NCBI RefSeq assembly: GCF_021401245.1
Contig: NZ_JACBFY010000004.1
Location: 1-64,000, forward strand
Reading direction: 5' to 3'
Source: Pseudacidovorax sp. NFM-22
GTDB taxonomy: Bacteria; Pseudomonadota; Gammaproteobacteria; Burkholderiales; Burkholderiaceae_C
DNA length: 64,000 bases
Position 1 is the first letter of the stretch. Each line of letters opens with the position of its first letter. Both the position numbers and the translations under genes were made by a program. This document shows, in pieces, positions 1-64,000 of the stretch. The notes below the pieces were generated by a model. That model did not search any database. It was not told the DNA's origin and was given only the letters and a program-made list of their open reading frames with translations.

Positions 1-2
1 GT

Positions 3-3000
3 GGGGTCGGCGATGCGGTGGACCACCTCGGCGCCGGCGCCCGCCAGATCAACGCCCTCATCACCGAAGCAGAGTTGCTGGGCGAACACGGCCGCCACCT
101 GCGCTACCGCCTCGTCCTGCGCCCCTGGCTGCATCTGGCCACGCTGAACGCGGAGTGCCGCATCTTCCAGAACGCCACCGTCGTCGACATCCTGGACGCC
201 CTGCTGGCGAACTACCCCTTCCCCGTCGACAAGCGCCTGGCCGAGACCTTCCCCATCCGCGACTACCAGACCCAGTTCAACGAAAGCGACTTCGCCTTCT
301 TCGAGCGGCTGTGCCAGGAGTGGGGCATCAGCTATCACTTCGAGCACGACGCCGGGGCTCACCGGCTGGTGCTCTCGGACCATCTGGGTGCCTTCGGCCC
401 CAACCCCAGCGAGGCCTATCGGCAGGTGGCCTACCACCCGCCCGGCTGGAAGCTCGATGCCGAGTACCTGCATGCCTTCATGCCCGCCAGCCGCATCACC
501 AGCGGGCGGTACAGCAGCCGCGAGTACGACTACACCCGGCCCCGGGCCGACCTCTCGGTCAGCCGCAGCGATCCACGCCCCACCGGCTTTGCGGAGGCGG
601 AGGTCTACGCCTGGCACGCGAGCCTGGGTGGCAGCCACTACGCCCAGCCGCGCGCCGGCACCGCGGGCCCGAACGACCCACTGGTCGAGGGCGACCTGAT
701 TGCGCGGCTTCGCATGCAGCAGCTGCGCACCGCCGGGGCACGCGCACGGGCCAGCGGCAACCTTCGCGGCATGGTGCCGGGCTTCAGCTTCACGCTGCAG
801 GGCCATCCAAGGGAAGCGGCCAATGCGGAATACCTGATCCTGGAAACCGAATTCCTCATCGAGGACGTGGGGCAGGACAGCCAGGCGGCGCTGGCTGCGG
901 GGACGACGGTAGCGCGGCCCCAGGCGCAGCAACGCTGGCAGGTGCAGGTGGACCTGCTGGCCCATCCGATCACCGAGCCGCTGCGGCCGGCGCTCACCCG
1001 CATCAAGCCGCACACCCATGGCCCGCAGACCGCCCGCGTGGTCGGCCCCGAAGGCCAGGAGCTGTGGACCGACGAACTCGGGCGCATCAAGGTGCAGTTC
1101 CCCTGGGACCGGCAAGGCCAGGAGAATCCATACAGCAGCTGCTGGGTGCGCGTCGCCAGCCCGTGGGCGGGCAACCAGTTGGGCGGCGTGCACCTCCCCC
1201 GCATCGGGCAGGAGGTGATCGTCGACTTCCTGGGCGGCGATCCGGACCTGCCCCTCTGCACAGGCCGGGTGCACAACCAGCTGAACCTGCCGCCCTGGCA
1301 ACTGCCACAGCAATCGGCGCTCAGCGGCTTTCGAAGCCGGGAGCTGACCGACGGCGGCGGCAACAGCGCAGCGGGGCGCAGCAACCACCTGGTGATGGAC
1401 GACACGGCCGGGCAGATCCAGACGCAACTGAAGAGCGACCACCAGCACTCCAGCCTGAGCCTGGGCGCGATCACGCGCATCGAAGACCACCAGGGCCGCA
1501 AGGACGCGCGCGGCGAGGGCTTCGAGCTGCGTACCGATGGGCACGGCGTGCTGCGGGCGCAGGATGGGATGCTGATCACCACCGAAGGGCGGGCCAACGC
1601 CGTCGAACATGCCAAGAGCATGGGCGAGACCGTCGCGCGCCTGAAGGCGGCCACGCGCCAGCACGAGGGCCTGGCCGATGCCGCCAGCATCGCCAAGGCG
1701 CAGGAAAGGGGCGCCGACCAGGACGCCGTGGCACAGCGGCTGGCGCGGCAGGCGTCCGACATCCAAGGCGAAGGCCAGGCCGATGCGGCGCAGCGGTGCT
1801 TTCCGGAGTTGCAGAGCCCGCACCTGGTGCTGGCCAGCGCGGCAGGCCTGGCCGCCACCACGGCGCAGAGCCTGCACCTGCAGGGGGGCGAGCACGTGGC
1901 CCTGACCAGCGAAGGCCACACCAGCCTGAGCGTGGGCCGGCGCTGGCTGGTCGCCGCCAAGCAGGGGTTGCGCGTGTTCGCGCGCAGGGCCGGCATGAAG
2001 TGGATCGTGGGCGAGGGGCCGGTGCGCATCCAGGCCCAGCGCGATGCCGTGCAGGCCCTGGCCCGCCAGGGCGTGACCATCCGCAGCACCACCGGCAGCA
2101 TCGTCATCTCGGCCCCGGTGAGCGTGATGGTCAACGGCGGCGGCAGCTTCACCGAATGGAGCAACGCCGGCATCACCCACGGCACGCCCGGCACCTGGGT
2201 GGAGCATGCGGCCTCGCATGTGCAGATGGGGCCGTTGAGCGTCGACCAGCACCACGGCGCGCCCCCGCCCCGACGGGACGTGGCCGACTCCGTGCCGGGG
2301 AAGACCGCGACGCAGCGCCACTTCGAGGAGCAGTTCGTGCTGCTCGAACATGCCAGCGGCCTGCGGCTGGCGCAACAGAGATACCGCATCGTCTTCGACG
2401 GCGGCCGCACGGTGGAAGGCGTGACCAACGACGCGGGCGAGACCGACGTGGCGCGCAGCATGGTGCCCCAGGTCGCCAGCGTCGAGCTGCTGCGGCACAG
2501 CGAGGACGGCGTGCTGGCCCGCTATGCGCCCACGGTGTACACGCCAGCCGACCAGGACTACGCGCCCGTGTCCGAGAAGCGCGAGCGCAAGGCCCAGGCG
2601 GTCGGTGGCAAGGGGCTCAAGCCCAATGCGGACGAGGCCACCAGCCAGAGCAAGGCGCCGGTGTATGCCAGTTGCGATCCGAACAACTGGGGGATGCGCC
2701 AGCACGAGCCCAAGGGGCCCTCGGGGCAGGGGGACTATCCGGTGGCCCGGGCGTATGTGGAGGCGGTGAAGCCGGTGTTGATGAGGGCTTCATGGCGTAA
2801 CGGGACATGGCCGCTGAACCTCAAGTCGATGCAGTCCATTCAGGCGCTGTTTCAGATTGAACTGCCGAAGGCTCTCGCCAAGGGAGCATTCGGATTGCCT
2901 GAGGATGCGATGCCTCGGATTCGGATCCCGACAGATGAGGAGGCTCAAGCCCTGGGCCTCACAGACTTCGAGAACGTGGACCTCAAGGGCGTCATGCGAC

Positions 3001-3689
3001 CGACGGACTGGCTGCTGGTGGGCTACAAGGGAGGACTTCTTTCGATCCTCGCCGCAGCCAACGGCGGTGGCGACGTGGGCGACGCCGTGCGCGAATTCGC
3101 CAGCACGCTCTACCACGAGGCCCGGCACGCGCAGCAGTACTTCTGGATGTCGGCCCTGGTGCAGCAGCATCCGCTCGACTACGTCCATCTGCCCAACATC
3201 CAGCTCATCTGGGCCACCCTGATGCCGCAGGAATACCGCGAAGTGGCGGCGAAAACCCCGCTACCCAATGAACCCAGCGCGCTGGTGGGACTGCATCGCA
3301 TGGTCATCGCCATGTACTACCAGTTGCTCTGCTACTACGACAGCGCAAACAAGAAAAAGCCGGACCGACCGGGCTACCTGCCCGACGTCCTGCGCACCGA
3401 GATTCCCTTGGCAAGAAAGGCCGCCTATGAATTGCTTCAAGACGTTGGGTTGGGCGGCAAGCCCATCGATGTGGACCAGATGGCTACGGCAGAGCCGGGC
3501 AGCCTCGGCTATCGCATGCGACCCTGGGAGGAGGACAGCTTCGCCTGCGAAGAGGTGGTCAAACACCTTTGGAACGGCGCTCCTGGCGCTGCTCTGCCTC
3601 CACCCGGCTTCTGCACAAGATTGTTTGACATCGCCAGCAATTCAGTTCGGCAACCCGCCCGAGGAAAAGAAAGTGATGACACCCGCTGA
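3..3689 (+). CDS. vgrG: Type VI secretion tip protein VgrG with C-terminal metallopeptidase effector domain (5' end outside window)
   Basis: This is the spike protein that tips the T6SS tube. The frame is open to the left edge, so the N-terminus lies outside the window. Counting from the GTG at 18, the gp27-like part covers about residues 1-310. The gp5 OB fold is at about 337-420 (ELWTDELGRIKVQFPWD, then SCWVRVASPWAGNQLGG). The DUF2345 beta-helix lies at about 595-740, and a transthyretin-like linker at about 769-835. The extension beyond about 880 carries LYHEARHAQQ (H1033, E1034, H1037), an HExxH zinc-peptidase signature. PWEEDSFACEE near 1171 could supply the third ligand. VgrG and its domain order are clear; that the C-terminal domain is a toxin is inference. 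The last 30-40 residues overlap the signal-peptide region of the next gene and look like run-through sequence. Confidence 0.93.
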   Translation, partial: GVGDAVDHLGAGARQINALITEAELLGEHGRHLRYRLVLRPWLHLATLNAECRIFQNATVVDILDALLANYPFPVDKRLAETFPIRDYQTQFNESDFAFFERLCQEWGISYHFEHDAGAHRLVLSDHLGAFGPNPSEAYRQVAYHPPGWKLDAEYLHAFMPASRITSGRYSSREYDYTRPRADLSVSRSDPRPTGFAEAEVYAWHASLGGSHYAQPRAGTAGPNDPLVEGDLIARLRMQQLRTAGARARASGNLRGMVPGFSFTLQGHPREAANAEYLILETEFLIEDVGQDSQAALAAGTTVARPQAQQRWQVQVDLLAHPITEPLRPALTRIKPHTHGPQTARVVGPEGQELWTDELGRIKVQFPWDRQGQENPYSSCWVRVASPWAGNQLGGVHLPRIGQEVIVDFLGGDPDLPLCTGRVHNQLNLPPWQLPQQSALSGFRSRELTDGGGNSAAGRSNHLVMDDTAGQIQTQLKSDHQHSSLSLGAITRIEDHQGRKDARGEGFELRTDGHGVLRAQDGMLITTEGRANAVEHAKSMGETVARLKAATRQHEGLADAASIAKAQERGADQDAVAQRLARQASDIQGEGQADAAQRCFPELQSPHLVLASAAGLAATTAQSLHLQGGEHVALTSEGHTSLSVGRRWLVAAKQGLRVFARRAGMKWIVGEGPVRIQAQRDAVQALARQGVTIRSTTGSIVISAPVSVMVNGGGSFTEWSNAGITHGTPGTWVEHAASHVQMGPLSVDQHHGAPPPRRDVADSVPGKTATQRHFEEQFVLLEHASGLRLAQQRYRIVFDGGRTVEGVTNDAGETDVARSMVPQVASVELLRHSEDGVLARYAPTVYTPADQDYAPVSEKRERKAQAVGGKGLKPNADEATSQSKAPVYASCDPNNWGMRQHEPKGPSGQGDYPVARAYVEAVKPVLMRASWRNGTWPLNLKSMQSIQALFQIELPKALAKGAFGLPEDAMPRIRIPTDEEAQALGLTDFENVDLKGVMRPTDWLLVGYKGGLLSILAAANGGGDVGDAVREFASTLYHEARHAQQYFWMSALVQQHPLDYVHLPNIQLIWATLMPQEYREVAAKTPLPNEPSALVGLHRMVIAMYYQLLCYYDSANKKKPDRPGYLPDVLRTEIPLARKAAYELLQDVGLGGKPIDVDQMATAEPGSLGYRMRPWEEDSFACEEVVKHLWNGAPGAALPPPGFCTRLFDIASNSVRQPARGKESDDTR

Positions 3690-4599
3690 TAAGCAGAAGG
3701 CCTGGGAGGACTACCAAGCTCGCCAACGAGCGGCTCAGGCCGTCTACGACAGCTTCCGCTACACCGATGCTCAGCGCGAACGGCTGATCGACTTCATCGG
3801 GGCAGCGATGAAGGTCATCCGTGGGGATGCGCCGTTCGAGGGCTTGGCTCGACTGCTTCCGATTTCGGATCGAAGGCCTGCCATCGTGAGTGGTGAAGCG
3901 TACCGCGGCGGCCTTACCTTTGACTTTGACGCATGCTTTCTCAACCAGTGGACCGGCATCTACATGCTCGGCACGACGGATGACCAGGGCAAGGTCGAGC
4001 CGTATCACTTCCAGATCGAACTCAGTCCGCCGATGGACCTCGACCGGGAGCGTCTTGAGCAACTTTTGAAGCTGAAGGTTGCGCCAGGATGGCTGCAGGA
4101 TGGCGGCAATCTCTATCCCCCCGAAGTGATCATGCATCTGGGCATCGTGCGTCAGCCGGCCACCTTTGAGTACGACATCCTGAAGCCGGCCTACGCACCC
4201 TATCTGGTCAAGGCCAAACTCAGCTATATCAACCCTCGGGACAAAGACCCCTACACCGCAACGAGGATGGTCCGCCTCGAAATCCGCCGCAGATATCTCA
4301 CTCCCGAGCAACTGCGCGAGCGCGATCAGAAGAAGTTCGGCGACATGCCCAGGACCGGCCAGCGGGTTCCCAAGGACGGCCGCTGGCTTGGCTTCTTTGC
4401 CGACGACGCACTAAATGCGGCCATCCCGATGCAGCGGCGCATCCACACCCTCGGTGATGACGGATGGTTCCCCGTCCTGAACGGGCAGGACCCTGACACC
4501 GGCCGCGTCGTGACACAGCCCGCCTGGTGGCAATGGGTCGGCCCCGACCCCATGGCCGAGGACATCGAGCGAATGTTCGGCCCCAAGAAGAAGAGCTGA
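3469..4599 (+). CDS. Putative exported T6SS immunity protein, copy 1
   Basis: I recognise no named family. The protein carries a signal-peptide-like core, GTALLALLCLHPASAQDC, with an AxA cleavage site. A soluble domain follows, starting MTPADKQKAWEDYQARQ. Its position directly after an effector-bearing vgrG and its export signal suggest it protects the periplasm from the VgrG metallopeptidase (inference). The start is uncertain. ATG 3469 keeps the signal peptide but overlaps vgrG by 221 nt out of frame. ATG 3427 has an AGAAAGG sequence upstream. ATG 3676 has the best ribosome-binding site (GAGGAAAAG) and overlaps by only 14 nt, but would make a cytoplasmic protein. It is about 60-70% similar by eye to the second copy at 4723-5622, and carries about 85 extra C-terminal residues that the second copy lacks. 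Confidence 0.72.
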   Translation: MWTRWLRQSRAASAIACDPGRRTASPAKRWSNTFGTALLALLCLHPASAQDCLTSPAIQFGNPPEEKKVMTPADKQKAWEDYQARQRAAQAVYDSFRYTDAQRERLIDFIGAAMKVIRGDAPFEGLARLLPISDRRPAIVSGEAYRGGLTFDFDACFLNQWTGIYMLGTTDDQGKVEPYHFQIELSPPMDLDRERLEQLLKLKVAPGWLQDGGNLYPPEVIMHLGIVRQPATFEYDILKPAYAPYLVKAKLSYINPRDKDPYTATRMVRLEIRRRYLTPEQLRERDQKKFGDMPRTGQRVPKDGRWLGFFADDALNAAIPMQRRIHTLGDDGWFPVLNGQDPDTGRVVTQPAWWQWVGPDPMAEDIERMFGPKKKS

Positions 4600-4667
4600 C
4601 CTCGCTGTCGGCGCTAAAGCAAAGCAGCCAATGGCCGGACGTGCATCGCCAGGGCATCACCTGCAAT

Positions 4668-4943
4668 GGAAAGGCAGCCTATGAATTGCTTCAAGACGTG
4701 GGGTTGGGCGGCAAGCTCATCGATGTGGACCCGATGGCCCTGGCAGAACCCGGCAGCTTCGGCTACCGCATGCGACCCTGGGAAGAAGACAGCTTCGCTT
4801 GCGAAGAGGTGGTCGAGCATCTTTGGAACGGCGCTCCTGGTGCTGCTCTGCCTCCACCCGGCTTTTGCACAAGACTGTTCGACATCGCCACCACTGCGGT
4901 TGGTCGACCCTCAGGAGGAAAGGAAAGTCATGACACCCGATGA
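4668..4943 (+). pseudogene. Duplicated 3'-end fragment of vgrG
   Basis: The frame here encodes about 90 residues nearly identical to the end of the VgrG above. It runs from KAAYELLQDVGLGGK through RMRPWEEDSFACEEVV to the terminal GKESHDTR. It has no VgrG body upstream, so it is a tail left by a tandem duplication of the immunity gene together with the overlapping vgrG 3' end. The matching block starts at about 3418 in the parental copy. No independent function is expected in this frame; the same DNA is also the 5' end of the second immunity gene in another frame. Confidence 0.8.
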
Positions 4944-5622
4944 GAAACAGAAGGCCTGGGAGGAATTTCAAGTTCGCCAACGTGCCGCCCAAGCCATCTA
5001 CGACAGCTTCCGCTACACCGAGGCTCAGCGCGAACGGCTGCTCGACTTCATTGGCGCCGCGATGAAGGTCATTCGAGGAGACGCACCGTTCGAGATGTTG
5101 TCGAGGTTGGTCCCGATCAAGCGACAGGAACCAGCGATAGTCAGCGGGCAAGCGTACCGGGGCGGCACCGAATTCACGTTCAACGCGTGCTTTCTCAATC
5201 AATGGACCAGCCTCTACATGCTCGGCACAACGGATGAGCAGGGCAAGGTCGAGCCGTATCACTTCCAGATCGAACTCGGTCCTTCCATGCGCATTGAAAG
5301 AGATCGCCTTGAAAAACTTCTTCAGCTCAAGGTTGTCCCTGGCTGGACTGCGGAGGGCGGCAACCTGCGGCCGCCTGGGTTCGTGATACTGCGAGACGGT
5401 AGCTTCCACGAGGTAAACGACAGCACCTTTGCCTACGACGTTCTCGATGCGCCCGTGGCGCCCTATGAGGTGAAAGTGGAATTCAACTATCTCCACGGAC
5501 CCACCGGTGACCCGCGCACCGCAGTCCAGTTGAGCAGGTTAGAAATCCGCCGCGACTACCGCACCCCCACGCAACTGCGCAAGCGCGAGGCCGATCGCCC
5601 GTCACCGACGTCCATACATTGA
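4723..5622 (+). CDS. Putative exported T6SS immunity protein, copy 2
   Basis: This is a tandem paralogue of the gene at 3469-4599. It shares the signal-like core (GTALLVLLCLHPAFAQDC), the MTPDEKQKAWEEFQ region, SFRYTEAQRERLLDFIGAAM and WTSLYMLGTTDEQGK. It ends soon after LEIRRDYRTPTQL, so it lacks the last 85 or so residues of copy 1, perhaps a C-terminal truncation or the recombination edge. Alternative starts are ATG 4666 or 4681 (GGAAAGG upstream) and ATG 4930. ATG 4930 is preceded by a very strong AGGAGGAAAGG but would drop the signal peptide. Divergence between copies fits immunity genes that adapt to variant toxins (inference). Confidence 0.7.
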   Translation: MWTRWPWQNPAASATACDPGKKTASLAKRWSSIFGTALLVLLCLHPAFAQDCSTSPPLRLVDPQEERKVMTPDEKQKAWEEFQVRQRAAQAIYDSFRYTEAQRERLLDFIGAAMKVIRGDAPFEMLSRLVPIKRQEPAIVSGQAYRGGTEFTFNACFLNQWTSLYMLGTTDEQGKVEPYHFQIELGPSMRIERDRLEKLLQLKVVPGWTAEGGNLRPPGFVILRDGSFHEVNDSTFAYDVLDAPVAPYEVKVEFNYLHGPTGDPRTAVQLSRLEIRRDYRTPTQLRKREADRPSPTSIH

Positions 5623-5659
5623 GCGCGCCATCCGGTCCGGCCTGCGCAGCCCCTTCGGC

Positions 5660-7048
5660 TCAGGACGCCTCTGGCGCCTCCGGCACGCCCGGCTCGCCAT
5701 CCATGATCTGGTACTTGCGCATCTTCTCCCACAGTACCTTGCGGCTGATGCCCAGGTGCTGGGCGGCGTCCTGGCGGCGCCAGTCGTTCACTTCGAGCGC
5801 CGCGATGATGCGGTTGCGCTCCGTCGCATTCCAGCCGCGGCGCTCCGGCGGGGCAGCGGAGGGCACCTCCACCGGACGGGCCAGCGCCAAGGCACGCTGG
5901 ATCAGCGTCGGCTCCCAGCTCTTGGTCTGCCGCGCGATCACGCCCACCCGCTCGGCCAGGTTGCGCAGCTGGCGCACGTTGCCCGGGAAGGTGGCCGAGG
6001 CGATGGCGTCGGTCAGCCAGTGCGGCGCCTCGCCCAGCTCCTGCAGCAGCGGCTCGCCCAGCACGCCGGTCAGCACGGCCTTGAAGAGGGCGATCTTGTC
6101 GGCCTCGCCGCGCTCTTCGAGGCTGGGGATGCGCAGCTCGATCACCGCCAGCCGGTAGAACAGGTCGGCGCGGAACTCGCCCGCGGCCACCATCTCGCGC
6201 AGGTTGCGGTTGGTGGCCGCCACCAGGCGGAAGTCCACCCGCAGCGGCGTGGCCGAGCCCAGGCGCGTGACCGCGCCGTCCTCCAGCACGCGCAGCAGCT
6301 TGACCTGCTGGTAACGCGGCAGGTCGCCGATCTCGTCCAGGAACAGCGTGCCGCCCGTGGCCTGCTCGAAGTAGCCGCGGTGCGCATGCACGGCGCCGGT
6401 GAAGGAGCCCTTGGCATGGCCGAAGAACAGCGACTCGAACAGGCCGTCCGGAATCGCGCCGCAGTTGACCGCGACGAAGGCACCCTTGCCGTAGGTGGGA
6501 TGGCCATGGTGCAGCAGTTGCGCCACGCGTTCCTTGCCCACGCCGGTCTCGCCCTGCACCAGCACCGAATGGTCGCTGCCCGCGAAGGTGTTCACCTCGG
6601 CCAGCAGCGCCTTCATGGGCTCGGACAGGGCCACCAGTTCGCCCGGCGCCGGCGCCTCGGCTGCGCGGGCGCGCAGCTGGCGCACCAGCTTGGCGACCAT
6701 GGTGCGCAGCTCGGCGCAGGTGAAGTCGTAGGGCAGGACGTGCAGGTACTCGGGCGGGTAGTTGCGCGGATCACGCTCGCGCGTGCTGGCGCCGACCCAG
6801 ATCACCGGCATGCCCTGCAGCAACTCGGTGGCATGCGGCAGGCCGCCGCCGTCGATGGCCGTCACGCTCATCACGGCCAGCGAAGGGCGCAGCGGCTGCT
6901 CGCGCTCGGGCAGGCTCATGAAGCGGTCATCGGCGCGGATCACGTCCACGTCGAAGCTGGACATGCAACGCGCCACCCGGTCCAGGATGTCAGCCTTGCC
7001 CTCCCAGACGTAGAGGTCGAGTTCGTCGAAGGCGGGAGAGACGCTCAT
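5660..7048 (-). CDS. Sigma-54-dependent regulator with pseudo-receiver domain, last gene of the tad operon
   Basis: A 462-residue bacterial enhancer-binding protein. Residues 1-125 look like a receiver or FleQ-type N-domain without a clear phospho-acceptor pattern. An AAA+ domain follows with Walker A GETGVGKE, the sigma-54 contact loop as GSFTGA instead of the usual GAFTGA, and Walker [14 protein letters not shown]. The R-finger region is [10 protein letters not shown] Fis-type helix-turn-helix closes it ([20 protein letters not shown]). It starts 5 nt after tadG, so it is translated with the pilus genes and probably regulates them or a related surface trait. I could not find a -24/-12 promoter upstream of flp by eye, so its target is unknown. 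Confidence 0.9.
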
Positions 7049-7053
7049 GCGAT

Positions 7054-9198
7054 TCAGAAGACCAGCTCCGCGCCGCGGCGGCAGCTCAGGCGGGCGCCGA
7101 CCTCGGTGGTGGCGACGTCGACGCCCAGCGTGTCGAGCAGGAAGTCCAGCAGCGGATCGAGCAGCGGCGACAGCAGGCCGCTGATCACGGTCTGCAGCGA
7201 GCCGAGCAGGCCGTTGATCAGACTGATGGTGCCGAACAGCAGGTTGCCCAGCGTGCCGCTGCTGGTGCTGCGGTAGGGCTGGATGCTGACGTTGGCCAGC
7301 GTGCTGGCCAGGCTGCCCACGATGCCGGTGGAGGAGATGGCCTGGTAGGCCGGCGCTGCTGCGTCGATCTCGGGCAGGTTGGCGGCGGCGGGGGCGGCGT
7401 ATTGCAGGGTCTGGCTGCTGCCGGCCACCGTGGTGTCGGCGCGCAGGCCCAGGGCAGATTCGAGCGTGAAGTCCGCCTGCTTCGGATCGCTCACCCAGGT
7501 GCTGCCTTTCTTCCAGCGCAAGGGGCTGCAGAGTGTGAGCAGGCAGCCGTCCGGCCGGACGGTGCGCCGGCCAAGCTCGAGGATGGAAACGGGTGCCGTC
7601 TGCGGAATTTCCGAGGAGGAGAAGAAGGCGCTTTCCGCGGCGGCCGGGGTGGCGCCGAAGCTGCCCACCTGCAGTTCACCCAGTGCCGTGGATGCGGGCA
7701 CGGTGAGCGTCTTCGCGTCGCTTCCGGTGCAGCTGTAGTCGCTCACGTAGGCACGTCCACCGCCCACGCCGAGGCCCAGGTCGATGCGCGGGCTGGGTGC
7801 GATGCGCACCGACAGCGCCTCGGACGAGGGGCAGGTCACCAGTCCGCCACAGAGGATGCCGCCCAGGAAGTTGCCGATGGCCGCCACCAGGTTGAGGTTG
7901 AGCACGCCGTTGATGAAACTGGTCAGCGGCGCGAGCTGGCCGGTGACGGTGTCCAGCAGCGAATTCACCGTGCCCAGCAACCCGCCGAGTTCCACCGACA
8001 CCAGCGTCCGCACCTGCGCCGTGCGCACGAAGATCCGGTTTTCTCCCATCGGGTCGAGCCGGGCCAGCGCCGGGTTGCCGATGGCCGAGATCTGTGCCGG
8101 CTCGACGACCTTGGTCTTGACCGACACCGTGCCCAGGCCTGGCAGCGAGACGGGCACCGAGGCGAAAACGGCGCTCTTGCTGTTGGCGGCCTGCACCATC
8201 GCTTCCACCAGCTGGAAGAGCTGGATCGGCACCTCCAGGCCGGCAGCCGGCGTGCCGCTTTGCACCGAGAGCAGCTCGCCGAGTTGCACGAGGGGAAGCG
8301 CCGGAGCGGCCTGGGCGGCGGCCCGGATGGCCTGCAGGGCCGTGATCGCGGAATCGAGCGTGCCCCCACTGCCGCCCGCGCCGTTCTGCAAGGCCGTGAT
8401 GGCCGCGTCCAGCAGCACGCCCACGGACGCGTCGGTACGCAGCAGCGTGTCGTAGTCGCCGGCCGCGACGTTCAGGTCCACCGCCAGCGCATCGAGAAAG
8501 CGCAGCAACTGAACATCGGTCTGCAGCAGCCCGTTCCAGCCGACCGTGCTCAGATTGAGCGAGCCGCCCAGCAGCCCGCCGACCAGGGCGTTCAACAGCA
8601 CCGAGCGCGAAGCGTCCACGGTGAGCAGCGTGCTGCGGATGCTCAGCGCCGCCTGCGGTTGCTGACGCGCGGCAATGGCCTCCACCGCCAGCGTGGCCGC
8701 GCCGTTGCCGGGCAAGGCCGGAAGGATCACCGCCGGCGTGCGCTGCATGGCCACGCGCACGGCGTTGAAGGGCTGCACGCCGTTCTGGAAGCGCCTGCCC
8801 GACGGGTCGGAAGACGTCGCTTCCCAGCGGCCGCATTCCACATCGCCGGCCGCCAGGCTGAACTCGCGTGGCAGATTCCGGTTGGCACCCTGCGTGCCGC
8901 TGCCATTGGCATTGGAGAGCGCCGCCTGCTGGGCCGCGGAGCAGCTGGTGGGTTGTACCTGCTGCGCGCCGGCCAGCGCCGCCAGGTCGGCGGCCTTCTG
9001 CAGGTCGCGCTTGGTCAGCAGCATGTAGCCGAGCTCGGTGCCGAGCAGCCCGATGATCAGCACGGCCAGCGCCAGGGTCGCGTTGATGACGACGGAGCCG
9101 CGCTGATGGCGTCGGCCGCCGCCTCGCCGAACGAGGCGGCCGGCCAGGGCACTGCCGGCACCATGGCCCCCGCGGATGTGGACTGGGCGGTGCGTCAT
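7054..9198 (-). CDS. tadG: TadG-like pilus assembly protein
   Basis: A 714-residue protein with one N-terminal transmembrane segment in the Tad pseudopilin style. [16 protein letters not shown] is followed by [15 protein letters not shown], which is typical of the TadE/TadG and DUF2134 families. The rest is a long periplasmic region rich in Leu, Gly, Ala and Ser with repeated amphipathic LLGGLLG-type stretches. Family members help build or anchor the Flp pilus. It begins one base after the upstream tadE-like gene ends and is followed at 5 nt by the regulator gene, so the three are co-translated. Confidence 0.85.
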
Positions 9199-9199
9199 G

Positions 9200-9610
9200 T
9201 CAGGAGGGCCTCGCCGCGCTGGCGCGCGCCTGCAGCATGTCCGGGATGAAGCGGTCGGCCAGCGGCAGCAGCGGCAGGATCGCGTTGCTGCGGTAGGGCA
9301 GGCGCACCGTCACCACCACCGGGTCGGCAGCGGCCGTGGCGCTGATCTCCAGGCCGGTCGCGGTGGACAGCGGCACCGCCAGCGAACTGCGCACTACGGC
9401 CTGGATCTGCGCCTCGGTGGGCGCGTTGTACATGACCACGGCACGCGCCCCGTCCTCGGCGGCGCGGGTGATCTGGTGCCGCGTGTAGAACACCGAGCCG
9501 AAGGTGGCCAGGCCGTAGAGCACGGTGAAGAGGGCGATGAACACGATGCCGAACTCGATCGCGGCCACGCCCTGCTGGCGCGCGCGCGTCGTGCACATGG
9601 CGCGCGCCAT
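9200..9610 (-). CDS. tadE: TadE-like pseudopilin
   Basis: A 136-residue minor pseudopilin of the Tad system. The start MARAMCTTRARQQG leads into the processing region GVAAIEFGIVFIALFTVLYG, with the conserved Glu and hydrophobic helix. ITRAAEDGARAVV, the TadE signature, follows. The reading frame is open further upstream, but that part overlaps the preceding gene and has no pilin character, so ATG 9610 (14 nt after the previous stop) is chosen. Role by family: pilus assembly after cleavage by the TadV peptidase. Confidence 0.87.
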   Translation of the reverse strand: MARAMCTTRARQQGVAAIEFGIVFIALFTVLYGLATFGSVFYTRHQITRAAEDGARAVVMYNAPTEAQIQAVVRSSLAVPLSTATGLEISATAAADPVVVTVRLPYRSNAILPLLPLADRFIPDMLQARASAARPS

Positions 9611-9624
9611 GGCCGGGCGACCCC

Positions 9625-10101
9625 TCACAGCGACCTCCCGTCGAGCAGCACGCGGGCCTGCGCGGCCACCACGTCCGGCAGCGCAAAACCGGGAAAGGGC
9701 GGCAGCACCGCCTGCAGGCCGGGTGCGCTGACGGTGACCTCGATGCTGCAGCGATTGGCCAGTTGGGCGTCGCAGCTGCTGCCGTTCTCGTACACGATGC
9801 GCGAGGCCACGGTGGGCGCGACCGGCAGCCAGCCGGTGGCCTTGCGCGTGGCCTCGGTGCTGGCCGCTGCCTGACGCGCTGCCAGCGTCGGTTGATAGCG
9901 CAGCGCGGCCCGCGCCCCATCCTCCGCCGCGTTCTGCAAGCCGAAGCGGAAGGTGAACACGATCGCGTAGCACACGATGGTGTAGATGAGCGCAAAGAAC
10001 AGCAGGAACACCATCGCGTACTCCAGCGAGTACACGCCGCGCTGCACCCGCGCGGCGCGCGGCCGCGGGGCGTGGACGCGAGGGCTGCCCGTTCTCGGCA
10101 T
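9625..10101 (-). CDS. TadE/TadF-like pseudopilin
   Basis: A 158-residue protein with the motif RGVYSLEYAMVFLLFFALIY (cleavable prepilin-like helix with Glu at the +5-type position), followed by LQNAAEDGARAALRY. It is a second TadE-family pseudopilin beside the one at 9200-9610, and may correspond to TadF in other systems. Two cysteines (SSCDAQLANRC) may form a disulfide in the periplasmic part. It lies 12 nt downstream of the DUF3613 gene in the same operon. Confidence 0.85.
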   Translation of the reverse strand: MPRTGSPRVHAPRPRAARVQRGVYSLEYAMVFLLFFALIYTIVCYAIVFTFRFGLQNAAEDGARAALRYQPTLAARQAAASTEATRKATGWLPVAPTVASRIVYENGSSCDAQLANRCSIEVTVSAPGLQAVLPPFPGFALPDVVAAQARVLLDGRSL

Positions 10102-10113
10102 GTCGGTCGTCGT

Positions 10114-10575
10114 TCAGCGGGCGCCGCCGGTGGACGTGCCCGTGCCGGTGCCACCCGGGCGCACCGACACCGAGGAGCCGTACCGGTCGGGAATGGGGTG
10201 GTTGAAGCTGTTCAGGTAGCGCTCGTAGCTGCGGTGCGCCACCTCGCCCGGGATGGGGCGCGGCGTGGCCGAGGCCATCGTGCCGCTGCGCTGCAAGGCC
10301 AGCAGACGCTGCGTGGCCGCGCCGACCGGCAGCGCAGGCGGGTCGGTGGCGGCGGCCGTCTCGTCCAGGGCCGCGCCACTGCCGCCCGCGGGTGCGACCG
10401 ACGGGGCAGGCACCGGCGCAGCCGCCGCCGGGCTCGGTGCGACCTGCACGGGCGTCACCTGCCGGCTGTCCGCCGATGCCGATGCGGCCGGTGGCACCGC
10501 CGAGGTCTGGGCCCGGGCCGGTGCGGCCGCGAGCAGGCCCAGGAGCAGCAGGGAAAGCAGGGTCGTCTTCGTCAT
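10114..10575 (-). CDS. DUF3613 exported protein of tad locus
   Basis: A 153-residue protein with a signal peptide (MTKTTLLSLLLLGLLAAAPARAQ), a low-complexity Ala/Pro linker and a conserved core ATQRLLALQRSG...PIPGEVAHRSYERYLNSF. The core matches my memory of DUF3613, which is found in betaproteobacterial tad operons and has no assigned function. The start ATG overlaps the tadD stop by 4 nt (ATGA), indicating translational coupling. Confidence 0.75.
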   Translation of the reverse strand: MTKTTLLSLLLLGLLAAAPARAQTSAVPPAASASADSRQVTPVQVAPSPAAAAPVPAPSVAPAGGSGAALDETAAATDPPALPVGAATQRLLALQRSGTMASATPRPIPGEVAHRSYERYLNSFNHPIPDRYGSSVSVRPGGTGTGTSTGGAR

Positions 10576-11450
10576 GGCGTCCTTCCGGTGTCGGGGGCGT
10601 TGGGCGCGCGCTCCGCGGCGCTCGCGGTGGTGGCTGCGGCGGTCCTCGGCAGGCTGGCTCGGATGGCGGTGCGCAGGGCCAGGCCGCCGGGCGCGAAGCC
10701 GGCCGGCAGGTCGGCGGTGGCCGCAGGCGCGCCCCCGCCGGCCAGGTCGCGCGCCGCCTGGCGGATGGCCTCGCGGCTGGCCGGGGGCAGGCGCTGGGCG
10801 TCCATCAGCGCGCTCGCCTGATCGGTGCGGCCGCTGGCTTCCAGGTAGAGGGCGAGGTTGGCCTGCACCTGCGCTTGGTCGGGGCGCAGCTGGGCCGCCT
10901 GCATCAGCGGCACGCGCGCCGCGTCGATGCGGCCGGCGCGCAGCAGGGCGTAGCCCAGGTCGCTCAGCAGCAGGCCGTCGGTGGGCGTGCTGCGGCGGGC
11001 CTGCTCCATCAGGCGCGCGGCTTCGGCGAAGTCGCCCTTGCCGCCCGCCAGCAGGCCCAGGCCGTGGTAGCCGGCCGCTTCGAGCGGCGTGCCCACGAGG
11101 CGCCGGTACGCGGCGGCACTGGCGGCGTCCTGCCCGGTCTGGCGCAGCGCGTCGGCGCGCAGGCGCGTCGAGGCCGGCGTCACGCCGTGGCGCGCCTCCA
11201 GCGCATCCACGTGGGCCAGCGAGGCGAACCACAGGCCGTCCTGCTGCATGCGCTCGACCAGGCGCAGGTAGGTGCCCGCGCTGTCGATGGCGCCCGCGCC
11301 CTCGGTGCCGGCGTCGGCCGCCGCCTGCATGGTCTGCCGCTCGCGCGCGGCATCCGCGCCCGGGTATTCCGAGCGCGGCGTGCCGCTGCAGGCCGCAAGG
11401 CCCAGGCAGAGCAGGCCCAGGGCGAGGCTGGAAGGCTTGGGGGGTGTCAT
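10572..11450 (-). CDS. tadD: TadD, TPR lipoprotein
   Basis: A 292-residue lipoprotein: signal SLALGLLCLGLAACSG with the lipobox Cys after Ala-Ala. Tetratricopeptide repeats follow (about residues 55-235, for example LLLSDLGYALLRAGRIDAA and AQVQANLALYLEASGRTDQA). In Tad systems this is the pilotin-like outer-membrane lipoprotein that helps the RcpA secretin. It overlaps the tadC stop and the next gene start by 4 nt each. The frame is open far upstream into tadC, but only this start gives a lipobox. Confidence 0.9.
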   Translation of the reverse strand: MTPPKPSSLALGLLCLGLAACSGTPRSEYPGADAARERQTMQAAADAGTEGAGAIDSAGTYLRLVERMQQDGLWFASLAHVDALEARHGVTPASTRLRADALRQTGQDAASAAAYRRLVGTPLEAAGYHGLGLLAGGKGDFAEAARLMEQARRSTPTDGLLLSDLGYALLRAGRIDAARVPLMQAAQLRPDQAQVQANLALYLEASGRTDQASALMDAQRLPPASREAIRQAARDLAGGGAPAATADLPAGFAPGGLALRTAIRASLPRTAAATTASAAERAPNAPDTGRTP

Positions 11451-12406
11451 CTCATGCTCCCGACCGAACGGACGATTGCCAGGAAACCGGGGCCCGCGGT
11501 GACCACCAGCAGCGCGGGCAGCAGCGTGGTGACCATGATCACGGTCATCTTCACGGTGATGCGGCCGATGCGCTCCTTCATCTCCATGCGGCGGCGCTCG
11601 CGCAACCGCTCGCTGAAGATGCGCAGTGGCTCCTGCACGGCGCCGCCGTGGCGGTCCACCTGCACCAGCAGCATCACCAGGCTGGCCAGGTCCTCGTTGG
11701 CATGCAGCGTGGCCAGGCGCTGCAGCGAATGCTCGCGGGTGCGGCCCTGGGCGTACTGCCGGTTGGCGATGCCCAGCTCGAAGCCCAGCACGCGCAGCAC
11801 ATGGTGGAAGTCGGTGGCCATGATCTGCAGGCTCTGGTCCAGGCTCAGGCCCACGCCCTGCAGCAGGCGCAGCAGGTCGACGAAGAGCGGCAGCTCCTGC
11901 GCCACCTGCTCGCGGCGGTCCGCAGCGCGTCGTGCCAGCAGCCACTTGGGGCCCATGAAGCCGAGGGTGAAGCCGAAGGCCAGCCCGGCCATCGCCTTGG
12001 CCGGCGTCTGGCTGCCCGCCCACGCCATGTAGACCAGCACCGGCAGCAGCAGCGCCAGCCCCAGGCGCAGCAGCAGGAAGATGAGCTGCGCCCGCACGGC
12101 CGGAAAGCCGCACTGGTCGATCAGGCGCCGGTCCTCGTCGGCCACCAGCGCGCGGCCCAGGCGCGTGTCCAGCCAGTGCACCGGCAGGTCGCTGGCGCTG
12201 GGGGCGGCCAGGGGCGCATGCAGGCTGGGGTCGCCGGCCTGGCTCAGGCTGGCGCCATGGGCCAGGGCGCGGTCCAGCGCGCGCTCGTGGCGCAGCCGGC
12301 GCAGCTCGGCACTGATGAGGGCGGCGCCCAGCACCAGCAGGCCCAGGGCGAGCACCGCCACGCTGAGGGCGGCGAGCAGGGTGGGGCTGAGTTGCTGCGG
12401 CATCAC
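11447..12406 (-). CDS. tadC: TadC, inner-membrane platform protein
   Basis: A 319-residue type II secretion F family protein. It has an N-terminal membrane segment, a cytoplasmic T2SSF domain (ELPLFVDLLRLLQGVGLSLDQSLQIMA) and a C-terminal pair of hydrophobic segments (TLLPALLVVTAGPGFLAI). With TadB it forms the inner-membrane base on which the TadA ATPase acts. The start overlaps the tadB stop by 4 nt. Confidence 0.92.
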   Translation of the reverse strand: MMPQQLSPTLLAALSVAVLALGLLVLGAALISAELRRLRHERALDRALAHGASLSQAGDPSLHAPLAAPSASDLPVHWLDTRLGRALVADEDRRLIDQCGFPAVRAQLIFLLLRLGLALLLPVLVYMAWAGSQTPAKAMAGLAFGFTLGFMGPKWLLARRAADRREQVAQELPLFVDLLRLLQGVGLSLDQSLQIMATDFHHVLRVLGFELGIANRQYAQGRTREHSLQRLATLHANEDLASLVMLLVQVDRHGGAVQEPLRIFSERLRERRRMEMKERIGRITVKMTVIMVTTLLPALLVVTAGPGFLAIVRSVGSMR

Positions 12407-13426
12407 AGCCTCGCCACCCGGTACAGCAGCACCGCGCCCAGCAGCTGCAGGCCCGCGCCGCCGAAGACCATCATGCGGCCCGTGCCGTCATGCCACATGC
12501 GCAGGAAGTAGTCGGGGTTGTTGGTGACGATCAGCCCGCCCACGATGAGCGGCAGCAGGCCGAGGATCCAGGCCGACAGCCGGGTCTCGGCCGACAGTGC
12601 CTGCAGCTCCTGGTCGGCCTGCTCGCGGTCGCGGATGAAGTGCGCCAGCCGCTCCAGCAGCAGGTCTGCACGGCCGCCGTAGCGCACGCCCAGGCCCAGC
12701 ACGGCGGCCATCAGGTGCAGCTCCTGCACGCGCACGCTCTCGGCCGTCTGCGCCAGCGCACGGTCCAGGTCCACGCCTGCACGTACCAGACCGGCGGTGC
12801 GCTCCAGGTAGGCCCGCAGCGGCTCGCGCGCACTCGGAATGGCCAGCTGGAAGGCCGCCTGCGTCGAGTTGCCCACGGTGATGAGCCGCACCATCGCATC
12901 GATGAAGCCGGGCAGCTGGCGCACCAGCCGGCGGCGGAATTTCTGCACCCGCCACCAGAGGAAGAAGGCCGACAGCGGCAGCAGCACGGCCAGTGCCGCG
13001 ACCACGCCGGGCGCCGAGGCCAGCAGGCCTGCCAGCGACACCAGGATCCCCAGGGCCAGCGCGCCCAGGCCGAGCTGGGGCGCCGACACCGCGCCCTGCA
13101 GCCAGGGCGGCAGCAGCTCGTCGAGGCGGCCGCGGCCGGACGTGCTGGCCGCGGTGGCCGCCTCGGTCGTCGCGGCCCAGGGGTCGACCAGCGTGCCATC
13201 GGCGGGTGCGGACGCCAGCGGCTGTGCACTGGCGGGCGTCGACAGCGGTGCCGGCCTGGCGCGCGGCACGGCGTCGTTGTCGGCCAGCCCGGCGAGCTGT
13301 TCGCCCAGGTGGCGCGCAGCGGCGGCCCGGCCCTGGCGTGTGGCCGCCCACTGCCACAGCAGAAGGCCGGCGGCGGCCAGCATCAGGGCCACGGCCGCCA
13401 GCAGCAGCAGGTCGATGCGCGGCGAC

Positions 13427-13434
<8 letters not shown>
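12403..13434 (-). CDS. tadB: TadB, inner-membrane platform protein
   Basis: A 343-residue protein starting at a GTG (VAESPRIDLLLLAAVALML). It overlaps the tadA end by 8 nt. It has an N-terminal transmembrane helix, a variable Ala-rich linker, two central helices, and the T2SSF domain (RRLVRQLPGFIDAMVRLITVG) with a hydrophobic C-terminus. It is the partner of TadC in the Flp pilus base. A longer frame exists upstream, but it lies entirely inside tadA. Confidence 0.9.
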
Positions 13435-14752
<1,318 letters not shown>

Positions 14753-14757
14753 GGCGC

Positions 14758-16074
14758 TCAACCCTCTTTCTTCCACAGGCTGCCGATCTGCTTGCCCAAT
14801 GCACGCCAGCGGGCTGGCGACGCGGTGGCGCCGCGCGGTGCGCTGGCGCCCGGGCCGCCGCCGGGCAGCGATTCGCGCAGGCTGCGCGCCATCGCGGCCA
14901 CCGCCTGGGTGTAGGCATCGCTGCGCGCGGTACGCACCAGCATCTCGCCGCGGCTGGCGGCTGCGTTGAGCGCGGCAGCGCGCGCCGGCACCACATGGGC
15001 CAGCGGCAGTTCGAGCCGCGCTGCGATCTCGCGCGCGGACAACTCCACATGGCTGTCGAACTTGTTGACCACCAGCGCGAAGCCCTGCAGGTCCAAGCCC
15101 TTGGCCTTCAGGTCCTTGAGCAGCGCGGCGGTGGAGACGATGGCGCCGATGCTCTGGTCGCACACCACCCATACGCGGTCGGCCTCGCGGGCCGTCTGGG
15201 CGATGAAGTCCACCGACGAGAAGCCGCCCAGGTCGGCCACCTGCAGGTCGAAGAAGTCGGCCAGGCGGCGGATCAGCTGGGCCGAGTCGGCATGCGAGAT
15301 CTCGCGCACCTGCGCCAGGCTGGCGGGCAGCGGCAGCAGGGCCACGCCGCTGTCGTGGTGGGCCAGCGCGGTCTGCAGCAGCGTGGGGTCGATGCGGCGC
15401 AGGTTGCGCACGCCGTCCACGAAGCTGAACTCGCTGGGCGTGTCCAGGTACAGCAGCGCATCGCGCGCGGGCAGGCCCAGGTCGAGCAGGGCGACGCCGC
15501 GGCGCTGCGTGGCCGTGGCGCTGCGCTGTGCGGCGCCCGGGCCGCCCCGCTGTTCCTGCAGCAGCAGGGCCAGGCTGGTGGCCAGCGTGGTGGTGCCCAC
15601 GCCGGCGCGTGCGCCCAGCAGTGCGAGCGTGCCGCCGCGCACGCTGCGCTGCGTGGCGGCACGCCGCTGCATCAGTGCCCGCAGCGTGACCTGGGCATCC
15701 TCCGGCGCACCGGCCAGGTCGATGAAGTCGTCCACGCCGGCACGCAGGGCGCCCAGCGTGGCGGCGGGGTCGGTGGCCAGGCCGGCGGCGGCCACCGGCA
15801 GCGTGGGCCAGTCCTGCCGCAGCTGCTGCAGCAGGGCGGCCGCGTCGTCGGCGCCGCCACCGCCGAAGTCGATCAGCACCGCCTGCGGCGACAGCATGCC
15901 GATGCGCTCCGCGATGCCTGCGCCCGCGCGCAGGGGCACCACCACGCCCTGGCCTGCGAGTGCGTCGGTCATCCAGGCCACGCGGGCCGGGTCGGCGCAC
16001 ACGAACACGTAGGTGGCGGTGCCGGCGTCGGGAAAGCGGTCGCGCGGGGCGTTCATGGCGCTGTCTTCGTTCAC
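14758..16074 (-). CDS. tadZ: TadZ/CpaE-like localisation ATPase
   Basis: A 438-residue protein with an N-terminal receiver-like domain (residues about 20-135, with LIDFGGGG where the phospho-Asp would be). A ParA/MinD-like ATPase domain follows, whose P-loop is the deviant GARAGVGTTTLA typical of CpaE/TadZ proteins. TadZ places the Tad machine at the cell pole in other bacteria. Start MNEDSAMNAPRD; the inner Met is also possible. Its stop is 5 nt from the tadA start. Confidence 0.9.
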   Translation of the reverse strand: MNEDSAMNAPRDRFPDAGTATYVFVCADPARVAWMTDALAGQGVVVPLRAGAGIAERIGMLSPQAVLIDFGGGGADDAAALLQQLRQDWPTLPVAAAGLATDPAATLGALRAGVDDFIDLAGAPEDAQVTLRALMQRRAATQRSVRGGTLALLGARAGVGTTTLATSLALLLQEQRGGPGAAQRSATATQRRGVALLDLGLPARDALLYLDTPSEFSFVDGVRNLRRIDPTLLQTALAHHDSGVALLPLPASLAQVREISHADSAQLIRRLADFFDLQVADLGGFSSVDFIAQTAREADRVWVVCDQSIGAIVSTAALLKDLKAKGLDLQGFALVVNKFDSHVELSAREIAARLELPLAHVVPARAAALNAAASRGEMLVRTARSDAYTQAVAAMARSLRESLPGGGPGASAPRGATASPARWRALGKQIGSLWKKEG

Positions 16075-16081
16075 GAAGGGC

Positions 16082-17413
16082 TCATCGCGAGAAGCCGGGC
16101 AGGCTCGTGCTGCCGGGCACGTTGCCAGTGAAGATCGAGCGCCACACCGGGCCGTCGCGCTGCTCGTTGGCGCCGGGCAGGTAGGGCGACAGGTCGGTGC
16201 CGCGGGCGATGGGCCGCACCAGGTGCGGCGTGACCACGATCACCAGCTCCTTCTCGCTCATCTGGTAGCGGTTCTGCTTGAAGAAGGTGCCCAGCACGGG
16301 CAGGTCGCCCAGCAGTGGCACCTTGTCGGCGTTGGAGCTGGTGCTGCGGCTGACCAGCCCGCCGATGATGAAGCTCTCGCCATCGCCCAGCTCCACCGTG
16401 GTGTCGGCGCGGCGCGTGGTGATGGCGGGCACGGGCACGCCGTTGAGGCTCAGGGCGTTGGTATAGTCGAGGTCGCTGGCCTCGGGCGCCACCTTGAGCG
16501 CGATGCGGTCGTCGCCCAGCACCGTGGGCGTGAGCGTCAGGCCGATGCCGAAGGGCTTGTATTCGATGGAGGTGGTGCCCAGCCCCTGCGGCACCGGGAT
16601 GGGCAGCTCGCCGCCCGACAGGAAGCTGGCGCTTTGCCCCGAAAGGGCCACCAGCGTGGGCTCGGCCAGCACCCGGGCCAGGCCGTTGCCTTCGAGGAAG
16701 CCCACGTTCAGGCCGATGCCGGCGCGGCCGAAGTTGAACAGCAGGTTGAAGGCCTGCGACAGCGGGTTGTTGGCGTCGGTGGTGAGCGAGCCGTCGGTGT
16801 TGTAGGTGGTGCTCTTGAGCGAGGTGGGCGTGAACACGCCGAAGCTGAAGCCGTGCGAGTTGGCCCGCGTGCTGAAGATGTTGAGCCCGGCCTGCTTGAG
16901 CACGCTGCGGTTGAACTCCACCACCTTCACGTCGACCTGCACCGTGTGGCTCTTCACCTGCACGCTGGAGCGGTCGGTCAGCGTGGCCTTGTCGGGGAAG
17001 GCCGCCAGCGCGGTCTCACGCGCCTGGCGGTGCTCGGGCAGGCTCTCGCTGCTGCCTTCGAGCACGGCGGTGCGGCGCTGGACCTCGATGGCGTAGGTGC
17101 GGCCGGCCGCTTTGCCCTTCTCCCACACGATCAGCGAGGTGCCTCCTGCGGCCTTGCCGGTGATGACCAGCCGCGCCGCCGGCGAGCCCGGCGTGCGGCG
17201 GGCGATGGTGACGCCGGCCACCGCCTCGTCGGCAATGGCGATGCGCTCCACCGCGCCGTCGAAGACCAGTTCCTTCTGGGTGCCCATGGTCAGCACCAGC
17301 CGGGCCGGGTCGGCGGCCGGCGTGAGCGCCAGGGCCGTGGGCGCGGCCGCGGGTGCGAGCAAGGCGACGGCCAGCACGGTGGGCATCGGAAGGCGGCGGG
17401 GACGCAGGCGCAT
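16082..17413 (-). CDS. rcpA: RcpA/CpaC secretin of the Tad pilus
   Basis: The outer-membrane channel of the Flp pilus, about 443 residues. It has a signal peptide (MRLRPRRLPMPTVLAVALL...ALA). An N-terminal pilus-formation domain (BON/N0-like) follows (LVLTMGTQKELVFDGAVERIAIAD). The secretin domain carries FLSGGELPIPVPQG, GIGLTLTPTVL and FIIGGLVSRSTSSNADKVPLLGDLPVLG. ATG 17452 is an alternative start closer to the cpaB stop (17460), but it would give a longer, less typical n-region. No clear Shine-Dalgarno decides between them. Confidence 0.93.
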   Translation of the reverse strand: MRLRPRRLPMPTVLAVALLAPAAAPTALALTPAADPARLVLTMGTQKELVFDGAVERIAIADEAVAGVTIARRTPGSPAARLVITGKAAGGTSLIVWEKGKAAGRTYAIEVQRRTAVLEGSSESLPEHRQARETALAAFPDKATLTDRSSVQVKSHTVQVDVKVVEFNRSVLKQAGLNIFSTRANSHGFSFGVFTPTSLKSTTYNTDGSLTTDANNPLSQAFNLLFNFGRAGIGLNVGFLEGNGLARVLAEPTLVALSGQSASFLSGGELPIPVPQGLGTTSIEYKPFGIGLTLTPTVLGDDRIALKVAPEASDLDYTNALSLNGVPVPAITTRRADTTVELGDGESFIIGGLVSRSTSSNADKVPLLGDLPVLGTFFKQNRYQMSEKELVIVVTPHLVRPIARGTDLSPYLPGANEQRDGPVWRSIFTGNVPGSTSLPGFSR

Positions 17414-17459
17414 GGTCGTGGTCGGTGAGGGGCGGGCGGTGGGCGGGGCCATGGCGCGA

Positions 17460-18464
17460 TCAGTAGCGCACCGTCTCGCGACGGTCGCCACGGATCACTT
17501 CCACCTCCAGGCCGGCCGGGGTGGGGCGTGCGCCCGAAGAGGCTGGAGCGGCGGCCACGGTCCGGCGCACGGTCCGGTTGCCGCCGTTGGCCAGGTCCTC
17601 CACGGCCAGGCCGGCCTGGGCGCGGTCGATGCCGTCGAGGAGCGCGCGGGCCTTGTCGCCGCGCGCGGCGGGCAGCGGCTGCAGTGCGGGCGGCAAGTCG
17701 GCGAACAGACGCGGATCGGGCTCGGCGGTGTCGGCCGGATTGCGCAGCGCCAGCAGCAGGCGGCCGTTGTTCTCGACCAGCACCAGCCGGTTCACGTCGG
17801 CCACGGGCACGGCCAGCACGGCGGTGCGGGCGGCTTCGACGCGCTGGCCGCCGGTGGATGCGCTGGTCGCGCTGCTGACGCGGCCGTTGCCGGCGTCCGC
17901 ACGGTGGGCGTTGCCGTCGAGGGAGGCCTGACCGAAGGCCAGCACGCGCAGGCGCGCGAGCAGCAGCCGCGCCTGGCTGCGCTCGATGTCTCGCCCATCG
18001 GCCTTGAGGGTGAAGAAGACATCCACGTAGTCGCCGGGCGTCACGCGGTTGCCGACGCCGATGACCTCGTCCACCTTGACGGCCACGGCGCGCTCGCCCT
18101 CGGCCAGCTTGAGGGCGAGGCCCGTGCTCAGCTGCGCTTCGAGCACCGGCGTGCCGGCACCCAGGTCCAGCACCGGCACGCGGCCGGCCACGTCGGCCGT
18201 GGTGCGGAAGGCGCCGGCCGGGTCGATGGGCAACTGCGCCAGCTGCAGCGCGTCGGCGGGGATCGGCTGGCCGGCCGGCACGGCCTTGCTCGTCACCACC
18301 ACCGCATAGGTGGCGGCGGGCGCGGCGGTAGCCGGGGCGCTGGCGGCGGGTGCCGCCGCCGTGCGGACGGGCGCCGGGTTGCGGCTCAGCAGCCACGCAT
18401 ACACCGCCAGCGCCACGGCCAGCAGCACGAGGAGAACGGCCAGGATCTTGGAGAAGCGGAGCAT
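17460..18464 (-). CDS. cpaB: CpaB/RcpC, Flp pilus assembly protein
   Basis: A 334-residue protein with an N-terminal membrane anchor (MLRFSKILAVLLVLLAVALAVYAW). A SAF/antifreeze-like domain follows (VVVTSKAVPAGQPIPADALQL), then an RcpC region (GDYVDVFFTLKADGRDIERSQARLLLARLRVLA). Family members sit in the periplasm and modulate the secretin. It is in the second position upstream of rcpA, as in most tad operons, with a 55-nt gap from the peptidase gene. Confidence 0.9.
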   Translation of the reverse strand: MLRFSKILAVLLVLLAVALAVYAWLLSRNPAPVRTAAAPAASAPATAAPAATYAVVVTSKAVPAGQPIPADALQLAQLPIDPAGAFRTTADVAGRVPVLDLGAGTPVLEAQLSTGLALKLAEGERAVAVKVDEVIGVGNRVTPGDYVDVFFTLKADGRDIERSQARLLLARLRVLAFGQASLDGNAHRADAGNGRVSSATSASTGGQRVEAARTAVLAVPVADVNRLVLVENNGRLLLALRNPADTAEPDPRLFADLPPALQPLPAARGDKARALLDGIDRAQAGLAVEDLANGGNRTVRRTVAAAPASSGARPTPAGLEVEVIRGDRRETVRY

Positions 18465-18519
18465 GGCGGGCGGGCGGTTCAGTTCGGGTCGAGGGGGACG
18501 CGGCCGGCGTACGCCCGGC

Positions 18520-19059
18520 TCATTGCGGCACCCGCCATGCCAGCCACCCGAGGGCAGCCAGCGCCAGGTAGGCGGCGTAGGGAATCGGCCGGTGGGCCGA
18601 AGGCGATGCCGCGCCGTCCGCGTTGCGGCCGGAAAGCGCCAGCATCAGCCGGGGAAAGAGGGGCCAACGCCGTAGCGCGAGCACGGCCAGCGCATGGGCG
18701 AAGGCGAGCAGACTGCCGACGATGGCGATCGGCGCCAGCGGCGCCAGACCCACCCACAGGCCGAGCGCGGCGGCGAACTTGACGTCGCCGGCGCCCATGA
18801 GGCCCAGGGCGTAGAAGGGAAGCAGGACGGCGAAGGCCGCGCCCGCGCCCACGAGTGCCGCAGGCCAGTCCAGGCCCGGCAACGCGGCGCCGAACGCCAG
18901 CGAGAGCAAGGCGCCCACCATGCCGGCCAGGACCAGCAGGTTGGGCACCTTGCGCCAGCGGAGGTCGCAGAAGACCGCACCGGCGAGCCACAGCAGGAGG
19001 AGGGGCTGCATGGGCGAGGCGGCGCGTTCTGGAGCAGCGGGCAGGTCCAGGTGGCTCAC
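18520..19059 (-). CDS. tadV: TadV/CpaA-type prepilin peptidase
   Basis: A 179-residue A24 aspartic peptidase that matures Flp and the TadE-like pseudopilins. The catalytic aspartates sit in FCDLRWRKVPN and in MGAGDVKFAAALG (the GxGD motif), between several transmembrane segments. The start is a GTG whose first bases overlap the flp stop (GTGA), so synthesis is coupled to pilin translation. Confidence 0.92.
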   Translation of the reverse strand: MSHLDLPAAPERAASPMQPLLLLWLAGAVFCDLRWRKVPNLLVLAGMVGALLSLAFGAALPGLDWPAALVGAGAAFAVLLPFYALGLMGAGDVKFAAALGLWVGLAPLAPIAIVGSLLAFAHALAVLALRRWPLFPRLMLALSGRNADGAASPSAHRPIPYAAYLALAALGWLAWRVPQ

Positions 19060-19235
19060 GCACCCGTGGCGACGCTCTTGACCTTGGTGAAGATGGCTTC
19101 CAGCGTGGTCTGGACGGCGCCGTCGGTGCCGAAGATGGCGACCAGCATCAGGGCCATCAGCCCCGCGATGATTCCGTACTCGATGGCGGTGGCGCCTTCT
19201 TCATCACGCAGGAAACGAACGATTGCAGCTTTCAT
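19056..19235 (-). CDS. flp: Flp type IVb major pilin
   Basis: A 59-residue pilin precursor that begins MKAAIVRFLRDEEG. The cleavage site is Gly before ATAIEYGIIAG, with the invariant Glu-Tyr pair, followed by a hydrophobic helix LMALMLVAIFG and a short C-terminal tail. GAGG lies 7 nt upstream as ribosome-binding site. It is the first gene of the tad operon, the usual position for the abundantly expressed pilin. Confidence 0.93.
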   Translation of the reverse strand: MKAAIVRFLRDEEGATAIEYGIIAGLMALMLVAIFGTDGAVQTTLEAIFTKVKSVATGA

Positions 19236-19286
19236 GGTTGACCTCGCAAAGTGGTAGCAGAACGACAGGGGCCCGAAGGCGAGTTC

Positions 19287-19316
19287 ATGCTAGGTTCCGG
19301 TAACTTCCTGTATCAA
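19287..19316 (-). promoter_or_regulatory. Candidate sigma-70 promoter of the flp/tad operon
   Basis: On the minus strand TTGATA (5 of 6 to the -35 consensus) is followed after 18 nt by TAGCAT (4 of 6 to the -10). This would give a leader of about 45 nt before the flp start at 19235. Found by eye only. Confidence 0.35.
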
Positions 19317-19526
19317 TAAGATGGAAGTATTCACATTTGCGAGGCCGTCCGGAGCCGTCACTGCGGTGGCTTCAGCCATCCGTCATCGGCTGCATCAGCC
19401 AAACGGATGAGGCCTGATCTTCAAGTTGTTGAAATCAAAGGAAAAATTTCCCTGAATTGCAGCTGAACAAGATGCACCAAAAAGATGCATTTCAGAAATC
19501 GCCCAGTTACGGCCGTGTCACGCGAT

Positions 19527-19540
19527 GCGTTACGTAACGC
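19527..19540. repeat. Perfect 14-bp palindrome, possible operator
   Basis: GCGTTACGTAACGC reads the same on both strands. It has no loop or T-run, so it is not a terminator. It lies about 290 bp upstream of flp, a plausible distance for an activator site, but the bound protein is unknown. Confidence 0.4.
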
Positions 19541-19745
19541 GCCTTTTGACATTCAGGCCACAAAGCAAGGGAAAACGTTGAATAGTTCACGCCCACGCCG
19601 TAGGGGCATTGGGCGGGGTCAGCTGCTGCTGGAAGGGGTGGACAAAGCCGGTCGATGCAGACGAAACGCCATGCGCCGAGCGCGGCGGACGCATCGCGCC
19701 ACGGAGGGAGCGCCTGTGACCGGCCCTCGCGGGCCGCGGCGGGCG

Positions 19746-21284
19746 TCAGCCCAGGATGTCTTCGTGGAACAGCTTCCAGCTGTCCGGGGTGCGCACCCAG
19801 TACTGGCGGCGGGTGCGGCCGGTGCGTTCGCCGGCGACCACTTCGCCGAAGGTGGCGACCACGGTGTCGCGCTTGTCGTGCCACATCAGCACCGACGTGT
19901 CCTTGAGCTGGATGCTGCGGCCCTGGGCGGTGGCCAGCTCCTGGCGCAGCACGTTGTCGATGGGCACGGTGACCGGGCCTCGGCGGCTGGCGCGCTGGTA
20001 TTCGGTGGCGTAGAAGCTGCGCAGCCGCTCCTCGTTGCCGCCGCTGCGGGCCTGCAGCCAGGCGCTCAGCGCCGTCTCGAAGGGCTCGGCCAGCGTGCGC
20101 ACCTTGGGCGGTGCCACCCAGTCCAGGCTGCGGGCGATCACGACCGGCGTGGCGCCCACCTGCACCTTGCGCAGGATCTGCTTGAGGTCGGGGTTGGACA
20201 GCACCACGCAGCCGTCGCTGGCCTGGGGTGGCCGCGAGAACTGCTCGGGCGGCGTGCCGTGCAGCCAGATGCCGCTCCCCGTGCGCCCCAGCATGTTGTC
20301 GTAGGGGTTCGGGTAGTTGATGGGCAGGGCGCCGGCGCCGTAGAAGTCCTTCAGCGTGCGCGGATCCAGGTTGCTGGTGACGTAGTACACGCCCAGCGGC
20401 GTGCGGGCGTCGCCTTCGACGAGCTTGTCCGTGCCGGCCTTGCCCACCGAGATGTAGTAGTCCGCGGCCAGTTGCAGGCCGTTGGCCGTGTTCTCCAGCA
20501 GGTACAGCCGCGAGCGGGAGGCGTCCACGGCAATGGCATAGCGGCTGCGTTGCGACAGCGCCAGGAACTGCGAGGGGACGGTGCCCGGCGGTGGCCGGTC
20601 GCGCAGGGCCTGCAGGCGGCGCCGCGATTCCTCGTGCAGTTCGGTCAGGGTGGGATTGCCGCGCAGCCGGGCCAGGCTGGCCGCGTCGGCCAGGGCGGTG
20701 TTGGGCGGAATGCGGGTGGCCAGCAGGTCGCCGTACACCAGTTGCGCGAGCTGGAAATTGGGGTAGGTCTTGACCAGCGCGCGGGCCTTGTCCAGCGCCT
20801 GCTGCGTTTCGCCGCGGCCGAAGAGCTGATAGACCTCGATCAGCTGGGCCTCTGCGGCACCCCCCGCCTGCAGGATCGGGCCCGCGTCGTTGGGCGCACT
20901 CGGTACCGCGGACGCGTTGGCGGGCTGCACGGTGCCCATGGCGGGCGGATGCGCCACGACGCGGCTCGTGGCGACGGCAGTGGCCACCGTGGCCGCGGCG
21001 GCCGGAACGGCAGCGCGGGCTGCCGCCCGCACGGGCGTGCGCTCCGTGCGGCGAAGCGCCGTACGTCCTGCGGGGGCGGCTGCCGCAGTGCGGGCAGGCG
21101 CGGCGCGCGCAGCCTCCTTCTTGGAACGGGCGGCGGGCGCCGCGACGGATTTGGCGGGTGCCTTGCCCCGGGCATGGCGCTCCGCGGGAGCGGCCTGTGC
21201 CGCCATCGGCAGGCATGCTGCGAGCAGGCCCGCGGCCCATAGCCAGGCCGTGGAGGGCTTCAGGGAACTGGAGCGGTCCGCCAA
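19746..21284 (-). CDS. L,D-transpeptidase (YkuD/ErfK family) with C-terminal NTF2-like domain
   Basis: A 512-residue exported enzyme that would form 3-3 peptidoglycan cross-links or attach proteins to peptidoglycan. It has a signal peptide (LWAAGLLAACLPMAAQA), then an Ala/Arg-rich linker to about residue 130. The YkuD domain follows: YAIAVDASRSRLYLLEN, IWLHGTPP with the catalytic-region His, and ASDGCVVLSNPDL with the nucleophile Cys. The last 100 residues (RLRSFYATEYQ...RQYWVRTPDSWKLFHEDIL) resemble an NTF2-like fold. The next gene downstream in transcription is flp, over 500 bp away. The TPR protein gene lies 28 nt upstream, so the two probably form an operon. Confidence 0.9.
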   Translation of the reverse strand: MADRSSSLKPSTAWLWAAGLLAACLPMAAQAAPAERHARGKAPAKSVAAPAARSKKEAARAAPARTAAAAPAGRTALRRTERTPVRAAARAAVPAAAATVATAVATSRVVAHPPAMGTVQPANASAVPSAPNDAGPILQAGGAAEAQLIEVYQLFGRGETQQALDKARALVKTYPNFQLAQLVYGDLLATRIPPNTALADAASLARLRGNPTLTELHEESRRRLQALRDRPPPGTVPSQFLALSQRSRYAIAVDASRSRLYLLENTANGLQLAADYYISVGKAGTDKLVEGDARTPLGVYYVTSNLDPRTLKDFYGAGALPINYPNPYDNMLGRTGSGIWLHGTPPEQFSRPPQASDGCVVLSNPDLKQILRKVQVGATPVVIARSLDWVAPPKVRTLAEPFETALSAWLQARSGGNEERLRSFYATEYQRASRRGPVTVPIDNVLRQELATAQGRSIQLKDTSVLMWHDKRDTVVATFGEVVAGERTGRTRRQYWVRTPDSWKLFHEDILG

Positions 21285-21312
21285 GATCGGGAGCCGTTGC
21301 GTGTCGCCGGCC

Positions 21313-22548
21313 TCAGCCGCCGACGGTTTCCTTCACGATGCGCCACTTGCCGTGCACACGCTGCATCTCCAGCGTCTTGCGGCTGCTGACGTTCAGGCGG
21401 TCGGCGCGATAGCGCTGGCGGAACTTGGCGGTGGCCTTGTCGCCCTGCACCTCCACGTTCAGGCCTTCGACCTGCACGGTGATGCTGCTCTTGCCCACGA
21501 TGCGGGCGCGGCGCTCCTTCTCCCAGGCGGCGCGGCTGGCGCCGTCGGCTGGATCGAAGTTGGGGGCATAGGCAGCCAGGTAGCCGTCCATGTCCTGCTT
21601 GGACCAGGCGCTGGCCCAGGCACTGACGGCCGAGGCCACCTCGGTCTGGGCGGCGCTGCTGGCATCCGGCTTGGGGGCGGGCGCGGGTTCGGCAGGCTTG
21701 GGCGCGGGGGCGGCAGCGGGCACAGGCGCCGGGGCTGGCGCAGGCACTGCCGCAGGAGCCGGTGCGGGCGTCGGTGCCGCAACCGGCGGCTTGGCGGGTG
21801 CGGGTGCCGGAGGCGGCGGTGCGGGGGCCGGCTCCGGAGCCTTGGCGACCACCGTGGGAGCCGGTGCGGGCGCGGGCGGCGGGGGCGGTGCCTTCGCGAC
21901 GACCGCCGGTGCGGGGGCTGGCGTCGGAGCGGCCGCGGGCGCTGCGGCCGGTGCCTTGGCCACGGTCGCCGGTGCGCCCTTGCCGGCCAGCAGGGCCGCG
22001 CTCGGCGTGGTGAACAGCGTGCGGATCACGGCCAGCTTGGGCTGCACGGCGGCATTGCTCTTGTCGAGCTGCAGCGCCTTGCCATAGGCCTCGCTGGCGA
22101 GCCGGGCGTACACGTCGCCCAGGTTCTCGTAGGCCGTGGCGTAGCTGGAGTTGGTGCGGATCGCCCGCTCGAGCACGCCACGGGCCTTGTCGAAGTCGCC
22201 CTGGCCGGCGTAGATCACGGCCAGGTTGTTGTAGGGCTCGGGCAGGTTGGGCGCGTCGCGGGTGAGCTGCTCGAAGATGGCGATGGCCTCGGGGCGACGC
22301 CCGGCCTCGAGATTGGCCACGCCCTTGAGGAAGCGCATCTGCAGGTCCTGCGGCTTCTCGCGCAGGAACTTGTCGGCCTGGGCGAGGCCTTCGTCGAACT
22401 TGCGCTGCTGGATGAGTTGTTCGACGTTGTCGTACTCGTCCGCCCAGGCGGCCGCGAAGGGCAGGGCGCAGGCCAGCGCAACGGCCAGCAGACGCGACGG
22501 GATGCGGGAAGCGGATCGAGGCGGCTGGGCGGCTGCGGTCTTGGACAT
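21313..22548 (-). CDS. TPR protein with Pro/Ala-rich linker and NTF2-like C-terminus
   Basis: A 411-residue exported protein. A signal peptide (LLAVALACALPFAAAWA) is followed by TPR-like repeats to about residue 170 (NLPEPYNNLAVIYAGQGDFDKARGVLE region). A roughly 110-residue Ala/Pro linker comes next, with three VAKAP units. The C-terminal domain (VASAVSAWASAWSKQDMDGY, HGKWRIVKETVG) resembles the SnoaL/NTF2 fold. The same C-terminal fold type occurs in the neighbouring transpeptidase, suggesting joint action at the cell wall (inference). Start MSKTAAAQ is chosen over an upstream Met because it gives a normal signal peptide. Confidence 0.78.
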   Translation of the reverse strand: MSKTAAAQPPRSASRIPSRLLAVALACALPFAAAWADEYDNVEQLIQQRKFDEGLAQADKFLREKPQDLQMRFLKGVANLEAGRRPEAIAIFEQLTRDAPNLPEPYNNLAVIYAGQGDFDKARGVLERAIRTNSSYATAYENLGDVYARLASEAYGKALQLDKSNAAVQPKLAVIRTLFTTPSAALLAGKGAPATVAKAPAAAPAAAPTPAPAPAVVAKAPPPPPAPAPAPTVVAKAPEPAPAPPPPAPAPAKPPVAAPTPAPAPAAVPAPAPAPVPAAAPAPKPAEPAPAPKPDASSAAQTEVASAVSAWASAWSKQDMDGYLAAYAPNFDPADGASRAAWEKERRARIVGKSSITVQVEGLNVEVQGDKATAKFRQRYRADRLNVSSRKTLEMQRVHGKWRIVKETVGG

Positions 22549-22625
22549 GCGGGCAGGGGCTCTATCGGAACCGGCGGATTGTAGTGTCGCCCTTCCACGC
22601 ATTGTTTACTTTTATCCACACATGA

Positions 22626-22666
22626 ACGCCCCTTTCCTGTTGCCATCCGCAACGGGAAAGGGGCGT
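22626..22666 (-). terminator. Long stem-loop after the small exported protein gene (no U-run)
   Basis: A 12-bp perfect arm (ACGCCCCTTTCC with GGAAAGGGGCGT) continues through one T-G wobble into five more pairs (GTTGC with GCAAC), around a 5-nt loop. It starts 20 nt after the stop at 22687. No T-tract follows on the minus strand, so it may be an mRNA-stabilising or processing element rather than a classic terminator. Confidence 0.55.
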
Positions 22667-22686
22667 CGTGAGGAAGGCGGGCCCGA

Positions 22687-23079
22687 TCAGCGGGGCATGC
22701 GGGTCGGCGGCAGGGTGGTCACGGTCTCGCGGATGAGTCCGCCGCCGAGCACGCTGCCGTCGATGGTGGTGTCGCCCTGGCCGGTGACGCGCGCCTCGCA
22801 GGCCGCGCGGTCCACGCTGGTCTGGTGCAGCTGGCAACGCGCCAGGGCGTTGCGCCGGTAGGTGTCGGCGTTGGCGCTGCTCAGGTTGCCCTGGCGTGCG
22901 GCCTGTGCGGCGGCGCCCGCCTCGCGGATGCAGGCGGCGCGATCCTGCTGGATGTGGCCGCACATCGCGCGCTCCTGGCTGTACGTGCCGCTATCGGCGG
23001 CTTGAGCGAAGGGGCTTGCGAACAGGGCCCCGGTGGCGAGGGCCAGTGCGAAGCCGGCGTGACGAAGGGTCTTCTTCAT
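22687..23079 (-). CDS. Small exported Cys-containing protein, paralogue A
   Basis: A 130-residue protein of unknown function. The signal peptide is MKKTLRHAGFALALATGALFASPFAQA. The mature part has four Cys in pairs (MCGHIQQDRAACIREAG and ARCQLHQTSVDRAACEARV), so two disulfides are likely. It ends with a Gly-rich tail SVLGGGLIRETVTTLPP. It is clearly related to the neighbour at 23152-23544 by the DRAACEAR and GGG(L/I)IRETVT motifs, and so is a tandem duplicate. Confidence 0.8.
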   Translation of the reverse strand: MKKTLRHAGFALALATGALFASPFAQAADSGTYSQERAMCGHIQQDRAACIREAGAAAQAARQGNLSSANADTYRRNALARCQLHQTSVDRAACEARVTGQGDTTIDGSVLGGGLIRETVTTLPPTRMPR

Positions 23080-23151
23080 GGCGTTGCTCCTGGTGAGTGT
23101 GGACAGGAAAGGAATGGAATCAGCGTGCTGCGGACGACGCCTTGACGGGAA

Positions 23152-23544
23152 TCAGGGTCGGGGCGTAGCCGGCGCCGCGGGGATTGGCGTGACGGTTTCG
23201 CGGATGATCCCGCCGCCCATCACGCTGCCTTCGGTGGTGGTCGTGCCCGCACTGCTGCCGCGCACCCGCGCTTCGCAATCCGCGCGGTCGGCCGCGGGTT
23301 GAAGCTGGCAGCGCGCCATGGCGTTGGCACCGGCGTTGCCTTCCGCGGGGGCGGTCAGTCCGCCGCGGCGGGCTTCCTCGCGCGCCGCACCGGCCTCGCG
23401 GCGGCAGGCGGCGGGATCCTGGCGGCTGTCGCAGTCGGGAGCGGGCTGGGCCCAGGCCGTCCAGGCCGAGGCGGCCAGGGCGACGGCGAGGCCGCCGCGG
23501 AGCGCGGCTTGGCGCCAGGCACGGGGGGAAAGGGTCATGGGCAC
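23152..23544 (-). CDS. Small exported Cys-containing protein, paralogue B
   Basis: A 130-residue paralogue of the downstream gene, with the same order of features. It has a signal peptide (GLAVALAASAWTAWAQ), cysteines in DCDSRQDPAACRREAG and ARCQLQPAADRADCEARV, and the tail SVMGGGIIRETVTPIP. Identity is moderate, so the duplication is not recent. Start MPMTLSP; the second Met is equally possible. I know of no function for the family. Confidence 0.78.
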   Translation of the reverse strand: MPMTLSPRAWRQAALRGGLAVALAASAWTAWAQPAPDCDSRQDPAACRREAGAAREEARRGGLTAPAEGNAGANAMARCQLQPAADRADCEARVRGSSAGTTTTEGSVMGGGIIRETVTPIPAAPATPRP

Positions 23545-23714
23545 ATCCAGTCGCCCTGCGAGGGGCGTCGTTGTTCGATGCCCTGGACTATCGGCAGGCC
23601 CTCCGTCGTCCCGCTGTGGGACGCGGCTGCGAGCCGATTCGCGCCGACGGCGACCGCCGGTGTCGGACAGGTCGCACGCCGCCCCCGACCGTCTGCGCGG
23701 CCGAGGGTGGCGTT

Positions 23715-26294
23715 TCAGTCGGCTTTGGCGATGCGCTGCGCCAGATGCGCCAGCGCCTCCTCGACCTGGTCGACGAGGATGAGGGACAGGTCGCCCGGCG
23801 CCAGCCGCGCCAGCGCCGCGTCGATGGCCAGGAACTCGCCGCGGATCTCTTCCACATGGGCCGTGCGGCGGGCGCCCTGCAGGCCCTGCCGCAGCAGCGC
23901 GATCACCTCGCCGTCGGCTCGGCCGCGCTGGGCGGCGTCCTGGTAGAGGATGACGTCGTCGAAGGCCTCGCCCAGGATGGCCGTCTGGTCGCGGATGTCC
24001 TCGTCGCGGCGGTCGCCGGCGCCGCTGATGACCACCGAACGGCGCTTGGCCGGCAGCGTCTCGATGGCCGCCACCAGCGCCTTCATGGCGTCGGTGTTGT
24101 GGCCGTAGTCGGCGATGACCGTGGCGCCCTTGTAGTCCATCACGTTGAAGCGGCCGGGCACGCCGGCGGCGTCGTTCTTGAAGCTGGCCAGGCCGCGGCG
24201 GATGGTGTCCCAGTCCAGCCCCACGGCCCAGGCCGCGGCCACGGCGGCCATCACGTTCTCGACCTGGAAGGGCAGGGTGCCGCCGCGCGTGATCGGCACG
24301 TCGCGCAGCGCCACGCGCTCGCGCCAGGCGCCTTCGGCGGCGATCAGCGTGTCGCGGTCGACGTAGACCGTGCGCTTGCCCTGGGCCCGGTGCGTCGCCA
24401 TGACGGGGTGCTGGCGGTCGGCCGCGAAGTAGATGACATGGCCCGGGCAGGCGCCGGCCATGGCGGCCACCTGCGGGTCGGCCGCGTTGAGCACGCCCCA
24501 GCCGGTGGGCGCCACGTTGCGCACGATCACCCGCTTGACGGCGGCGAGGTCCTCCACCGTGTGGATGTAGTTCATGCCGAGGTGGTCGCCACTGCCCACG
24601 TTGGTCACCACGGCCACGGTGCAGCGGTCGAAGCCCAGGCCCTCGCGCAGCACGCCGCCGCGCGCCACCTCGAACACCGCCGCTTCCACCTCGGGATGCA
24701 GCAGCACATTGCGGGCGCTCTTGGGGCCGCTGCAGTCGCCGCTGTCGGTCTGGCGGCCGTTGACGTAGACGCCGTCGGTGTTGGTCATGCCGGTGACCAT
24801 GCCGCTGGCGGCCAGCAGGTGGTTGATCAGGCGCGTGGTGGTGGTCTTGCCGTTGGTGCCGGTGACGGCGATGACCGGCACGCGGCCGTCGTCGCCATCG
24901 GCATAGAGCTGGTCCACGATGGCTTCGCCCACCGGCCGGCCGCGGCCGAAGGAGGGGCTGATGTGCATGCGCAGGCCCGGCGCCGCATTGACCTCGACGA
25001 TGCCGCCGTGCTGCTCCTCCAGCGGGCGGATGACGTTCTCGCAGACCATGTCCACGCCGCAGATGTGCAGGCCCACCATCTGCGCCGCATCCACCGCGCG
25101 GGCGGCGATCTCGGGATGCACGGTGTCGGTGACGTCGGTGGCGGTGCCGCCGGTCGACAGGTTGGCGTTGTTGCGCAGCACCACGCGCTGGCCCAGGGCG
25201 GGCACGCTGTCGGGCGTCAGGCCCTGCGCCTCCAGCCGGCCGAGGGCGATGTCGTCCAGCCGGATCTTGGTGAGCGAGGTGGCATGGCCTTCGCCGCGGC
25301 GCGGGTCCTGGTTGACCACGTCCACCAGCTGTCGCACCGTGCTGTGGCCATCGCCGATCACCTGCGGCGGATCGCGCCGGGCGGCGGCGACCAGCCGGTC
25401 GCCCACCACCAGCAGGCGGTAGTCGAAGCCGGGCAGGAACTTCTCGACCATCACTTCGCCGTAGTGCGCGGCAGATGCGTAAGCGGCGTCGAACTGCTCG
25501 CGTGTGGCGATGTTCACCGTCACGCCCTTGCCCTGGTTGCCGTCCTGCGGCTTGGCGACCACGGGCAGGCCGATCTCCAGCGCCGCGGCCCAGCCGTCGT
25601 CCGCGCTGCTCACGGGCCGGCCCAGCGGCACCGGCACGCCGGCCGAATGCAGCAGCTGCTTGGTGAGTTCCTTGTCCTGCGCGATCGATTCGGCGATGCC
25701 CGAGGTGGCGTCGACCTCTGCGGCCTGGATGCGGCGCTGGCGCACGCCCCAGCCGAACTGCACCAGGCTGCCGGTGGTCAGGCGCCGGTACGGAATGCCG
25801 CGCGCCACGGCCGCATCGACGATGGAGCCGGTACTGGGGCCCAGGCGCTCGTCCTCGTCCAGTTCGCGCAGCTCGGCGATGGCGGCGGCGGAGTCGAAGC
25901 TGCCGCTGCCCTGAGGATCGATGGCGGCGTTGAGCAGCTGCGTGGCCATCTCGACCGCGCGGCGGCCGACGGCCTCCTCGGTGTACTGCACGGCCACCAG
26001 GAAGATGCCTTCCTCACGGGCCCGCGTGGTGCGGCCGAAGATCACCTCGCAGCCGGCCTGCGCCTGCAGCGCCACGGCGGCGTTCTCCAGCACATGGGCG
26101 GCGGTCAGCGGATGGCCCAGCACCACGGGGTGCAGCTCGCCGATGGTGGGGAAGAGGGCGCGCAGCCGCGGCTCGAAGCCGGGGATCTGCTCGACGGCCT
26201 GCTCGACGGCGCTGCAGGAGACGACCAGCTCGATGCAGGTGTGGCGGCTCCACAGGTTGGGGCCGCGCAGGGCACGGGTACGGATGATGTCCAT
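23715..26294 (-). CDS. cphA: Cyanophycin synthetase
   Basis: An 859-residue ATP-dependent ligase that alternately adds Asp and Arg to build multi-L-arginyl-poly-L-aspartate, a nitrogen store. The N-terminal domain (to about 160) is followed by an ATP-grasp domain (PVVAKPQDGNQGKGVTV, GVDMVCENV, EVNAAPGLRMH). A Mur-ligase-like domain comes next, with the intact P-loop VTGTNGKTTTTRL, then DYGHNTDAM and ISGAGDRRDEDI. The start ATG is 14 nt downstream of the cphA' stop. Both active sites look complete, unlike its neighbour. Confidence 0.96.
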   Translation of the reverse strand: MDIIRTRALRGPNLWSRHTCIELVVSCSAVEQAVEQIPGFEPRLRALFPTIGELHPVVLGHPLTAAHVLENAAVALQAQAGCEVIFGRTTRAREEGIFLVAVQYTEEAVGRRAVEMATQLLNAAIDPQGSGSFDSAAAIAELRELDEDERLGPSTGSIVDAAVARGIPYRRLTTGSLVQFGWGVRQRRIQAAEVDATSGIAESIAQDKELTKQLLHSAGVPVPLGRPVSSADDGWAAALEIGLPVVAKPQDGNQGKGVTVNIATREQFDAAYASAAHYGEVMVEKFLPGFDYRLLVVGDRLVAAARRDPPQVIGDGHSTVRQLVDVVNQDPRRGEGHATSLTKIRLDDIALGRLEAQGLTPDSVPALGQRVVLRNNANLSTGGTATDVTDTVHPEIAARAVDAAQMVGLHICGVDMVCENVIRPLEEQHGGIVEVNAAPGLRMHISPSFGRGRPVGEAIVDQLYADGDDGRVPVIAVTGTNGKTTTTRLINHLLAASGMVTGMTNTDGVYVNGRQTDSGDCSGPKSARNVLLHPEVEAAVFEVARGGVLREGLGFDRCTVAVVTNVGSGDHLGMNYIHTVEDLAAVKRVIVRNVAPTGWGVLNAADPQVAAMAGACPGHVIYFAADRQHPVMATHRAQGKRTVYVDRDTLIAAEGAWRERVALRDVPITRGGTLPFQVENVMAAVAAAWAVGLDWDTIRRGLASFKNDAAGVPGRFNVMDYKGATVIADYGHNTDAMKALVAAIETLPAKRRSVVISGAGDRRDEDIRDQTAILGEAFDDVILYQDAAQRGRADGEVIALLRQGLQGARRTAHVEEIRGEFLAIDAALARLAPGDLSLILVDQVEEALAHLAQRIAKAD

Positions 26295-26308
26295 GGGGCG
26301 GCCTCGTC

Positions 26309-28558
26309 TCAGGCGAGTTGCAGCGATTGGGCGGGCTGGCTCTGGTCCAGCTGCAGCGAGGCGGTGGCCAGTTGCAGGTCGGCCTCGAAGGCCTCGATGC
26401 CGGCACCGATCAGGTTCAACGGAATGGCCATGGCCCAGGCGGCGGCCACGGCGGCCAGCACGCTCTCGATGCCGACGCCGGCATGGTGGGCGCTCCACAC
26501 GGTCAGCCGTCCCAGCCCGGGCAGGAAGGACTCGCTGGTGCCATGGGCCAGCACGATGCGGTCCTGCCGTACCGTGACCACCTTGCCGCCGGCCGCCATG
26601 TGGGTGGCCAGGGGCGCGGCCTGCGGATCGGCGGCGTACAGGATCACGTCGCCGTCGCACAGCGGCGCCATGCCGGCCACGCGCGCATCCGCGGCATGGA
26701 GCACGGCGGTGCCGTAGTCCAGCACCACGTCGACCTGGGTGCGCAGCACCTTCACCATCTGGTCGCTCTCGGTGATGTCTTCGTGGGCGAGCTGATCGGC
26801 GCCTTCCAGGTCGGTCACGATGCCGACCTGGCAACGGTCGTAGGGCAGGCCGTCGGCCAGGATGGTGGCGGCGCCGTTCTCGATCACCACCGCCTCGACC
26901 TGCCGGTTGACCAGCAGCCGGCGTCCGGCGGCCCAGTGAGCGCTGTCGCGGGTGTCGACGCGGCGGCGGTCCAGGAACAGGCCGTCGCGGCAGGCCAGCC
27001 CCACATGGCGGCCCGACAGGCCCACCAGCCAGGCCACCAGGCGGGCCAGCACGGCGTTCTCGCGCGAGCCGGCCACGCCCACCACCGGGATGCGGCCGGG
27101 CCGTTCGTCGTCGGATTCGGGGAAGAGGTGGTCGCAGATGGCGCGGCCCACGGGGCGCGGCGAGCCCACGGCGGGTTTCAGGTGCATCAGCAGCCCAGGG
27201 CCGGCGTTGACCTCGACGATGGCGCCGCCCTGCGCCTGCAGCGGCCGGCCGACGTCCTCGCAGACCAGGTCGATGCCGGCGATGTCCAGGCCCACGGCGC
27301 GCGCGGCCAGGGTGGCGGCATAGGCGACCTCGGGATGGACCTGGTCGGTGCAGTCCACGCCCAGGTTGCCGTTGCGCTGGATGATGATCTCGCGGCCCGA
27401 CTCGGGCACCGACTCGCCGGTCAAGGCCTGCCGCTGCAGCTCCAGCTGCAGCTTGGCGTCGGTGGCCAGCACGATGAGGTCGAGCGGGAACTCCTCTTCC
27501 GAGCCGCGGCGCGGGTCGCTGTTGAGCTGGCTCTCGATCAACTCGGCCACGGTGGCGCGGCCATCGCCGGTCACGGTGATGATCTCGCCCCGCGCCGCGG
27601 CGACGACCTCGCCGCCGACCACGAGCAGCCGGTGCTCCTGCCCGCGGACGAAGCGCTCCACCATCACGCCGCTGCCTTCGGGCTCGGCCACGGCGAAGGC
27701 GGCCAGCACCTCGTCGCGGGTGCGCAGGTCCAGCGAGACGCCGCGGCCATGGTTGGCATCCACGGGCTTGACGGCCACGGGCAGGCCGATGTCCTCGGCG
27801 GCCTCCCAGGCCTCTTCGGCCGAGCCGACTTCCTGGCCTTCGGGCACCGGCACGCCGCAGCTGGCCAGCAGCGACTTGGTCAGCTGCTTGTCGCTGGCGA
27901 TGGATTCGCCGATGGCGCTGGTGTGGTCGGTCTCGGCGGTCCAGATGCGCTGCTGGCGGGCGCCATGGCCCAGCTGCACCAGGTTGCCGTCGTTCAGCCG
28001 CAGCGAGGGGATGCCGCGGTCGGTGGCGGCGGCCACGATGGCTGCCGTGCTCGGGCCCAGGTAGCACTCGTCCACCTTGGCCTTGACGGTGGCCACGGCC
28101 TTCTGCACCTCGGCGGCGTCGTAGGCATCGCCGTTGATGGCCGCCATCAGCAGCCGGTGGCCTTCATGCAGGGCGGTGCGGGCGACCTGCTCCTCGCGGG
28201 CGCGGAACACCATGCGGTAGACGCCGTGCTTCGACGTGCTGCGCGTCTGGCCGAAGCCGGTGGGCATGCCGGCCAGGTTGAGCAGCTCGATCACCACATG
28301 CTCCAGCACATGGCCGGCCCAGGTGCCTTCGGTGAGCCGCTGCAGGAAGCCGCCGCGCTCGCCCACGCCGCAGTGGTGCTCGATCAGCGCCGGCAGCAGG
28401 GCCGTCAGCCGCTCGGGAAAACCCTCGATCTTGTTGGAGGGAAAGTCTTCCAGCGGGCCGAGGTCCAGCCAGGTCTCCAGCACGGGGCGGTAGGTCCAGA
28501 CGTTGGGGCCGCGCAGGTAGCGGATGCGCAGCAGGCGGATGTCGTCGAAACGGGGCAT
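26309..28558 (-). CDS. CphA' / CphA2-like cyanophycin synthetase with degenerate Mur-ligase domain
   Basis: A 749-residue paralogue of CphA, about 110 residues shorter. The ATP-grasp half is well kept (PVAVKPVDANHGRGVSLDL, GIDLVCEDV, EVNAGPGLLMH). In the Mur-ligase half the P-loop has become VVGVAGSRENAVLA, without the GKT/S lysine, and the C-terminal ligase lobe is missing. Betaproteobacteria often carry such a second synthetase beside cphA. By comparison with CphA2 it may join pre-formed dipeptides using only the ATP-grasp site (inference). It is first in the minus-strand operon. Confidence 0.9.
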   Translation of the reverse strand: MPRFDDIRLLRIRYLRGPNVWTYRPVLETWLDLGPLEDFPSNKIEGFPERLTALLPALIEHHCGVGERGGFLQRLTEGTWAGHVLEHVVIELLNLAGMPTGFGQTRSTSKHGVYRMVFRAREEQVARTALHEGHRLLMAAINGDAYDAAEVQKAVATVKAKVDECYLGPSTAAIVAAATDRGIPSLRLNDGNLVQLGHGARQQRIWTAETDHTSAIGESIASDKQLTKSLLASCGVPVPEGQEVGSAEEAWEAAEDIGLPVAVKPVDANHGRGVSLDLRTRDEVLAAFAVAEPEGSGVMVERFVRGQEHRLLVVGGEVVAAARGEIITVTGDGRATVAELIESQLNSDPRRGSEEEFPLDLIVLATDAKLQLELQRQALTGESVPESGREIIIQRNGNLGVDCTDQVHPEVAYAATLAARAVGLDIAGIDLVCEDVGRPLQAQGGAIVEVNAGPGLLMHLKPAVGSPRPVGRAICDHLFPESDDERPGRIPVVGVAGSRENAVLARLVAWLVGLSGRHVGLACRDGLFLDRRRVDTRDSAHWAAGRRLLVNRQVEAVVIENGAATILADGLPYDRCQVGIVTDLEGADQLAHEDITESDQMVKVLRTQVDVVLDYGTAVLHAADARVAGMAPLCDGDVILYAADPQAAPLATHMAAGGKVVTVRQDRIVLAHGTSESFLPGLGRLTVWSAHHAGVGIESVLAAVAAAWAMAIPLNLIGAGIEAFEADLQLATASLQLDQSQPAQSLQLA

Positions 28559-28691
28559 GGATGCGTTGATAGGCGTTCGATGGAAGCGGGCAGGGACGCC
28601 GTCCGGCGTGCCCGGGTCAGTGGAGAGAATCGGCGCCCGACCGGCGCGCGGGTGGGACCTGCCACAGGTCCTCGACCATCCAACACAACGA

Positions 28692-30974
28692 ATGACAAAT
28701 CACGATTCAGTCGGTGCCCCAGGGGGCGAATCGGCCTCGGCGGCACGCGTCCCTGCTGTCGGAGAAAGCCGCGTGCCGGTGTCGGACAACGTTCTGGTCA
28801 CCCTTTTGGTTGACCTCGACGAGGCGCTGCACTTCGTCCAGGAAACCCAGCTGCACCTGACCCCGACCCAGTTGCGCGAGGTTTCGCCCGACGGCCGCGC
28901 GCGGGTCTGGCCCCTGGCGGCGCCGGGCCTGCAGCTGCGTCTGGCCGAGCATGCCGGCGTCGCGACGCTGGATCTTGCGGGCCCACAGGGCCTGCTCGCG
29001 CGCTGGCGCTTCACCCTCGTGGGCCAGGCGGCCGCCGTGCGGCTGGTGCGGCTGTTCGAGCAACTGCGCGGCGGCGGCGCGCAGCCCGAGGCGGCCGAGG
29101 TCGAGGAGGCGGTCGACACCGAGCTGCAGTCCGCCCCCTCCACCTGGGTGCTGCTGCGGCTGTGGCGCTTTGCGCATCCCTACCGGCTGCAGCTGTTCTG
29201 GGGGTTTGCCCTGACCCTGCTGGCCACGGGTGCGACGCTGGTGCCGCCCTACCTGACCATCCCATTGATGGACGACATCCTGATCCCCTACCAGAACGGC
29301 AAGCCCATCGCCCCCGGCGAAGTGGCGCTGTACCTGAGCGGGCTGCTGGGCGCCGCGCTGGTGGGCTGGGGCCTGGGCTGGGCGCGCACCTACCTGCTGG
29401 CACTGGTCAGCGAGCGCATCGGCGCCGACCTGCGCACCACCACCTACGAGCACCTGCTGACCCTGCCGCTGGACTACTTCGGCGGCAAGCGCACCGGCGA
29501 CCTGATGGCGCGCATCGGCTCCGAGACCGACCGCATCAACGTCTTCCTCTCGCTGCATGCGCTGGACTTCCTCACCGACCTGATCATGATCGGCATGACG
29601 GCGGTGATCCTGGTGTCGATCAACCCACTGCTGGCCGTGGTCACGCTGGTGCCGCTGCCCATCATTGCCTGGATGATCCATGTGGTGCGCGACAAGCTGC
29701 GCACCGGCTTCGAGAAGATCGACCGCGTGTGGAGCGAGGTCACCAACGTGCTGGCCGACACCATCCCGGGCATCCGCGTGGTCAAGGCCTTTGCGCAGGA
29801 GCGGCGCGAGGCCGAGCGCTTCCGCGCCGCCAACACCCACAACCTGCAGGCCAACGACCGGCTCAATCGCACCTGGAGCCTGTTCACGCCCACCGTCACG
29901 CTGATGACCGAGATCGGCCTGCTGGTGGTGTGGGCCTTCGGCGTGTGGCAGGTGGCGCGCGACCACATCACGGTGGGCGTGCTCACGGCCTTCATCGCCT
30001 ACATCGGCCGCTTCTACACGCGGCTCGATTCGATGAGCCGCATCGTCTCGGTGACGCAGAAGGCCGCGGCCGGCGCCAAGCGCATCTTCGACATCCTCGA
30101 CCACGTGAGCACCGTGCCCGACCCCGTGCAGCCGGTGCGCCTGCCGCAGGTGCAGGGCGCCATCGAACTGCGCGGCGTGGGCTTCCGCTACGGCGCGCGC
30201 TCGGTGATCCGCGACCTCCACCTGCAGATCCGCCCGGGCGAGATGATCGGCCTGGCCGGCCACAGCGGCTCGGGCAAGAGCACGCTGGTCAACCTGATCT
30301 GCCGCTTCCATGACGTGAGCGAGGGCGCCATCCTGGTCGATGGCCAGGACGTGCGCCGCTTCGCCGTGGCCGACTACCGGCGGCACGTGGGCCTGGTGCT
30401 GCAGGAGCCCTTCCTCTTCTTCGGCACCATCGCGCAGAACATCGCCTATGGCCGGCCCGACGCCAGCCGCGACGAGATCGTGGCCGCGGCGCGCGCCGCC
30501 CATGCGCACGACTTCATCCTGCGCCTGCCGCAGGGCTACGACTCGCTGGTGGGCGAGCGCGGCCAGGGCCTGTCGGGCGGCGAGCGCCAGCGCATCAGCA
30601 TCGCCCGCGCGCTCTTGATCGACCCGCGCATCCTGATCCTGGACGAGGCCACTTCGGCCGTCGACACCGAGACCGAGAAGGAGATCCAGAAGGCGCTGGA
30701 CAACCTGGTCAAGGGCCGCACGACCATCGCCATCGCCCACCGCCTGTCCACGCTGCGCAAGGCCGACCGGCTGGTGGTGATGGACCGCGGCGAGATCGTC
30801 GAGGTCGGCCCGCACGACGAGCTCATGGCCCGCCAGGGCGCCTACTGGCGGCTCTACCAGGCGCAGCAGCGCCAGGCCGATGACGAGGAGAAGGCCGAGG
30901 CCGATGTGGCCGAGATCGCCTCCGTGGCCGTGGCGCTCGACACCCATGCCGCCCATCCTGCCGGAGGTGCCTGA
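28692..30974 (+). CDS. Cyanophycin metabolism-associated ABC transporter (fused permease-ATPase)
   Basis: A 760-residue half-transporter of the exporter type. It has an extra soluble N-terminus of about 130 residues, then a six-helix ABC membrane domain ([20 protein letters not shown] onward). The nucleotide-binding domain has Walker [15 protein letters not shown], signature [15 protein letters not shown] and Walker [14 protein letters not shown]. The start MTNHDSVG follows a short divergent intergenic region shared with cphA'. This protein and the DUF1854 protein after it form a pair I remember as typical of cyanophycin clusters; the cargo is unknown. Confidence 0.9.
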
Positions 30975-31456
30975 TGTCCGTTGATGCCCTGAACGACGCC
31001 ACGCTGCAGTTGCAGCGCGATGCCCTCGGCACTTTGCTGTGGACTGGCCCCGCCGGCCGCGCCGAGCCCGTCGTGCCGGTGCGGGCCTTTCCCCTGAGCG
31101 CGCCCGGCGAAGGCGTGTCGCTGGTGGGCGCCGACGGCCGCGAGCGCTGCTGGATCGCCCGCACCGATGCGCTCCCGCCCGCCACGCGCGCGCTGCTCGA
31201 CGAGGCGCTGGCGCCGCGCGACTTCGCGCCCGAACTGCAGCAGCTGGTGGACGTCTCCACCTTCGCCGTGCCCAGCACCTGGACCGTGCGCACCGATCGC
31301 GGCGACACCCGCTTCGTGCTGCGCGCCGAAGAGGACATCCGCCGGCTCGAAGACGGCGGCCTGCTCATCACCAGCGCCCACGGCGTGCACTTCCGCATCT
31401 CGCGCCCGCTGACGCTGGACCGCGCCTCGCGCAAGCTGCTGGAGCGCTTTCTCTGA
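30974..31456 (+). CDS. DUF1854 family protein, cyanophycin-associated
   Basis: A 160-residue soluble protein with no transmembrane segment. Core features are PVRAFPLSAPGEGVSLVGAD and RLEDGGLLITSAHGVHFRI. Its start overlaps the transporter stop (TGATG), so the two are made together. DUF1854 proteins accompany the cyanophycin ABC transporter, and the transporter's own N-terminal extension ([19 protein letters not shown]) looks distantly similar. No biochemical role is known to me. Confidence 0.82.
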   Translation: MSVDALNDATLQLQRDALGTLLWTGPAGRAEPVVPVRAFPLSAPGEGVSLVGADGRERCWIARTDALPPATRALLDEALAPRDFAPELQQLVDVSTFAVPSTWTVRTDRGDTRFVLRAEEDIRRLEDGGLLITSAHGVHFRISRPLTLDRASRKLLERFL

Positions 31457-31469
31457 GCTGGCTCGTTCC

Positions 31470-31513
31470 GCATCAAATTCGATAAACTGCATCAAATCCA
31501 GATTTCTGCATCT
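31470..31513 (+). promoter_or_regulatory. GCATC iteron-like operator in front of the vapBC-like pair
   Basis: GCATCAAATT at 31470, GCATCAAATC at 31489 and GCATCTTCC at 31509 recur every 19-20 bp, about two helical turns. This fits binding by a ribbon-helix-helix antitoxin that represses its own operon. TAAACT between the first two copies is a possible -10. Confidence 0.5.
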
Positions 31514-31519
31514 TCCACC

Positions 31520-31747
31520 ATGCGAACCACCGTGACCATCGATGACGATGCCTTCGGCACCGCCCAGGCCTACGCGCAGGCGCGCGGGCTAAAACTGGGC
31601 GAGGCGCTGTCCGAACTGATCCGGCGGGGCAGCAGCGAACGCCTGGCGCTGCGCAAGTCGGGCGAGGTCTGGGTGTTCGACCTGCCGCCGGAGAGCCCCC
31701 GCGTCAGCGCCCGGCTGGTGCGCGACCTGCTGGATGAAACGCCGTGA
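31520..31747 (+). CDS. Ribbon-helix-helix antitoxin (VapB-like)
   Basis: A 75-residue protein. The N-terminus MRTTVTIDDDAFGTAQAYA plus GLKLGEALSELIRRG is a typical RHH/Arc DNA-binding unit. The C-terminal half (VWVFDLPPESPRVSARLV) would wrap the toxin. The last 4 nt overlap the GTG of the toxin gene. It is probably autoregulatory through the repeats just upstream. Confidence 0.82.
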   Translation: MRTTVTIDDDAFGTAQAYAQARGLKLGEALSELIRRGSSERLALRKSGEVWVFDLPPESPRVSARLVRDLLDETP

Positions 31748-32181
31748 GCCACCTGCTGGATGCCAATGCCTTGATCGCCCTGTGCTGGCCGACGCACGAG
31801 CACCACGAGCGCATGTTGGCGTGGTTCCGCGCGCATGCACGGCAGGGTTGGGCGACCAGTGTGCTCACGCAGTCCGCGCTGGTGCGCATCGTCTGCCAGC
31901 CGGCCTTTGCCGGCCGGGCCGTCTCGGTGCAGGAGGCAGGCGAGCTTCTGCTGCGCAACACCGCGCATCCCAGGCATCGCCTTCTGCCCCTGGACTTCGG
32001 TTTCGCCGAAGTGCTCGGGCATTGCACCGGCGGACTGTTCGGCCACCGGCAGATCACCGACGCCTGGCTGCTCACCCAGGCGATCCGCTCCGGCGTGCGG
32101 CTCCTCAGCTTCGACAGCGGCATCGATCGGTTGCTCGCATCGCCTGCCGAACGGGCCCGGCACATCGCGCGTCCTGCTTGA
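31744..32181 (+). CDS. vapC: PIN-domain ribonuclease toxin (VapC-like)
   Basis: A 145-residue PIN protein with the acidic residues in the expected order. They are LLDANALIAL near the N-terminus, the TSVLTQSALVRI segment, and QITDAWLLTQAIRSG plus LLSFDSGIDRL near the C-terminus. It would cleave RNA when released from the antitoxin. GTG start inside the antitoxin stop. The next gene, queC, is only 18 nt away and may be co-transcribed. Confidence 0.87.
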   Translation: MSHLLDANALIALCWPTHEHHERMLAWFRAHARQGWATSVLTQSALVRIVCQPAFAGRAVSVQEAGELLLRNTAHPRHRLLPLDFGFAEVLGHCTGGLFGHRQITDAWLLTQAIRSGVRLLSFDSGIDRLLASPAERARHIARPA

Positions 32182-32879
32182 ACGTCTGAGAAATTTCCGA
32201 TGCACACCACCGCCCTCGTCCTTTTCTCCGGTGGGCAGGATTCCACCACCTGCCTGGCCCATGCGCTGAACCGCTACGAGCGGGTGGAGACGCTGGGCTT
32301 CGACTATGGCCAGCGCCACCGCATCGAGCTGGAGGCCCGCAATCACGTCCTGACCCGCTTGCGCCGGCGATTCCCCGGCTGGTCGCGGCGGCTGGGCGAG
32401 GACCATCTGCTCAAGCTCGACGTGCTCGGCCAGATCGGCGGCTCCTCGCTCACCGAGGACATCGCCTTCGCCATGCAGGCCAACGGCCTGCCCAACACCT
32501 TCGTGCCCGGGCGCAACCTGATGTTCCTGACGTTGGCGGGCGCGCTTGCCTACCGCCGCGGGCTGCAGGTGATCGTCACCGGCGTGTGCGAGACCGACTA
32601 CTCCGGCTACCCCGACTGCCGCGACGACACCATGAAGGCCATGCAGCTGGCGCTGTCGCTGGGGCTGGACCAGCGCCTGTTGATCGAGACGCCGCTGATG
32701 TGGATCGACAAGGCCCAGACCTGGCAGCTGGCCGAGACGCTCGGCGGCCAGGGCCTGGTGGACCTGATCGTGGAGGACACCCACACCTGCTACGAAGGCG
32801 ACCGCACGCAGCGCCACGACTGGGGCTGGGGGTGCGGCCACTGCCCCGCCTGCGAACTGCGGGCGCAGGGCTGGGCGGG

Positions 32880-34670
<1,791 letters not shown>

Positions 34671-34871
34671 CGTGGAGGGGGCGAAGCAGGGATCGGGCCG
34701 CCGGCGCCGTGAAGGCGCGCAGGCGTGCCCGATCCTAGCGAGGCGGTGCAGGGCCTGCCTTAAACCGGACTGAAAGCGGCATCACGCCCGTCTGGCGCGC
34801 TGCCCGCGCTGGCGGGCGGGGCATGGCCAGCCCGCTTGGCCGTCGCCGGGCAGCGGCCTAGGATGGGTTGC

Positions 34872-35003
34872 ATGAAGTCCTTCCTCCTCCTCCTGGCCGG
34901 TCTGACCTTCCTGCTCGCCGGCTGCAACGAGAAGCCGAAGCCGGGCGGTCCGGTGCCCAAGGCCGAAGCGCCCGCGTCGTCTGCGGCCGCCGCTGCGGCC
35001 TGA
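34872..35003 (+). CDS. Very small lipoprotein
   Basis: A 43-residue precursor, MKSFLLLLAGLTFLLAGCNE, with a textbook lipobox (LAGC), followed by a charged and Pro-rich stretch (KPKPGGPVPKAE) and an Ala tail. Only about 26 residues remain after lipidation. An ATG 9 nt upstream is also in frame. It resembles the tiny lipoproteins often found in this bacterial group; no function is known. DUF1810 follows 4 nt after its stop. Confidence 0.65.
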   Translation: MKSFLLLLAGLTFLLAGCNEKPKPGGPVPKAEAPASSAAAAAA

Positions 35004-35007
35004 GCCC

Positions 35008-35436
35008 ATGCCGCCGGACGCCTTCGACCTGGCGCGCTTCGTCGACGCGCAGGTGCCGGTGTATGCGCAGGTGCAGGCCGAACTGGCCACCGGCCGCAAG
35101 CGCTCGCATTGGATGTGGTTCGTCTTTCCGCAGCTGGCGGGCCTGGGCCGCAGCGCGATGGCGCAGCGCTATGCCATCGGCTCGCGCGAGGAAGCCGTCG
35201 CCTACCTCGCCCATCCGCTTTTGGGCGCGCGCCTGCGCGAGTGCAGCGCGCTGGTGCTGTCGGCGCGGGGGCCGGCCATCGACGACATCCTCGGGCCACC
35301 CGACGACCTCAAGTTCCGATCGTGCATGACCCTGTTCGGCGCCGTGGCGCCAGCGGGCGAGACGCTGTTCGCGCAGTGCCTGCAGCGCTTCTTCGGCGGC
35401 GAGCGAGATCCGGCGACGCTGGCGCGGCTGGGTTGA
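35008..35436 (+). CDS. DUF1810 family protein
   Basis: A 142-residue soluble protein matching the DUF1810 pattern: FDLARFVDAQ, a KRSHWMWFVFPQLAGLGRS centre, YAIGSREEAVAYLAHPLLG, and KFRSCMTLFGAV. The full length is present. Catalytic residues are not established to me. The start is 4 nt after the lipoprotein stop, so both may share a message. Confidence 0.85.
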   Translation: MPPDAFDLARFVDAQVPVYAQVQAELATGRKRSHWMWFVFPQLAGLGRSAMAQRYAIGSREEAVAYLAHPLLGARLRECSALVLSARGPAIDDILGPPDDLKFRSCMTLFGAVAPAGETLFAQCLQRFFGGERDPATLARLG

Positions 35437-35452
35437 CGCGGCGCCGCCGGGC

Positions 35453-36370
35453 TCAGCCCCGGGGTTCAGCGCGCGGCAGGTTGCTGATCCCGCTGGCCAC
35501 ATGCCCAGCCGGCACATGCCGCGCGGCCGAGCGCACATGGCCCGTCTGGTCGTCGAAGAAGAAGTCGGGCTCGAACTCGCGCAGGAAGCCGCCCTTGTCC
35601 AGGCCGGCCAGGAACATTGCCTCGTCCACGCGGATGTTCCAGCTCATCAGGGTCTGGATGGCGCGGCGGTGGGCCGGCGCGCCGCGCGCGGTGACCAGCG
35701 CCGTGCGAATGCGCATGCCGGTGCTGGCGGCCTGCTGCAGCCGGTGCAGCGCGACCAGGAAAGGGGCCAGCGGCCCCGCGCCCAGCGGCACGGCGGCCTT
35801 GTCCACCTCATGCGCCTGGAAGGCCGCCAGGCCCTGCTGCTGGTACACGCGCTCGGCCTCGTCCGAGAACAGCACGGCGTCGCCGTCGAAGGCGATGCGC
35901 ACCTCGTCCGGATGCTGGTTGCCGGCCAGGGCCGATTCCACGCTCACATGCGCTGCCGCAAAGCCTGCAGCCAGCGCCTCGCGCACATCGTCGGCATTGG
36001 CCGAGAGGAAGAGGTCGGCCCGCAGCGGCGTGAGATAGCGGAAGGGCGGCCGGCCCTGCGTGAACACGCCGCGCTCGATGGCGAGCTCCGCCGCCGCGCC
36101 GGAGTTGAAGATGCGCATACCCGAGACCGGATCGTTGCGCGACAGGATCACCACCTCCACCCGCTGCACGCCGTCGGCGTTGAAGCGCAGCAGCTTGCGC
36201 ACCAGCGAATAGGCGATGCCGGGCTGGGCCGGCACCTCCAGCCTTTCCAGCTGCAGCCGCATGTAGGCGGCCGGGTCGCCGGCGTCGAACAGACGGTTCT
36301 CTTCCTCGAGGTTGAACAGGGCGCGCGAGGAGATCGCGACCACGAGCTTGTCGTCCAGGGTGACCGGCAT
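35453..36370 (-). CDS. Cytosolic 5'-nucleotidase family protein
   Basis: A 305-residue protein of the 5'-nucleotidase family (similar to eukaryotic NT5C1). Motifs are VVAISSRALFNLEEEN, LLRFNADGVQRVEVVILSRN, the acidic FDGDAVLFSDEAERVYQ, and LVTARGAPAHRRAIQTLMSW. It should hydrolyse nucleoside monophosphates. No signal peptide is present, so it is cytoplasmic. It lies convergent to the DUF1810 gene with a 16-nt gap and has no obvious operon partner. Confidence 0.87.
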   Translation of the reverse strand: MPVTLDDKLVVAISSRALFNLEEENRLFDAGDPAAYMRLQLERLEVPAQPGIAYSLVRKLLRFNADGVQRVEVVILSRNDPVSGMRIFNSGAAAELAIERGVFTQGRPPFRYLTPLRADLFLSANADDVREALAAGFAAAHVSVESALAGNQHPDEVRIAFDGDAVLFSDEAERVYQQQGLAAFQAHEVDKAAVPLGAGPLAPFLVALHRLQQAASTGMRIRTALVTARGAPAHRRAIQTLMSWNIRVDEAMFLAGLDKGGFLREFEPDFFFDDQTGHVRSAARHVPAGHVASGISNLPRAEPRG

Positions 36371-36479
36371 GGTGGGGGAGCGGTGAGCGGCAGTCGGAAG
36401 GGCTGGAGGCGGAAGGCGGAACTACGGAAGGGCGGCAGGCCGAACGGGCCGAACGGGCATTGTGCCCCTGGGTTTCGCT

Positions 36480-36502
36480 CCCTCTCCCCTCGCGGGAGAG
36501 GG
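36480..36502. repeat. REP-like palindromic hairpin
   Basis: CCCTCTCCC and GGGAGAGGG form a 9-bp stem around CTCGC. They are followed by GCCGGGGAGAGGGG, which could pair alternatively with the first arm. This type of pyrimidine/purine palindrome is a common intergenic element in high-GC proteobacteria. It lies between the nucleotidase and the hot-dog protein genes. Confidence 0.55.
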
Positions 36503-36598
36503 CCGGGGAGAGGGGGCTGCCGCGCCCCAACGCACGCACCGCATCCGCAGTGACACAGGTGACAGCCCCCGCCCCGGCCTTGCGCCACCATCGCCGCC

Positions 36599-37558
36599 AT
36601 GAGCCTGCCCACCGCCGACACCCCCTTCGCCACGCCGCTCGCCCTGTCCGGCCCGCTGCGCCAGCCGCGCCAGATGCTGGCCGACCAGACCTACGACGGC
36701 CACAAGTCCATCCATGACGACGCCACGGCCGGCAATCTCGGCCTGCGCGCCGGCCCCATCGAAGGGCCGACGCACTTCAGCCAGTTCGATCCGCTGCTGG
36801 CGCGCCTCTTCGGCCGGCAGTGGTTCGAGACCGGCTGCATCAGCGCCCACTACCAGACCATGGTGGTGGAAAGCGAATCGGTGCGCGCCTTCGTCGACCT
36901 GCCCGAGCCCGGCGCCACCCTCGTGCGCATCCGCGCCGAGAAGGCCGACGGGACGCCGGTGCTCACTGGCACCGCTTCGGTGGGCGAGCCCGGCCAGCTG
37001 CACGAGCTGGAACAACGCATGGCCCGGCTGCGCCCCGCCACCGGCCTGGTCATCAACCGCGACCTGAAGGTGGGCCAGCGCGGCGCTGTGCCCGAGACGA
37101 TCCGCATGGGCTTCGACCAGCACATGGGCGACCACTATCCCTTCACGCTGCGCGACAAGCTGGCCGCCATCACCGAGCCCTGCGACTGGTACACGCCGGA
37201 GGGCGGCGCCCGCTCGCCCTGGGGCCGGCCCATCATCCCGATGGAGATGATCAGCGTGCTGCTGGGCAGCACCATCGCCGACGCGCAACTGGGCGGGCGC
37301 AAGCCGGCGGTGGGGCTGTTCGCGGGCCAGCAGATCCGCCTGATCCGGGGCCCGCTCTTCGTCGACCAGGACTATGCGCTGGAGCGCGAGATCGTCGCGC
37401 TGAGCGAAAGCGCCCGCACCGAGTCCACCTGGGTGCGCACCCGCGTGTTCGAGCTGCCCAGCCGCACGCTGGTGGCCGAGATGATCCTCAACGGGGCGGT
37501 GATGAAGGCCTCGTACCCGCACTACGAGCGCGAGGCGCGCGAACTCGGCCTCGCCTGA
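36599..37558 (+). CDS. Double hot-dog (MaoC-like) domain protein
   Basis: A 319-residue protein. The region GLRAGPIEGPTHFSQFDPLL followed by TGCISAHYQTMV and AFVDLPEPGATLVRIRAEKADG has the look of a MaoC-type hydratase fold, apparently repeated in the second half (PIIPMEMISVLLGSTIAD, VGLFAGQQIRLIRGPLFVDQDY). It lies 53 nt upstream of an enoyl-CoA hydratase gene, so a joint role in a CoA-thioester degradation route is plausible. The substrate is not identifiable. Confidence 0.65.
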   Translation: MSLPTADTPFATPLALSGPLRQPRQMLADQTYDGHKSIHDDATAGNLGLRAGPIEGPTHFSQFDPLLARLFGRQWFETGCISAHYQTMVVESESVRAFVDLPEPGATLVRIRAEKADGTPVLTGTASVGEPGQLHELEQRMARLRPATGLVINRDLKVGQRGAVPETIRMGFDQHMGDHYPFTLRDKLAAITEPCDWYTPEGGARSPWGRPIIPMEMISVLLGSTIADAQLGGRKPAVGLFAGQQIRLIRGPLFVDQDYALEREIVALSESARTESTWVRTRVFELPSRTLVAEMILNGAVMKASYPHYEREARELGLA

Positions 37559-37611
37559 ATGGCCGAGCGCCGGCCAAGCCCTTCCATTCCACGACAACGA
37601 CGGAGACTCCC

Positions 37612-38439
37612 ATGACCGCATCCACGATCGACACCGGCACGCCGGACCTGCTCGCGCATTGCGAGGCCGGTGTGCTGACCCTGACGCTCAACCGTCCGCA
37701 GGCGCGCAACGCCATGACGCGGGCCATGAACGAGGCCCTGGCCCGCGAGTTGGCGCGCGCCGAGCTGGACCCCGAGGTCCGCTGCGTGGTGCTGACCGGC
37801 GCGGGCGGCGCCTTCTGCGCCGGTGGCGACGTGAAGAACATGGCCGCCTCGGGCGACGGCACCGTCGGCGCGCTCACCATCGACCAGGCCATCCATCGCC
37901 AGCGCGTCAACCAGCGCGAGACGGCCGGGCGCCTGTTCAAGATGCCCAAGCCCACGCTCGCCGTGCTGCCGGGCCCTGCGGCGGGTGCCGGCCTGGCGCT
38001 GGCCCTGGCCTGCGACCTGCGCTTGATGGCCAGCAACGCGATCATGACCACCGCTTTCGCGCGCGTGGGCTTCTCGGGCGACTACGGCGGCAGCTACTTC
38101 ATGACGCAGCTGGTCGGCGCGGCCAAGGCGCGCGAGCTGTACCTGCTCTCCGATCGCGTGCCGGCCGACGAGGCGCTGCGCCTGGGGCTGGCCAACTGGG
38201 TCTGCCCGCCGGAACAACTGGCCGCGCGGGCCCAGGAGATCGCGGCCCGCCTGGCCAATGGCCCCGCCGTGGCCTACCGCTACATGAAGGAGAACCTCAA
38301 CCGCGCGATGGCCGGCGAGGTGGACGAGTGCCTGGACCTGGAAGCCACGCACCACATCCACTGCGGTCAGACCGAGGACCACCGCGAGGCGGCCAAGGCC
38401 TTCGTGGAGAAGCGTGAGCCGGTGTTCAAGGGGCGCTGA
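37612..38439 (+). CDS. Enoyl-CoA hydratase/isomerase family protein
   Basis: A 275-residue crotonase-fold protein. The oxyanion-hole segments are AFCAGGDVKNMA and AGAGLALALACDLRLM. FARVGFSGDYGGSYFMTQLVG carries the second acidic region, with an extra Asp-Tyr in place of the more usual Glu. The C-terminal part AYRYMKENLNRAM is typical. It probably acts on an acyl-CoA together with the hot-dog protein encoded just upstream. A longer open frame upstream overlaps that gene and is not used. Confidence 0.88.
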   Translation: MTASTIDTGTPDLLAHCEAGVLTLTLNRPQARNAMTRAMNEALARELARAELDPEVRCVVLTGAGGAFCAGGDVKNMAASGDGTVGALTIDQAIHRQRVNQRETAGRLFKMPKPTLAVLPGPAAGAGLALALACDLRLMASNAIMTTAFARVGFSGDYGGSYFMTQLVGAAKARELYLLSDRVPADEALRLGLANWVCPPEQLAARAQEIAARLANGPAVAYRYMKENLNRAMAGEVDECLDLEATHHIHCGQTEDHREAAKAFVEKREPVFKGR

Positions 38440-38500
38440 GGCCGGCCAGCGGGCTGGCGCGGCGCGGCTGGCACGGCAGTCTGCGGAGAATCGCGCGCCC

Positions 38501-38564
38501 AATCGCCGCAATAATTGCGGTAATTAACTTGCACATTCGCCGCAGCCGGTTTTCAATCGCCGCA
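38501..38564 (+). promoter_or_regulatory. Palindrome and triple AATCGCCGCA repeat in front of fic
   Basis: CCGCAAT-A-ATTGCGG (38506-38520) is a perfect 15-bp palindrome. AATCGCCGCA at 38501, ATTCGCCGCA at 38535 and AATCGCCGCA at 38555 repeat the same word, the last abutting the start codon. The arrangement looks like an autoregulatory operator. Confidence 0.45.
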
Positions 38565-39685
38565 TGGAAGGCGGAGAAAACCTCTACATCTGGCAGTTGC
38601 GCGAATGGCCTGCATGGCGCTTCGACCTGGGCGCGCTGGCCCAGCCGCTGGAGGATGTGAGCCGCGCCCAGGGCCTGCTGCTTGGCCGACTGGCCGACGT
38701 GGGCTTGGAACTGCGGGACCGCGCCAGCCTGGCCGCCCTCACCGACGACGTGCTCAAGACCAGCGAGATCGAGGGTGAACTGCTCAACCCCGCCTCGGTG
38801 CGCTCGTCCATCGCCCGTAGGCTGGGCCTGGACATCGGCGCGCTGGCACCGGCCGACCGGCATGTCGACGGCGTCGTGGAAATGGTGCTCGACGCCACCG
38901 GCCGCAGCGGCGAGCCGCTCACGTCCGAGCGCCTCTTCGGCTGGCATGCGGCGCTGTTTCCTACCGGCTACTCGGGCCTGTCTCGCATCGCCGTGGGCCG
39001 CTGGCGCGACGATGCCACGGGACCGATGCAGGTGGTCTCGGGCCCGGTGCATCGTCGCAAGGTCCACTTCGAGGCACCGCCGGCCGACCGACTGGCGGCG
39101 GAAATGGCGCGCTTCCTGGCCTGGTCCGAGGCCGGCGGCGACCCCGTGCCGGCGCTGGTGAAGGCAGGGTTGGCGCATCTGTGGTTCGTCACCGTCCATC
39201 CTTTCGACGATGGCAACGGCCGCATCGCGCGGGCCGTGGGCGACCTGTTCCTGGCGCGGGCCGATGGCGCCGGGCAGCGCTTCTACAGCCTGTCGGCGCA
39301 GCTCCAGCGCGAGCGCAACGCCTACTACGACATCCTGGAGCGCACCCAGAAGGGCTCGATGGACGTGACGGCCTGGCTGGCCTGGTTCCTGGCGGCGTTG
39401 GACCGTGCGCTGGACAGCGCCCAGACCGCGTTGAGCGCGGTGCTGGCCAAGGCGAGCTTCTGGCAGCACTGGGCGGGCACCGCCTTCAACGAACGGCAGG
39501 CCAGGCTGCTCAATCGTCTGCTCGACGGCTTCGAGGGCAAGCTCACCAGCAGCAAATGGGCGGCCATCGCCAAATGCTCTGCCGACACGGCGCTGCGTGA
39601 CATCACGGCGCTGCTCGAACTGGGCGTGCTGCGCAAGGCTCCCGGTGGCGGGCGCAGCAGCGCCTACGAACTGGTGCTGCCCTGA
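38564..39685 (+). CDS. Fic family AMP-transferase, class II, with DUF4172 N-domain
   Basis: A 373-residue protein. The Fic motif is HPFDDGNGRIARAVGDLFL, matching HxFx(D/E)GNGRxxR. The inhibitory helix motif (S/T)xxxE(G/N) appears upstream as TSEIEGE near residue 68, so it is a self-inhibited class II enzyme. The N-terminus (YIWQLREWPAWRFD) is a DUF4172 domain. The C-terminal winged helix (SSKWAAIAKCSADTALRDITALLELGVLRK) probably binds DNA. It would transfer AMP from ATP to target hydroxyls. It may also repress itself through the upstream palindrome (inference). Confidence 0.92.
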   Translation: MEGGENLYIWQLREWPAWRFDLGALAQPLEDVSRAQGLLLGRLADVGLELRDRASLAALTDDVLKTSEIEGELLNPASVRSSIARRLGLDIGALAPADRHVDGVVEMVLDATGRSGEPLTSERLFGWHAALFPTGYSGLSRIAVGRWRDDATGPMQVVSGPVHRRKVHFEAPPADRLAAEMARFLAWSEAGGDPVPALVKAGLAHLWFVTVHPFDDGNGRIARAVGDLFLARADGAGQRFYSLSAQLQRERNAYYDILERTQKGSMDVTAWLAWFLAALDRALDSAQTALSAVLAKASFWQHWAGTAFNERQARLLNRLLDGFEGKLTSSKWAAIAKCSADTALRDITALLELGVLRKAPGGGRSSAYELVLP

Positions 39686-39768
39686 CCAGGTGTGAGCGAG
39701 CGGGCCATGCCCGCTCACGCTGTCGGTGCGGTCGCCGGGCCGGCGCAGGCAAGGCGCGTCCTCCGGCC

Positions 39769-41001
39769 CTACTTCACGAACTGGTTGAGCTGGATGATCG
39801 GCAGCAGCACGGCCAGCACGATCAGCATCACCACGCCGCCCATGCCCACGATGAGTAGCGGCTCCAGGATGGTGGCCAGGTGCATGGCGCGGCGCTGCAC
39901 CTCGGCCGACAGCTGCTTGGCGGCGCGCTGCAGCATCACCGGCAGCTCGCCCGTCTGCTCGCCCAGGCGGGCGAACATGGGCACGATGCCCGGGAAGCGC
40001 TTCTTCTGCGCCAGGGCCGAGGCCAGCGGCGCGCCCTCGCGCACCAGCGTCAGCGCATCGAGCGCGTCGGCGCGCATGGCGCGGTTGTTGAGGGTCTCGG
40101 CCGCTGCCTGCAGCGCCCGCAGGATGGGCACGCCCGCCGCCGCCAGCATGGCCAGCGTGCCGGCGAAGCGCGCGGCGTTGTAGCCCCGCGCCAGCTTGCC
40201 CACCAGCGGCAGCCGCAGCCAGAAGGCGTCGAAGCGCTCGCGCAGCGCATCGCGCGCCAGCGCCGCCCTGGCGCCGACGACGGCCACCGCCAGCACGCCC
40301 AGCATCAGCCAACCCCAGCCGCGCACGAAGGCCGACAGACCCAGCATGGCTTGGGTCAGCAGCGGCAGCGCACGCTTGGTGCCGGCGAACACGCTGGCCA
40401 CCTGCGGCACCACGTAGCTCACCAGGAAGATCACGATCACCACCGCGATGACGGTGACGATGGCCGGGTAGAGCGTGGCGCCGATCAGCTTCTGGCGCAG
40501 CGCCTGCTGCTCTTCGAGGTCGTCGGCCAGCCGTTCCAGCACCAGGCCGAGCTGGCCGCTGTGCTCGCCGGCGCCGATGACCGCGGTGTAGATGGAAGAG
40601 AACTCGCGCGGGTGCTGCGCCAGTGCGCGTGCAAAGCTGCTGCCGCCATTGACCTCGGAGCGCAGCGAGGCCACCAGCTGGCGCTGCGGCTCGCTCTCGG
40701 CCTCGTCGGTGAGGGCGGTGAGCGCGCGCTCCAGCGGCAGGCCCGAGGCGACCAGGCCGGCCAGCTGGCGCGTCCAGACACCCAGCACTGTGGCGTTGAA
40801 GACGCGCCCGCCGATGCGTCGGCGCCAGAGCGGCGTGGCTGCGCCGCCCGCATCCGTACCGCCGGTCACGCCCTCGACGGACAGCGGGATGAGCGCCTGC
40901 GCCCGCAGCATGCTGCGCGCGGCGCGGGCGGTGTCGGCCTCCAGCACGCCCTTGCGGGGGCGTCCGTCGGCGTCGATGGCTTCGAAGGCGTAGGCGGGCA
41001 T
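39769..41001 (-). CDS. gspF: Type II secretion inner-membrane platform protein GspF
   Basis: A 410-residue polytopic protein with two T2SSF domains: LVASGLPLERALTALTDEAE and LAMLAAAGVPILRALQAAAETLNN. Three membrane segments are visible (VIAVVIVIFLVSYVVPQV among them). The N-terminal start MPAYAFEAIDADGRPRKG is characteristic of GspF. It is the last gene of the gsp operon in the minus direction. Confidence 0.95.
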   Translation of the reverse strand: MPAYAFEAIDADGRPRKGVLEADTARAARSMLRAQALIPLSVEGVTGGTDAGGAATPLWRRRIGGRVFNATVLGVWTRQLAGLVASGLPLERALTALTDEAESEPQRQLVASLRSEVNGGSSFARALAQHPREFSSIYTAVIGAGEHSGQLGLVLERLADDLEEQQALRQKLIGATLYPAIVTVIAVVIVIFLVSYVVPQVASVFAGTKRALPLLTQAMLGLSAFVRGWGWLMLGVLAVAVVGARAALARDALRERFDAFWLRLPLVGKLARGYNAARFAGTLAMLAAAGVPILRALQAAAETLNNRAMRADALDALTLVREGAPLASALAQKKRFPGIVPMFARLGEQTGELPVMLQRAAKQLSAEVQRRAMHLATILEPLLIVGMGGVVMLIVLAVLLPIIQLNQFVK

Positions 41002-41024
41002 GCGGTGGTTCGGGAAGAAGGCAG

Positions 41025-41483
41025 TCAGCGCTGCAGGATGCCGGAGATCTCGTTGCCGTCGGACTTCACGGCCGCCGCGGCACTGCGCAGCCGCAGCGAG
41101 GCATGGCCGTGCGCCTCACTGGTCAGCAGCCGGCCTTCGTAGCGGCCGTTGACGCGCGGGTCGCTGCAGGTGTCGACCTGCAGGGCCAGCTGGGCGTGGG
41201 CATTGCTGCGGAAGGGCGTGGCCTGCCCCTGGACCGTGCAGCTCGCCCGCGGCAGCTGACCCGACACCTGGCCGTCGCTGCCGATGCGCAGCCACAGGTC
41301 GGAGGCCAGCCGCCGGCCGACCTGGAAGCCGTCGGCGCCCAGCTCGAAGACCATCACGCTGCCGCGCCAGTCGCCATGGAAGTCGGTGTAGCCCTGCGCG
41401 CTGGCCAGGCCCGGCGACAGCAGCGCGCCCATGCCGAGCAGGGCGGCGCGGCAGGCGGGCGAGGCCGCGCGGCGGATGGGCAT
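41025..41483 (-). CDS. Hypothetical exported protein between gspE and gspF
   Basis: A 152-residue protein of unknown family with a signal peptide (MPIRRAASPACRAALLGMGALLSPGLASAQ). The mature part contains DFHGDWRGSVMVFELGADG, DLWLRIGSDGQVSGQLPRASC and a late Cys (QVDTCSD), so one disulfide is possible. The repeated small beta-rich elements suggest a lipocalin-like or autotransporter-like barrel, but this is a guess. An upstream Met at 41501 is an alternative start. It is embedded in the T2SS operon and may be an accessory component. Confidence 0.65.
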   Translation of the reverse strand: MPIRRAASPACRAALLGMGALLSPGLASAQGYTDFHGDWRGSVMVFELGADGFQVGRRLASDLWLRIGSDGQVSGQLPRASCTVQGQATPFRSNAHAQLALQVDTCSDPRVNGRYEGRLLTSEAHGHASLRLRSAAAAVKSDGNEISGILQR

Positions 41484-41521
41484 GGCGTGGCAGGCGGGCA
41501 TGGGCGGCCGGATGCTGGCGC

Positions 41522-42949
41522 TCAGTCCCGCGTCACGCGCAGCAGCTCGGCGCGCGAGGTGATGCCGGCCGCCACCAGCCGTTCGCCATCGGCGCGCATG
41601 GAGCGCAGGCCGCCCTGCGCACCCGCGGCGAGCAGCTCGCTTTCGGCCGCGCGGTTGTGCACCAGCGCACGCACGGCGTCGTTGGCCACCAGCAGCTCGA
41701 AGATGCCGGTGCGGCCCTGGTAGCCGGTGTGGCCGCAGGCCTCGCAGCCCACCGGCTGCATCTGGCCATCGGGGCCGGGCGCGGCGCAGTGCGTGCACAG
41801 CCGGCGCACCAGCCGCTGGGCCAGCACGCCCAGCAGCGAGCTGGACAGCAGGAAGGGCTCGACGCCCATGTCGGTGAGGCGGGTGACGGCGCTCACGGCG
41901 TCGTTGGTGTGCAGCGTGGCCAGCACCAGGTGGCCGGTGAGCGAGGCCTGGATGGCGATCTGCGCGGTCTCGAAGTCGCGGATCTCGCCGATCATGATCA
42001 CGTCCGGGTCCTGACGCAGGATGGCGCGCAAGGCCTTGGCGAAGGTGAGTTCGATGCGGGCGTTGACCTGCGTCTGGCCCACGCCGGGCAGCTCGTATTC
42101 GATGGGGTCTTCCACCGTCATGATGTTGCTGCTGCCGGCATCGAGCCGCGACAGCGCCGCATAGAGCGTGGTGGTCTTGCCCGAGCCCGTGGGGCCGGTC
42201 ACCAGGATGATGCCGTGCGGCTGCTGGATCAGCGTCTCGAAGCGCTGCAGCGTGTCGCCCAGCATGCCCACCGATTCGAGGCTGAGCTTGCTCTCGCTCT
42301 TGTCCAGCAGGCGCAGCACGGCCCGCTCGCCGTGGGCCGAGGGCAGGGTGGAGACGCGCACGTCCACCGCCCGCGTGCCGATGCGCAGCGAGATGCGGCC
42401 GTCCTGCGGCAGGCGCTTCTCGGCGATGTCGAGGTCGGCCATGATCTTCAGGCGCGAGATCAGCGCCGCGTGCAGCGCGCGGTTGGGCTGCACCACCTCG
42501 CGCAGCGTGCCGTCGATGCGAAAGCGCACGGCCGAGGTGCGCTCGTAGGGCTCGATGTGGATGTCGCTGGCGCCGTCGCGCGCCGCCTGCGTCAGCAGCG
42601 CGTTGAGCATGCGGATGATGGGCGCGTCGCCGGCGGACTCCAGCAGGTCCTCCACCGCGGGCAGCTCCTGCATCATGCGCGAGAGGTCGGCGTCGGTCTC
42701 GACCTCGCTCACGATGGCGGCGGCGTTGGATTCGCCCTGCGCATAGGCGGCGCTGATGCGCTGCGCCAGCTGGTCGGCCGGCAGCAGGTCGACCTGCGCG
42801 GCGGGGTACTTGCGCAGCACCTCGCCCACCGCGCTGGCGGGGGCGCCGACCGGCATCCACAGCGTCAGCCGGCCGGCGTCGTCCTCTTCCAGCAGCAGCT
42901 GCTGGCTGCGCGCGAAACCGTAGGGCAGGGGATGGCGCAGGCCGGGCAT
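41522..42949 (-). CDS. gspE: Type II secretion ATPase GspE
   Basis: A 475-residue ATPase that drives pseudopilus assembly. The N1E-type domain is followed by IHIEPYERTSAVRFRIDG and Walker A GPTGSGKTTTLYAAL. The Asp box is MTVEDPIEYELPG, Walker B is RQDPDVIMIGEIRD, and the His box is TGHLVLATLHTNDA. A four-Cys zinc motif (CTHC...CEAC) sits near residue 420. The start shares one base with the gspD stop (TGATG). Confidence 0.95.
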   Translation of the reverse strand: MPGLRHPLPYGFARSQQLLLEEDDAGRLTLWMPVGAPASAVGEVLRKYPAAQVDLLPADQLAQRISAAYAQGESNAAAIVSEVETDADLSRMMQELPAVEDLLESAGDAPIIRMLNALLTQAARDGASDIHIEPYERTSAVRFRIDGTLREVVQPNRALHAALISRLKIMADLDIAEKRLPQDGRISLRIGTRAVDVRVSTLPSAHGERAVLRLLDKSESKLSLESVGMLGDTLQRFETLIQQPHGIILVTGPTGSGKTTTLYAALSRLDAGSSNIMTVEDPIEYELPGVGQTQVNARIELTFAKALRAILRQDPDVIMIGEIRDFETAQIAIQASLTGHLVLATLHTNDAVSAVTRLTDMGVEPFLLSSSLLGVLAQRLVRRLCTHCAAPGPDGQMQPVGCEACGHTGYQGRTGIFELLVANDAVRALVHNRAAESELLAAGAQGGLRSMRADGERLVAAGITSRAELLRVTRD

Positions 42950-45279
42950 CAGGGCATCTCGCGGCGCGAGGCCGGGTCGTCGGTGGGCGGCAGGGCGCCT
43001 TTGAGCGGCGCGCGGCTGAGTGAGTCCGGCGACAGCGGTCCGGGCAGGGCGGGTGGCAGTGGCGGCGGGATCAGGCGCGTGCCGTCGATGCGGCGGCTTT
43101 CGTCGCCCACGCCCTGCACGGCCGGGAGGGGCGGCAGCACGAGGGAGTCGCGCACGTTGTTGAGCATCGGGTTGTCGGTGGACGGCTGGCTGGCCTGCTG
43201 CAGGGCGCGCAGCGTGTCGTAACGGTCGGCCGTGATGGCGTCGCTGGAGAGCTGGTCGCGCACGATGGTCGGGCGCAGGAAGACCATCAGGTTGGTCTTG
43301 TTGCGCCGACGCGTCTCGCTCTTGAACAGGTTGCCCATGATGGGCACATCGCCCAGGCCCGGCACCTTCTCTTGTGCGGCCGAATACTCGTCCGACAGCA
43401 GGCCGCCCAGCAGCACGATGCCGCCCTGGTCGACCAGCACGCTCGATTCGATGGAGCGCTTGCTGGTGGTGGGCCCGTCGGGATTGTTGACCGAGGAGGC
43501 GACCACGGCCGAGACCTCCTGGAAGATGGTCATCTTCACCGTGCCGGTCTCGCTGATCTGCGGCCGCACGCGCAGCGTCAGGCCCACGTCCTTGCGCTCG
43601 ATGGTCTTGAAGGGGTTGACCTGCGTGGTGGCGCTGCCGGTATTGGTGTACTGGCCGGTGGGAAAGGGCACGTTCTGGCCCACCACGATCTTGGCCTCCT
43701 CGTTGTCCAGCGTCAGCAGGTTCGGCGTGGACAGCACGTTGCCCTCGCCATTCGAGGCCAGGAAGCGTGCCAGGAAGCCCAGTACGTAGTTGTCGCCGTA
43801 CTTGTGACCGATGCCGAAGTTGAAACCCGTCGACGGCAGCGTGGTGGCCGTCTTGGTCGCCAGGCCCACGGCCAGGTTGAGGATGTTGGCGCCGGCCAGG
43901 CTGGAGTTGGTGCCGACCACGCCCACGTTGCTGCTGCCGCTGTTGCCCAGCGCGCTCTGCCACTGCACGCCGAATTCGGCGGCCTTGTCGGCGTTGACCT
44001 CGACGATCAGCGTCTCGATCAGCACCTGGGCGCGGCGGCTGTCGAGCTTGTCGATCACGGCGCGCAGCTGGCGGTACTGCGGCTCGGGCGCCGTGATGAT
44101 GAGCGAGTTGGTGGACGGGTCGGCCTGGATCTGGCCGCCCGTGGAGGGCTGGTTGGCGTTGTTGACCGGCGTGCTTGCGGCGCTGCTGGTCAGGCTCGAC
44201 AGCCCGGCCTGCAGCGTGTTAGCCGCCGACTGTGGCGAAGCGGCGGTGCTGGTGACGCTCTGCGCCCCGGCGCCGCCAGCGCCATTGGCCGCGTTGGCCA
44301 GTCCGGCCGCCATGGCGGCGCGCAGCGTGGCCGCGAGGCGGACCGCGTCGGCGTTCTTGAGGTAGACGACGTAGATGTTGCCGGCCGCGCCGTTGCCGGT
44401 GTCGGCGGCCGGGCGGTCGAGCTTGTCGACCAGCGAGCGGATCAGCTGCAGCCGCGCCGGCGTGGCGGCGCGCACGATCAGCGCGTTGCTGCGCGGATCG
44501 GCCAGCAGCGCGGTGCGGAAGCCTGTTTCGGCGCCGCCCGTCGGGGCGCCCCCCGCCGCCACGCCCGCGATTCCACCACCGCCGCCGCCGTCGATCAGGC
44601 GCTGCACCAGCGGCACCATGTCCGAGGCGATGGAGTAGCGCAGCGGGATCACCTCGATGTCCGAGGCGCTGGGCACGTCCAGCGCCGCGATGATGCGGGC
44701 CAGGCGGCGCATGTTGTCCGCATAGTCGGTGATGACCAGCGAGTTGTTGCCCGGATTGGCGTTGATCGTGTTGTTGGGCGGGATCAGCGGCCGCAGCACT
44801 GGCAGCAGGTTGTTGGCCGACTCATGGTTGAGCCGGAACACCTGCGTGATCATCTGGCTGCCGCTCACGTTGCCCGCGCCGCCCACGGAGGTGGTGACGG
44901 TGTTGCTCTGCAGCTTGGCATCGGCCTCGGGCAGCACCTTGAACAGACCGTCGGACTGCACGATCGAGAAGCCCTGCAGCCGCAGCGCGGCGGCGAACTG
45001 GTCGAAGGCCGCTGCGGGCGGCAGCGGGCGGTCGGTCTGCAGCGTGATCGTGCCCTTGACGCGCGGATCGACCACCACGTCGCGGCCGGTGATCACGCCC
45101 ATGGTGCGCGCCACGGCCTCGATGTCGGCGTTGGCGAAGTTGAGCGTGATGGGCTCGCCGCGGCGCACGGCCGGGGTGGCGGCATCCTGGGCCATCGCGG
45201 CAGGAGCGATCGCCTGCAGTGCGAGCACGGCAAGCAGGGCACGGGCGGCGCGGGCGCCCAGGGTGAGGGAAGGCTTCAT
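42949..45279 (-). CDS. gspD: Type II secretion outer-membrane secretin GspD
   Basis: A 776-residue secretin. It has a signal peptide (LLAVLALQAIAPAAMAQ). The N0 domain is ITLNFANADIEAVARTMGVI; the N1-N3 repeats include NNTINANPGNNSLVITDYADN. A Gly/Ala/Ser-rich loop interrupts N3. The secretin core has VGQNVPFPTGQYTN, DVGLTLRVRPQISETG and GGIVLLGGLLSDEYS with VPGLGDVPIMGNLFK. The C-terminal Pro-rich tail may be the pilotin-binding part. It is preceded by gspN at 2 nt. Confidence 0.95.
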   Translation of the reverse strand: MKPSLTLGARAARALLAVLALQAIAPAAMAQDAATPAVRRGEPITLNFANADIEAVARTMGVITGRDVVVDPRVKGTITLQTDRPLPPAAAFDQFAAALRLQGFSIVQSDGLFKVLPEADAKLQSNTVTTSVGGAGNVSGSQMITQVFRLNHESANNLLPVLRPLIPPNNTINANPGNNSLVITDYADNMRRLARIIAALDVPSASDIEVIPLRYSIASDMVPLVQRLIDGGGGGGIAGVAAGGAPTGGAETGFRTALLADPRSNALIVRAATPARLQLIRSLVDKLDRPAADTGNGAAGNIYVVYLKNADAVRLAATLRAAMAAGLANAANGAGGAGAQSVTSTAASPQSAANTLQAGLSSLTSSAASTPVNNANQPSTGGQIQADPSTNSLIITAPEPQYRQLRAVIDKLDSRRAQVLIETLIVEVNADKAAEFGVQWQSALGNSGSSNVGVVGTNSSLAGANILNLAVGLATKTATTLPSTGFNFGIGHKYGDNYVLGFLARFLASNGEGNVLSTPNLLTLDNEEAKIVVGQNVPFPTGQYTNTGSATTQVNPFKTIERKDVGLTLRVRPQISETGTVKMTIFQEVSAVVASSVNNPDGPTTSKRSIESSVLVDQGGIVLLGGLLSDEYSAAQEKVPGLGDVPIMGNLFKSETRRRNKTNLMVFLRPTIVRDQLSSDAITADRYDTLRALQQASQPSTDNPMLNNVRDSLVLPPLPAVQGVGDESRRIDGTRLIPPPLPPALPGPLSPDSLSRAPLKGALPPTDDPASRREMP

Positions 45280-45281
45280 GG

Positions 45282-46088
45282 TCAACCGAGATTGATGATG
45301 GAGCGCGCGCCTTCGCGCCGCCCCATGATGTTCAGGAGATTGGCGAGGGCGTCCTCGCTGCCGGGCGCGGCGCTGGCCTCGCCCCCGAAACGCATGGTGT
45401 TGCCGCTCCAGCGGCCGCTGCCCGACAGGCGCAGCGCGCCCTGGGTGGTGGTCAGCAGCAGGCTGGGCGCGGGGCCGCCGTCGAGCACCAGGCGGTAGCT
45501 GCCCATGGGGCGCAGCGTGCTGAGGCTGGAGCTCAGGTCGGTCGCATCGAGCACGGCGCGGCCGTCCAGGGCCAGGCGGCCCTGCGACCAGCGCAGCGCG
45601 AAGGCTTCGGTGCGCAGGTCGAGCGCGCCGTCGAGCCGCAGGGTGTTCCAGGGCGCGCCCAGGCCGGCCAGCATGGCTGCAGGCCAGCGACTGCGGCCGT
45701 CGTCCCAGGCCAGGCGGAAGCCGGCGCTGCCGGCAGAGCCGGCCGCAAAGCCCAGCGGGCCCTGCGTGCAGCAGCCGAGTTCGAGCTGGCCGCGCACGCC
45801 CAGCCAGGCGGGGCGCAGCTGCCATTGCATGCGGCCAGGAAGCGCGATCCGGTCGACGCCACCCGCGCTGCTGGCCAGCACGACGGCGGCACTGCCCTGC
45901 CAGACGGTGCCGCGCGCATCGCGCAGCTGCAACTGGCCGCCGGTGGCCGAGTCCAGCCCCTGCGCCAGCCAGCGGGCCGGCGCCCACAGCACGGCTGCCA
46001 CCAGCGCACCGAACAGGGCGCCGGCCATGGCCCAGCGCCAGGGCGCGCGCGGCTCCCGTCGGACGGCGGCGGCAGTGCGCAGAGCCAT
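45282..46088 (-). CDS. gspN: Type II secretion protein GspN
   Basis: A 268-residue protein with one N-terminal membrane helix (WAMAGALFGALVAAVLWAPARWL). A beta-rich periplasmic domain follows with the GspN features GGQLQLRDARGTVWQGSAAV and LRLDGALDLRTEAFAL. GspN is an accessory, not always essential, part of the T2SS. The start is one base after the gspM stop; a longer frame inside gspM is rejected. Confidence 0.87.
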   Translation of the reverse strand: MALRTAAAVRREPRAPWRWAMAGALFGALVAAVLWAPARWLAQGLDSATGGQLQLRDARGTVWQGSAAVVLASSAGGVDRIALPGRMQWQLRPAWLGVRGQLELGCCTQGPLGFAAGSAGSAGFRLAWDDGRSRWPAAMLAGLGAPWNTLRLDGALDLRTEAFALRWSQGRLALDGRAVLDATDLSSSLSTLRPMGSYRLVLDGGPAPSLLLTTTQGALRLSGSGRWSGNTMRFGGEASAAPGSEDALANLLNIMGRREGARSIINLG

Positions 46089-46089
46089 G

Positions 46090-46647
46090 TCAGCGGGAGG
46101 CGGGCAGGCCCATGACCAGCGTGCCCTGCCAGGACGGCTGCACCACGCCCGGCGCGGCCGTCGCATTGGCGGCACCGGGGCCGCTCGGGGCGGTGGCCTG
46201 CGCGCGGGTGAGGTGCGCCTCGCGCGGCACGGCGCGGGCGTTGGCGCGGGCCTGGGAAAGCCACTCCGCCAACTGGGCCGCCGGCACGCTGCGCAGGCCG
46301 ACGGCCACGGCATCGCCGCCTGCGGCGCGTACCTGCGCTTCCGGCCCGAGACCCTGACGTGCGGCGCTCTCGATGCCGCGCAGGGCGTCTTCCCGGCTGG
46401 GCCGTGGCTGGCCCTGCAGGGCCCGGGCCTGGGCCTGCAAGGACGCCATCTGCTGCAGCTGGGCGTCCAGCGCGGCATGGGCGGCCGGTGCCGCCGACAG
46501 GGTGCGCAGGGCGGGTGCCAGCGCCACCCACCACAGGAGCGCCACGCCCACGAGCGCGGCGGCGATGGCGGCCAGGCGCCGCTCGCGCGGGGCCAGCGTG
46601 GCCCACCAGGTCTGCAGGCGGGCCTTGGAGGCGGGGCGGCGGTTCAC
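46090..46647 (-). CDS. gspM: Type II secretion protein GspM
   Basis: A 185-residue bitopic protein. The start is a GTG (VNRRPASKARLQTWWATLAP) with GAGAAGG 7 nt upstream. The transmembrane segment is AAIAAALVGVALLWWVALAPAL, then a short coiled region (LDAQLQQMASLQAQARAL) and a periplasmic ferredoxin-like domain. It partners GspL. An in-frame ATG at 46734 would add a proline-rich head of no known kind, so the GTG is preferred. Confidence 0.87.
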   Translation of the reverse strand: MNRRPASKARLQTWWATLAPRERRLAAIAAALVGVALLWWVALAPALRTLSAAPAAHAALDAQLQQMASLQAQARALQGQPRPSREDALRGIESAARQGLGPEAQVRAAGGDAVAVGLRSVPAAQLAEWLSQARANARAVPREAHLTRAQATAPSGPGAANATAAPGVVQPSWQGTLVMGLPASR

Positions 46648-46756
46648 GGAAGAGCCTTCTCGGTCGGGATTGCCTGGGCGGCGGCCGGTGCCGTCCGAGC
46701 CATGGGGCCAGGGTGGGCGGTGCGCATGCCGCATGCCCGCACGGGAGTCGGGGCGC

Positions 46757-47965
46757 TCATCGCGCGGTCTCCGCCTGCACCAGCAGCAGGTCGCCCTCGC
46801 CCCGCGCGTTGTAGCCGCGGCTGCGCAGGCCGGCCTGCACGGATTCCATCTCTGCCGGCGACAGCGTCACACCGCGCAGGCGCAACTGGCTGCCGCTGTA
46901 GTCGATGGCCGAGGGCACGCGGCCGGCCGGCAGGCTGCCTGCCAGGGCGGCGAGCATCGGCTCGAGATCGGCCGCCGTGAGTCCGCCGGTGGCCGCCTGC
47001 AGGGCCGCCACCTCGCGCGACATCTGCAGCGGCGCATCGAGCACGACCGACACATGCGGAAAGGTCTGCGTGAGCACCTGGCGCACCTGCTGGCGCTTGG
47101 CCTCCAGGGCACGGCGCTCCTTGAAGGCCCAGGCATTGAGGCCGACGAGCTGCAGCACGACGAGCAGGGCCGCGCCCCAGCGTGCGGCCCGCCAGCGGGG
47201 CGCGCGCCACACGGCTGTCATCAGCGCGCCGGCCTGCTTGCGGGCGCGGGCGCTGCCGGTGGTGGCGAACTCGAACTGGGCCAGGTCCCAGCCCGACTGG
47301 CTGGCCTGCAGCCAGCGTTCGGCGGTCGGCAGCAGGGGCAGGGCGCGGCCGAGCAGCTGCTCGGCCACGGCGGCGACCGCCGGCTCGGCCATGGCTTCGC
47401 CGGCTTCCGACTGGGCCACCGCGAGCGCCGCGGTGCTGGCCGACAGGGGCAGCCGCAGCACGCCCTGCGCGTCGCAGAGGGTCAGCCATGGCGCCTCGGC
47501 ATCGCCGGTGACGAAGACGGTGGGGCGCTGACCTTCGGCCTGGGGCGCGAATTCAGGGACCAGCCGGCTGACGCGCCGCCCCGTGGCCTCGATGGCCTGA
47601 AGCGTGGTCTGCAGCCAGTCGCGGCGGCAGGTGGCCACCCACGCGGGTGCACCGGCCTGCGCGCCGGGGGCGAGGGAGAAGTGCAACTGTTCCGGATCGT
47701 CGAGCAGCCGGTCTTCCAGAAGGCCCGACAGCACGCTGCGCAGCCGCGCCGCGTTCTGCAGGCTGCCCGGCGGCAGGGTGACGGCGTGCCAGGACAGGGC
47801 GGAGGCCGGCACGATCAGCACCAGTTCGTGCTGGCCCGGCAGCAGGGAGACGGGCGATTCGCCCTGGCCCACCAGCTGGCGGCCGTCGGAAGACCAATGC
47901 GCCCAGGCCACGGAGCCGAGGCCAGGCGCGGACGGAGGCGGCGGCTGGACAAGGATCAGGGCCAT
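46757..47965 (-). CDS. gspL: Type II secretion protein GspL
   Basis: A 402-residue protein with a cytoplasmic actin-like domain that recruits GspE (PGQHELVLIVPASALSWHAVTLP, LLEDRLLDDPEQLHFSL). A single transmembrane segment (WGAALLVVLQLVGLNAWAF) and a periplasmic ferredoxin-like domain follow. There is a gap of 168 nt from gspK containing a hairpin, unlike the tight joins elsewhere in this operon, so a separate promoter may exist. Confidence 0.88.
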   Translation of the reverse strand: MALILVQPPPPSAPGLGSVAWAHWSSDGRQLVGQGESPVSLLPGQHELVLIVPASALSWHAVTLPPGSLQNAARLRSVLSGLLEDRLLDDPEQLHFSLAPGAQAGAPAWVATCRRDWLQTTLQAIEATGRRVSRLVPEFAPQAEGQRPTVFVTGDAEAPWLTLCDAQGVLRLPLSASTAALAVAQSEAGEAMAEPAVAAVAEQLLGRALPLLPTAERWLQASQSGWDLAQFEFATTGSARARKQAGALMTAVWRAPRWRAARWGAALLVVLQLVGLNAWAFKERRALEAKRQQVRQVLTQTFPHVSVVLDAPLQMSREVAALQAATGGLTAADLEPMLAALAGSLPAGRVPSAIDYSGSQLRLRGVTLSPAEMESVQAGLRSRGYNARGEGDLLLVQAETAR

Positions 47966-48016
47966 GGCGCGTGTCGCGGAAAGTTTTTCATTCTAGGCAG
48001 CGGGGTCGTGCACCCG

Positions 48017-48038
48017 GCCTCCGCTGAACAGCGGAGGC
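48017..48038. repeat. Perfect 9-bp hairpin between gspK and gspL
   Basis: GCCTCCGCT-GAAC-AGCGGAGGC forms a strong stem with a 4-nt loop in the only sizeable gap of the gsp operon. No T-run follows on the minus strand. Further on, minus-strand TAGAAT (about 47991-47996) resembles a -10 box ahead of gspL. It may trim or stabilise the mRNA, or partly terminate it. Confidence 0.5.
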
Positions 48039-48133
48039 GGCATTGTGGAGGGGGCGCAAGACAGATCCATGACGGCGTTTCGGGAGGCTCGGCGGCGGGA
48101 CAGGGCGCAACGGACGGAAAGATTTTCCGATGT

Positions 48134-49231
48134 TCAGCCCGATCCGCCAGTCGGTTGAACCCCGGCATTGCGCTGGCGCCAGATGATGCTGACCGTGGTG
48201 CCCGTGCGGTGCAGCAGCGAGGCCTCCTCGACCCAGTAGCGGTCCATGCGCAGCCGGCCGCGCACTTCGAAGTAGCTGGTCGAGATGCCGACCTGGCCGG
48301 GCGTGAGCTGCACGTCCGTGGCCGAACTCAGCTGCTGCGATGCCTCGGCCAGGTCGGAGAAGAACTTGCGTCGGCGCACTTCGACCAGCTTGCGGGCGCC
48401 CGCCATGTCGATCTGATCGACGGCGGCGAAGATCACCTCGGCGCTCGCCGTGTTGAGGTTGACCGGCGTGCTCGCCGGCAACAGCGTCACGTAGGGCGCG
48501 ATGGCCGCCACGGTGTCCGCCGGCAGGCCCAGCCACCCGAGCTGCTCCACCCGCTGGGGCATGAGCGGCGCGCCCTCGGAGGCGCCGGCGTCGTCGGTCG
48601 AAGCGGTGGAGGCCTGCGTCTCGCTGGGGGTGGACGCTGTGGCAGAGCCGGCGGTGGCCGTGCCGTCCGTGCCGGTCGTCGTGGATTGGGCCTGTGTCAC
48701 GCCGCCACCGGCGAGCAGGGCGCGACGCATCTGCTGCACCAGCGTGTCCACCTGGCCGGGCGGCAGGTCGAGCAGATCGAAGAGCTTGCGCGTGGCGGCC
48801 ACGGCGCGCAGCACCGGGCGGCCACTGGCATCGACGAGGTTGCTCAGGTTCAGCCGCGACTGCGCGTCGGTGATCGAGCCCGACAGGAAGGCATCGGGCA
48901 GGCCTTCCAGTGCGTCGCTGGCCACGTTCTTGTCGGCGGCCAGGAAGCTGGTGAGCTTGGCCTCGGCCAGCGGCACGGCCCAGGGCTCGGCGAGGTGGTC
49001 GGCGCCGCCGGTGCGCCCGTCCTCGGCCAGGATGAGCCGCGACCAGTCCAGCGCGCCGGCGAGCACCAGCGAGGCCTGGAGGCGGGAGCGTTCGGCGGCT
49101 TCCACCTCGGTGGCGCGCCACTGGCGCCACAACGCCGCCGCCGCCAGCGTCGCCACCAGGGTGACGGTGATCAGCGCCGTGAGCAGGGCGGCGCCTCGCT
49201 GCCGCCGAAGGGGGACGGGTGGGACGGTCAT
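48134..49231 (-). CDS. gspK: Type II secretion minor pseudopilin GspK
   Basis: A 365-residue pseudopilin. Its processing region is RQRGAALLTALITVTLVATL, lacking the Glu at +5, as is normal for GspK. The large alpha domain contains SGSITDAQSRLNLSNLVD, an insert rich in Thr and Ser (about residues 185-215), and TPVNLNTASAEVIFAAV. It caps the pseudopilus with GspI and GspJ. The start overlaps the gspJ stop by 4 nt. Confidence 0.92.
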   Translation of the reverse strand: MTVPPVPLRRQRGAALLTALITVTLVATLAAAALWRQWRATEVEAAERSRLQASLVLAGALDWSRLILAEDGRTGGADHLAEPWAVPLAEAKLTSFLAADKNVASDALEGLPDAFLSGSITDAQSRLNLSNLVDASGRPVLRAVAATRKLFDLLDLPPGQVDTLVQQMRRALLAGGGVTQAQSTTTGTDGTATAGSATASTPSETQASTASTDDAGASEGAPLMPQRVEQLGWLGLPADTVAAIAPYVTLLPASTPVNLNTASAEVIFAAVDQIDMAGARKLVEVRRRKFFSDLAEASQQLSSATDVQLTPGQVGISTSYFEVRGRLRMDRYWVEEASLLHRTGTTVSIIWRQRNAGVQPTGGSG

Positions 49232-49908
49232 GAGGTCTTGGCGCCGGCCCAGGTGGGGCGCAGCCAGTCGCGCGTGATCAGGCCCGACAGTCCGGGCCCG
49301 GGGGGCAACTGCAGTTGCAGCCGGACGCCGTCGGGCAGCGTGGCCGTGCCCAGGGCCTGTGCCTGGACCGCCACGCTCCAGGCGCCATTGCGGAAGTAGC
49401 CCACGTTCCAGCTGGCCGCGGGCAGGACGCGCGTGGCGGCCGCGTCGGCGCCGGGCAGGGCGGACTCGGCCCACGCCGCGGCCGTGCCCCAGGCCTGGGT
49501 CCAGTCGGCACGGCTGGCCAGCGGCGGCGACTGCCAGCGCAGCCAGCTGCTGCTGCCGTCGGCGGTGGCGCCGACCGTCCACGCGATCACCCGCGCCGCA
49601 GGGCTGCCCTGGGCATCGACGGCCTGCCGGGTGATGCGCAGCACGCGGCCGTTCCAGTCCAGCGCGGGCGTGTTGCCGAAATTCGTGGCGCCGTCCAGGT
49701 CGGCGCCCCACTGGGCGAGCGCCGTCTGCAGCACCAGCACGGCTTCGTCGCGCGCGCCGTGCTGCGACTGGGCGCGGGCCATGCTGTCTAGCCCTCGCCA
49801 GCTGATCAGCGCCAGCAGGGCCATCGCCGCCAGCGCCACCAGCAGTTCGACCAGCGTGAAGCCGCGCAGGCGGACGGCGGCCCCGGGGGCCCGGCGGTGC
49901 CTCGTCAT
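49228..49908 (-). CDS. gspJ: Type II secretion minor pseudopilin GspJ
   Basis: A 226-residue pseudopilin with the prepilin motif RLRGFTLVELLVALAAMALL, cut after Gly by the T2SS prepilin peptidase (encoded outside this window). The following ISWRGLDSMARAQSQH and the later beta domain are typical of GspJ. The start shares one base with the gspI stop. Confidence 0.92.
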   Translation of the reverse strand: MTRHRRAPGAAVRLRGFTLVELLVALAAMALLALISWRGLDSMARAQSQHGARDEAVLVLQTALAQWGADLDGATNFGNTPALDWNGRVLRITRQAVDAQGSPAARVIAWTVGATADGSSSWLRWQSPPLASRADWTQAWGTAAAWAESALPGADAAATRVLPAASWNVGYFRNGAWSVAVQAQALGTATLPDGVRLQLQLPPGPGLSGLITRDWLRPTWAGAKTS

Positions 49909-50342
49909 CAGTAGCGACCGATCACGGTGGACAGACGCAGCAGCGGCCAGCGCTGCGCATCGCGCACCTGCACGTCGATGCGGTTGAAGTTGGGGTTGAG
50001 GGTGGGGGTGGTGGACACCCCCACATCCAGCTGCAGGCCGGCCTGCTCGCAGCCCTGGCTGCTCTCGCCCACCGGCGGCATCTGCGGCGACAGGCGCAGC
50101 TGGATCAGCTGGTTCTCGGCACACAGCTGGGCCAGCACCATGTCGGACTGGCGCTGCGCATTGCGGGTGAGCGCGTTGGTGGCCTGCGCCCCGGCCGCCA
50201 GGGCGATGGCGACGATCGCCAGGGCGACCAGCACCTCGACCAGCGTGAAGCCGTGGTGACGAGGCAGGGCCGGCCTCCTGGCCGCAGCGTCCGCGCCACC
50301 GGAGCGGCAAGAGCGCATCGGAGCGGTCCTGCCTGCCTTCAT
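49908..50342 (-). CDS. gspI: Type II secretion minor pseudopilin GspI
   Basis: A 144-residue pseudopilin with a long basic leader (MKAGRTAPMRSCRSGG...) before HHGFTLVEVLVALAIVAIAL, the N-methylation-type motif. ATNALTRNAQRQSDMVLAQL and AENQLIQLRL are the GspI signature. ATGA overlap with gspH. A start at the second Met (MRSCRSG) is possible. Confidence 0.9.
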   Translation of the reverse strand: MKAGRTAPMRSCRSGGADAAARRPALPRHHGFTLVEVLVALAIVAIALAAGAQATNALTRNAQRQSDMVLAQLCAENQLIQLRLSPQMPPVGESSQGCEQAGLQLDVGVSTTPTLNPNFNRIDVQVRDAQRWPLLRLSTVIGRY

Positions 50343-50821
50343 GGCGACCCCGGATCGACCACGGAGAAGGGACGAAGTCCGTCGGTGGCCAATCGCAGCA
50401 CCTGCACAGGCGGGCCTTCGCCGCGGATCAGCACCTGCTGCGCGCCGATGATGGGCTCCGGTCCCAGCAGCAGCGACGCCACGGGGCGGCCGGCCGCATC
50501 GAGGGGCTGGGCGCTCACGCCCGCCATCTGCCAATCCTGGGGAAGGGCGCCGGGCGGCACACCGTCGAAAACGAAGCCTTGCTGCGTGACACGCCAGCGC
50601 ACCGATGCCCCGCTGGCGCGGGCCTGGGCGCGGCCGGCTTCGAGCAGGGCGACGAGCCGCTCGGCCTCGCGGTCCAGGCTGGCGCGCGCCGTGTCGCGCA
50701 ATGCGAAGCCGACGCCCGCGGTCGCGAAGGCGATGATCGCGACCACCACCAGCAGCTCGATCAGCGTGAAGCCGGCGGCGGGGCGGCGCAGGTGGCTACT
50801 GCCAGCTGCCGATGTCGGCAT
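50339..50821 (-). CDS. gspH: Type II secretion minor pseudopilin GspH
   Basis: A 160-residue pseudopilin. The leader MPTSAAGSSHLRRPAA precedes GFTLIELLVVVAIIAFAT, then REAERLVALLEAGRAQARASG, as in GspH. The ATG at 50821 lies inside the end of gspG (26-nt overlap). A further upstream Met would overlap more and is not favoured. Confidence 0.88.
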   Translation of the reverse strand: MPTSAAGSSHLRRPAAGFTLIELLVVVAIIAFATAGVGFALRDTARASLDREAERLVALLEAGRAQARASGASVRWRVTQQGFVFDGVPPGALPQDWQMAGVSAQPLDAAGRPVASLLLGPEPIIGAQQVLIRGEGPPVQVLRLATDGLRPFSVVDPGSP

Positions 50822-51239
50822 CGTTGCCTTCGCCCCCGGGCTGGCCGTCGGCGCCGAGCGAAAGCACATCCACCTCGCCTTTGATGCCCGGATTCACGTA
50901 CTGGTAGGGCCGGCCCCAGGGATCGTTGGGCAGCTTGTCGACGTAGGGCTTCCAGTTGGGCGCGGCGGGGCCGGTGGTCGGCCGCGTGACCAGGGCCTGC
51001 AGGCCTTGTTCGCTCGTCGGGTAGCGCTGGTTGTCCAGGCGGTACATCTTGAGCGCGTTCATCAGGTTGTTGACGTCCGTGCGGGCGGCGGTCACCCGCG
51101 CGTCGTCCGCGCGGCCGATCACATTGGGCACGATCAGGGCGGCGAGCACGCCGATGATCACCAGCACGACCATCAGTTCGATGAGCGTGAAGCCGCGCTG
51201 GAGATGGCTCTGCCGGTTGCGTTTGTAGGAAGCTGTCAT
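50796..51239 (-). CDS. gspG: Type II secretion major pseudopilin GspG
   Basis: A 147-residue major pseudopilin. The leader MTASYKRNRQSHLQR is followed by GFTLIELMVVLVIIGVLAAL. The C-terminal calcium-binding style end is visible as DPWGRPYQYVNPG and SLGADGQPGGEGNDADIGSW. It is the first gene of the minus-strand gsp operon. Its start lies only 25 bp from the divergent gspC start. Confidence 0.95.
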   Translation of the reverse strand: MTASYKRNRQSHLQRGFTLIELMVVLVIIGVLAALIVPNVIGRADDARVTAARTDVNNLMNALKMYRLDNQRYPTSEQGLQALVTRPTTGPAAPNWKPYVDKLPNDPWGRPYQYVNPGIKGEVDVLSLGADGQPGGEGNDADIGSWQ

Positions 51240-51264
51240 GGGCGGCGCATGATAATGCCCGCAT

Positions 51265-51747
51265 ATGACGAGTGCGTTGCCCGTACCTTCCCGATGGCCC
51301 GTGGCCTTGATCACTGCCGCGCTCTGGGCGGCCGCCGCTGCGAGCGCGGTCTATTGGGGGCTGCGGCTCGCCTCGCCCGCCGGGTCCATGCTGCCGCCGC
51401 CGGTGGCTGCGCCGGTGTTGAGCGTGCAGACCGCGGAGGTGGCTCGCGCCTTCGGTGCATTGAAGGTGGCGGCCAGCGCGCCGGTCGCGCCGGACGTGGC
51501 CAGCCGATTCAGGCTGCTGGGCGTGGCGGCCGACCGCGAAGGCGGTGGCGCCGCGCTCATCGCGGTCGATGGCAAGCCGCCGCGTTCCTATCGCACCGGT
51601 GCGGCCTTCGACGGTCAGCTGGTGCTGCAGTCCATCGATACCGCGGGGGTGCACATCGGACCGGCGACCGGTGGCACCGGCTTTCGTTTGATGGTGCCGT
51701 CGCGTCCCCTGGCCGTGAACGGACCGCCGCGGGCGGCCGAGCCTTGA
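51265..51747 (+). CDS. gspC: Type II secretion protein GspC (short form, no PDZ domain)
   Basis: A 160-residue inner-membrane protein. The transmembrane segment is VALITAALWAAAAASAVYWGL. The HR domain follows (VASRFRLLGVAADREGGGAALIAVDGKPPRSYRTG). It would link the inner platform to GspD. The C-terminal PDZ domain of classical GspC is absent, as in several betaproteobacteria. It is divergent from gspG with an extremely short spacer. Confidence 0.85.
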   Translation: MTSALPVPSRWPVALITAALWAAAAASAVYWGLRLASPAGSMLPPPVAAPVLSVQTAEVARAFGALKVAASAPVAPDVASRFRLLGVAADREGGGAALIAVDGKPPRSYRTGAAFDGQLVLQSIDTAGVHIGPATGGTGFRLMVPSRPLAVNGPPRAAEP

Positions 51748-51764
51748 TCTGAACCTGCGGTTGT

Positions 51765-53321
51765 TCAGGCCTGGAGGAAGAGGCGGTAGGCGGGGTTGGC
51801 GGTCTCTTCGATGAAGGGATAGCCCAGTTCGTCCAGGAAGGCCTGGAACACACCGTCTTCCGCCGCCGGCACCTGCAGGCCGACGAGGATGCGCCCATAG
51901 TCCGCGCCCTGGTTGCGGTAGTGGAACAGGCTGATGTTCCAGTTCGGCTTCATCAGGCTCAGGAACTTCAGCAAGGCCCCGGGCCGCTCCGGAAAGATGA
52001 AGCGCAGCAGCCGCTCGTCGCTCGCCAGACCGCTGCGCCCTCCCACCATGTAGCGCACGTGCTCCTTGGCCAACTCGTCGTGGGTGAGGTCGAGTGCGCC
52101 GAACCCGTGGCTTTGGAACAGATGGGCAATGCTGGCGGATTCGCCGCGCTGCTGGGTCGTCAGGCCCACGAACACATGGGCCTGCTGCGCGTCGCTGATG
52201 CGGTAGTTGAACTCCGTCACGTTGCGCGGGCCGCCTGGCAACTGGCCCACCAGTTCGCAAAAGCGCCGGAAGCTGCCGCGCTCCTCGGGGATGGTGATGG
52301 CGAATAGCGCTTCGCGCTCCTCGCCCACCTCGGCGCGTTCGGCCACGAAGCGCAGCCGATCGAAGTTCATGTTGGCGCCACACAAAATGGCGGCATAGGT
52401 CTCGCCCCGCTTTCCGTGCGTTTGCACGTACTGCTTGATGGCGGCGACGGCCAGTGCGCCCGCGGGCTCGACGATGCTGCGCGTGTCGATGAAGACGTCC
52501 TTGATGCCGGCGCAGACGGCGTCGGTGTCCACCGTGATGAACTCGTCGACGAGGTCACTGGCGATACGGAAGGTTTCTTCGCCCACCAGCTTGACGGCCG
52601 TGCCGTCGGAGAACAGGCCGACATCTGGCAGCGTGACGCGATGCTTGGCGGCCACGGATTGCATCATGGCGTCCGAGTCGTTCATCTGGACGCCAATCAC
52701 GCGGATGTCCGGCCTGACTGCCTTGATGTAATTGGCGACGCCTGAAATCAACCCGCCGCCGCCGATGGCGACGAAGACAGCGTCCAGCCTGCCCTGGTGC
52801 TGGCGGAGGATCTCCATCGCGATCGTGCCCTGCCCGGCAATGACCTCCGGGTCGTCGAAAGGATGCACGAAGGTCAGGCCTTCTCGTTCCTGCAGCGTCA
52901 ACGCGTATTGATAGGCATCGGAATAGCTGTCGCCGTGCAGGTGGACCTCGCCGCCCAGCCCCCGTACCGCGTCGATCTTGAGCTGGGGCGTCGTGACCGG
53001 CATGACGATGACCGCCCGGGTGTCCAGCTTGCGCGCACCCAGGGCGACCCCTTGCGCATGGTTGCCTGCGGATGCGCAGATGACGCCGCGTGCCAGTTGC
53101 TCCGCCGACAGATGGGCCATCTTGTTGTAGGCGCCACGCAGCTTGAAGCTGAAGACAGGCTGCTGGTCTTCACGCTTGAGCAACACCGTATTGCCAACTC
53201 TTTCACTCAATGCGCGCGCAGGTTCCAGCGCCGATTCGATGGCCACGTCATACACGCGGGCGGTCAGAATTTTTTTGAGATAGTCGGCGGGCGTCAGCGC
53301 CGGTCCCTGGCTGGTTGGCAT
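51765..53321 (-). CDS. ilvA: Threonine ammonia-lyase, biosynthetic (IlvA)
   Basis: A 518-residue PLP enzyme that deaminates threonine to 2-oxobutanoate, the first committed step to isoleucine. The PLP lysine is in FSFKLRGAYN (K60), the phosphate-binding loop is AIGGGGLISG, and CASAGNHAQGVA precedes it. The C-terminal part has two ACT-like regulatory units (EEREALFAITIPEERGSF and ERLLRFIFPERPGALLKFL), so isoleucine feedback is expected. Start MPTSQGPALTPADYL. It ends 17 nt from the gspC stop in a convergent layout. Confidence 0.96.
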   Translation of the reverse strand: MPTSQGPALTPADYLKKILTARVYDVAIESALEPARALSERVGNTVLLKREDQQPVFSFKLRGAYNKMAHLSAEQLARGVICASAGNHAQGVALGARKLDTRAVIVMPVTTPQLKIDAVRGLGGEVHLHGDSYSDAYQYALTLQEREGLTFVHPFDDPEVIAGQGTIAMEILRQHQGRLDAVFVAIGGGGLISGVANYIKAVRPDIRVIGVQMNDSDAMMQSVAAKHRVTLPDVGLFSDGTAVKLVGEETFRIASDLVDEFITVDTDAVCAGIKDVFIDTRSIVEPAGALAVAAIKQYVQTHGKRGETYAAILCGANMNFDRLRFVAERAEVGEEREALFAITIPEERGSFRRFCELVGQLPGGPRNVTEFNYRISDAQQAHVFVGLTTQQRGESASIAHLFQSHGFGALDLTHDELAKEHVRYMVGGRSGLASDERLLRFIFPERPGALLKFLSLMKPNWNISLFHYRNQGADYGRILVGLQVPAAEDGVFQAFLDELGYPFIEETANPAYRLFLQA

Positions 53322-53391
53322 GGCGAAGGGGAGGACCAATGAGAACAGCGTTTGATGATACGCGGCACTCGTTTTGCACCCAGGAAGCGGT

Positions 53392-54522
53392 ATGGACACG
53401 AATGTCATCTTCCGCTTAACAGCAGTGCAAGCGGCCAACGATTCCGCTTTTTCGGGGCGAGTACATCCCGGGGACCCCGTGCCCCCCAAGCTCTTAACAA
53501 TTAAGAAAGAGTCGTCAGACGTTTTTGTCAGAGACCTCGCGATGGGCTTGCTGCAGGCGGAGCGTGCTCGCGTGCAGCGCAAGGAGATTGCGTGGGGGAG
53601 CTGGCAGATCATGAGCAACCGCATGGATGCCCATCTGCTGCCCTTGCTGGGTGACCGGCTGGCGCGCGACGTGGATGGGGTGGCCGCGCAGGAGTTGATC
53701 GATCGCCTGGGGGAGCAGGACTTCACCAGCACGACGATCGCGCAGTACATGGTCCTGCTGCGCAAGACCTTGATGCATGGCGTGCTGACTGGCGTGCTCG
53801 ATGAGATGCCGCGGCTGCCCAAGGTCAAGATCCGCAGCCAGCCGCGTGGCAGCTTCAGCGTGGCGGAGTACCGGCGCCTGGTTGCCACTGCGAGGCGGTT
53901 GGTAGGTCAACCCCATCCCGTCCTCGAGACGCTGCAGCCCGGCGAGCGCTTCTGGATTGCGCGCGAGTTGCTCTACATGCCCCGGGAGTTGCCGTGGCTG
54001 ATCCGGTGGATGGTGAACACCTTCGTGCGCCCCAGTGACATCAAGAGCGTGAGGCATCGGCACATCGACGTCGTGCGTGGCAAGCATGTGTACCTGCGCA
54101 TGCGGTTGCCCGAGACCAAGCGGCACAGCCAGCCGATGGTGAGTCTTCGGCCTGCCGTCCAGGTCTATGAGGTGCTCCGCAGCGATCGTCGCTCGAGAGG
54201 CGAGGTGGCGCCCGACGACTACCTCTTCTTCCCTGAATTGAAGAATCGGGAGCACGCGCTCGCGGTGCTCAACTTCTTCTTCAAATGGGTGCTTCAGGAA
54301 GCCGGCCTCGAGACCGGCCCGCTTGGGCAGAAGCGAACGCTGTATTGCCTTCGCCACACGGCGATCACCCTGCGTCTGCTCTACGGTCAGGGGATTGACA
54401 TGCTCACGTTGGCCCGCAACGCGCGGACCAGCGTCAACATGATCGAGCGCTTCTATGCGTCGATCCTGAGTGGGGAAATGAATGTGGGGCTGCTGCAGAG
54501 CCGGCGCGGCCGCGGGGATTAG
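53392..54522 (+). CDS. Tyrosine-recombinase-like integrase (orphan)
   Basis: A 376-residue protein of the phage-integrase fold. The catalytic half has FVRPSDIKSVRHRHID (first Arg), TKRHSQPMVSLRP, YCLRHTAITLRLLYGQG (second Arg, with Tyr where HxxR recombinases usually have His) and the nucleophile candidate in NMIERFYASI. Start MDTNVIF has AGGAAG just upstream; a TTG 18 nt earlier is possible. No attachment site, repeat or phage gene lies nearby, so it is a stand-alone or domesticated integrase. It is divergent from ilvA. Confidence 0.85.
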   Translation: MDTNVIFRLTAVQAANDSAFSGRVHPGDPVPPKLLTIKKESSDVFVRDLAMGLLQAERARVQRKEIAWGSWQIMSNRMDAHLLPLLGDRLARDVDGVAAQELIDRLGEQDFTSTTIAQYMVLLRKTLMHGVLTGVLDEMPRLPKVKIRSQPRGSFSVAEYRRLVATARRLVGQPHPVLETLQPGERFWIARELLYMPRELPWLIRWMVNTFVRPSDIKSVRHRHIDVVRGKHVYLRMRLPETKRHSQPMVSLRPAVQVYEVLRSDRRSRGEVAPDDYLFFPELKNREHALAVLNFFFKWVLQEAGLETGPLGQKRTLYCLRHTAITLRLLYGQGIDMLTLARNARTSVNMIERFYASILSGEMNVGLLQSRRGRGD

Positions 54523-54548
54523 GGCGCGCAGCAGCGCAACTAGCGCGA

Positions 54549-54578
54549 AAAGCCACCCGGCTCTGGCTGGGTGGCTTT
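54549..54578. terminator. Intrinsic terminator shared by integrase and porin 1
   Basis: AAAGCCACCC and GGGTGGCTTT form a 10-bp stem around a 10-nt loop between the two convergent genes. On the minus strand TTTT continues after the stem. The stem is almost the same as the one after the second porin (58887-58919), so it is the original porin terminator. Confidence 0.75.
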
Positions 54579-54614
54579 CAAGAGTCTTCGACAACTGGCT
54601 CACGCCAGCTTGCA

Positions 54615-55811
54615 TCAGAAGGAGTGACGAATACCCAGGTCGTAGCCGACCGAGGTCTTCGGCGCATAGCCTCCGACGGCGGTGCCGTTCGTGATCGACA
54701 CCACGGTCGGAGCCGTGATGCTGTTTGAGCCTGCACTGAAGTTGGCGCCGTTCTTGTTCTTGATGTAGGCCACGGTGGCGTACAGGGCGGTGCGCTTGCT
54801 CAGGTTGTGAACGTAACCGACAGCCAGTTGATCAGCCTTGGGTGGGCTGTAGCTGAAGGTGGAGAGCGGGTTTTGGTCCGTCTTGATTTTCACGTTGCCA
54901 TAGGAGGCTTTGATCACGCCTGCGCCGACCGGAACGGTCACGCCCAGCAGATAGCCATCCAACTTGGTCGCAGGATTGAACACGGGTGCGTTCTCGGAGT
55001 AGTCGATCACGCTCTTGGTGTTCTGGTACTGGGCAAACAGCTTGGCGGCGCCGAAGTCGTAGCTGCCAGCCAGGCTGAAGTTCTTGACCAATGCGTCGGC
55101 GCCGAGCGCGTATGACGACTTGGCGTTCTGTTCACCGTAGGAAAGGGCGACATCCACGGGGCCGTTGGCATAGCCGAAGCGGCCGCCCCAGTACCGGCCG
55201 CCCCGGCTGTTGTCGTTCAGGCTGCTTTGGATGGCACTGTCGTACTTGCCTTGCTCATGGAATGCGTACTGCAGTTGACCGTAGAAGCCTCCCAGATTGC
55301 CGGGCAGGAAGTAGCCGACCGAGTTGTTGCTGCGCACGTTGTTGGCTTCGAATGCGGTCGCGGCGCGCTGAACCAATGCAGAACCCGCGCCGTTTGTGCC
55401 GAACGGATCGAACACGGTCAGATTCCAGAACGTGGGCTTGTAGTCACGGCCCAAGCGCACTTCGCCGAACGGGCCCGACAGGCTCACTGTGGAGCGTCGT
55501 TGGAAGTTGAAACCACCGCCTGTGGCCGCGCCGGTGCCTTCGTCATTGCTCAGAGCGCCTTCCAGCCAGAAGCTGGCTGCAAGTCCGCCCCCCAGATCTT
55601 CCTTGCCGCGGAAGCCCAGACGGCTGGAACTGTTGGCGGAGTTGTTCAGGCCGGTCTTGCTGGCCTTTGCTGTGCTTGGCAGCAAAGCGTAAGCCAGAGG
55701 GTTGGCCCGCAACGTCAGCGGGTCCTGAACCAGCTCACTTTTGTTAGAAACACTGCTGATCGAGGCGTCCACGATGCCGAACAGCTCGACCGACGATTGG
55801 GCCGAGGCCAC
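54615..55811 (-). CDS. Gram-negative porin 1, 5'-truncated (likely silent)
   Basis: A trimeric outer-membrane porin of the Burkholderiales type. From AQSSVELFGIVDASIS to the terminal SVGYDLGIRHSF it is complete and closely similar to the porin at 57581-58846. Shared blocks include GGRYWGGRFGYANGP and NLSKRTALYATVAYIKN. The coding match continues upstream only to about 55844 (LAALAALAVAGVASA of the signal peptide). The expected ATG-Lys-Lys start is replaced by unrelated sequence, and no ATG, GTG or TTG precedes the signal core in frame. The GTG at 55811 would give no signal peptide. A transcription terminator lies 52 bp before it. Probably a recent pseudogene, though the frame is intact. Confidence 0.75.
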   Translation of the reverse strand: MASAQSSVELFGIVDASISSVSNKSELVQDPLTLRANPLAYALLPSTAKASKTGLNNSANSSSRLGFRGKEDLGGGLAASFWLEGALSNDEGTGAATGGGFNFQRRSTVSLSGPFGEVRLGRDYKPTFWNLTVFDPFGTNGAGSALVQRAATAFEANNVRSNNSVGYFLPGNLGGFYGQLQYAFHEQGKYDSAIQSSLNDNSRGGRYWGGRFGYANGPVDVALSYGEQNAKSSYALGADALVKNFSLAGSYDFGAAKLFAQYQNTKSVIDYSENAPVFNPATKLDGYLLGVTVPVGAGVIKASYGNVKIKTDQNPLSTFSYSPPKADQLAVGYVHNLSKRTALYATVAYIKNKNGANFSAGSNSITAPTVVSITNGTAVGGYAPKTSVGYDLGIRHSF

Positions 55812-55895
55812 ACCGGCGACAGCCAGGGCAGCCAGAGCAGCTAGGGTTGCCCACGATCTTCTAGAGTGGCCGCTGCTCGCACGAACCCACAGGCC

Positions 55896-55929
55896 AAAGA
55901 AAAAAGCCCCGAGTCTTGCGACTCGGGGC
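55896..55929 (-). terminator. Strong intrinsic terminator of the putative sRNA
   Basis: GCCCCGAGTC and GACTCGGGGC make a perfect 10-bp stem with a 4-nt loop, followed on the minus strand by TTTTTTCTTT. It is a textbook Rho-independent terminator and lies upstream of porin 1, where no minus-strand coding gene precedes it. Confidence 0.9.
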
Positions 55930-55989
55930 CAAATCCACCAATTGGGAGGGTGGAGGAGACAACTGGGGCATACCCTGAGGTATGCGTTG
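55899..55989 (-). ncRNA. Putative small RNA with anti-Shine-Dalgarno-like stretch
   Basis: A compact unit of about 90 nt. The promoter is just upstream (next entry). The predicted RNA starts near 55989. Hairpin 1 is GCATACC-TCAG-GGTATGC (55968-55985). Then comes the single-stranded CCCAGTTGTCTCC. Hairpin 2 is TCCACC-CTCCCAATT-GGTGGA, whose loop contains CTCCC, and the terminator hairpin with U-run follows. CUCC stretches in open positions can pair with ribosome-binding sites, as in many Hfq-type regulators (known principle; application here is inference). There is no ORF of note inside. It could alternatively be a leader attenuator of a formerly intact porin operon. Confidence 0.6.
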
Positions 55990-55995
55990 GGCTAA

Positions 55996-56023
55996 AGTAT
56001 AGCAAAGCAATGCTGCATCGCAA
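55996..56023 (-). promoter_or_regulatory. Promoter of the putative sRNA
   Basis: On the minus strand an extended -10, TGCTATACT (TATACT core at 55996-56001), is preceded after 16 nt by TTGCGA (56018-56023; 4 of 6 to the -35 consensus). It is the best sigma-70-like promoter I see in the window. Confidence 0.6.
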
Positions 56024-56111
56024 CAAGTTGGTGATGCGGAAGCGCAACATTTCTACAGATGCCTGTCATGCCGTGAAGCAGTTCACGGACGCGGGCCAGG
56101 AACTCTTGCAG

Positions 56112-56579
56112 ATGGAATGCACAGTCAGTTGGACCGGCCACGCCGGAACGCGCTCATCCATGGGCTTTGTTGCCGAGACGGGCAGCGGTCACATCTTGAC
56201 CATGGACGGCGCGCCGGACGCCGCACGGCCTGAGAACGGGGGCCTGAACCTCGCCCCGCGGCCGATGGAAACCGTGCTGGCGGGCACTGGGGGATGCACC
56301 GCCTACGACGTGGTCATGATCCTTCGCCGTGGACGTCATCAAGTGGAAGGCTGCAGCGTACGTCTTACCAGCGAACGTGCGGAAAGGGATCCCAAGGTCT
56401 TCACCAAGATCCATATGCACTTCACGGTGACCGGCCGTGCGATTCCGGAGGCGGCCGTCGAGCGGGCGATCTCGCTGAGTCACGAAACCTACTGTTCAGC
56501 CAGCATCATGCTGGCCAAGACAGCTGAGATCACCACGAGCTATGAACTCGTGGACAGCTCTGGAGCCGCCTCGGCCTGA
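56112..56579 (+). CDS. OsmC family protein (YhfA-like)
   Basis: A 155-residue OsmC-fold protein. The start MECTVSWTGHAGTRSSMGF aligns with YhfA-type relatives and has AGGAAC upstream. The catalytic-type cysteines are in GTGGCTAYDV and in HETYCSASIMLAKTAEI, with Glu in APRPMETVLAG. Members reduce organic peroxides or bind thiol substrates. The frame is open another 100 nt upstream, but that stretch has no OsmC similarity and overlaps the divergent sRNA promoter. coq7 lies convergent next to it. Confidence 0.9.
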   Translation: MECTVSWTGHAGTRSSMGFVAETGSGHILTMDGAPDAARPENGGLNLAPRPMETVLAGTGGCTAYDVVMILRRGRHQVEGCSVRLTSERAERDPKVFTKIHMHFTVTGRAIPEAAVERAISLSHETYCSASIMLAKTAEITTSYELVDSSGAASA

Positions 56580-56636
56580 GATATCGTGTTCACTGGGTGC
56601 CTGCCGCGCTACCGGTCGGTGAGGCGCAGGGCGTGG

Positions 56637-57272
56637 TCAAATTCGATGGGCGACGGTGGTCATGACACGCGCGGCCGCGCGCATGAGCGCCTTTGCCGGG
56701 GCCGGCAACGGTAGCCCGCCCGCCTCTTCTGCCCAGGCGGCGTGAGCTGCTTCATCCGCCTTCATGCGGGCGACTACCGCGCGGGAGGCGACATCACCGG
56801 CAGGCAGACGACTCAGATGGCCTTCCAGATGCGCCTCGACCTGCCTTTCCGTCTCCTGGACGAAGCCCAGACTCCATCGGTCACCCAAACGACCAGCGAT
56901 CAGCCCCAGTACGAATGCGCCGCTGTACCAAAGTGGATTCAGCAGTGAAGGTCGAGCACCGAGCTTGTCTAGGCGCTCGCGCGTCCAGCTGAGGTGATCC
57001 GTTTCCTCCTGTGCCGCGCGCAGCAACTCCTGTTTCAGTAACAGGTCGGCGGTAGTCACCGCCTGCGCACTGTAGAGCGCCTGCGCGCATACCTCGCCCA
57101 CATGATTGACGCGCATCAGCGCGCCGGCCTCCTTGCGTTCGGCGGCAGACAACGGTGCTTCGGAATCCACCACGGCTTGCGCGGGAGATGGCGTGCTGGC
57201 GCGTGGGCTGCCCCAGATCGTGCGCAGCGCGCTATCCACAGCGTTGATACAAGCATCGACAGATGAACTCAT
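56637..57272 (-). CDS. coq7: Demethoxyubiquinone hydroxylase Coq7
   Basis: A 211-residue di-iron monooxygenase that hydroxylates 2-polyprenyl-3-methyl-6-methoxy-1,4-benzoquinol, the penultimate step of ubiquinone synthesis. Iron-ligand segments are [40 protein letters not shown] and [13 protein letters not shown]. The hydrophobic [18 protein letters not shown] suits membrane-interface binding. Start [13 protein letters not shown]; an in-frame Met 18 nt earlier (MRSNGD) is possible. Confidence 0.95.
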
Positions 57273-57580
57273 GTCGCCATTGGAACGCATCCCGCGGGCG
57301 CCTTGCTTGCAGCAAGGTTTCGATGTTTTTCGCTATATGAAACTTCCATGGTCTAGGCGTGAGCGGGGAGTGCACCCTGACCTTGTTGTACTGCTGCAAC
57401 GAAACGCGGAGCCCTCTCCAGATTTGGCCCAATTTGCTTTGCCGTGGCGCCGAGCGTCTGGTGCAATAGCGACAACTTCCCAAAAGGAGGTTGGCCCGGG
57501 GCCCGGCGGGAGCACAGCATGTGCCAGCGCGGTGAACCCTTCGCACCGGCGCCCTATGTTTAACCTTGGAGAAACTTGCA
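57273..57580. other. 308-bp intergenic region between coq7 and porin 2
   Basis: No gene is seen. It must hold the coq7 promoter (minus) and the strong porin promoter (plus). I see a small hairpin CCTTGC-TTGCA-GCAAGG at 57301-57317 and a TATATG box near 57332. GGAGA lies 13 nt before the porin ATG, a ribosome-binding site at slightly long spacing. No clear -35/-10 pair could be fixed by eye. Confidence 0.55.
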
Positions 57581-58846
57581 ATGAAAAAATCTCTAGTTGC
57601 TCTGGCTGCCCTGGCTGTCGCCGGTGTGGCCTCGGCCCAATCGTCGGTGACCCTGTTCGGTATCGTTGACGCTTCCGTGAGCGGCGTGTCGAACAAGAGC
57701 GAACTGGTGACCAACCCCGCGGTTCTGCTGGCCAACCCGTTCGCCTACGCGTTCCTGCCCCAGTCGACCTCGGTGAGCAAGACCGGCCTGAACAACTCGG
57801 CCAACAGCTCCAGCCGTCTGGGCTTCCGCGGCGTGGAAGACCTGGGTGGCGGTCTGGCTGCCAGCTTCTGGCTGGAAGGCGCGCTGTCGAACGACGACGG
57901 CACCGCCAGCGGCTTCAACTTCCAGCGTCGTTCCACCGTGAGCCTGTCGGGCCCCTTCGGTGAAGTGCGTCTGGGTCGTGACTACAAGCCGACGTTCTGG
58001 AACCTGACCGTGTTCGATCCGTTCGGCACGAACGGCGCCGGCACCGCTCTGGTGCAACGCGCCATCAGCGGCAGCACCGCCCTGCCCGGCATCGAAGGCT
58101 CGAACGTCCGCGCCAACAACAGCGTCGGCTACTTCCTGCCCCCGAACCTGGGTGGTTTCTACGGCCAGGCCATGTACAGCTTCAGCGAGCAGACGAAGTA
58201 CGACAACTTCCTGCAAGCCAGCGCCAACAACAACAGCCGCGGTGGCCGTTACTGGGGTGGCCGCTTCGGCTACGCCAACGGTCCCCTGGACGTCGCTGTG
58301 GCCTACGGCGAGCAGATCAACACGTCGAACTTCGCAGTTGGCACCAACAACCTGTCGAAGAACTTCAACGTCGGCGGCAGCTACGACTTCGGCGTCGCCA
58401 AGCTGTTCGCTCAGTACGTGAACGTCAAGGGCACCGTTGACTACTCGGGCGGCAACCAGCCCCTGTTCAACCCCGACACGAAGCTCGACGGCTACCTGCT
58501 GGGCGTGACCGTGCCGGTCGGCGCTGGCCAGATCAAGGCTTCCTACGGCCACGTGAAGACCAAGGTCGACCAGAGCCCCCTGGTGTACCTGACGAACCCC
58601 TTCTTCACGTACAACGCTCCGAAGGCTGACCAGCTGGCTCTGGGCTATGTTCACAACCTGAGCAAGCGCACCGCCCTGTACGCCACCGTGGCCTACATCA
58701 AGAACAAGAACGGCGCCGACTACAGCGCTGGTTCGGGCAACATCACGGCTCCGTACGTTGCCACCTTCACCAACGCCTTCGGCACGGGCACGTACCTGCC
58801 GAAGAACTCGGTGGGCTACGACTTCGGTATCCGCCATTCGTTCTAA
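57581..58846 (+). CDS. Gram-negative porin 2
   Basis: A 421-residue outer-membrane porin with an intact signal peptide, MKKSLVALAALAVAGVASA, cleaved before QSSVTLFGIVD. It has a 16-strand porin pattern with RLGFRGVEDLGGGLAASFWL (typical Burkholderiales), FGEVRLGRDYKPTFWN in the constriction-loop region, and a C-terminal Phe (YDFGIRHSF) for BAM recognition. Codon use is strongly biased to GGC, CTG, AAC and AAG, as in highly expressed genes. It is the functional paralogue of the gene at 54615-55811. Confidence 0.96.
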   Translation: MKKSLVALAALAVAGVASAQSSVTLFGIVDASVSGVSNKSELVTNPAVLLANPFAYAFLPQSTSVSKTGLNNSANSSSRLGFRGVEDLGGGLAASFWLEGALSNDDGTASGFNFQRRSTVSLSGPFGEVRLGRDYKPTFWNLTVFDPFGTNGAGTALVQRAISGSTALPGIEGSNVRANNSVGYFLPPNLGGFYGQAMYSFSEQTKYDNFLQASANNNSRGGRYWGGRFGYANGPLDVAVAYGEQINTSNFAVGTNNLSKNFNVGGSYDFGVAKLFAQYVNVKGTVDYSGGNQPLFNPDTKLDGYLLGVTVPVGAGQIKASYGHVKTKVDQSPLVYLTNPFFTYNAPKADQLALGYVHNLSKRTALYATVAYIKNKNGADYSAGSGNITAPYVATFTNAFGTGTYLPKNSVGYDFGIRHSF

Positions 58847-58886
58847 TCCGATGCTGGCGAAAGCCAGCTGACGATCAAGTTCGACA

Positions 58887-58919
58887 AAGCCACCCGGTGC
58901 AAGCCGGGTGGCTTTTTTC
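58887..58919 (+). terminator. Intrinsic terminator of porin 2
   Basis: AAAGCCACCCGG and CCGGGTGGCTTT form a 12-bp stem with a 6-nt loop, merging into TTTTTT on the plus strand. It begins 41 nt after the porin stop. Confidence 0.92.
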
Positions 58920-59143
58920 ATGGCCGCGGGCCTTCACTGTTTTGACTGGAGTGCCGACCTCAAGGGGTGTTGCGGCGCACTGCCGACGCGCTGGCCGCCT
59001 CTGTCGGCGCTGCGCGCCCTAGTGCTTTCCATGAACCAAAACAGGGCGCTGGGCGCGGTGTTTGGTCTTATGCTCCCTGCGGCCGGGATGCGGTCTGGGC
59101 ATGTCCTTTGCTCTGCATCCTGCTTCGAGGAATTTGCCCACGC

Positions 59144-60124
59144 ATGCTCGCCTTCGTCCTGCGCCGCCTCATCCAGGCCGTCATCGTCATGGTGGCGGTG
59201 GCCTTCATCGCCTTCCTGCTTTTCCAGTATGTGGGCGATCCGGTGGTCTTCCTCCTGGGGCAGGATGCGACGCCCGATCAGATCCGCGAGTTGCGATCGG
59301 CACTCGGCCTCGACCAGCCCTTCTTCGTGCAGTACTGGCACTTCCTGATCAACGCGGCCCAGGGCGAGTTCGGCCTGAGCCTGCGCCAGGGTGCCAAGGT
59401 GTCCAGCCTCATCGCCGAGCGCTTTCCTGCCACATTGGAACTGGCGCTGGTCGCAGCAGGACTCGCGTTGCTGCTGGGCATTCCGATGGGCGTGTATGCG
59501 GCACTGCGCCGCGGCAGCTTCATGAGCCAGATGTTCATGACGCTGTCCCTGCTGGGCGTCTCGCTGCCCACCTTCCTGATCGGCATCCTGCTCATCCTGG
59601 TGTTCGCGGTGCATCTGGGCTGGTTCCCCAGCTTCGGGCGTGGCGACGTGGTGCAGATCGGCTGGTGGCGGACGGGCCTGCTCACGCTCGACGGCTGGCA
59701 CCACCTGGTGCTGCCGGCGGTGACGCTGGCGATCTTCCAACTGACGCTGATCATGCGGCTGGTGCGCGCCGAGATGCTCGAGGTGCTGCGCACCGACTAC
59801 ATCAAGTTCGCGCGGGCGCGGGGCCTTTCGAATCGCGCCATCCATTTCGGCCACGCGCTCAAGAACACGCTGGTGCCGGTGATGACCATCACCGGGCTGC
59901 AACTGGGCGGCCTGATCGCCTTTGCCATCATCACCGAGACCGTGTTCCAGTGGCCCGGCATGGGCCTGCTCTTCATCCAGGCCGTGACCTTCGCCGACAT
60001 CCCGGTGATGGCGGCGTACCTGTGCCTCATCGCGTTGATCTTCGTCGTGATCAACCTGGTCGTGGACCTGCTGTACTTCGCCGTCGATCCGCGGCTGCGC
60101 GTGGGCAAGGCGGGCGGCCACTGA
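59144..60124 (+). CDS. Di/oligopeptide ABC transporter permease (DppB-like)
   Basis: A 326-residue permease with the first-gene signature MLAFVLRRLIQAVIVMVAVA. GDPVVFLLGQDATPDQIREL is the periplasmic loop of the DppB/OppB family. RTDYIKFARARGLSNRAIHFGHALKN is the EAA-like loop that contacts the ATPase. About six membrane helices are visible. It is the first gene of a plus-strand operon with the amidohydrolase, binding protein and second permease. The 220-bp upstream stretch after the porin terminator shows no clear promoter to me. Confidence 0.93.
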   Translation: MLAFVLRRLIQAVIVMVAVAFIAFLLFQYVGDPVVFLLGQDATPDQIRELRSALGLDQPFFVQYWHFLINAAQGEFGLSLRQGAKVSSLIAERFPATLELALVAAGLALLLGIPMGVYAALRRGSFMSQMFMTLSLLGVSLPTFLIGILLILVFAVHLGWFPSFGRGDVVQIGWWRTGLLTLDGWHHLVLPAVTLAIFQLTLIMRLVRAEMLEVLRTDYIKFARARGLSNRAIHFGHALKNTLVPVMTITGLQLGGLIAFAIITETVFQWPGMGLLFIQAVTFADIPVMAAYLCLIALIFVVINLVVDLLYFAVDPRLRVGKAGGH

Positions 60125-60167
60125 TGGGCCCGCGCGAACCCTTTTGCCGCGCCGCGATCCTTCAGCC

Positions 60168-61451
60168 ATGAACACACAACGCCTGTACGCGAACGGCCGG
60201 GCCTTCGAGCACATCGCCCGCTTCCATCCCGAACTCACCGCCTTCCGGCGCGACCTGCATGCGAACCCTGAACTGGGCTTCGAGGAGGTCTACACCTCGG
60301 GGCGGGTCAAGGCTGCACTGCAGGCCTGCGGCGTGGACGAGATCCACACCGGCATCGGCAAGACCGGCGTGGTCGGCATCATCCGTGGCCGCTCCACCGC
60401 CAGCGGCCGCATGATCGGCCTGCGCGCCGACATGGACGCGCTGCCGATCAAGGAAGACAACGACCTGCCCTGGTGCTCGGCCAAGTCGGGCCTGATGCAC
60501 GGTTGCGGCCATGACGGCCACACGGCCATGCTGGTGGGCGCGGCCCGCTACCTGGCCGAGACACGCAACTTCGACGGCACCGCCGTGCTGATCTTCCAGC
60601 CCGGCGAAGAGGGCTTCGCCGGCGCCCGCGTGATGATCGAGGACGGCCTGTTCGAGCGCTTCCCCGTCGATGCCGTCTACGCCATGCACAACTGGCCGGC
60701 GCTGCCCGCCGGCACCATCGGCATCAACCGCGGCGCCATGATGGCGGCGGCCGACCGCATCAGCATCCGCATCACGGGCAAGGGCGGCCATGGCGCGCAT
60801 GCCTACCTGACGGTCGATCCGGTGGTGGTGGCCGCGCACATCATCACGGCGGCGCAGACCATCGCCTCGCGCAACGTTCGGCCCATCGACGCGGCCGTGG
60901 TCAGCCTGTGCGCCGTGCAGGCGGGCGACCTCGATGCCTTCAGCGTCATCCCCGGCACCGCCACGCTGGTGGGCACGGTGCGCACCTTCAACTCGCGCGT
61001 GCAGGTGCAGGTCGAGCAACGCCTGCGCGAGCTGTGCACGCAGGTGGCCGCCGCTTTCGGCGCCACGGCCGAGGTGAGCTACGAGCGCATCTATCCGGCC
61101 ACCATCAACACCGCGCCCGAAGCCCAGTTTGCCGCCGACGTCGCCGCCGCCATCGTGGGCGAGGGCAACGTGGACCGCCACCTGGAGCCCAGCATGGGCG
61201 CCGAGGACTTCTCCTTCATGCTGCAGAAGAAGGCCGGCGCCTACCTGCGCCTCGGCCAGGACGCCCGCGGTGGCGCCTTCCTGCACAACAGCCGCTACGA
61301 CTTCAACGATGACATCCTGCCCCTGGGCGCCGCGCTGCATGCGGGCCTGGTGGAGCAGGGCATGCCCCTGGCCGGTGAAACCGTCCGGGGCGCCGAGGCC
61401 GCCGCCACCCGTGCGGCCTCACCCGACAGGGCCGCCACCGCGGCCCCATGA
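60168..61451 (+). CDS. M20 family amidohydrolase (hippurate hydrolase-like) inside the peptide-transport operon
   Basis: A 427-residue zinc/cobalt-type peptidase of the M20D group. Metal-binding motifs are GLRADMDALPI, MHGCGHDGHTAMLVG, FQPGEEGFAGARVMIEDG and the late LHNSRYDFNDDILPLG. The GGHGAHAYLTVDPVVVAAHI segment is the dimerisation-domain entry. It probably cleaves N-acyl amino acids or peptides brought in by the adjacent transporter. No signal peptide is present. The Ala/Arg-rich C-terminal 25 residues are unusual for the family. Confidence 0.93.
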   Translation: MNTQRLYANGRAFEHIARFHPELTAFRRDLHANPELGFEEVYTSGRVKAALQACGVDEIHTGIGKTGVVGIIRGRSTASGRMIGLRADMDALPIKEDNDLPWCSAKSGLMHGCGHDGHTAMLVGAARYLAETRNFDGTAVLIFQPGEEGFAGARVMIEDGLFERFPVDAVYAMHNWPALPAGTIGINRGAMMAAADRISIRITGKGGHGAHAYLTVDPVVVAAHIITAAQTIASRNVRPIDAAVVSLCAVQAGDLDAFSVIPGTATLVGTVRTFNSRVQVQVEQRLRELCTQVAAAFGATAEVSYERIYPATINTAPEAQFAADVAAAIVGEGNVDRHLEPSMGAEDFSFMLQKKAGAYLRLGQDARGGAFLHNSRYDFNDDILPLGAALHAGLVEQGMPLAGETVRGAEAAATRAASPDRAATAAP

Positions 61452-61491
61452 CCGATCGTCCCGAGCCTTGACCAACCCGAGGAGTGATTCC

Positions 61492-63066
61492 ATGAGCTTC
61501 AAGAAAAAAGCCGCCATCGCGGCCGTGCTGGCGGCAGCCAGCCTGATCGCCGGCGCCCAGACGGTGCGCATCGCCAACCAGGGCGACGCGCTGTCGCTCG
61601 ATCCGCATTCGCTCAATGAATCGCTCCAGCTGTCCGTGGACCTGAACGTCTACGAAGGCCTGACCGACCGCAACAAGGACCTGAGCCTGGCGCCGGGCCT
61701 GGCCACCTCGTGGAAGCAGACGGCGCCCGACACCTGGCGCTTCGAGCTGCGCAAGGGCGTGACCTTCCACGACGGCACGCCTTTCACGGCCGACGATGTG
61801 ATCTTCAGCATCGCCCGTGCGGGCGGCGACGGCTCCGACGTGAAGGCCAAGGTCAACGACATCCAGGAAGTGCGCAAGGTCAACGACCATGCCGTGGACA
61901 TCGTCACCAAGGGCCCCTTCCCGATCCTGCCGGACGTGCTGTCCGACCTCGCCATCATGAGCAAGAAGTGGTGCGAGGAGAACAAGGCCGAGAAGCCCGT
62001 CGACCGACGAAAGGGCATCGAGAACACGGCCTCCTTCAAGGCCAACGGCACCGGTCCCTTCCGCGTGCGCGAGCGCCAGCCCAACGTCCGCACGGTGTTC
62101 GTGCGCAACATGAACTACTGGGGCAAGATCGAAGGCAATGCGCAGGAGGTGATCTTCACGCCCATCGCCAACCCCGCCACGCGCGTCGCGGCGCTGGTCT
62201 CGGGCGAGGTGGACGTGATGGAGCCGGTGCCCGTGCAGGACATCGCCCGCATTAATGCGAGCCCCAGTGCGCGCGTGGTGGTCGGCCCCGAGCTGCGCAC
62301 CATCTTCCTGGGCATGGACCAGAAGCGCGACGAGTTGCTGTACTCCAATGTGAAGGGCAAGAACCCCTTCAAGGACAAGCGCGTGCGCCAGGCCTTCTAC
62401 CAGGCCATCGACATCAACGGCATCCAGAAGACGGTGATGCGTGGCGCCTCGCGGCCCACGGCGCTGATGGTCGGCCCCGGCATCAACGGCTGGACCGAGG
62501 CCCAGGACAAGCGCCTGCCCTACGACCCCGAGGCGGCCAAGAAGCTGCTGGCCGACGCCGGCTACCCCGGTGGCTTCGAGGTCACCATGAACTGCCCGAA
62601 CGACCGCTACGTCAACGACGCGCAGGTCTGCCAGGCCGTGGCGGCCAACCTGGCGCGCATCGGCGTCAAGATCAACCTGGCGGCCGAGACCAAGGGCACC
62701 TACTTCCCCAAGATCCTGCGCCGCGACACCAGCTTCTACCTGCTGGGCTGGACGCCCACCACCTACGACTCGCACAACGCGCTGGACGCGCTGATGCGCT
62801 GCCCCAACGACAAGGACGGCAGCGGCCAGTTCAACCTGGGCGCCTACTGCAATCCCAAGCTCGACGAACTGATCGGCCAGATCAAGTCCGAGACCGACAA
62901 GGCCAAGCGGCAGGGCCTGATCGAAGCGGCCTTCAAGATCCACACCGACGACATCGGCCACCTGCCGCTGCACCAGCAGTCGCTGGCCTGGGGCGTGAGC
63001 AAGAAGGTGTCGCTGACCCAGCGCGCCGACAACTTCATGCCCTTCAAGTGGATCAGCATCAAGTGA
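61492..63066 (+). CDS. Peptide ABC transporter substrate-binding protein (SBP family 5)
   Basis: A 524-residue periplasmic protein. The signal peptide is MSFKKKAAIAAVLAAASLIAGA. The family-5 signatures are DALSLDPHSLNESLQL, VYEGLTDRNKDLSLAPGLA, WRFELRKGVTFHDGTPFTADDV and VRQAFYQAIDINGIQ. It delivers di/oligopeptides or related compounds to the DppB/DppC pair. GAGGAG lies just upstream of the start. Confidence 0.95.
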   Translation: MSFKKKAAIAAVLAAASLIAGAQTVRIANQGDALSLDPHSLNESLQLSVDLNVYEGLTDRNKDLSLAPGLATSWKQTAPDTWRFELRKGVTFHDGTPFTADDVIFSIARAGGDGSDVKAKVNDIQEVRKVNDHAVDIVTKGPFPILPDVLSDLAIMSKKWCEENKAEKPVDRRKGIENTASFKANGTGPFRVRERQPNVRTVFVRNMNYWGKIEGNAQEVIFTPIANPATRVAALVSGEVDVMEPVPVQDIARINASPSARVVVGPELRTIFLGMDQKRDELLYSNVKGKNPFKDKRVRQAFYQAIDINGIQKTVMRGASRPTALMVGPGINGWTEAQDKRLPYDPEAAKKLLADAGYPGGFEVTMNCPNDRYVNDAQVCQAVAANLARIGVKINLAAETKGTYFPKILRRDTSFYLLGWTPTTYDSHNALDALMRCPNDKDGSGQFNLGAYCNPKLDELIGQIKSETDKAKRQGLIEAAFKIHTDDIGHLPLHQQSLAWGVSKKVSLTQRADNFMPFKWISIK

Positions 63067-63111
63067 TCGTCCGGGCGTGAGGGCCGCCATCGGCTGAGTC
63101 CCACGCCGGCA

Positions 63112-63144
63112 CCGCCCCGGCCGTGCAAGACGGCGGCCGGGCGG
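63112..63144 (+). repeat. Hairpin between binding-protein and permease genes
   Basis: CCGCCCCGGCC and GGCCGGGCGG pair with one bulged C around a 12-nt loop, in the 141-nt gap after the binding-protein gene. Such intercistronic stems often raise binding-protein output over permease output. There is no T-run, so it is not a full terminator. Confidence 0.5.
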
Positions 63145-63207
63145 CATGCCCTTCGCTTTGCATGGCCCCGGGCGCCTCGTCGCACGGCGCCCAGAAACTT
63201 TCCCCCG

Positions 63208-64000
63208 ATGAAGAACACGCTCCTCCGTTGGTTCGACAGCGATGTCGGCCACAGCTTCAGGACCTCGCCCGTGGCGGTGGCGGCGGCGGTCATCGCCTTC
63301 GTCTGCATCTTCTGCTCGGTGTTCGCCGGCTGGGTGGCGCCGCACAACCCCTTCGACCTTGCTTCGCTGGAGCTGGGCGACGCGCGGCTGCCGCCGGCCT
63401 GGAGCGAGGGCGGCAGCAGCAAGTACCTGCTGGGCACCGACGACCAGGGGCGCGACATCCTCTCGGCGCTGATCTACGGCGCCCGCATCTCCCTGGTGGT
63501 GGGCGTCGTCTCCGTCATCCTCTCGGTGGTGGTGGGCGTGCTGCTGGGCCTGCTCGCGGGCTTCCTGGGCGGCTGGCTCGATGCCTTCCTGATGCGGCTG
63601 TGCGACGTGATGCTGTCCTTTCCGCCCATCCTGGTGGCGCTGCTGATCGCAGGGGTGGGCCGGGCGCTCTTTCCCAATGCGCACGAGTCGCTGGCCTTCG
63701 GCGTGCTCATCATCTCGATCTCGCTCACCGGCTGGGTGCAGTACGCGCGCACGGTACGCGGTTCCACGCTGGTGGAGCGCAGCAAGGAGTACGTGCAGGC
63801 CGCACGCGTCACCGGCGTGGCGCCGCTGCGCATCATGCTGCGCCACGTGCTGCCCAACGTGACGGGGCCGGTGCTGGTGCTGGCCACCATCCAGGTGGCC
63901 ACGGCCATCATCACCGAGGCCACGCTCAGCTTTCTGGGCGTGGGCGTGCCGCCCACCTCGCCCTCGCTGGGCACGCTGATCCGGGTGGGCAACGACTACC
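63208..64000 (+). CDS. Di/oligopeptide ABC transporter permease (DppC-like), cut by window end
   Basis: 264 codons are visible from ATG 63208, with no stop before the edge. The N-terminal extension KNTLLRWFDSDVGHSFRTSP is followed by the first helix. The DppC/OppC hallmark LLGTDDQGRDILSALIYGARI and the EAA loop (ERSKEYVQAARVTGVAPLRIM) are present. It pairs with the permease at 59144-60124. The ATPase subunits should lie to the right of the window. Confidence 0.92.
   Translation, partial: MKNTLLRWFDSDVGHSFRTSPVAVAAAVIAFVCIFCSVFAGWVAPHNPFDLASLELGDARLPPAWSEGGSSKYLLGTDDQGRDILSALIYGARISLVVGVVSVILSVVVGVLLGLLAGFLGGWLDAFLMRLCDVMLSFPPILVALLIAGVGRALFPNAHESLAFGVLIISISLTGWVQYARTVRGSTLVERSKEYVQAARVTGVAPLRIMLRHVLPNVTGPVLVLATIQVATAIITEATLSFLGVGVPPTSPSLGTLIRVGNDY

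Follow-up and report, generated by a model that had tools for sequence, protein, structure and literature searches.

In the portions of the cited papers on which we draw here and below, the Rfam family RF02278 (Betaproteobacteria toxic sRNA) includes four double-hairpin RNAs of B. cenocepacia with evidence of expression, of which NcS27 slows growth when overexpressed (PMC4603805, PMC5688073, PMC10987360). These members are NcS27/bdhR1, NcS03, NcS05, and NcS62, and NcS27 is 92 nt long (PMC5688073); four further RNAs of the family are described in H. seropedicae (PMC7011215). The family was named for its toxicity when cloned into E. coli, with a citation from 2012 (PMC4603805, PMC11722255), and a similar RNA is S17 of B. 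pertussis, which adjoins coq7 and represses a sigma54 activator (PMC11722255). In glucose medium, ncS03, ncS05, and ncS27 are upregulated 8.0-, 6.9-, and 4.3-fold, respectively, while the fourth copy is absent from the table (PMC5688073). Besides the Bvg control in B. pertussis, the literature searched, as far as these partial texts go, names no transcription factor that acts on the family. For the regulator PhaR/PhbF, the PhbF consensus TGnTGC-N3-GCAA was footprinted on phbF, and PhbF represses lacZ fusions (PMC3206438). PhaR of S. meliloti binds the mmgR promoter efficiently in gel shifts, at TTGTGCACCGCAGCA, and phasin genes stay repressed by PhaR until polyhydroxybutyrate (PHB) sequesters the protein (PMC12542648). 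A printed link between RF02278 and PhaR was not found in the portions of the literature searched, which included PMC5688073, PMC5760752, PMC8401924, PMC9049629, and PMC12542648; the nearest published case is MmgR of S. meliloti (PMC8401924, PMC12542648).

Here, we present an analysis of a small RNA (sRNA) locus in the window, i.e., the whole stretch of 64,000 nt of Pseudacidovorax DNA that was analysed (Table 1). The RNA represents a known family, and the PhaR-type operator upstream of it appears to be the new part. The original prediction for this locus had described an extended −10 promoter, an RNA of about 90 nt with three hairpins, CUCC-rich open stretches, and an intrinsic terminator, and we recovered all of these elements. 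The promoter, TTGCGA-16-TATACT with an extended −10 TG, is the sole sigma70-like site within 55500-56500 (shuffles, mean 0.1). The predicted fold of the RNA (~55990-55899) consists of three hairpins and has an MFE of −43.9 kcal/mol compared with a shuffled mean of −24.2 kcal/mol (z −6.8; none of 200 shuffles was as good). In the terminator, a T run comes directly after the 11-bp stem (55930-55905). The CUCC-rich stretches correspond to GUUGUCUCC ahead of SL2 and to CUCCC within the SL2 loop; the GUUG end of GUUGUCUCC is partly paired in the single-sequence MFE structure because the SL1 stem there gains four pairs, CAAC with GUUG. An ORF of 69 aa on the same strand (55841-56050) runs across the sRNA, and nothing that we saw supports its status as a gene.

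Table 1. Features of the sRNA locus and its conserved neighbours (window coordinates).
Feature	Position	Strand	Basis
Sigma70-type promoter with extended −10 TG	55996..56023	(-)	
Candidate PhaR/PhbF-type operator, dyad TTGTTGCGATGCAGCA, on the −35 element	56011..56026	(-)	sequence match
Predicted small RNA, ~92 nt	55899..55990	(-)	start inferred from promoter; fold z −6.8
SL1, 7-bp 5' hairpin	55968..55985	(-)	two-sided changes in genus sequences
Site 1, GUUGUCUCC, anti-Shine-Dalgarno stretch	55955..55963	(-)	TGTCTCC conservation
SL2, UCCACC/GGUGGA stem, CU-rich loop	55934..55954	(-)	covariation
SL3, intrinsic terminator with U tract	55899..55930	(-)	
osmC, divergent conserved neighbour	56160..56579	(+)	Pfam OsmC
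coq7, conserved neighbour	56637..57290	(-)	Pfam COQ7

Both hairpins upstream of the terminator show compensatory changes. Among 10 distinct genus sequences, both sides of SL1 had changed at five of the seven pairs, and 82.9% of cells were paired; the covariation score of SL1 and SL2 together was 0.258 compared with 0.156 (sd 0.028) for shuffles, none of 500 of which reached it, and it also exceeded all slid versions. When separate sRNA 5' ends were folded alone, nine of nine formed their own hairpin (z −1.4 to −4.5). SL2 was assessed in 40 selected sequences (31 from the family and 9 from the order), in which 99.6% of cells were paired, 8 cells had changed on both sides, and none of 500 shuffles matched this result. 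The original prediction had named a lack of hairpin conservation outside the terminator as its refutation; since SL1 and SL2 covary, conservation reaches beyond the terminator. Altogether, these features identify a real small RNA that is presumably transcribed and an independent, candidate trans-acting sRNA with anti-Shine-Dalgarno stretches, as had been proposed.

Contrary to the original prediction, this sRNA is not new. In a cmscan search, positions 55961-55899 matched model positions 1-64 of RF02278 with 62 bits (cut-off, 50), and the RNA has the layout of that family, with a CU-rich 5' stretch and SL2 followed by the terminator hairpin; we therefore rejected a new RNA family on account of this full-length match above the cut-off. 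Membership in two other families was likewise rejected on their cut-offs: NmsRb (RF02877) reached 38.7 bits over all 91 model positions (cut-off, 52) and MmgR (RF00519) reached 16.2 bits (E 0.9; cut-off, 41). As a side observation, RF02278 and RF02877 align to the same RNA (55990-55900, −), RF02877 from end to end, and may belong in one clan; the Rfam table lists no clan for either.

RF02278 matches were found in all 15 genus genomes at E 1e-5 (14 above the cut-off), in 121 of 150 family genomes (104 above the cut-off), and in 39 of 90 order genomes at E 1e-6 (34 above the cut-off), the last count including the own genome and a further member of the family. Two genomes of one order-level family (G169 and G217, family f8) have eight and seven matches, respectively. 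Within 1.5-kb flanks of 44 standalone loci, osmC was present in 44, coq7 in 43, and a porin gene in 10; for 28 order-level loci, the corresponding numbers were 17, 6, and 0. With shorter flanks and more loci, osmC lies upstream in 127 of 142 loci. The stable context of the sRNA is osmC and coq7, with porins as a local feature. The window sRNA is the osmC/coq7-linked member of RF02278 at the same type of locus as Bordetella S17. The description of the RNA as antisense-oriented to osmC does not hold, as the two are divergent and do not overlap. In the nearest loci (L016 and L018), coq7, osmC, and the porin gene are 95-97% identical to those in the window.

The −35 element of the promoter is overlapped by the dyad TTGTTGCGATGCAGCA, the other strand of which fits TG[N]TGC[N]3GCAA exactly. 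In 14 of 14 genus copies of the window sRNA, TGNTGCNNNGCA lies 60-64 nt ahead of GTTGTCTCC, and the window and all 14 genus loci of this copy fit the full consensus on either strand. For a wider survey, we used 160 oriented loci (23 from the own genome and the genus and 137 from the family search; G115:C3:8-68, which is without upstream DNA, was excluded). Subtracting 17 loci behind phasin genes and one with <130 nt upstream left 142 assessable loci. A TGCN3GCA core was present within 130 nt upstream in 123 of these 142 loci, compared with a mean of 17.2 and a maximum of 25 in 50 Markov-resampled runs; the extended site was present in 121 (resampled mean 2.4, max 6) and the full published consensus in 103 on either strand (resampled mean 0.7, max 3) and in 31 on one strand. 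Eight control palindromes gave the following counts (resampled means in parentheses): TGCN2GCA, 9 (18.1); TGCN4GCA, 3 (17.6); GCTN3AGC, 4 (7.0); CGTN3ACG, 0 (4.5); GTCN3GAC, 2 (2.2); CTGN3CAG, 5 (4.8); TCGN3CGA, 11 (4.4); and GCAN3TGC, 19 (18.0). Of these, only TCGN3CGA went beyond the resampled maximum (11 vs. 10). As background, the 200 nt upstream of 382 sampled own-genome genes contained the core in 45 cases and the extended site in 10. The gap between the end of the core and the −10 hexamer is 11-14 nt in 114 of the 123 loci; because of this spacing, the operator covers the −35 element. A genome scan for the operator, followed by a −10 and then the sRNA, yielded at least 120 stretches; genera among the matches listed include Variovorax, Polaromonas, Curvibacter, Roseateles, Ottowia, Xenophilus, and Pseudacidovorax. 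Outside the family, the core was present in 19 of 28 order loci, several of them weak forms, and the full consensus in 8. Two longer or looser patterns were discarded as search tools. The full TTGTTGCNNYGCARCA has its only exact match in the own genome at the sRNA site and is of no use as a regulon finder, and the looser TGNTGCNNNGCANCA (87 palindromic sites vs. 2 for the control) was not used as a regulon list because many of the listed sites look like codon-repeat palindromes.

The operator could alternatively serve the divergent osmC gene and leave the sRNA outside PhaR control, as 118 of the 123 family loci bearing the operator have a divergent osmC. However, 105 of 109 such loci have a gap of 11-14 nt between the operator and the −10 of the sRNA (sd 1.7), in contrast to the distance from the operator to the osmC start, which varies from 52 to 312 nt (sd 36). 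In addition, the site occurs without a detected divergent osmC at 5 family and 5 order loci, and phasin-linked sRNA copies also carry PhaR-type sites, making this alternative very unlikely.

Copies of the sRNA directly behind a phasin gene account for 17 of the 160 loci, and in all 17, two PhaR-type sites ~53-60 bp apart precede the phasin gene (resampled mean of copies with at least one site, 0.52). One such sibling is in the own genome (L003, G000:C11:1083747-1083803) and begins 15 nt after the final codon of the phasin gene; a search at the gathering score misses it because its 34.3 bits to RF02278 are below the Rfam cut-off. PhaR itself (PF07879) is encoded in the own genome at C11:128456-128635 (E 5.7e-30), and 145 of 150 family genomes, the own one included, have a PhaR domain. 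Together, these data suggest that PhaR would bind and repress the sRNA promoter. It is also conceivable that the dyad is bound by a different regulator with a similar TGC/GCA palindrome as its target, given that the assignment to PhaR was made by sequence matching and that the 8 kb surrounding phaR lacked an extended site. Against this stand the fit of the dyad to the footprinted PhbF consensus and its doubled occurrence before all 17 sRNA-linked phasin genes, and we regard a different regulator as unlikely.

A second promoter class is found among the siblings. In 8 of the 160 loci, the element TGGYAYG-N4-YTGC, which we take to be a sigma54-type promoter, is located just upstream, and seven of these eight loci are without a PhaR-type core. 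The eight RF02278 copies directly behind such −24/−12 elements are L119, L126, L131, L135, L136, L140, L142, and L147; in the case of all but L147, which are the copies without the PhaR-type core, a PhaR-type copy is present elsewhere in the genome. One or more standalone copies bearing the core occurred in 121 of 133 genomes. Altogether, 19 of the 142 standalone loci have no TGCN3GCA in the 130 nt, of which 7 have a sigma54-type site and 12 have neither.

Site 1 is a candidate stretch for target recognition by the RNA. Its TGTCTCC is invariant in the 40 aligned sequences and present in 157 of 160 family loci and 24 of 28 order loci, and the near-invariant GUUGUCUCC is complementary to GGAGACAAC. 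In a sample of 452 kb of the own genome (window included) with 401 called genes, GGAGACA was the second commonest heptamer at −19 to −4 and the first among Shine-Dalgarno-like heptamers; it preceded 17 of the 401 genes, compared with a mean of 2.24 over 140 distinct letter orderings. Sixteen of these 17 genes were scanned (one at a stretch end was left out). They encode 10 TctC receptors, a CoA transferase, an enoyl-CoA hydratase/3-hydroxyacyl-CoA dehydrogenase, an FAD-binding oxidoreductase, a glyoxalase-type protein, a metallo-beta-lactamase-fold protein, and one sigma54 activator, the class of the tested S17 target BP2158 (PMC11722255, in the portion available); no porin was among the 16. 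The association of GGAGACA with Bug genes had a p value of 8e-10 by a regular-expression Bug proxy that includes some false members and misses others. Genome-wide, GGAGACA-N1-9-ATG occurred 273 times compared with 4 times for the reversed pattern. In the portion of the genome covered by the site list, this leader pattern preceded the domain by 60-260 nt in 22 of 41 TctC genes (random expectation, 0.16) and was lacking in the other 19. The own genome has at least 150 TctC/Bug receptor genes. Ranking of targets by duplex energy was uninformative, as the top ranks were GC-rich pairings; nine motif-bearing Bug genes ranked 27-149 of 399, and Bug genes were not singled out. GGAGACA may be just the preferred Shine-Dalgarno sequence of a much-duplicated gene family; because the motif is itself a Shine-Dalgarno sequence and Bug genes are multiplied, the shared leaders alone do not prove regulation.

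The name "toxic sRNA", the toxicity in E. coli from which it derives, and the slower growth upon NcS27 overexpression (PMC4603805, PMC5688073, portions of both) would fit an RNA that acts as a general brake on growth by masking Shine-Dalgarno sequences with no choice of targets. Yet Site 1 reaches beyond the Shine-Dalgarno core and matches GGAGACA(AC), the GGAGACA-led genes are mostly those for receptors and catabolic enzymes, and overexpression of S17S left exponential growth of E. coli BL21 unimpaired, with modestly impaired entry into stationary phase (PMC11722255, in the portion available). An indiscriminate brake is thus doubtful.

The original prediction had viewed the sRNA as a dedicated regulator of the neighbouring porins. 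Indeed, porin 1 lies directly downstream of the sRNA, and the porin 2 leader, which has GGAGAAAC, contains GGAGA as described. However, a porin gene lies within ~1.5 kb in only 10 of 44 family loci and in none of the 28 order loci, the porin 2 leader is without the full GGAGACA, its pairing with the sRNA amounts to only −9.7 kcal/mol, and porin 1 has no in-frame start codon ahead of its signal-peptide-like stretch. Porin 2 is outside the called gene set; the porin 1 duplex, calculated from an internal start, has −11.7 kcal/mol (rank 187 of 399 sampled genes). Based on synteny and pairing, we rejected porin-specific regulation, for which the chances appear slim in the extreme. Porin 1 (54615-55811, −, upstream to ~55900) is peculiar in itself, with no ATG, GTG, or TTG in frame ahead of the signal-peptide-like stretch and the first listed in-frame start, at 55811, inside it. 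A sequencing error is unlikely because the sequence upstream of the gene is almost unchanged in the close relative L016, and porin 1 is possibly a non-functional or oddly started gene. Overall, the original interpretation is partly supported.

Family membership, structure, promoter, operator conservation and spacing, the sibling classes, and the bias of the Bug leaders are all read from the sequences. On this basis, we consider it probable that the RNA is a PhaR-repressed anti-Shine-Dalgarno sRNA that lowers carboxylate uptake and catabolism as PHB accumulates. According to this model, PhaR on the −35 element would repress the sRNA promoter; when PHB accumulates, PhaR would move to the granules, and the sRNA would be made together with phasin, behind the gene of which a sibling copy is carried. 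The sRNA would then pair via Site 1, GUUGUCUCC, and the CU-rich SL2 loop with Shine-Dalgarno regions, with the GGAGACA(AC) leaders of TctC/Bug solute receptors and of catabolic genes as the main targets, and block their translation, such that full stores would feed back to turn down carbon import. We infer transcription of the sRNA, binding of PhaR, the expression pattern, and repression of the targets. Several observations count against this model: the 19 of 142 standalone loci without TGCN3GCA, 12 of which have no sigma54-type site either; the fit of only 8 of 28 loci outside the family to the full consensus; the lack of an extended site within 8 kb around phaR; the link of S17 to the Bvg+ mode in B. 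pertussis; the possible role of GGAGACA as just a favoured Shine-Dalgarno sequence, along with its absence from 19 of the 41 TctC genes; and the duplex energies, by which Bug genes do not stand out. With somewhat better than even confidence, we also favor a broader reading in which the PhaR regulon has an RNA arm formed by the RF02278 sRNAs in Comamonadaceae and part of the order. Granules would titrate PhaR and thereby free the osmC copy and, in some genomes, the phasin copy; other copies would answer to sigma54, perhaps upon nitrogen limitation; one site would silence GGAGACAAC-tagged carboxylate receptors; and storage and the C:N state would feed back on import.

If so, the promoter-locked PhaR operator would supply the signal, i.e., the carbon storage state, and it would agree with the rise of three Burkholderia copies on glucose. 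One testable circuit would then connect PHB storage with the expression of phasin and the uptake of substrates, which bears on bioplastic production in this group.

Among the known systems, and as far as the available portions of the cited papers go, the window RNA is like the NcS27 group of B. cenocepacia in having two hairpins, a CU-rich stretch and loop, and predicted pairing with ribosome-binding sites. NcS27 affects genes for carbon uptake and catabolism, as is proposed for the window RNA. Unlike the NcS27 group, the window RNA has the 5' hairpin SL1 and an identified PhaR-type operator; an upstream motif is common to three B. cenocepacia copies, the regulator of which is not named in the portion of PMC5688073 available. 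With S17 of Bordetella pertussis, it shares the coq7 neighbour and the conserved Site 1 and Site 2, and the S17 targets comprise transporters and a sigma54 activator (PMC11722255). The short form of S17 arises by cleavage of a ~190-nt RNA and is linked to the Bvg+ mode (PMC11722255), whereas the window RNA is preceded, ~10 nt upstream of SL1, by a promoter of its own with a PhaR-type site; because of the link to the Bvg+ mode, control differs in B. pertussis. The Neisseria sRNAs NmsRA/NmsRB (RF02877; NgncR_162/163) are similar in having three stem-loops and anti-Shine-Dalgarno sequences in the SL1-SL2 linker and the SL2 loop; they have metabolic targets, occur as tandem copies, and repress at Shine-Dalgarno sites (PMC5362039). 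A link between RF02278/S17 and the Neisseria NmsR families was not found in the available portions of PMC5362039, further Neisseria papers, and PMC11722255. Finally, MmgR (alpha-r8, RF00519) of S. meliloti, reported to act on phasin expression, is under negative control by AniA (PhaR) and under positive control by NtrC (PMC8401924). Homology to MmgR is not shown because the window RNA has only 16.2 bits (E 0.9) to RF00519. Nevertheless, this dual control parallels the PhaR-type and sigma54-type promoter classes found here, and the RF02278 sRNAs, if regulated as we propose, would represent a betaproteobacterial parallel to the AniA/NtrC control of MmgR in rhizobia.
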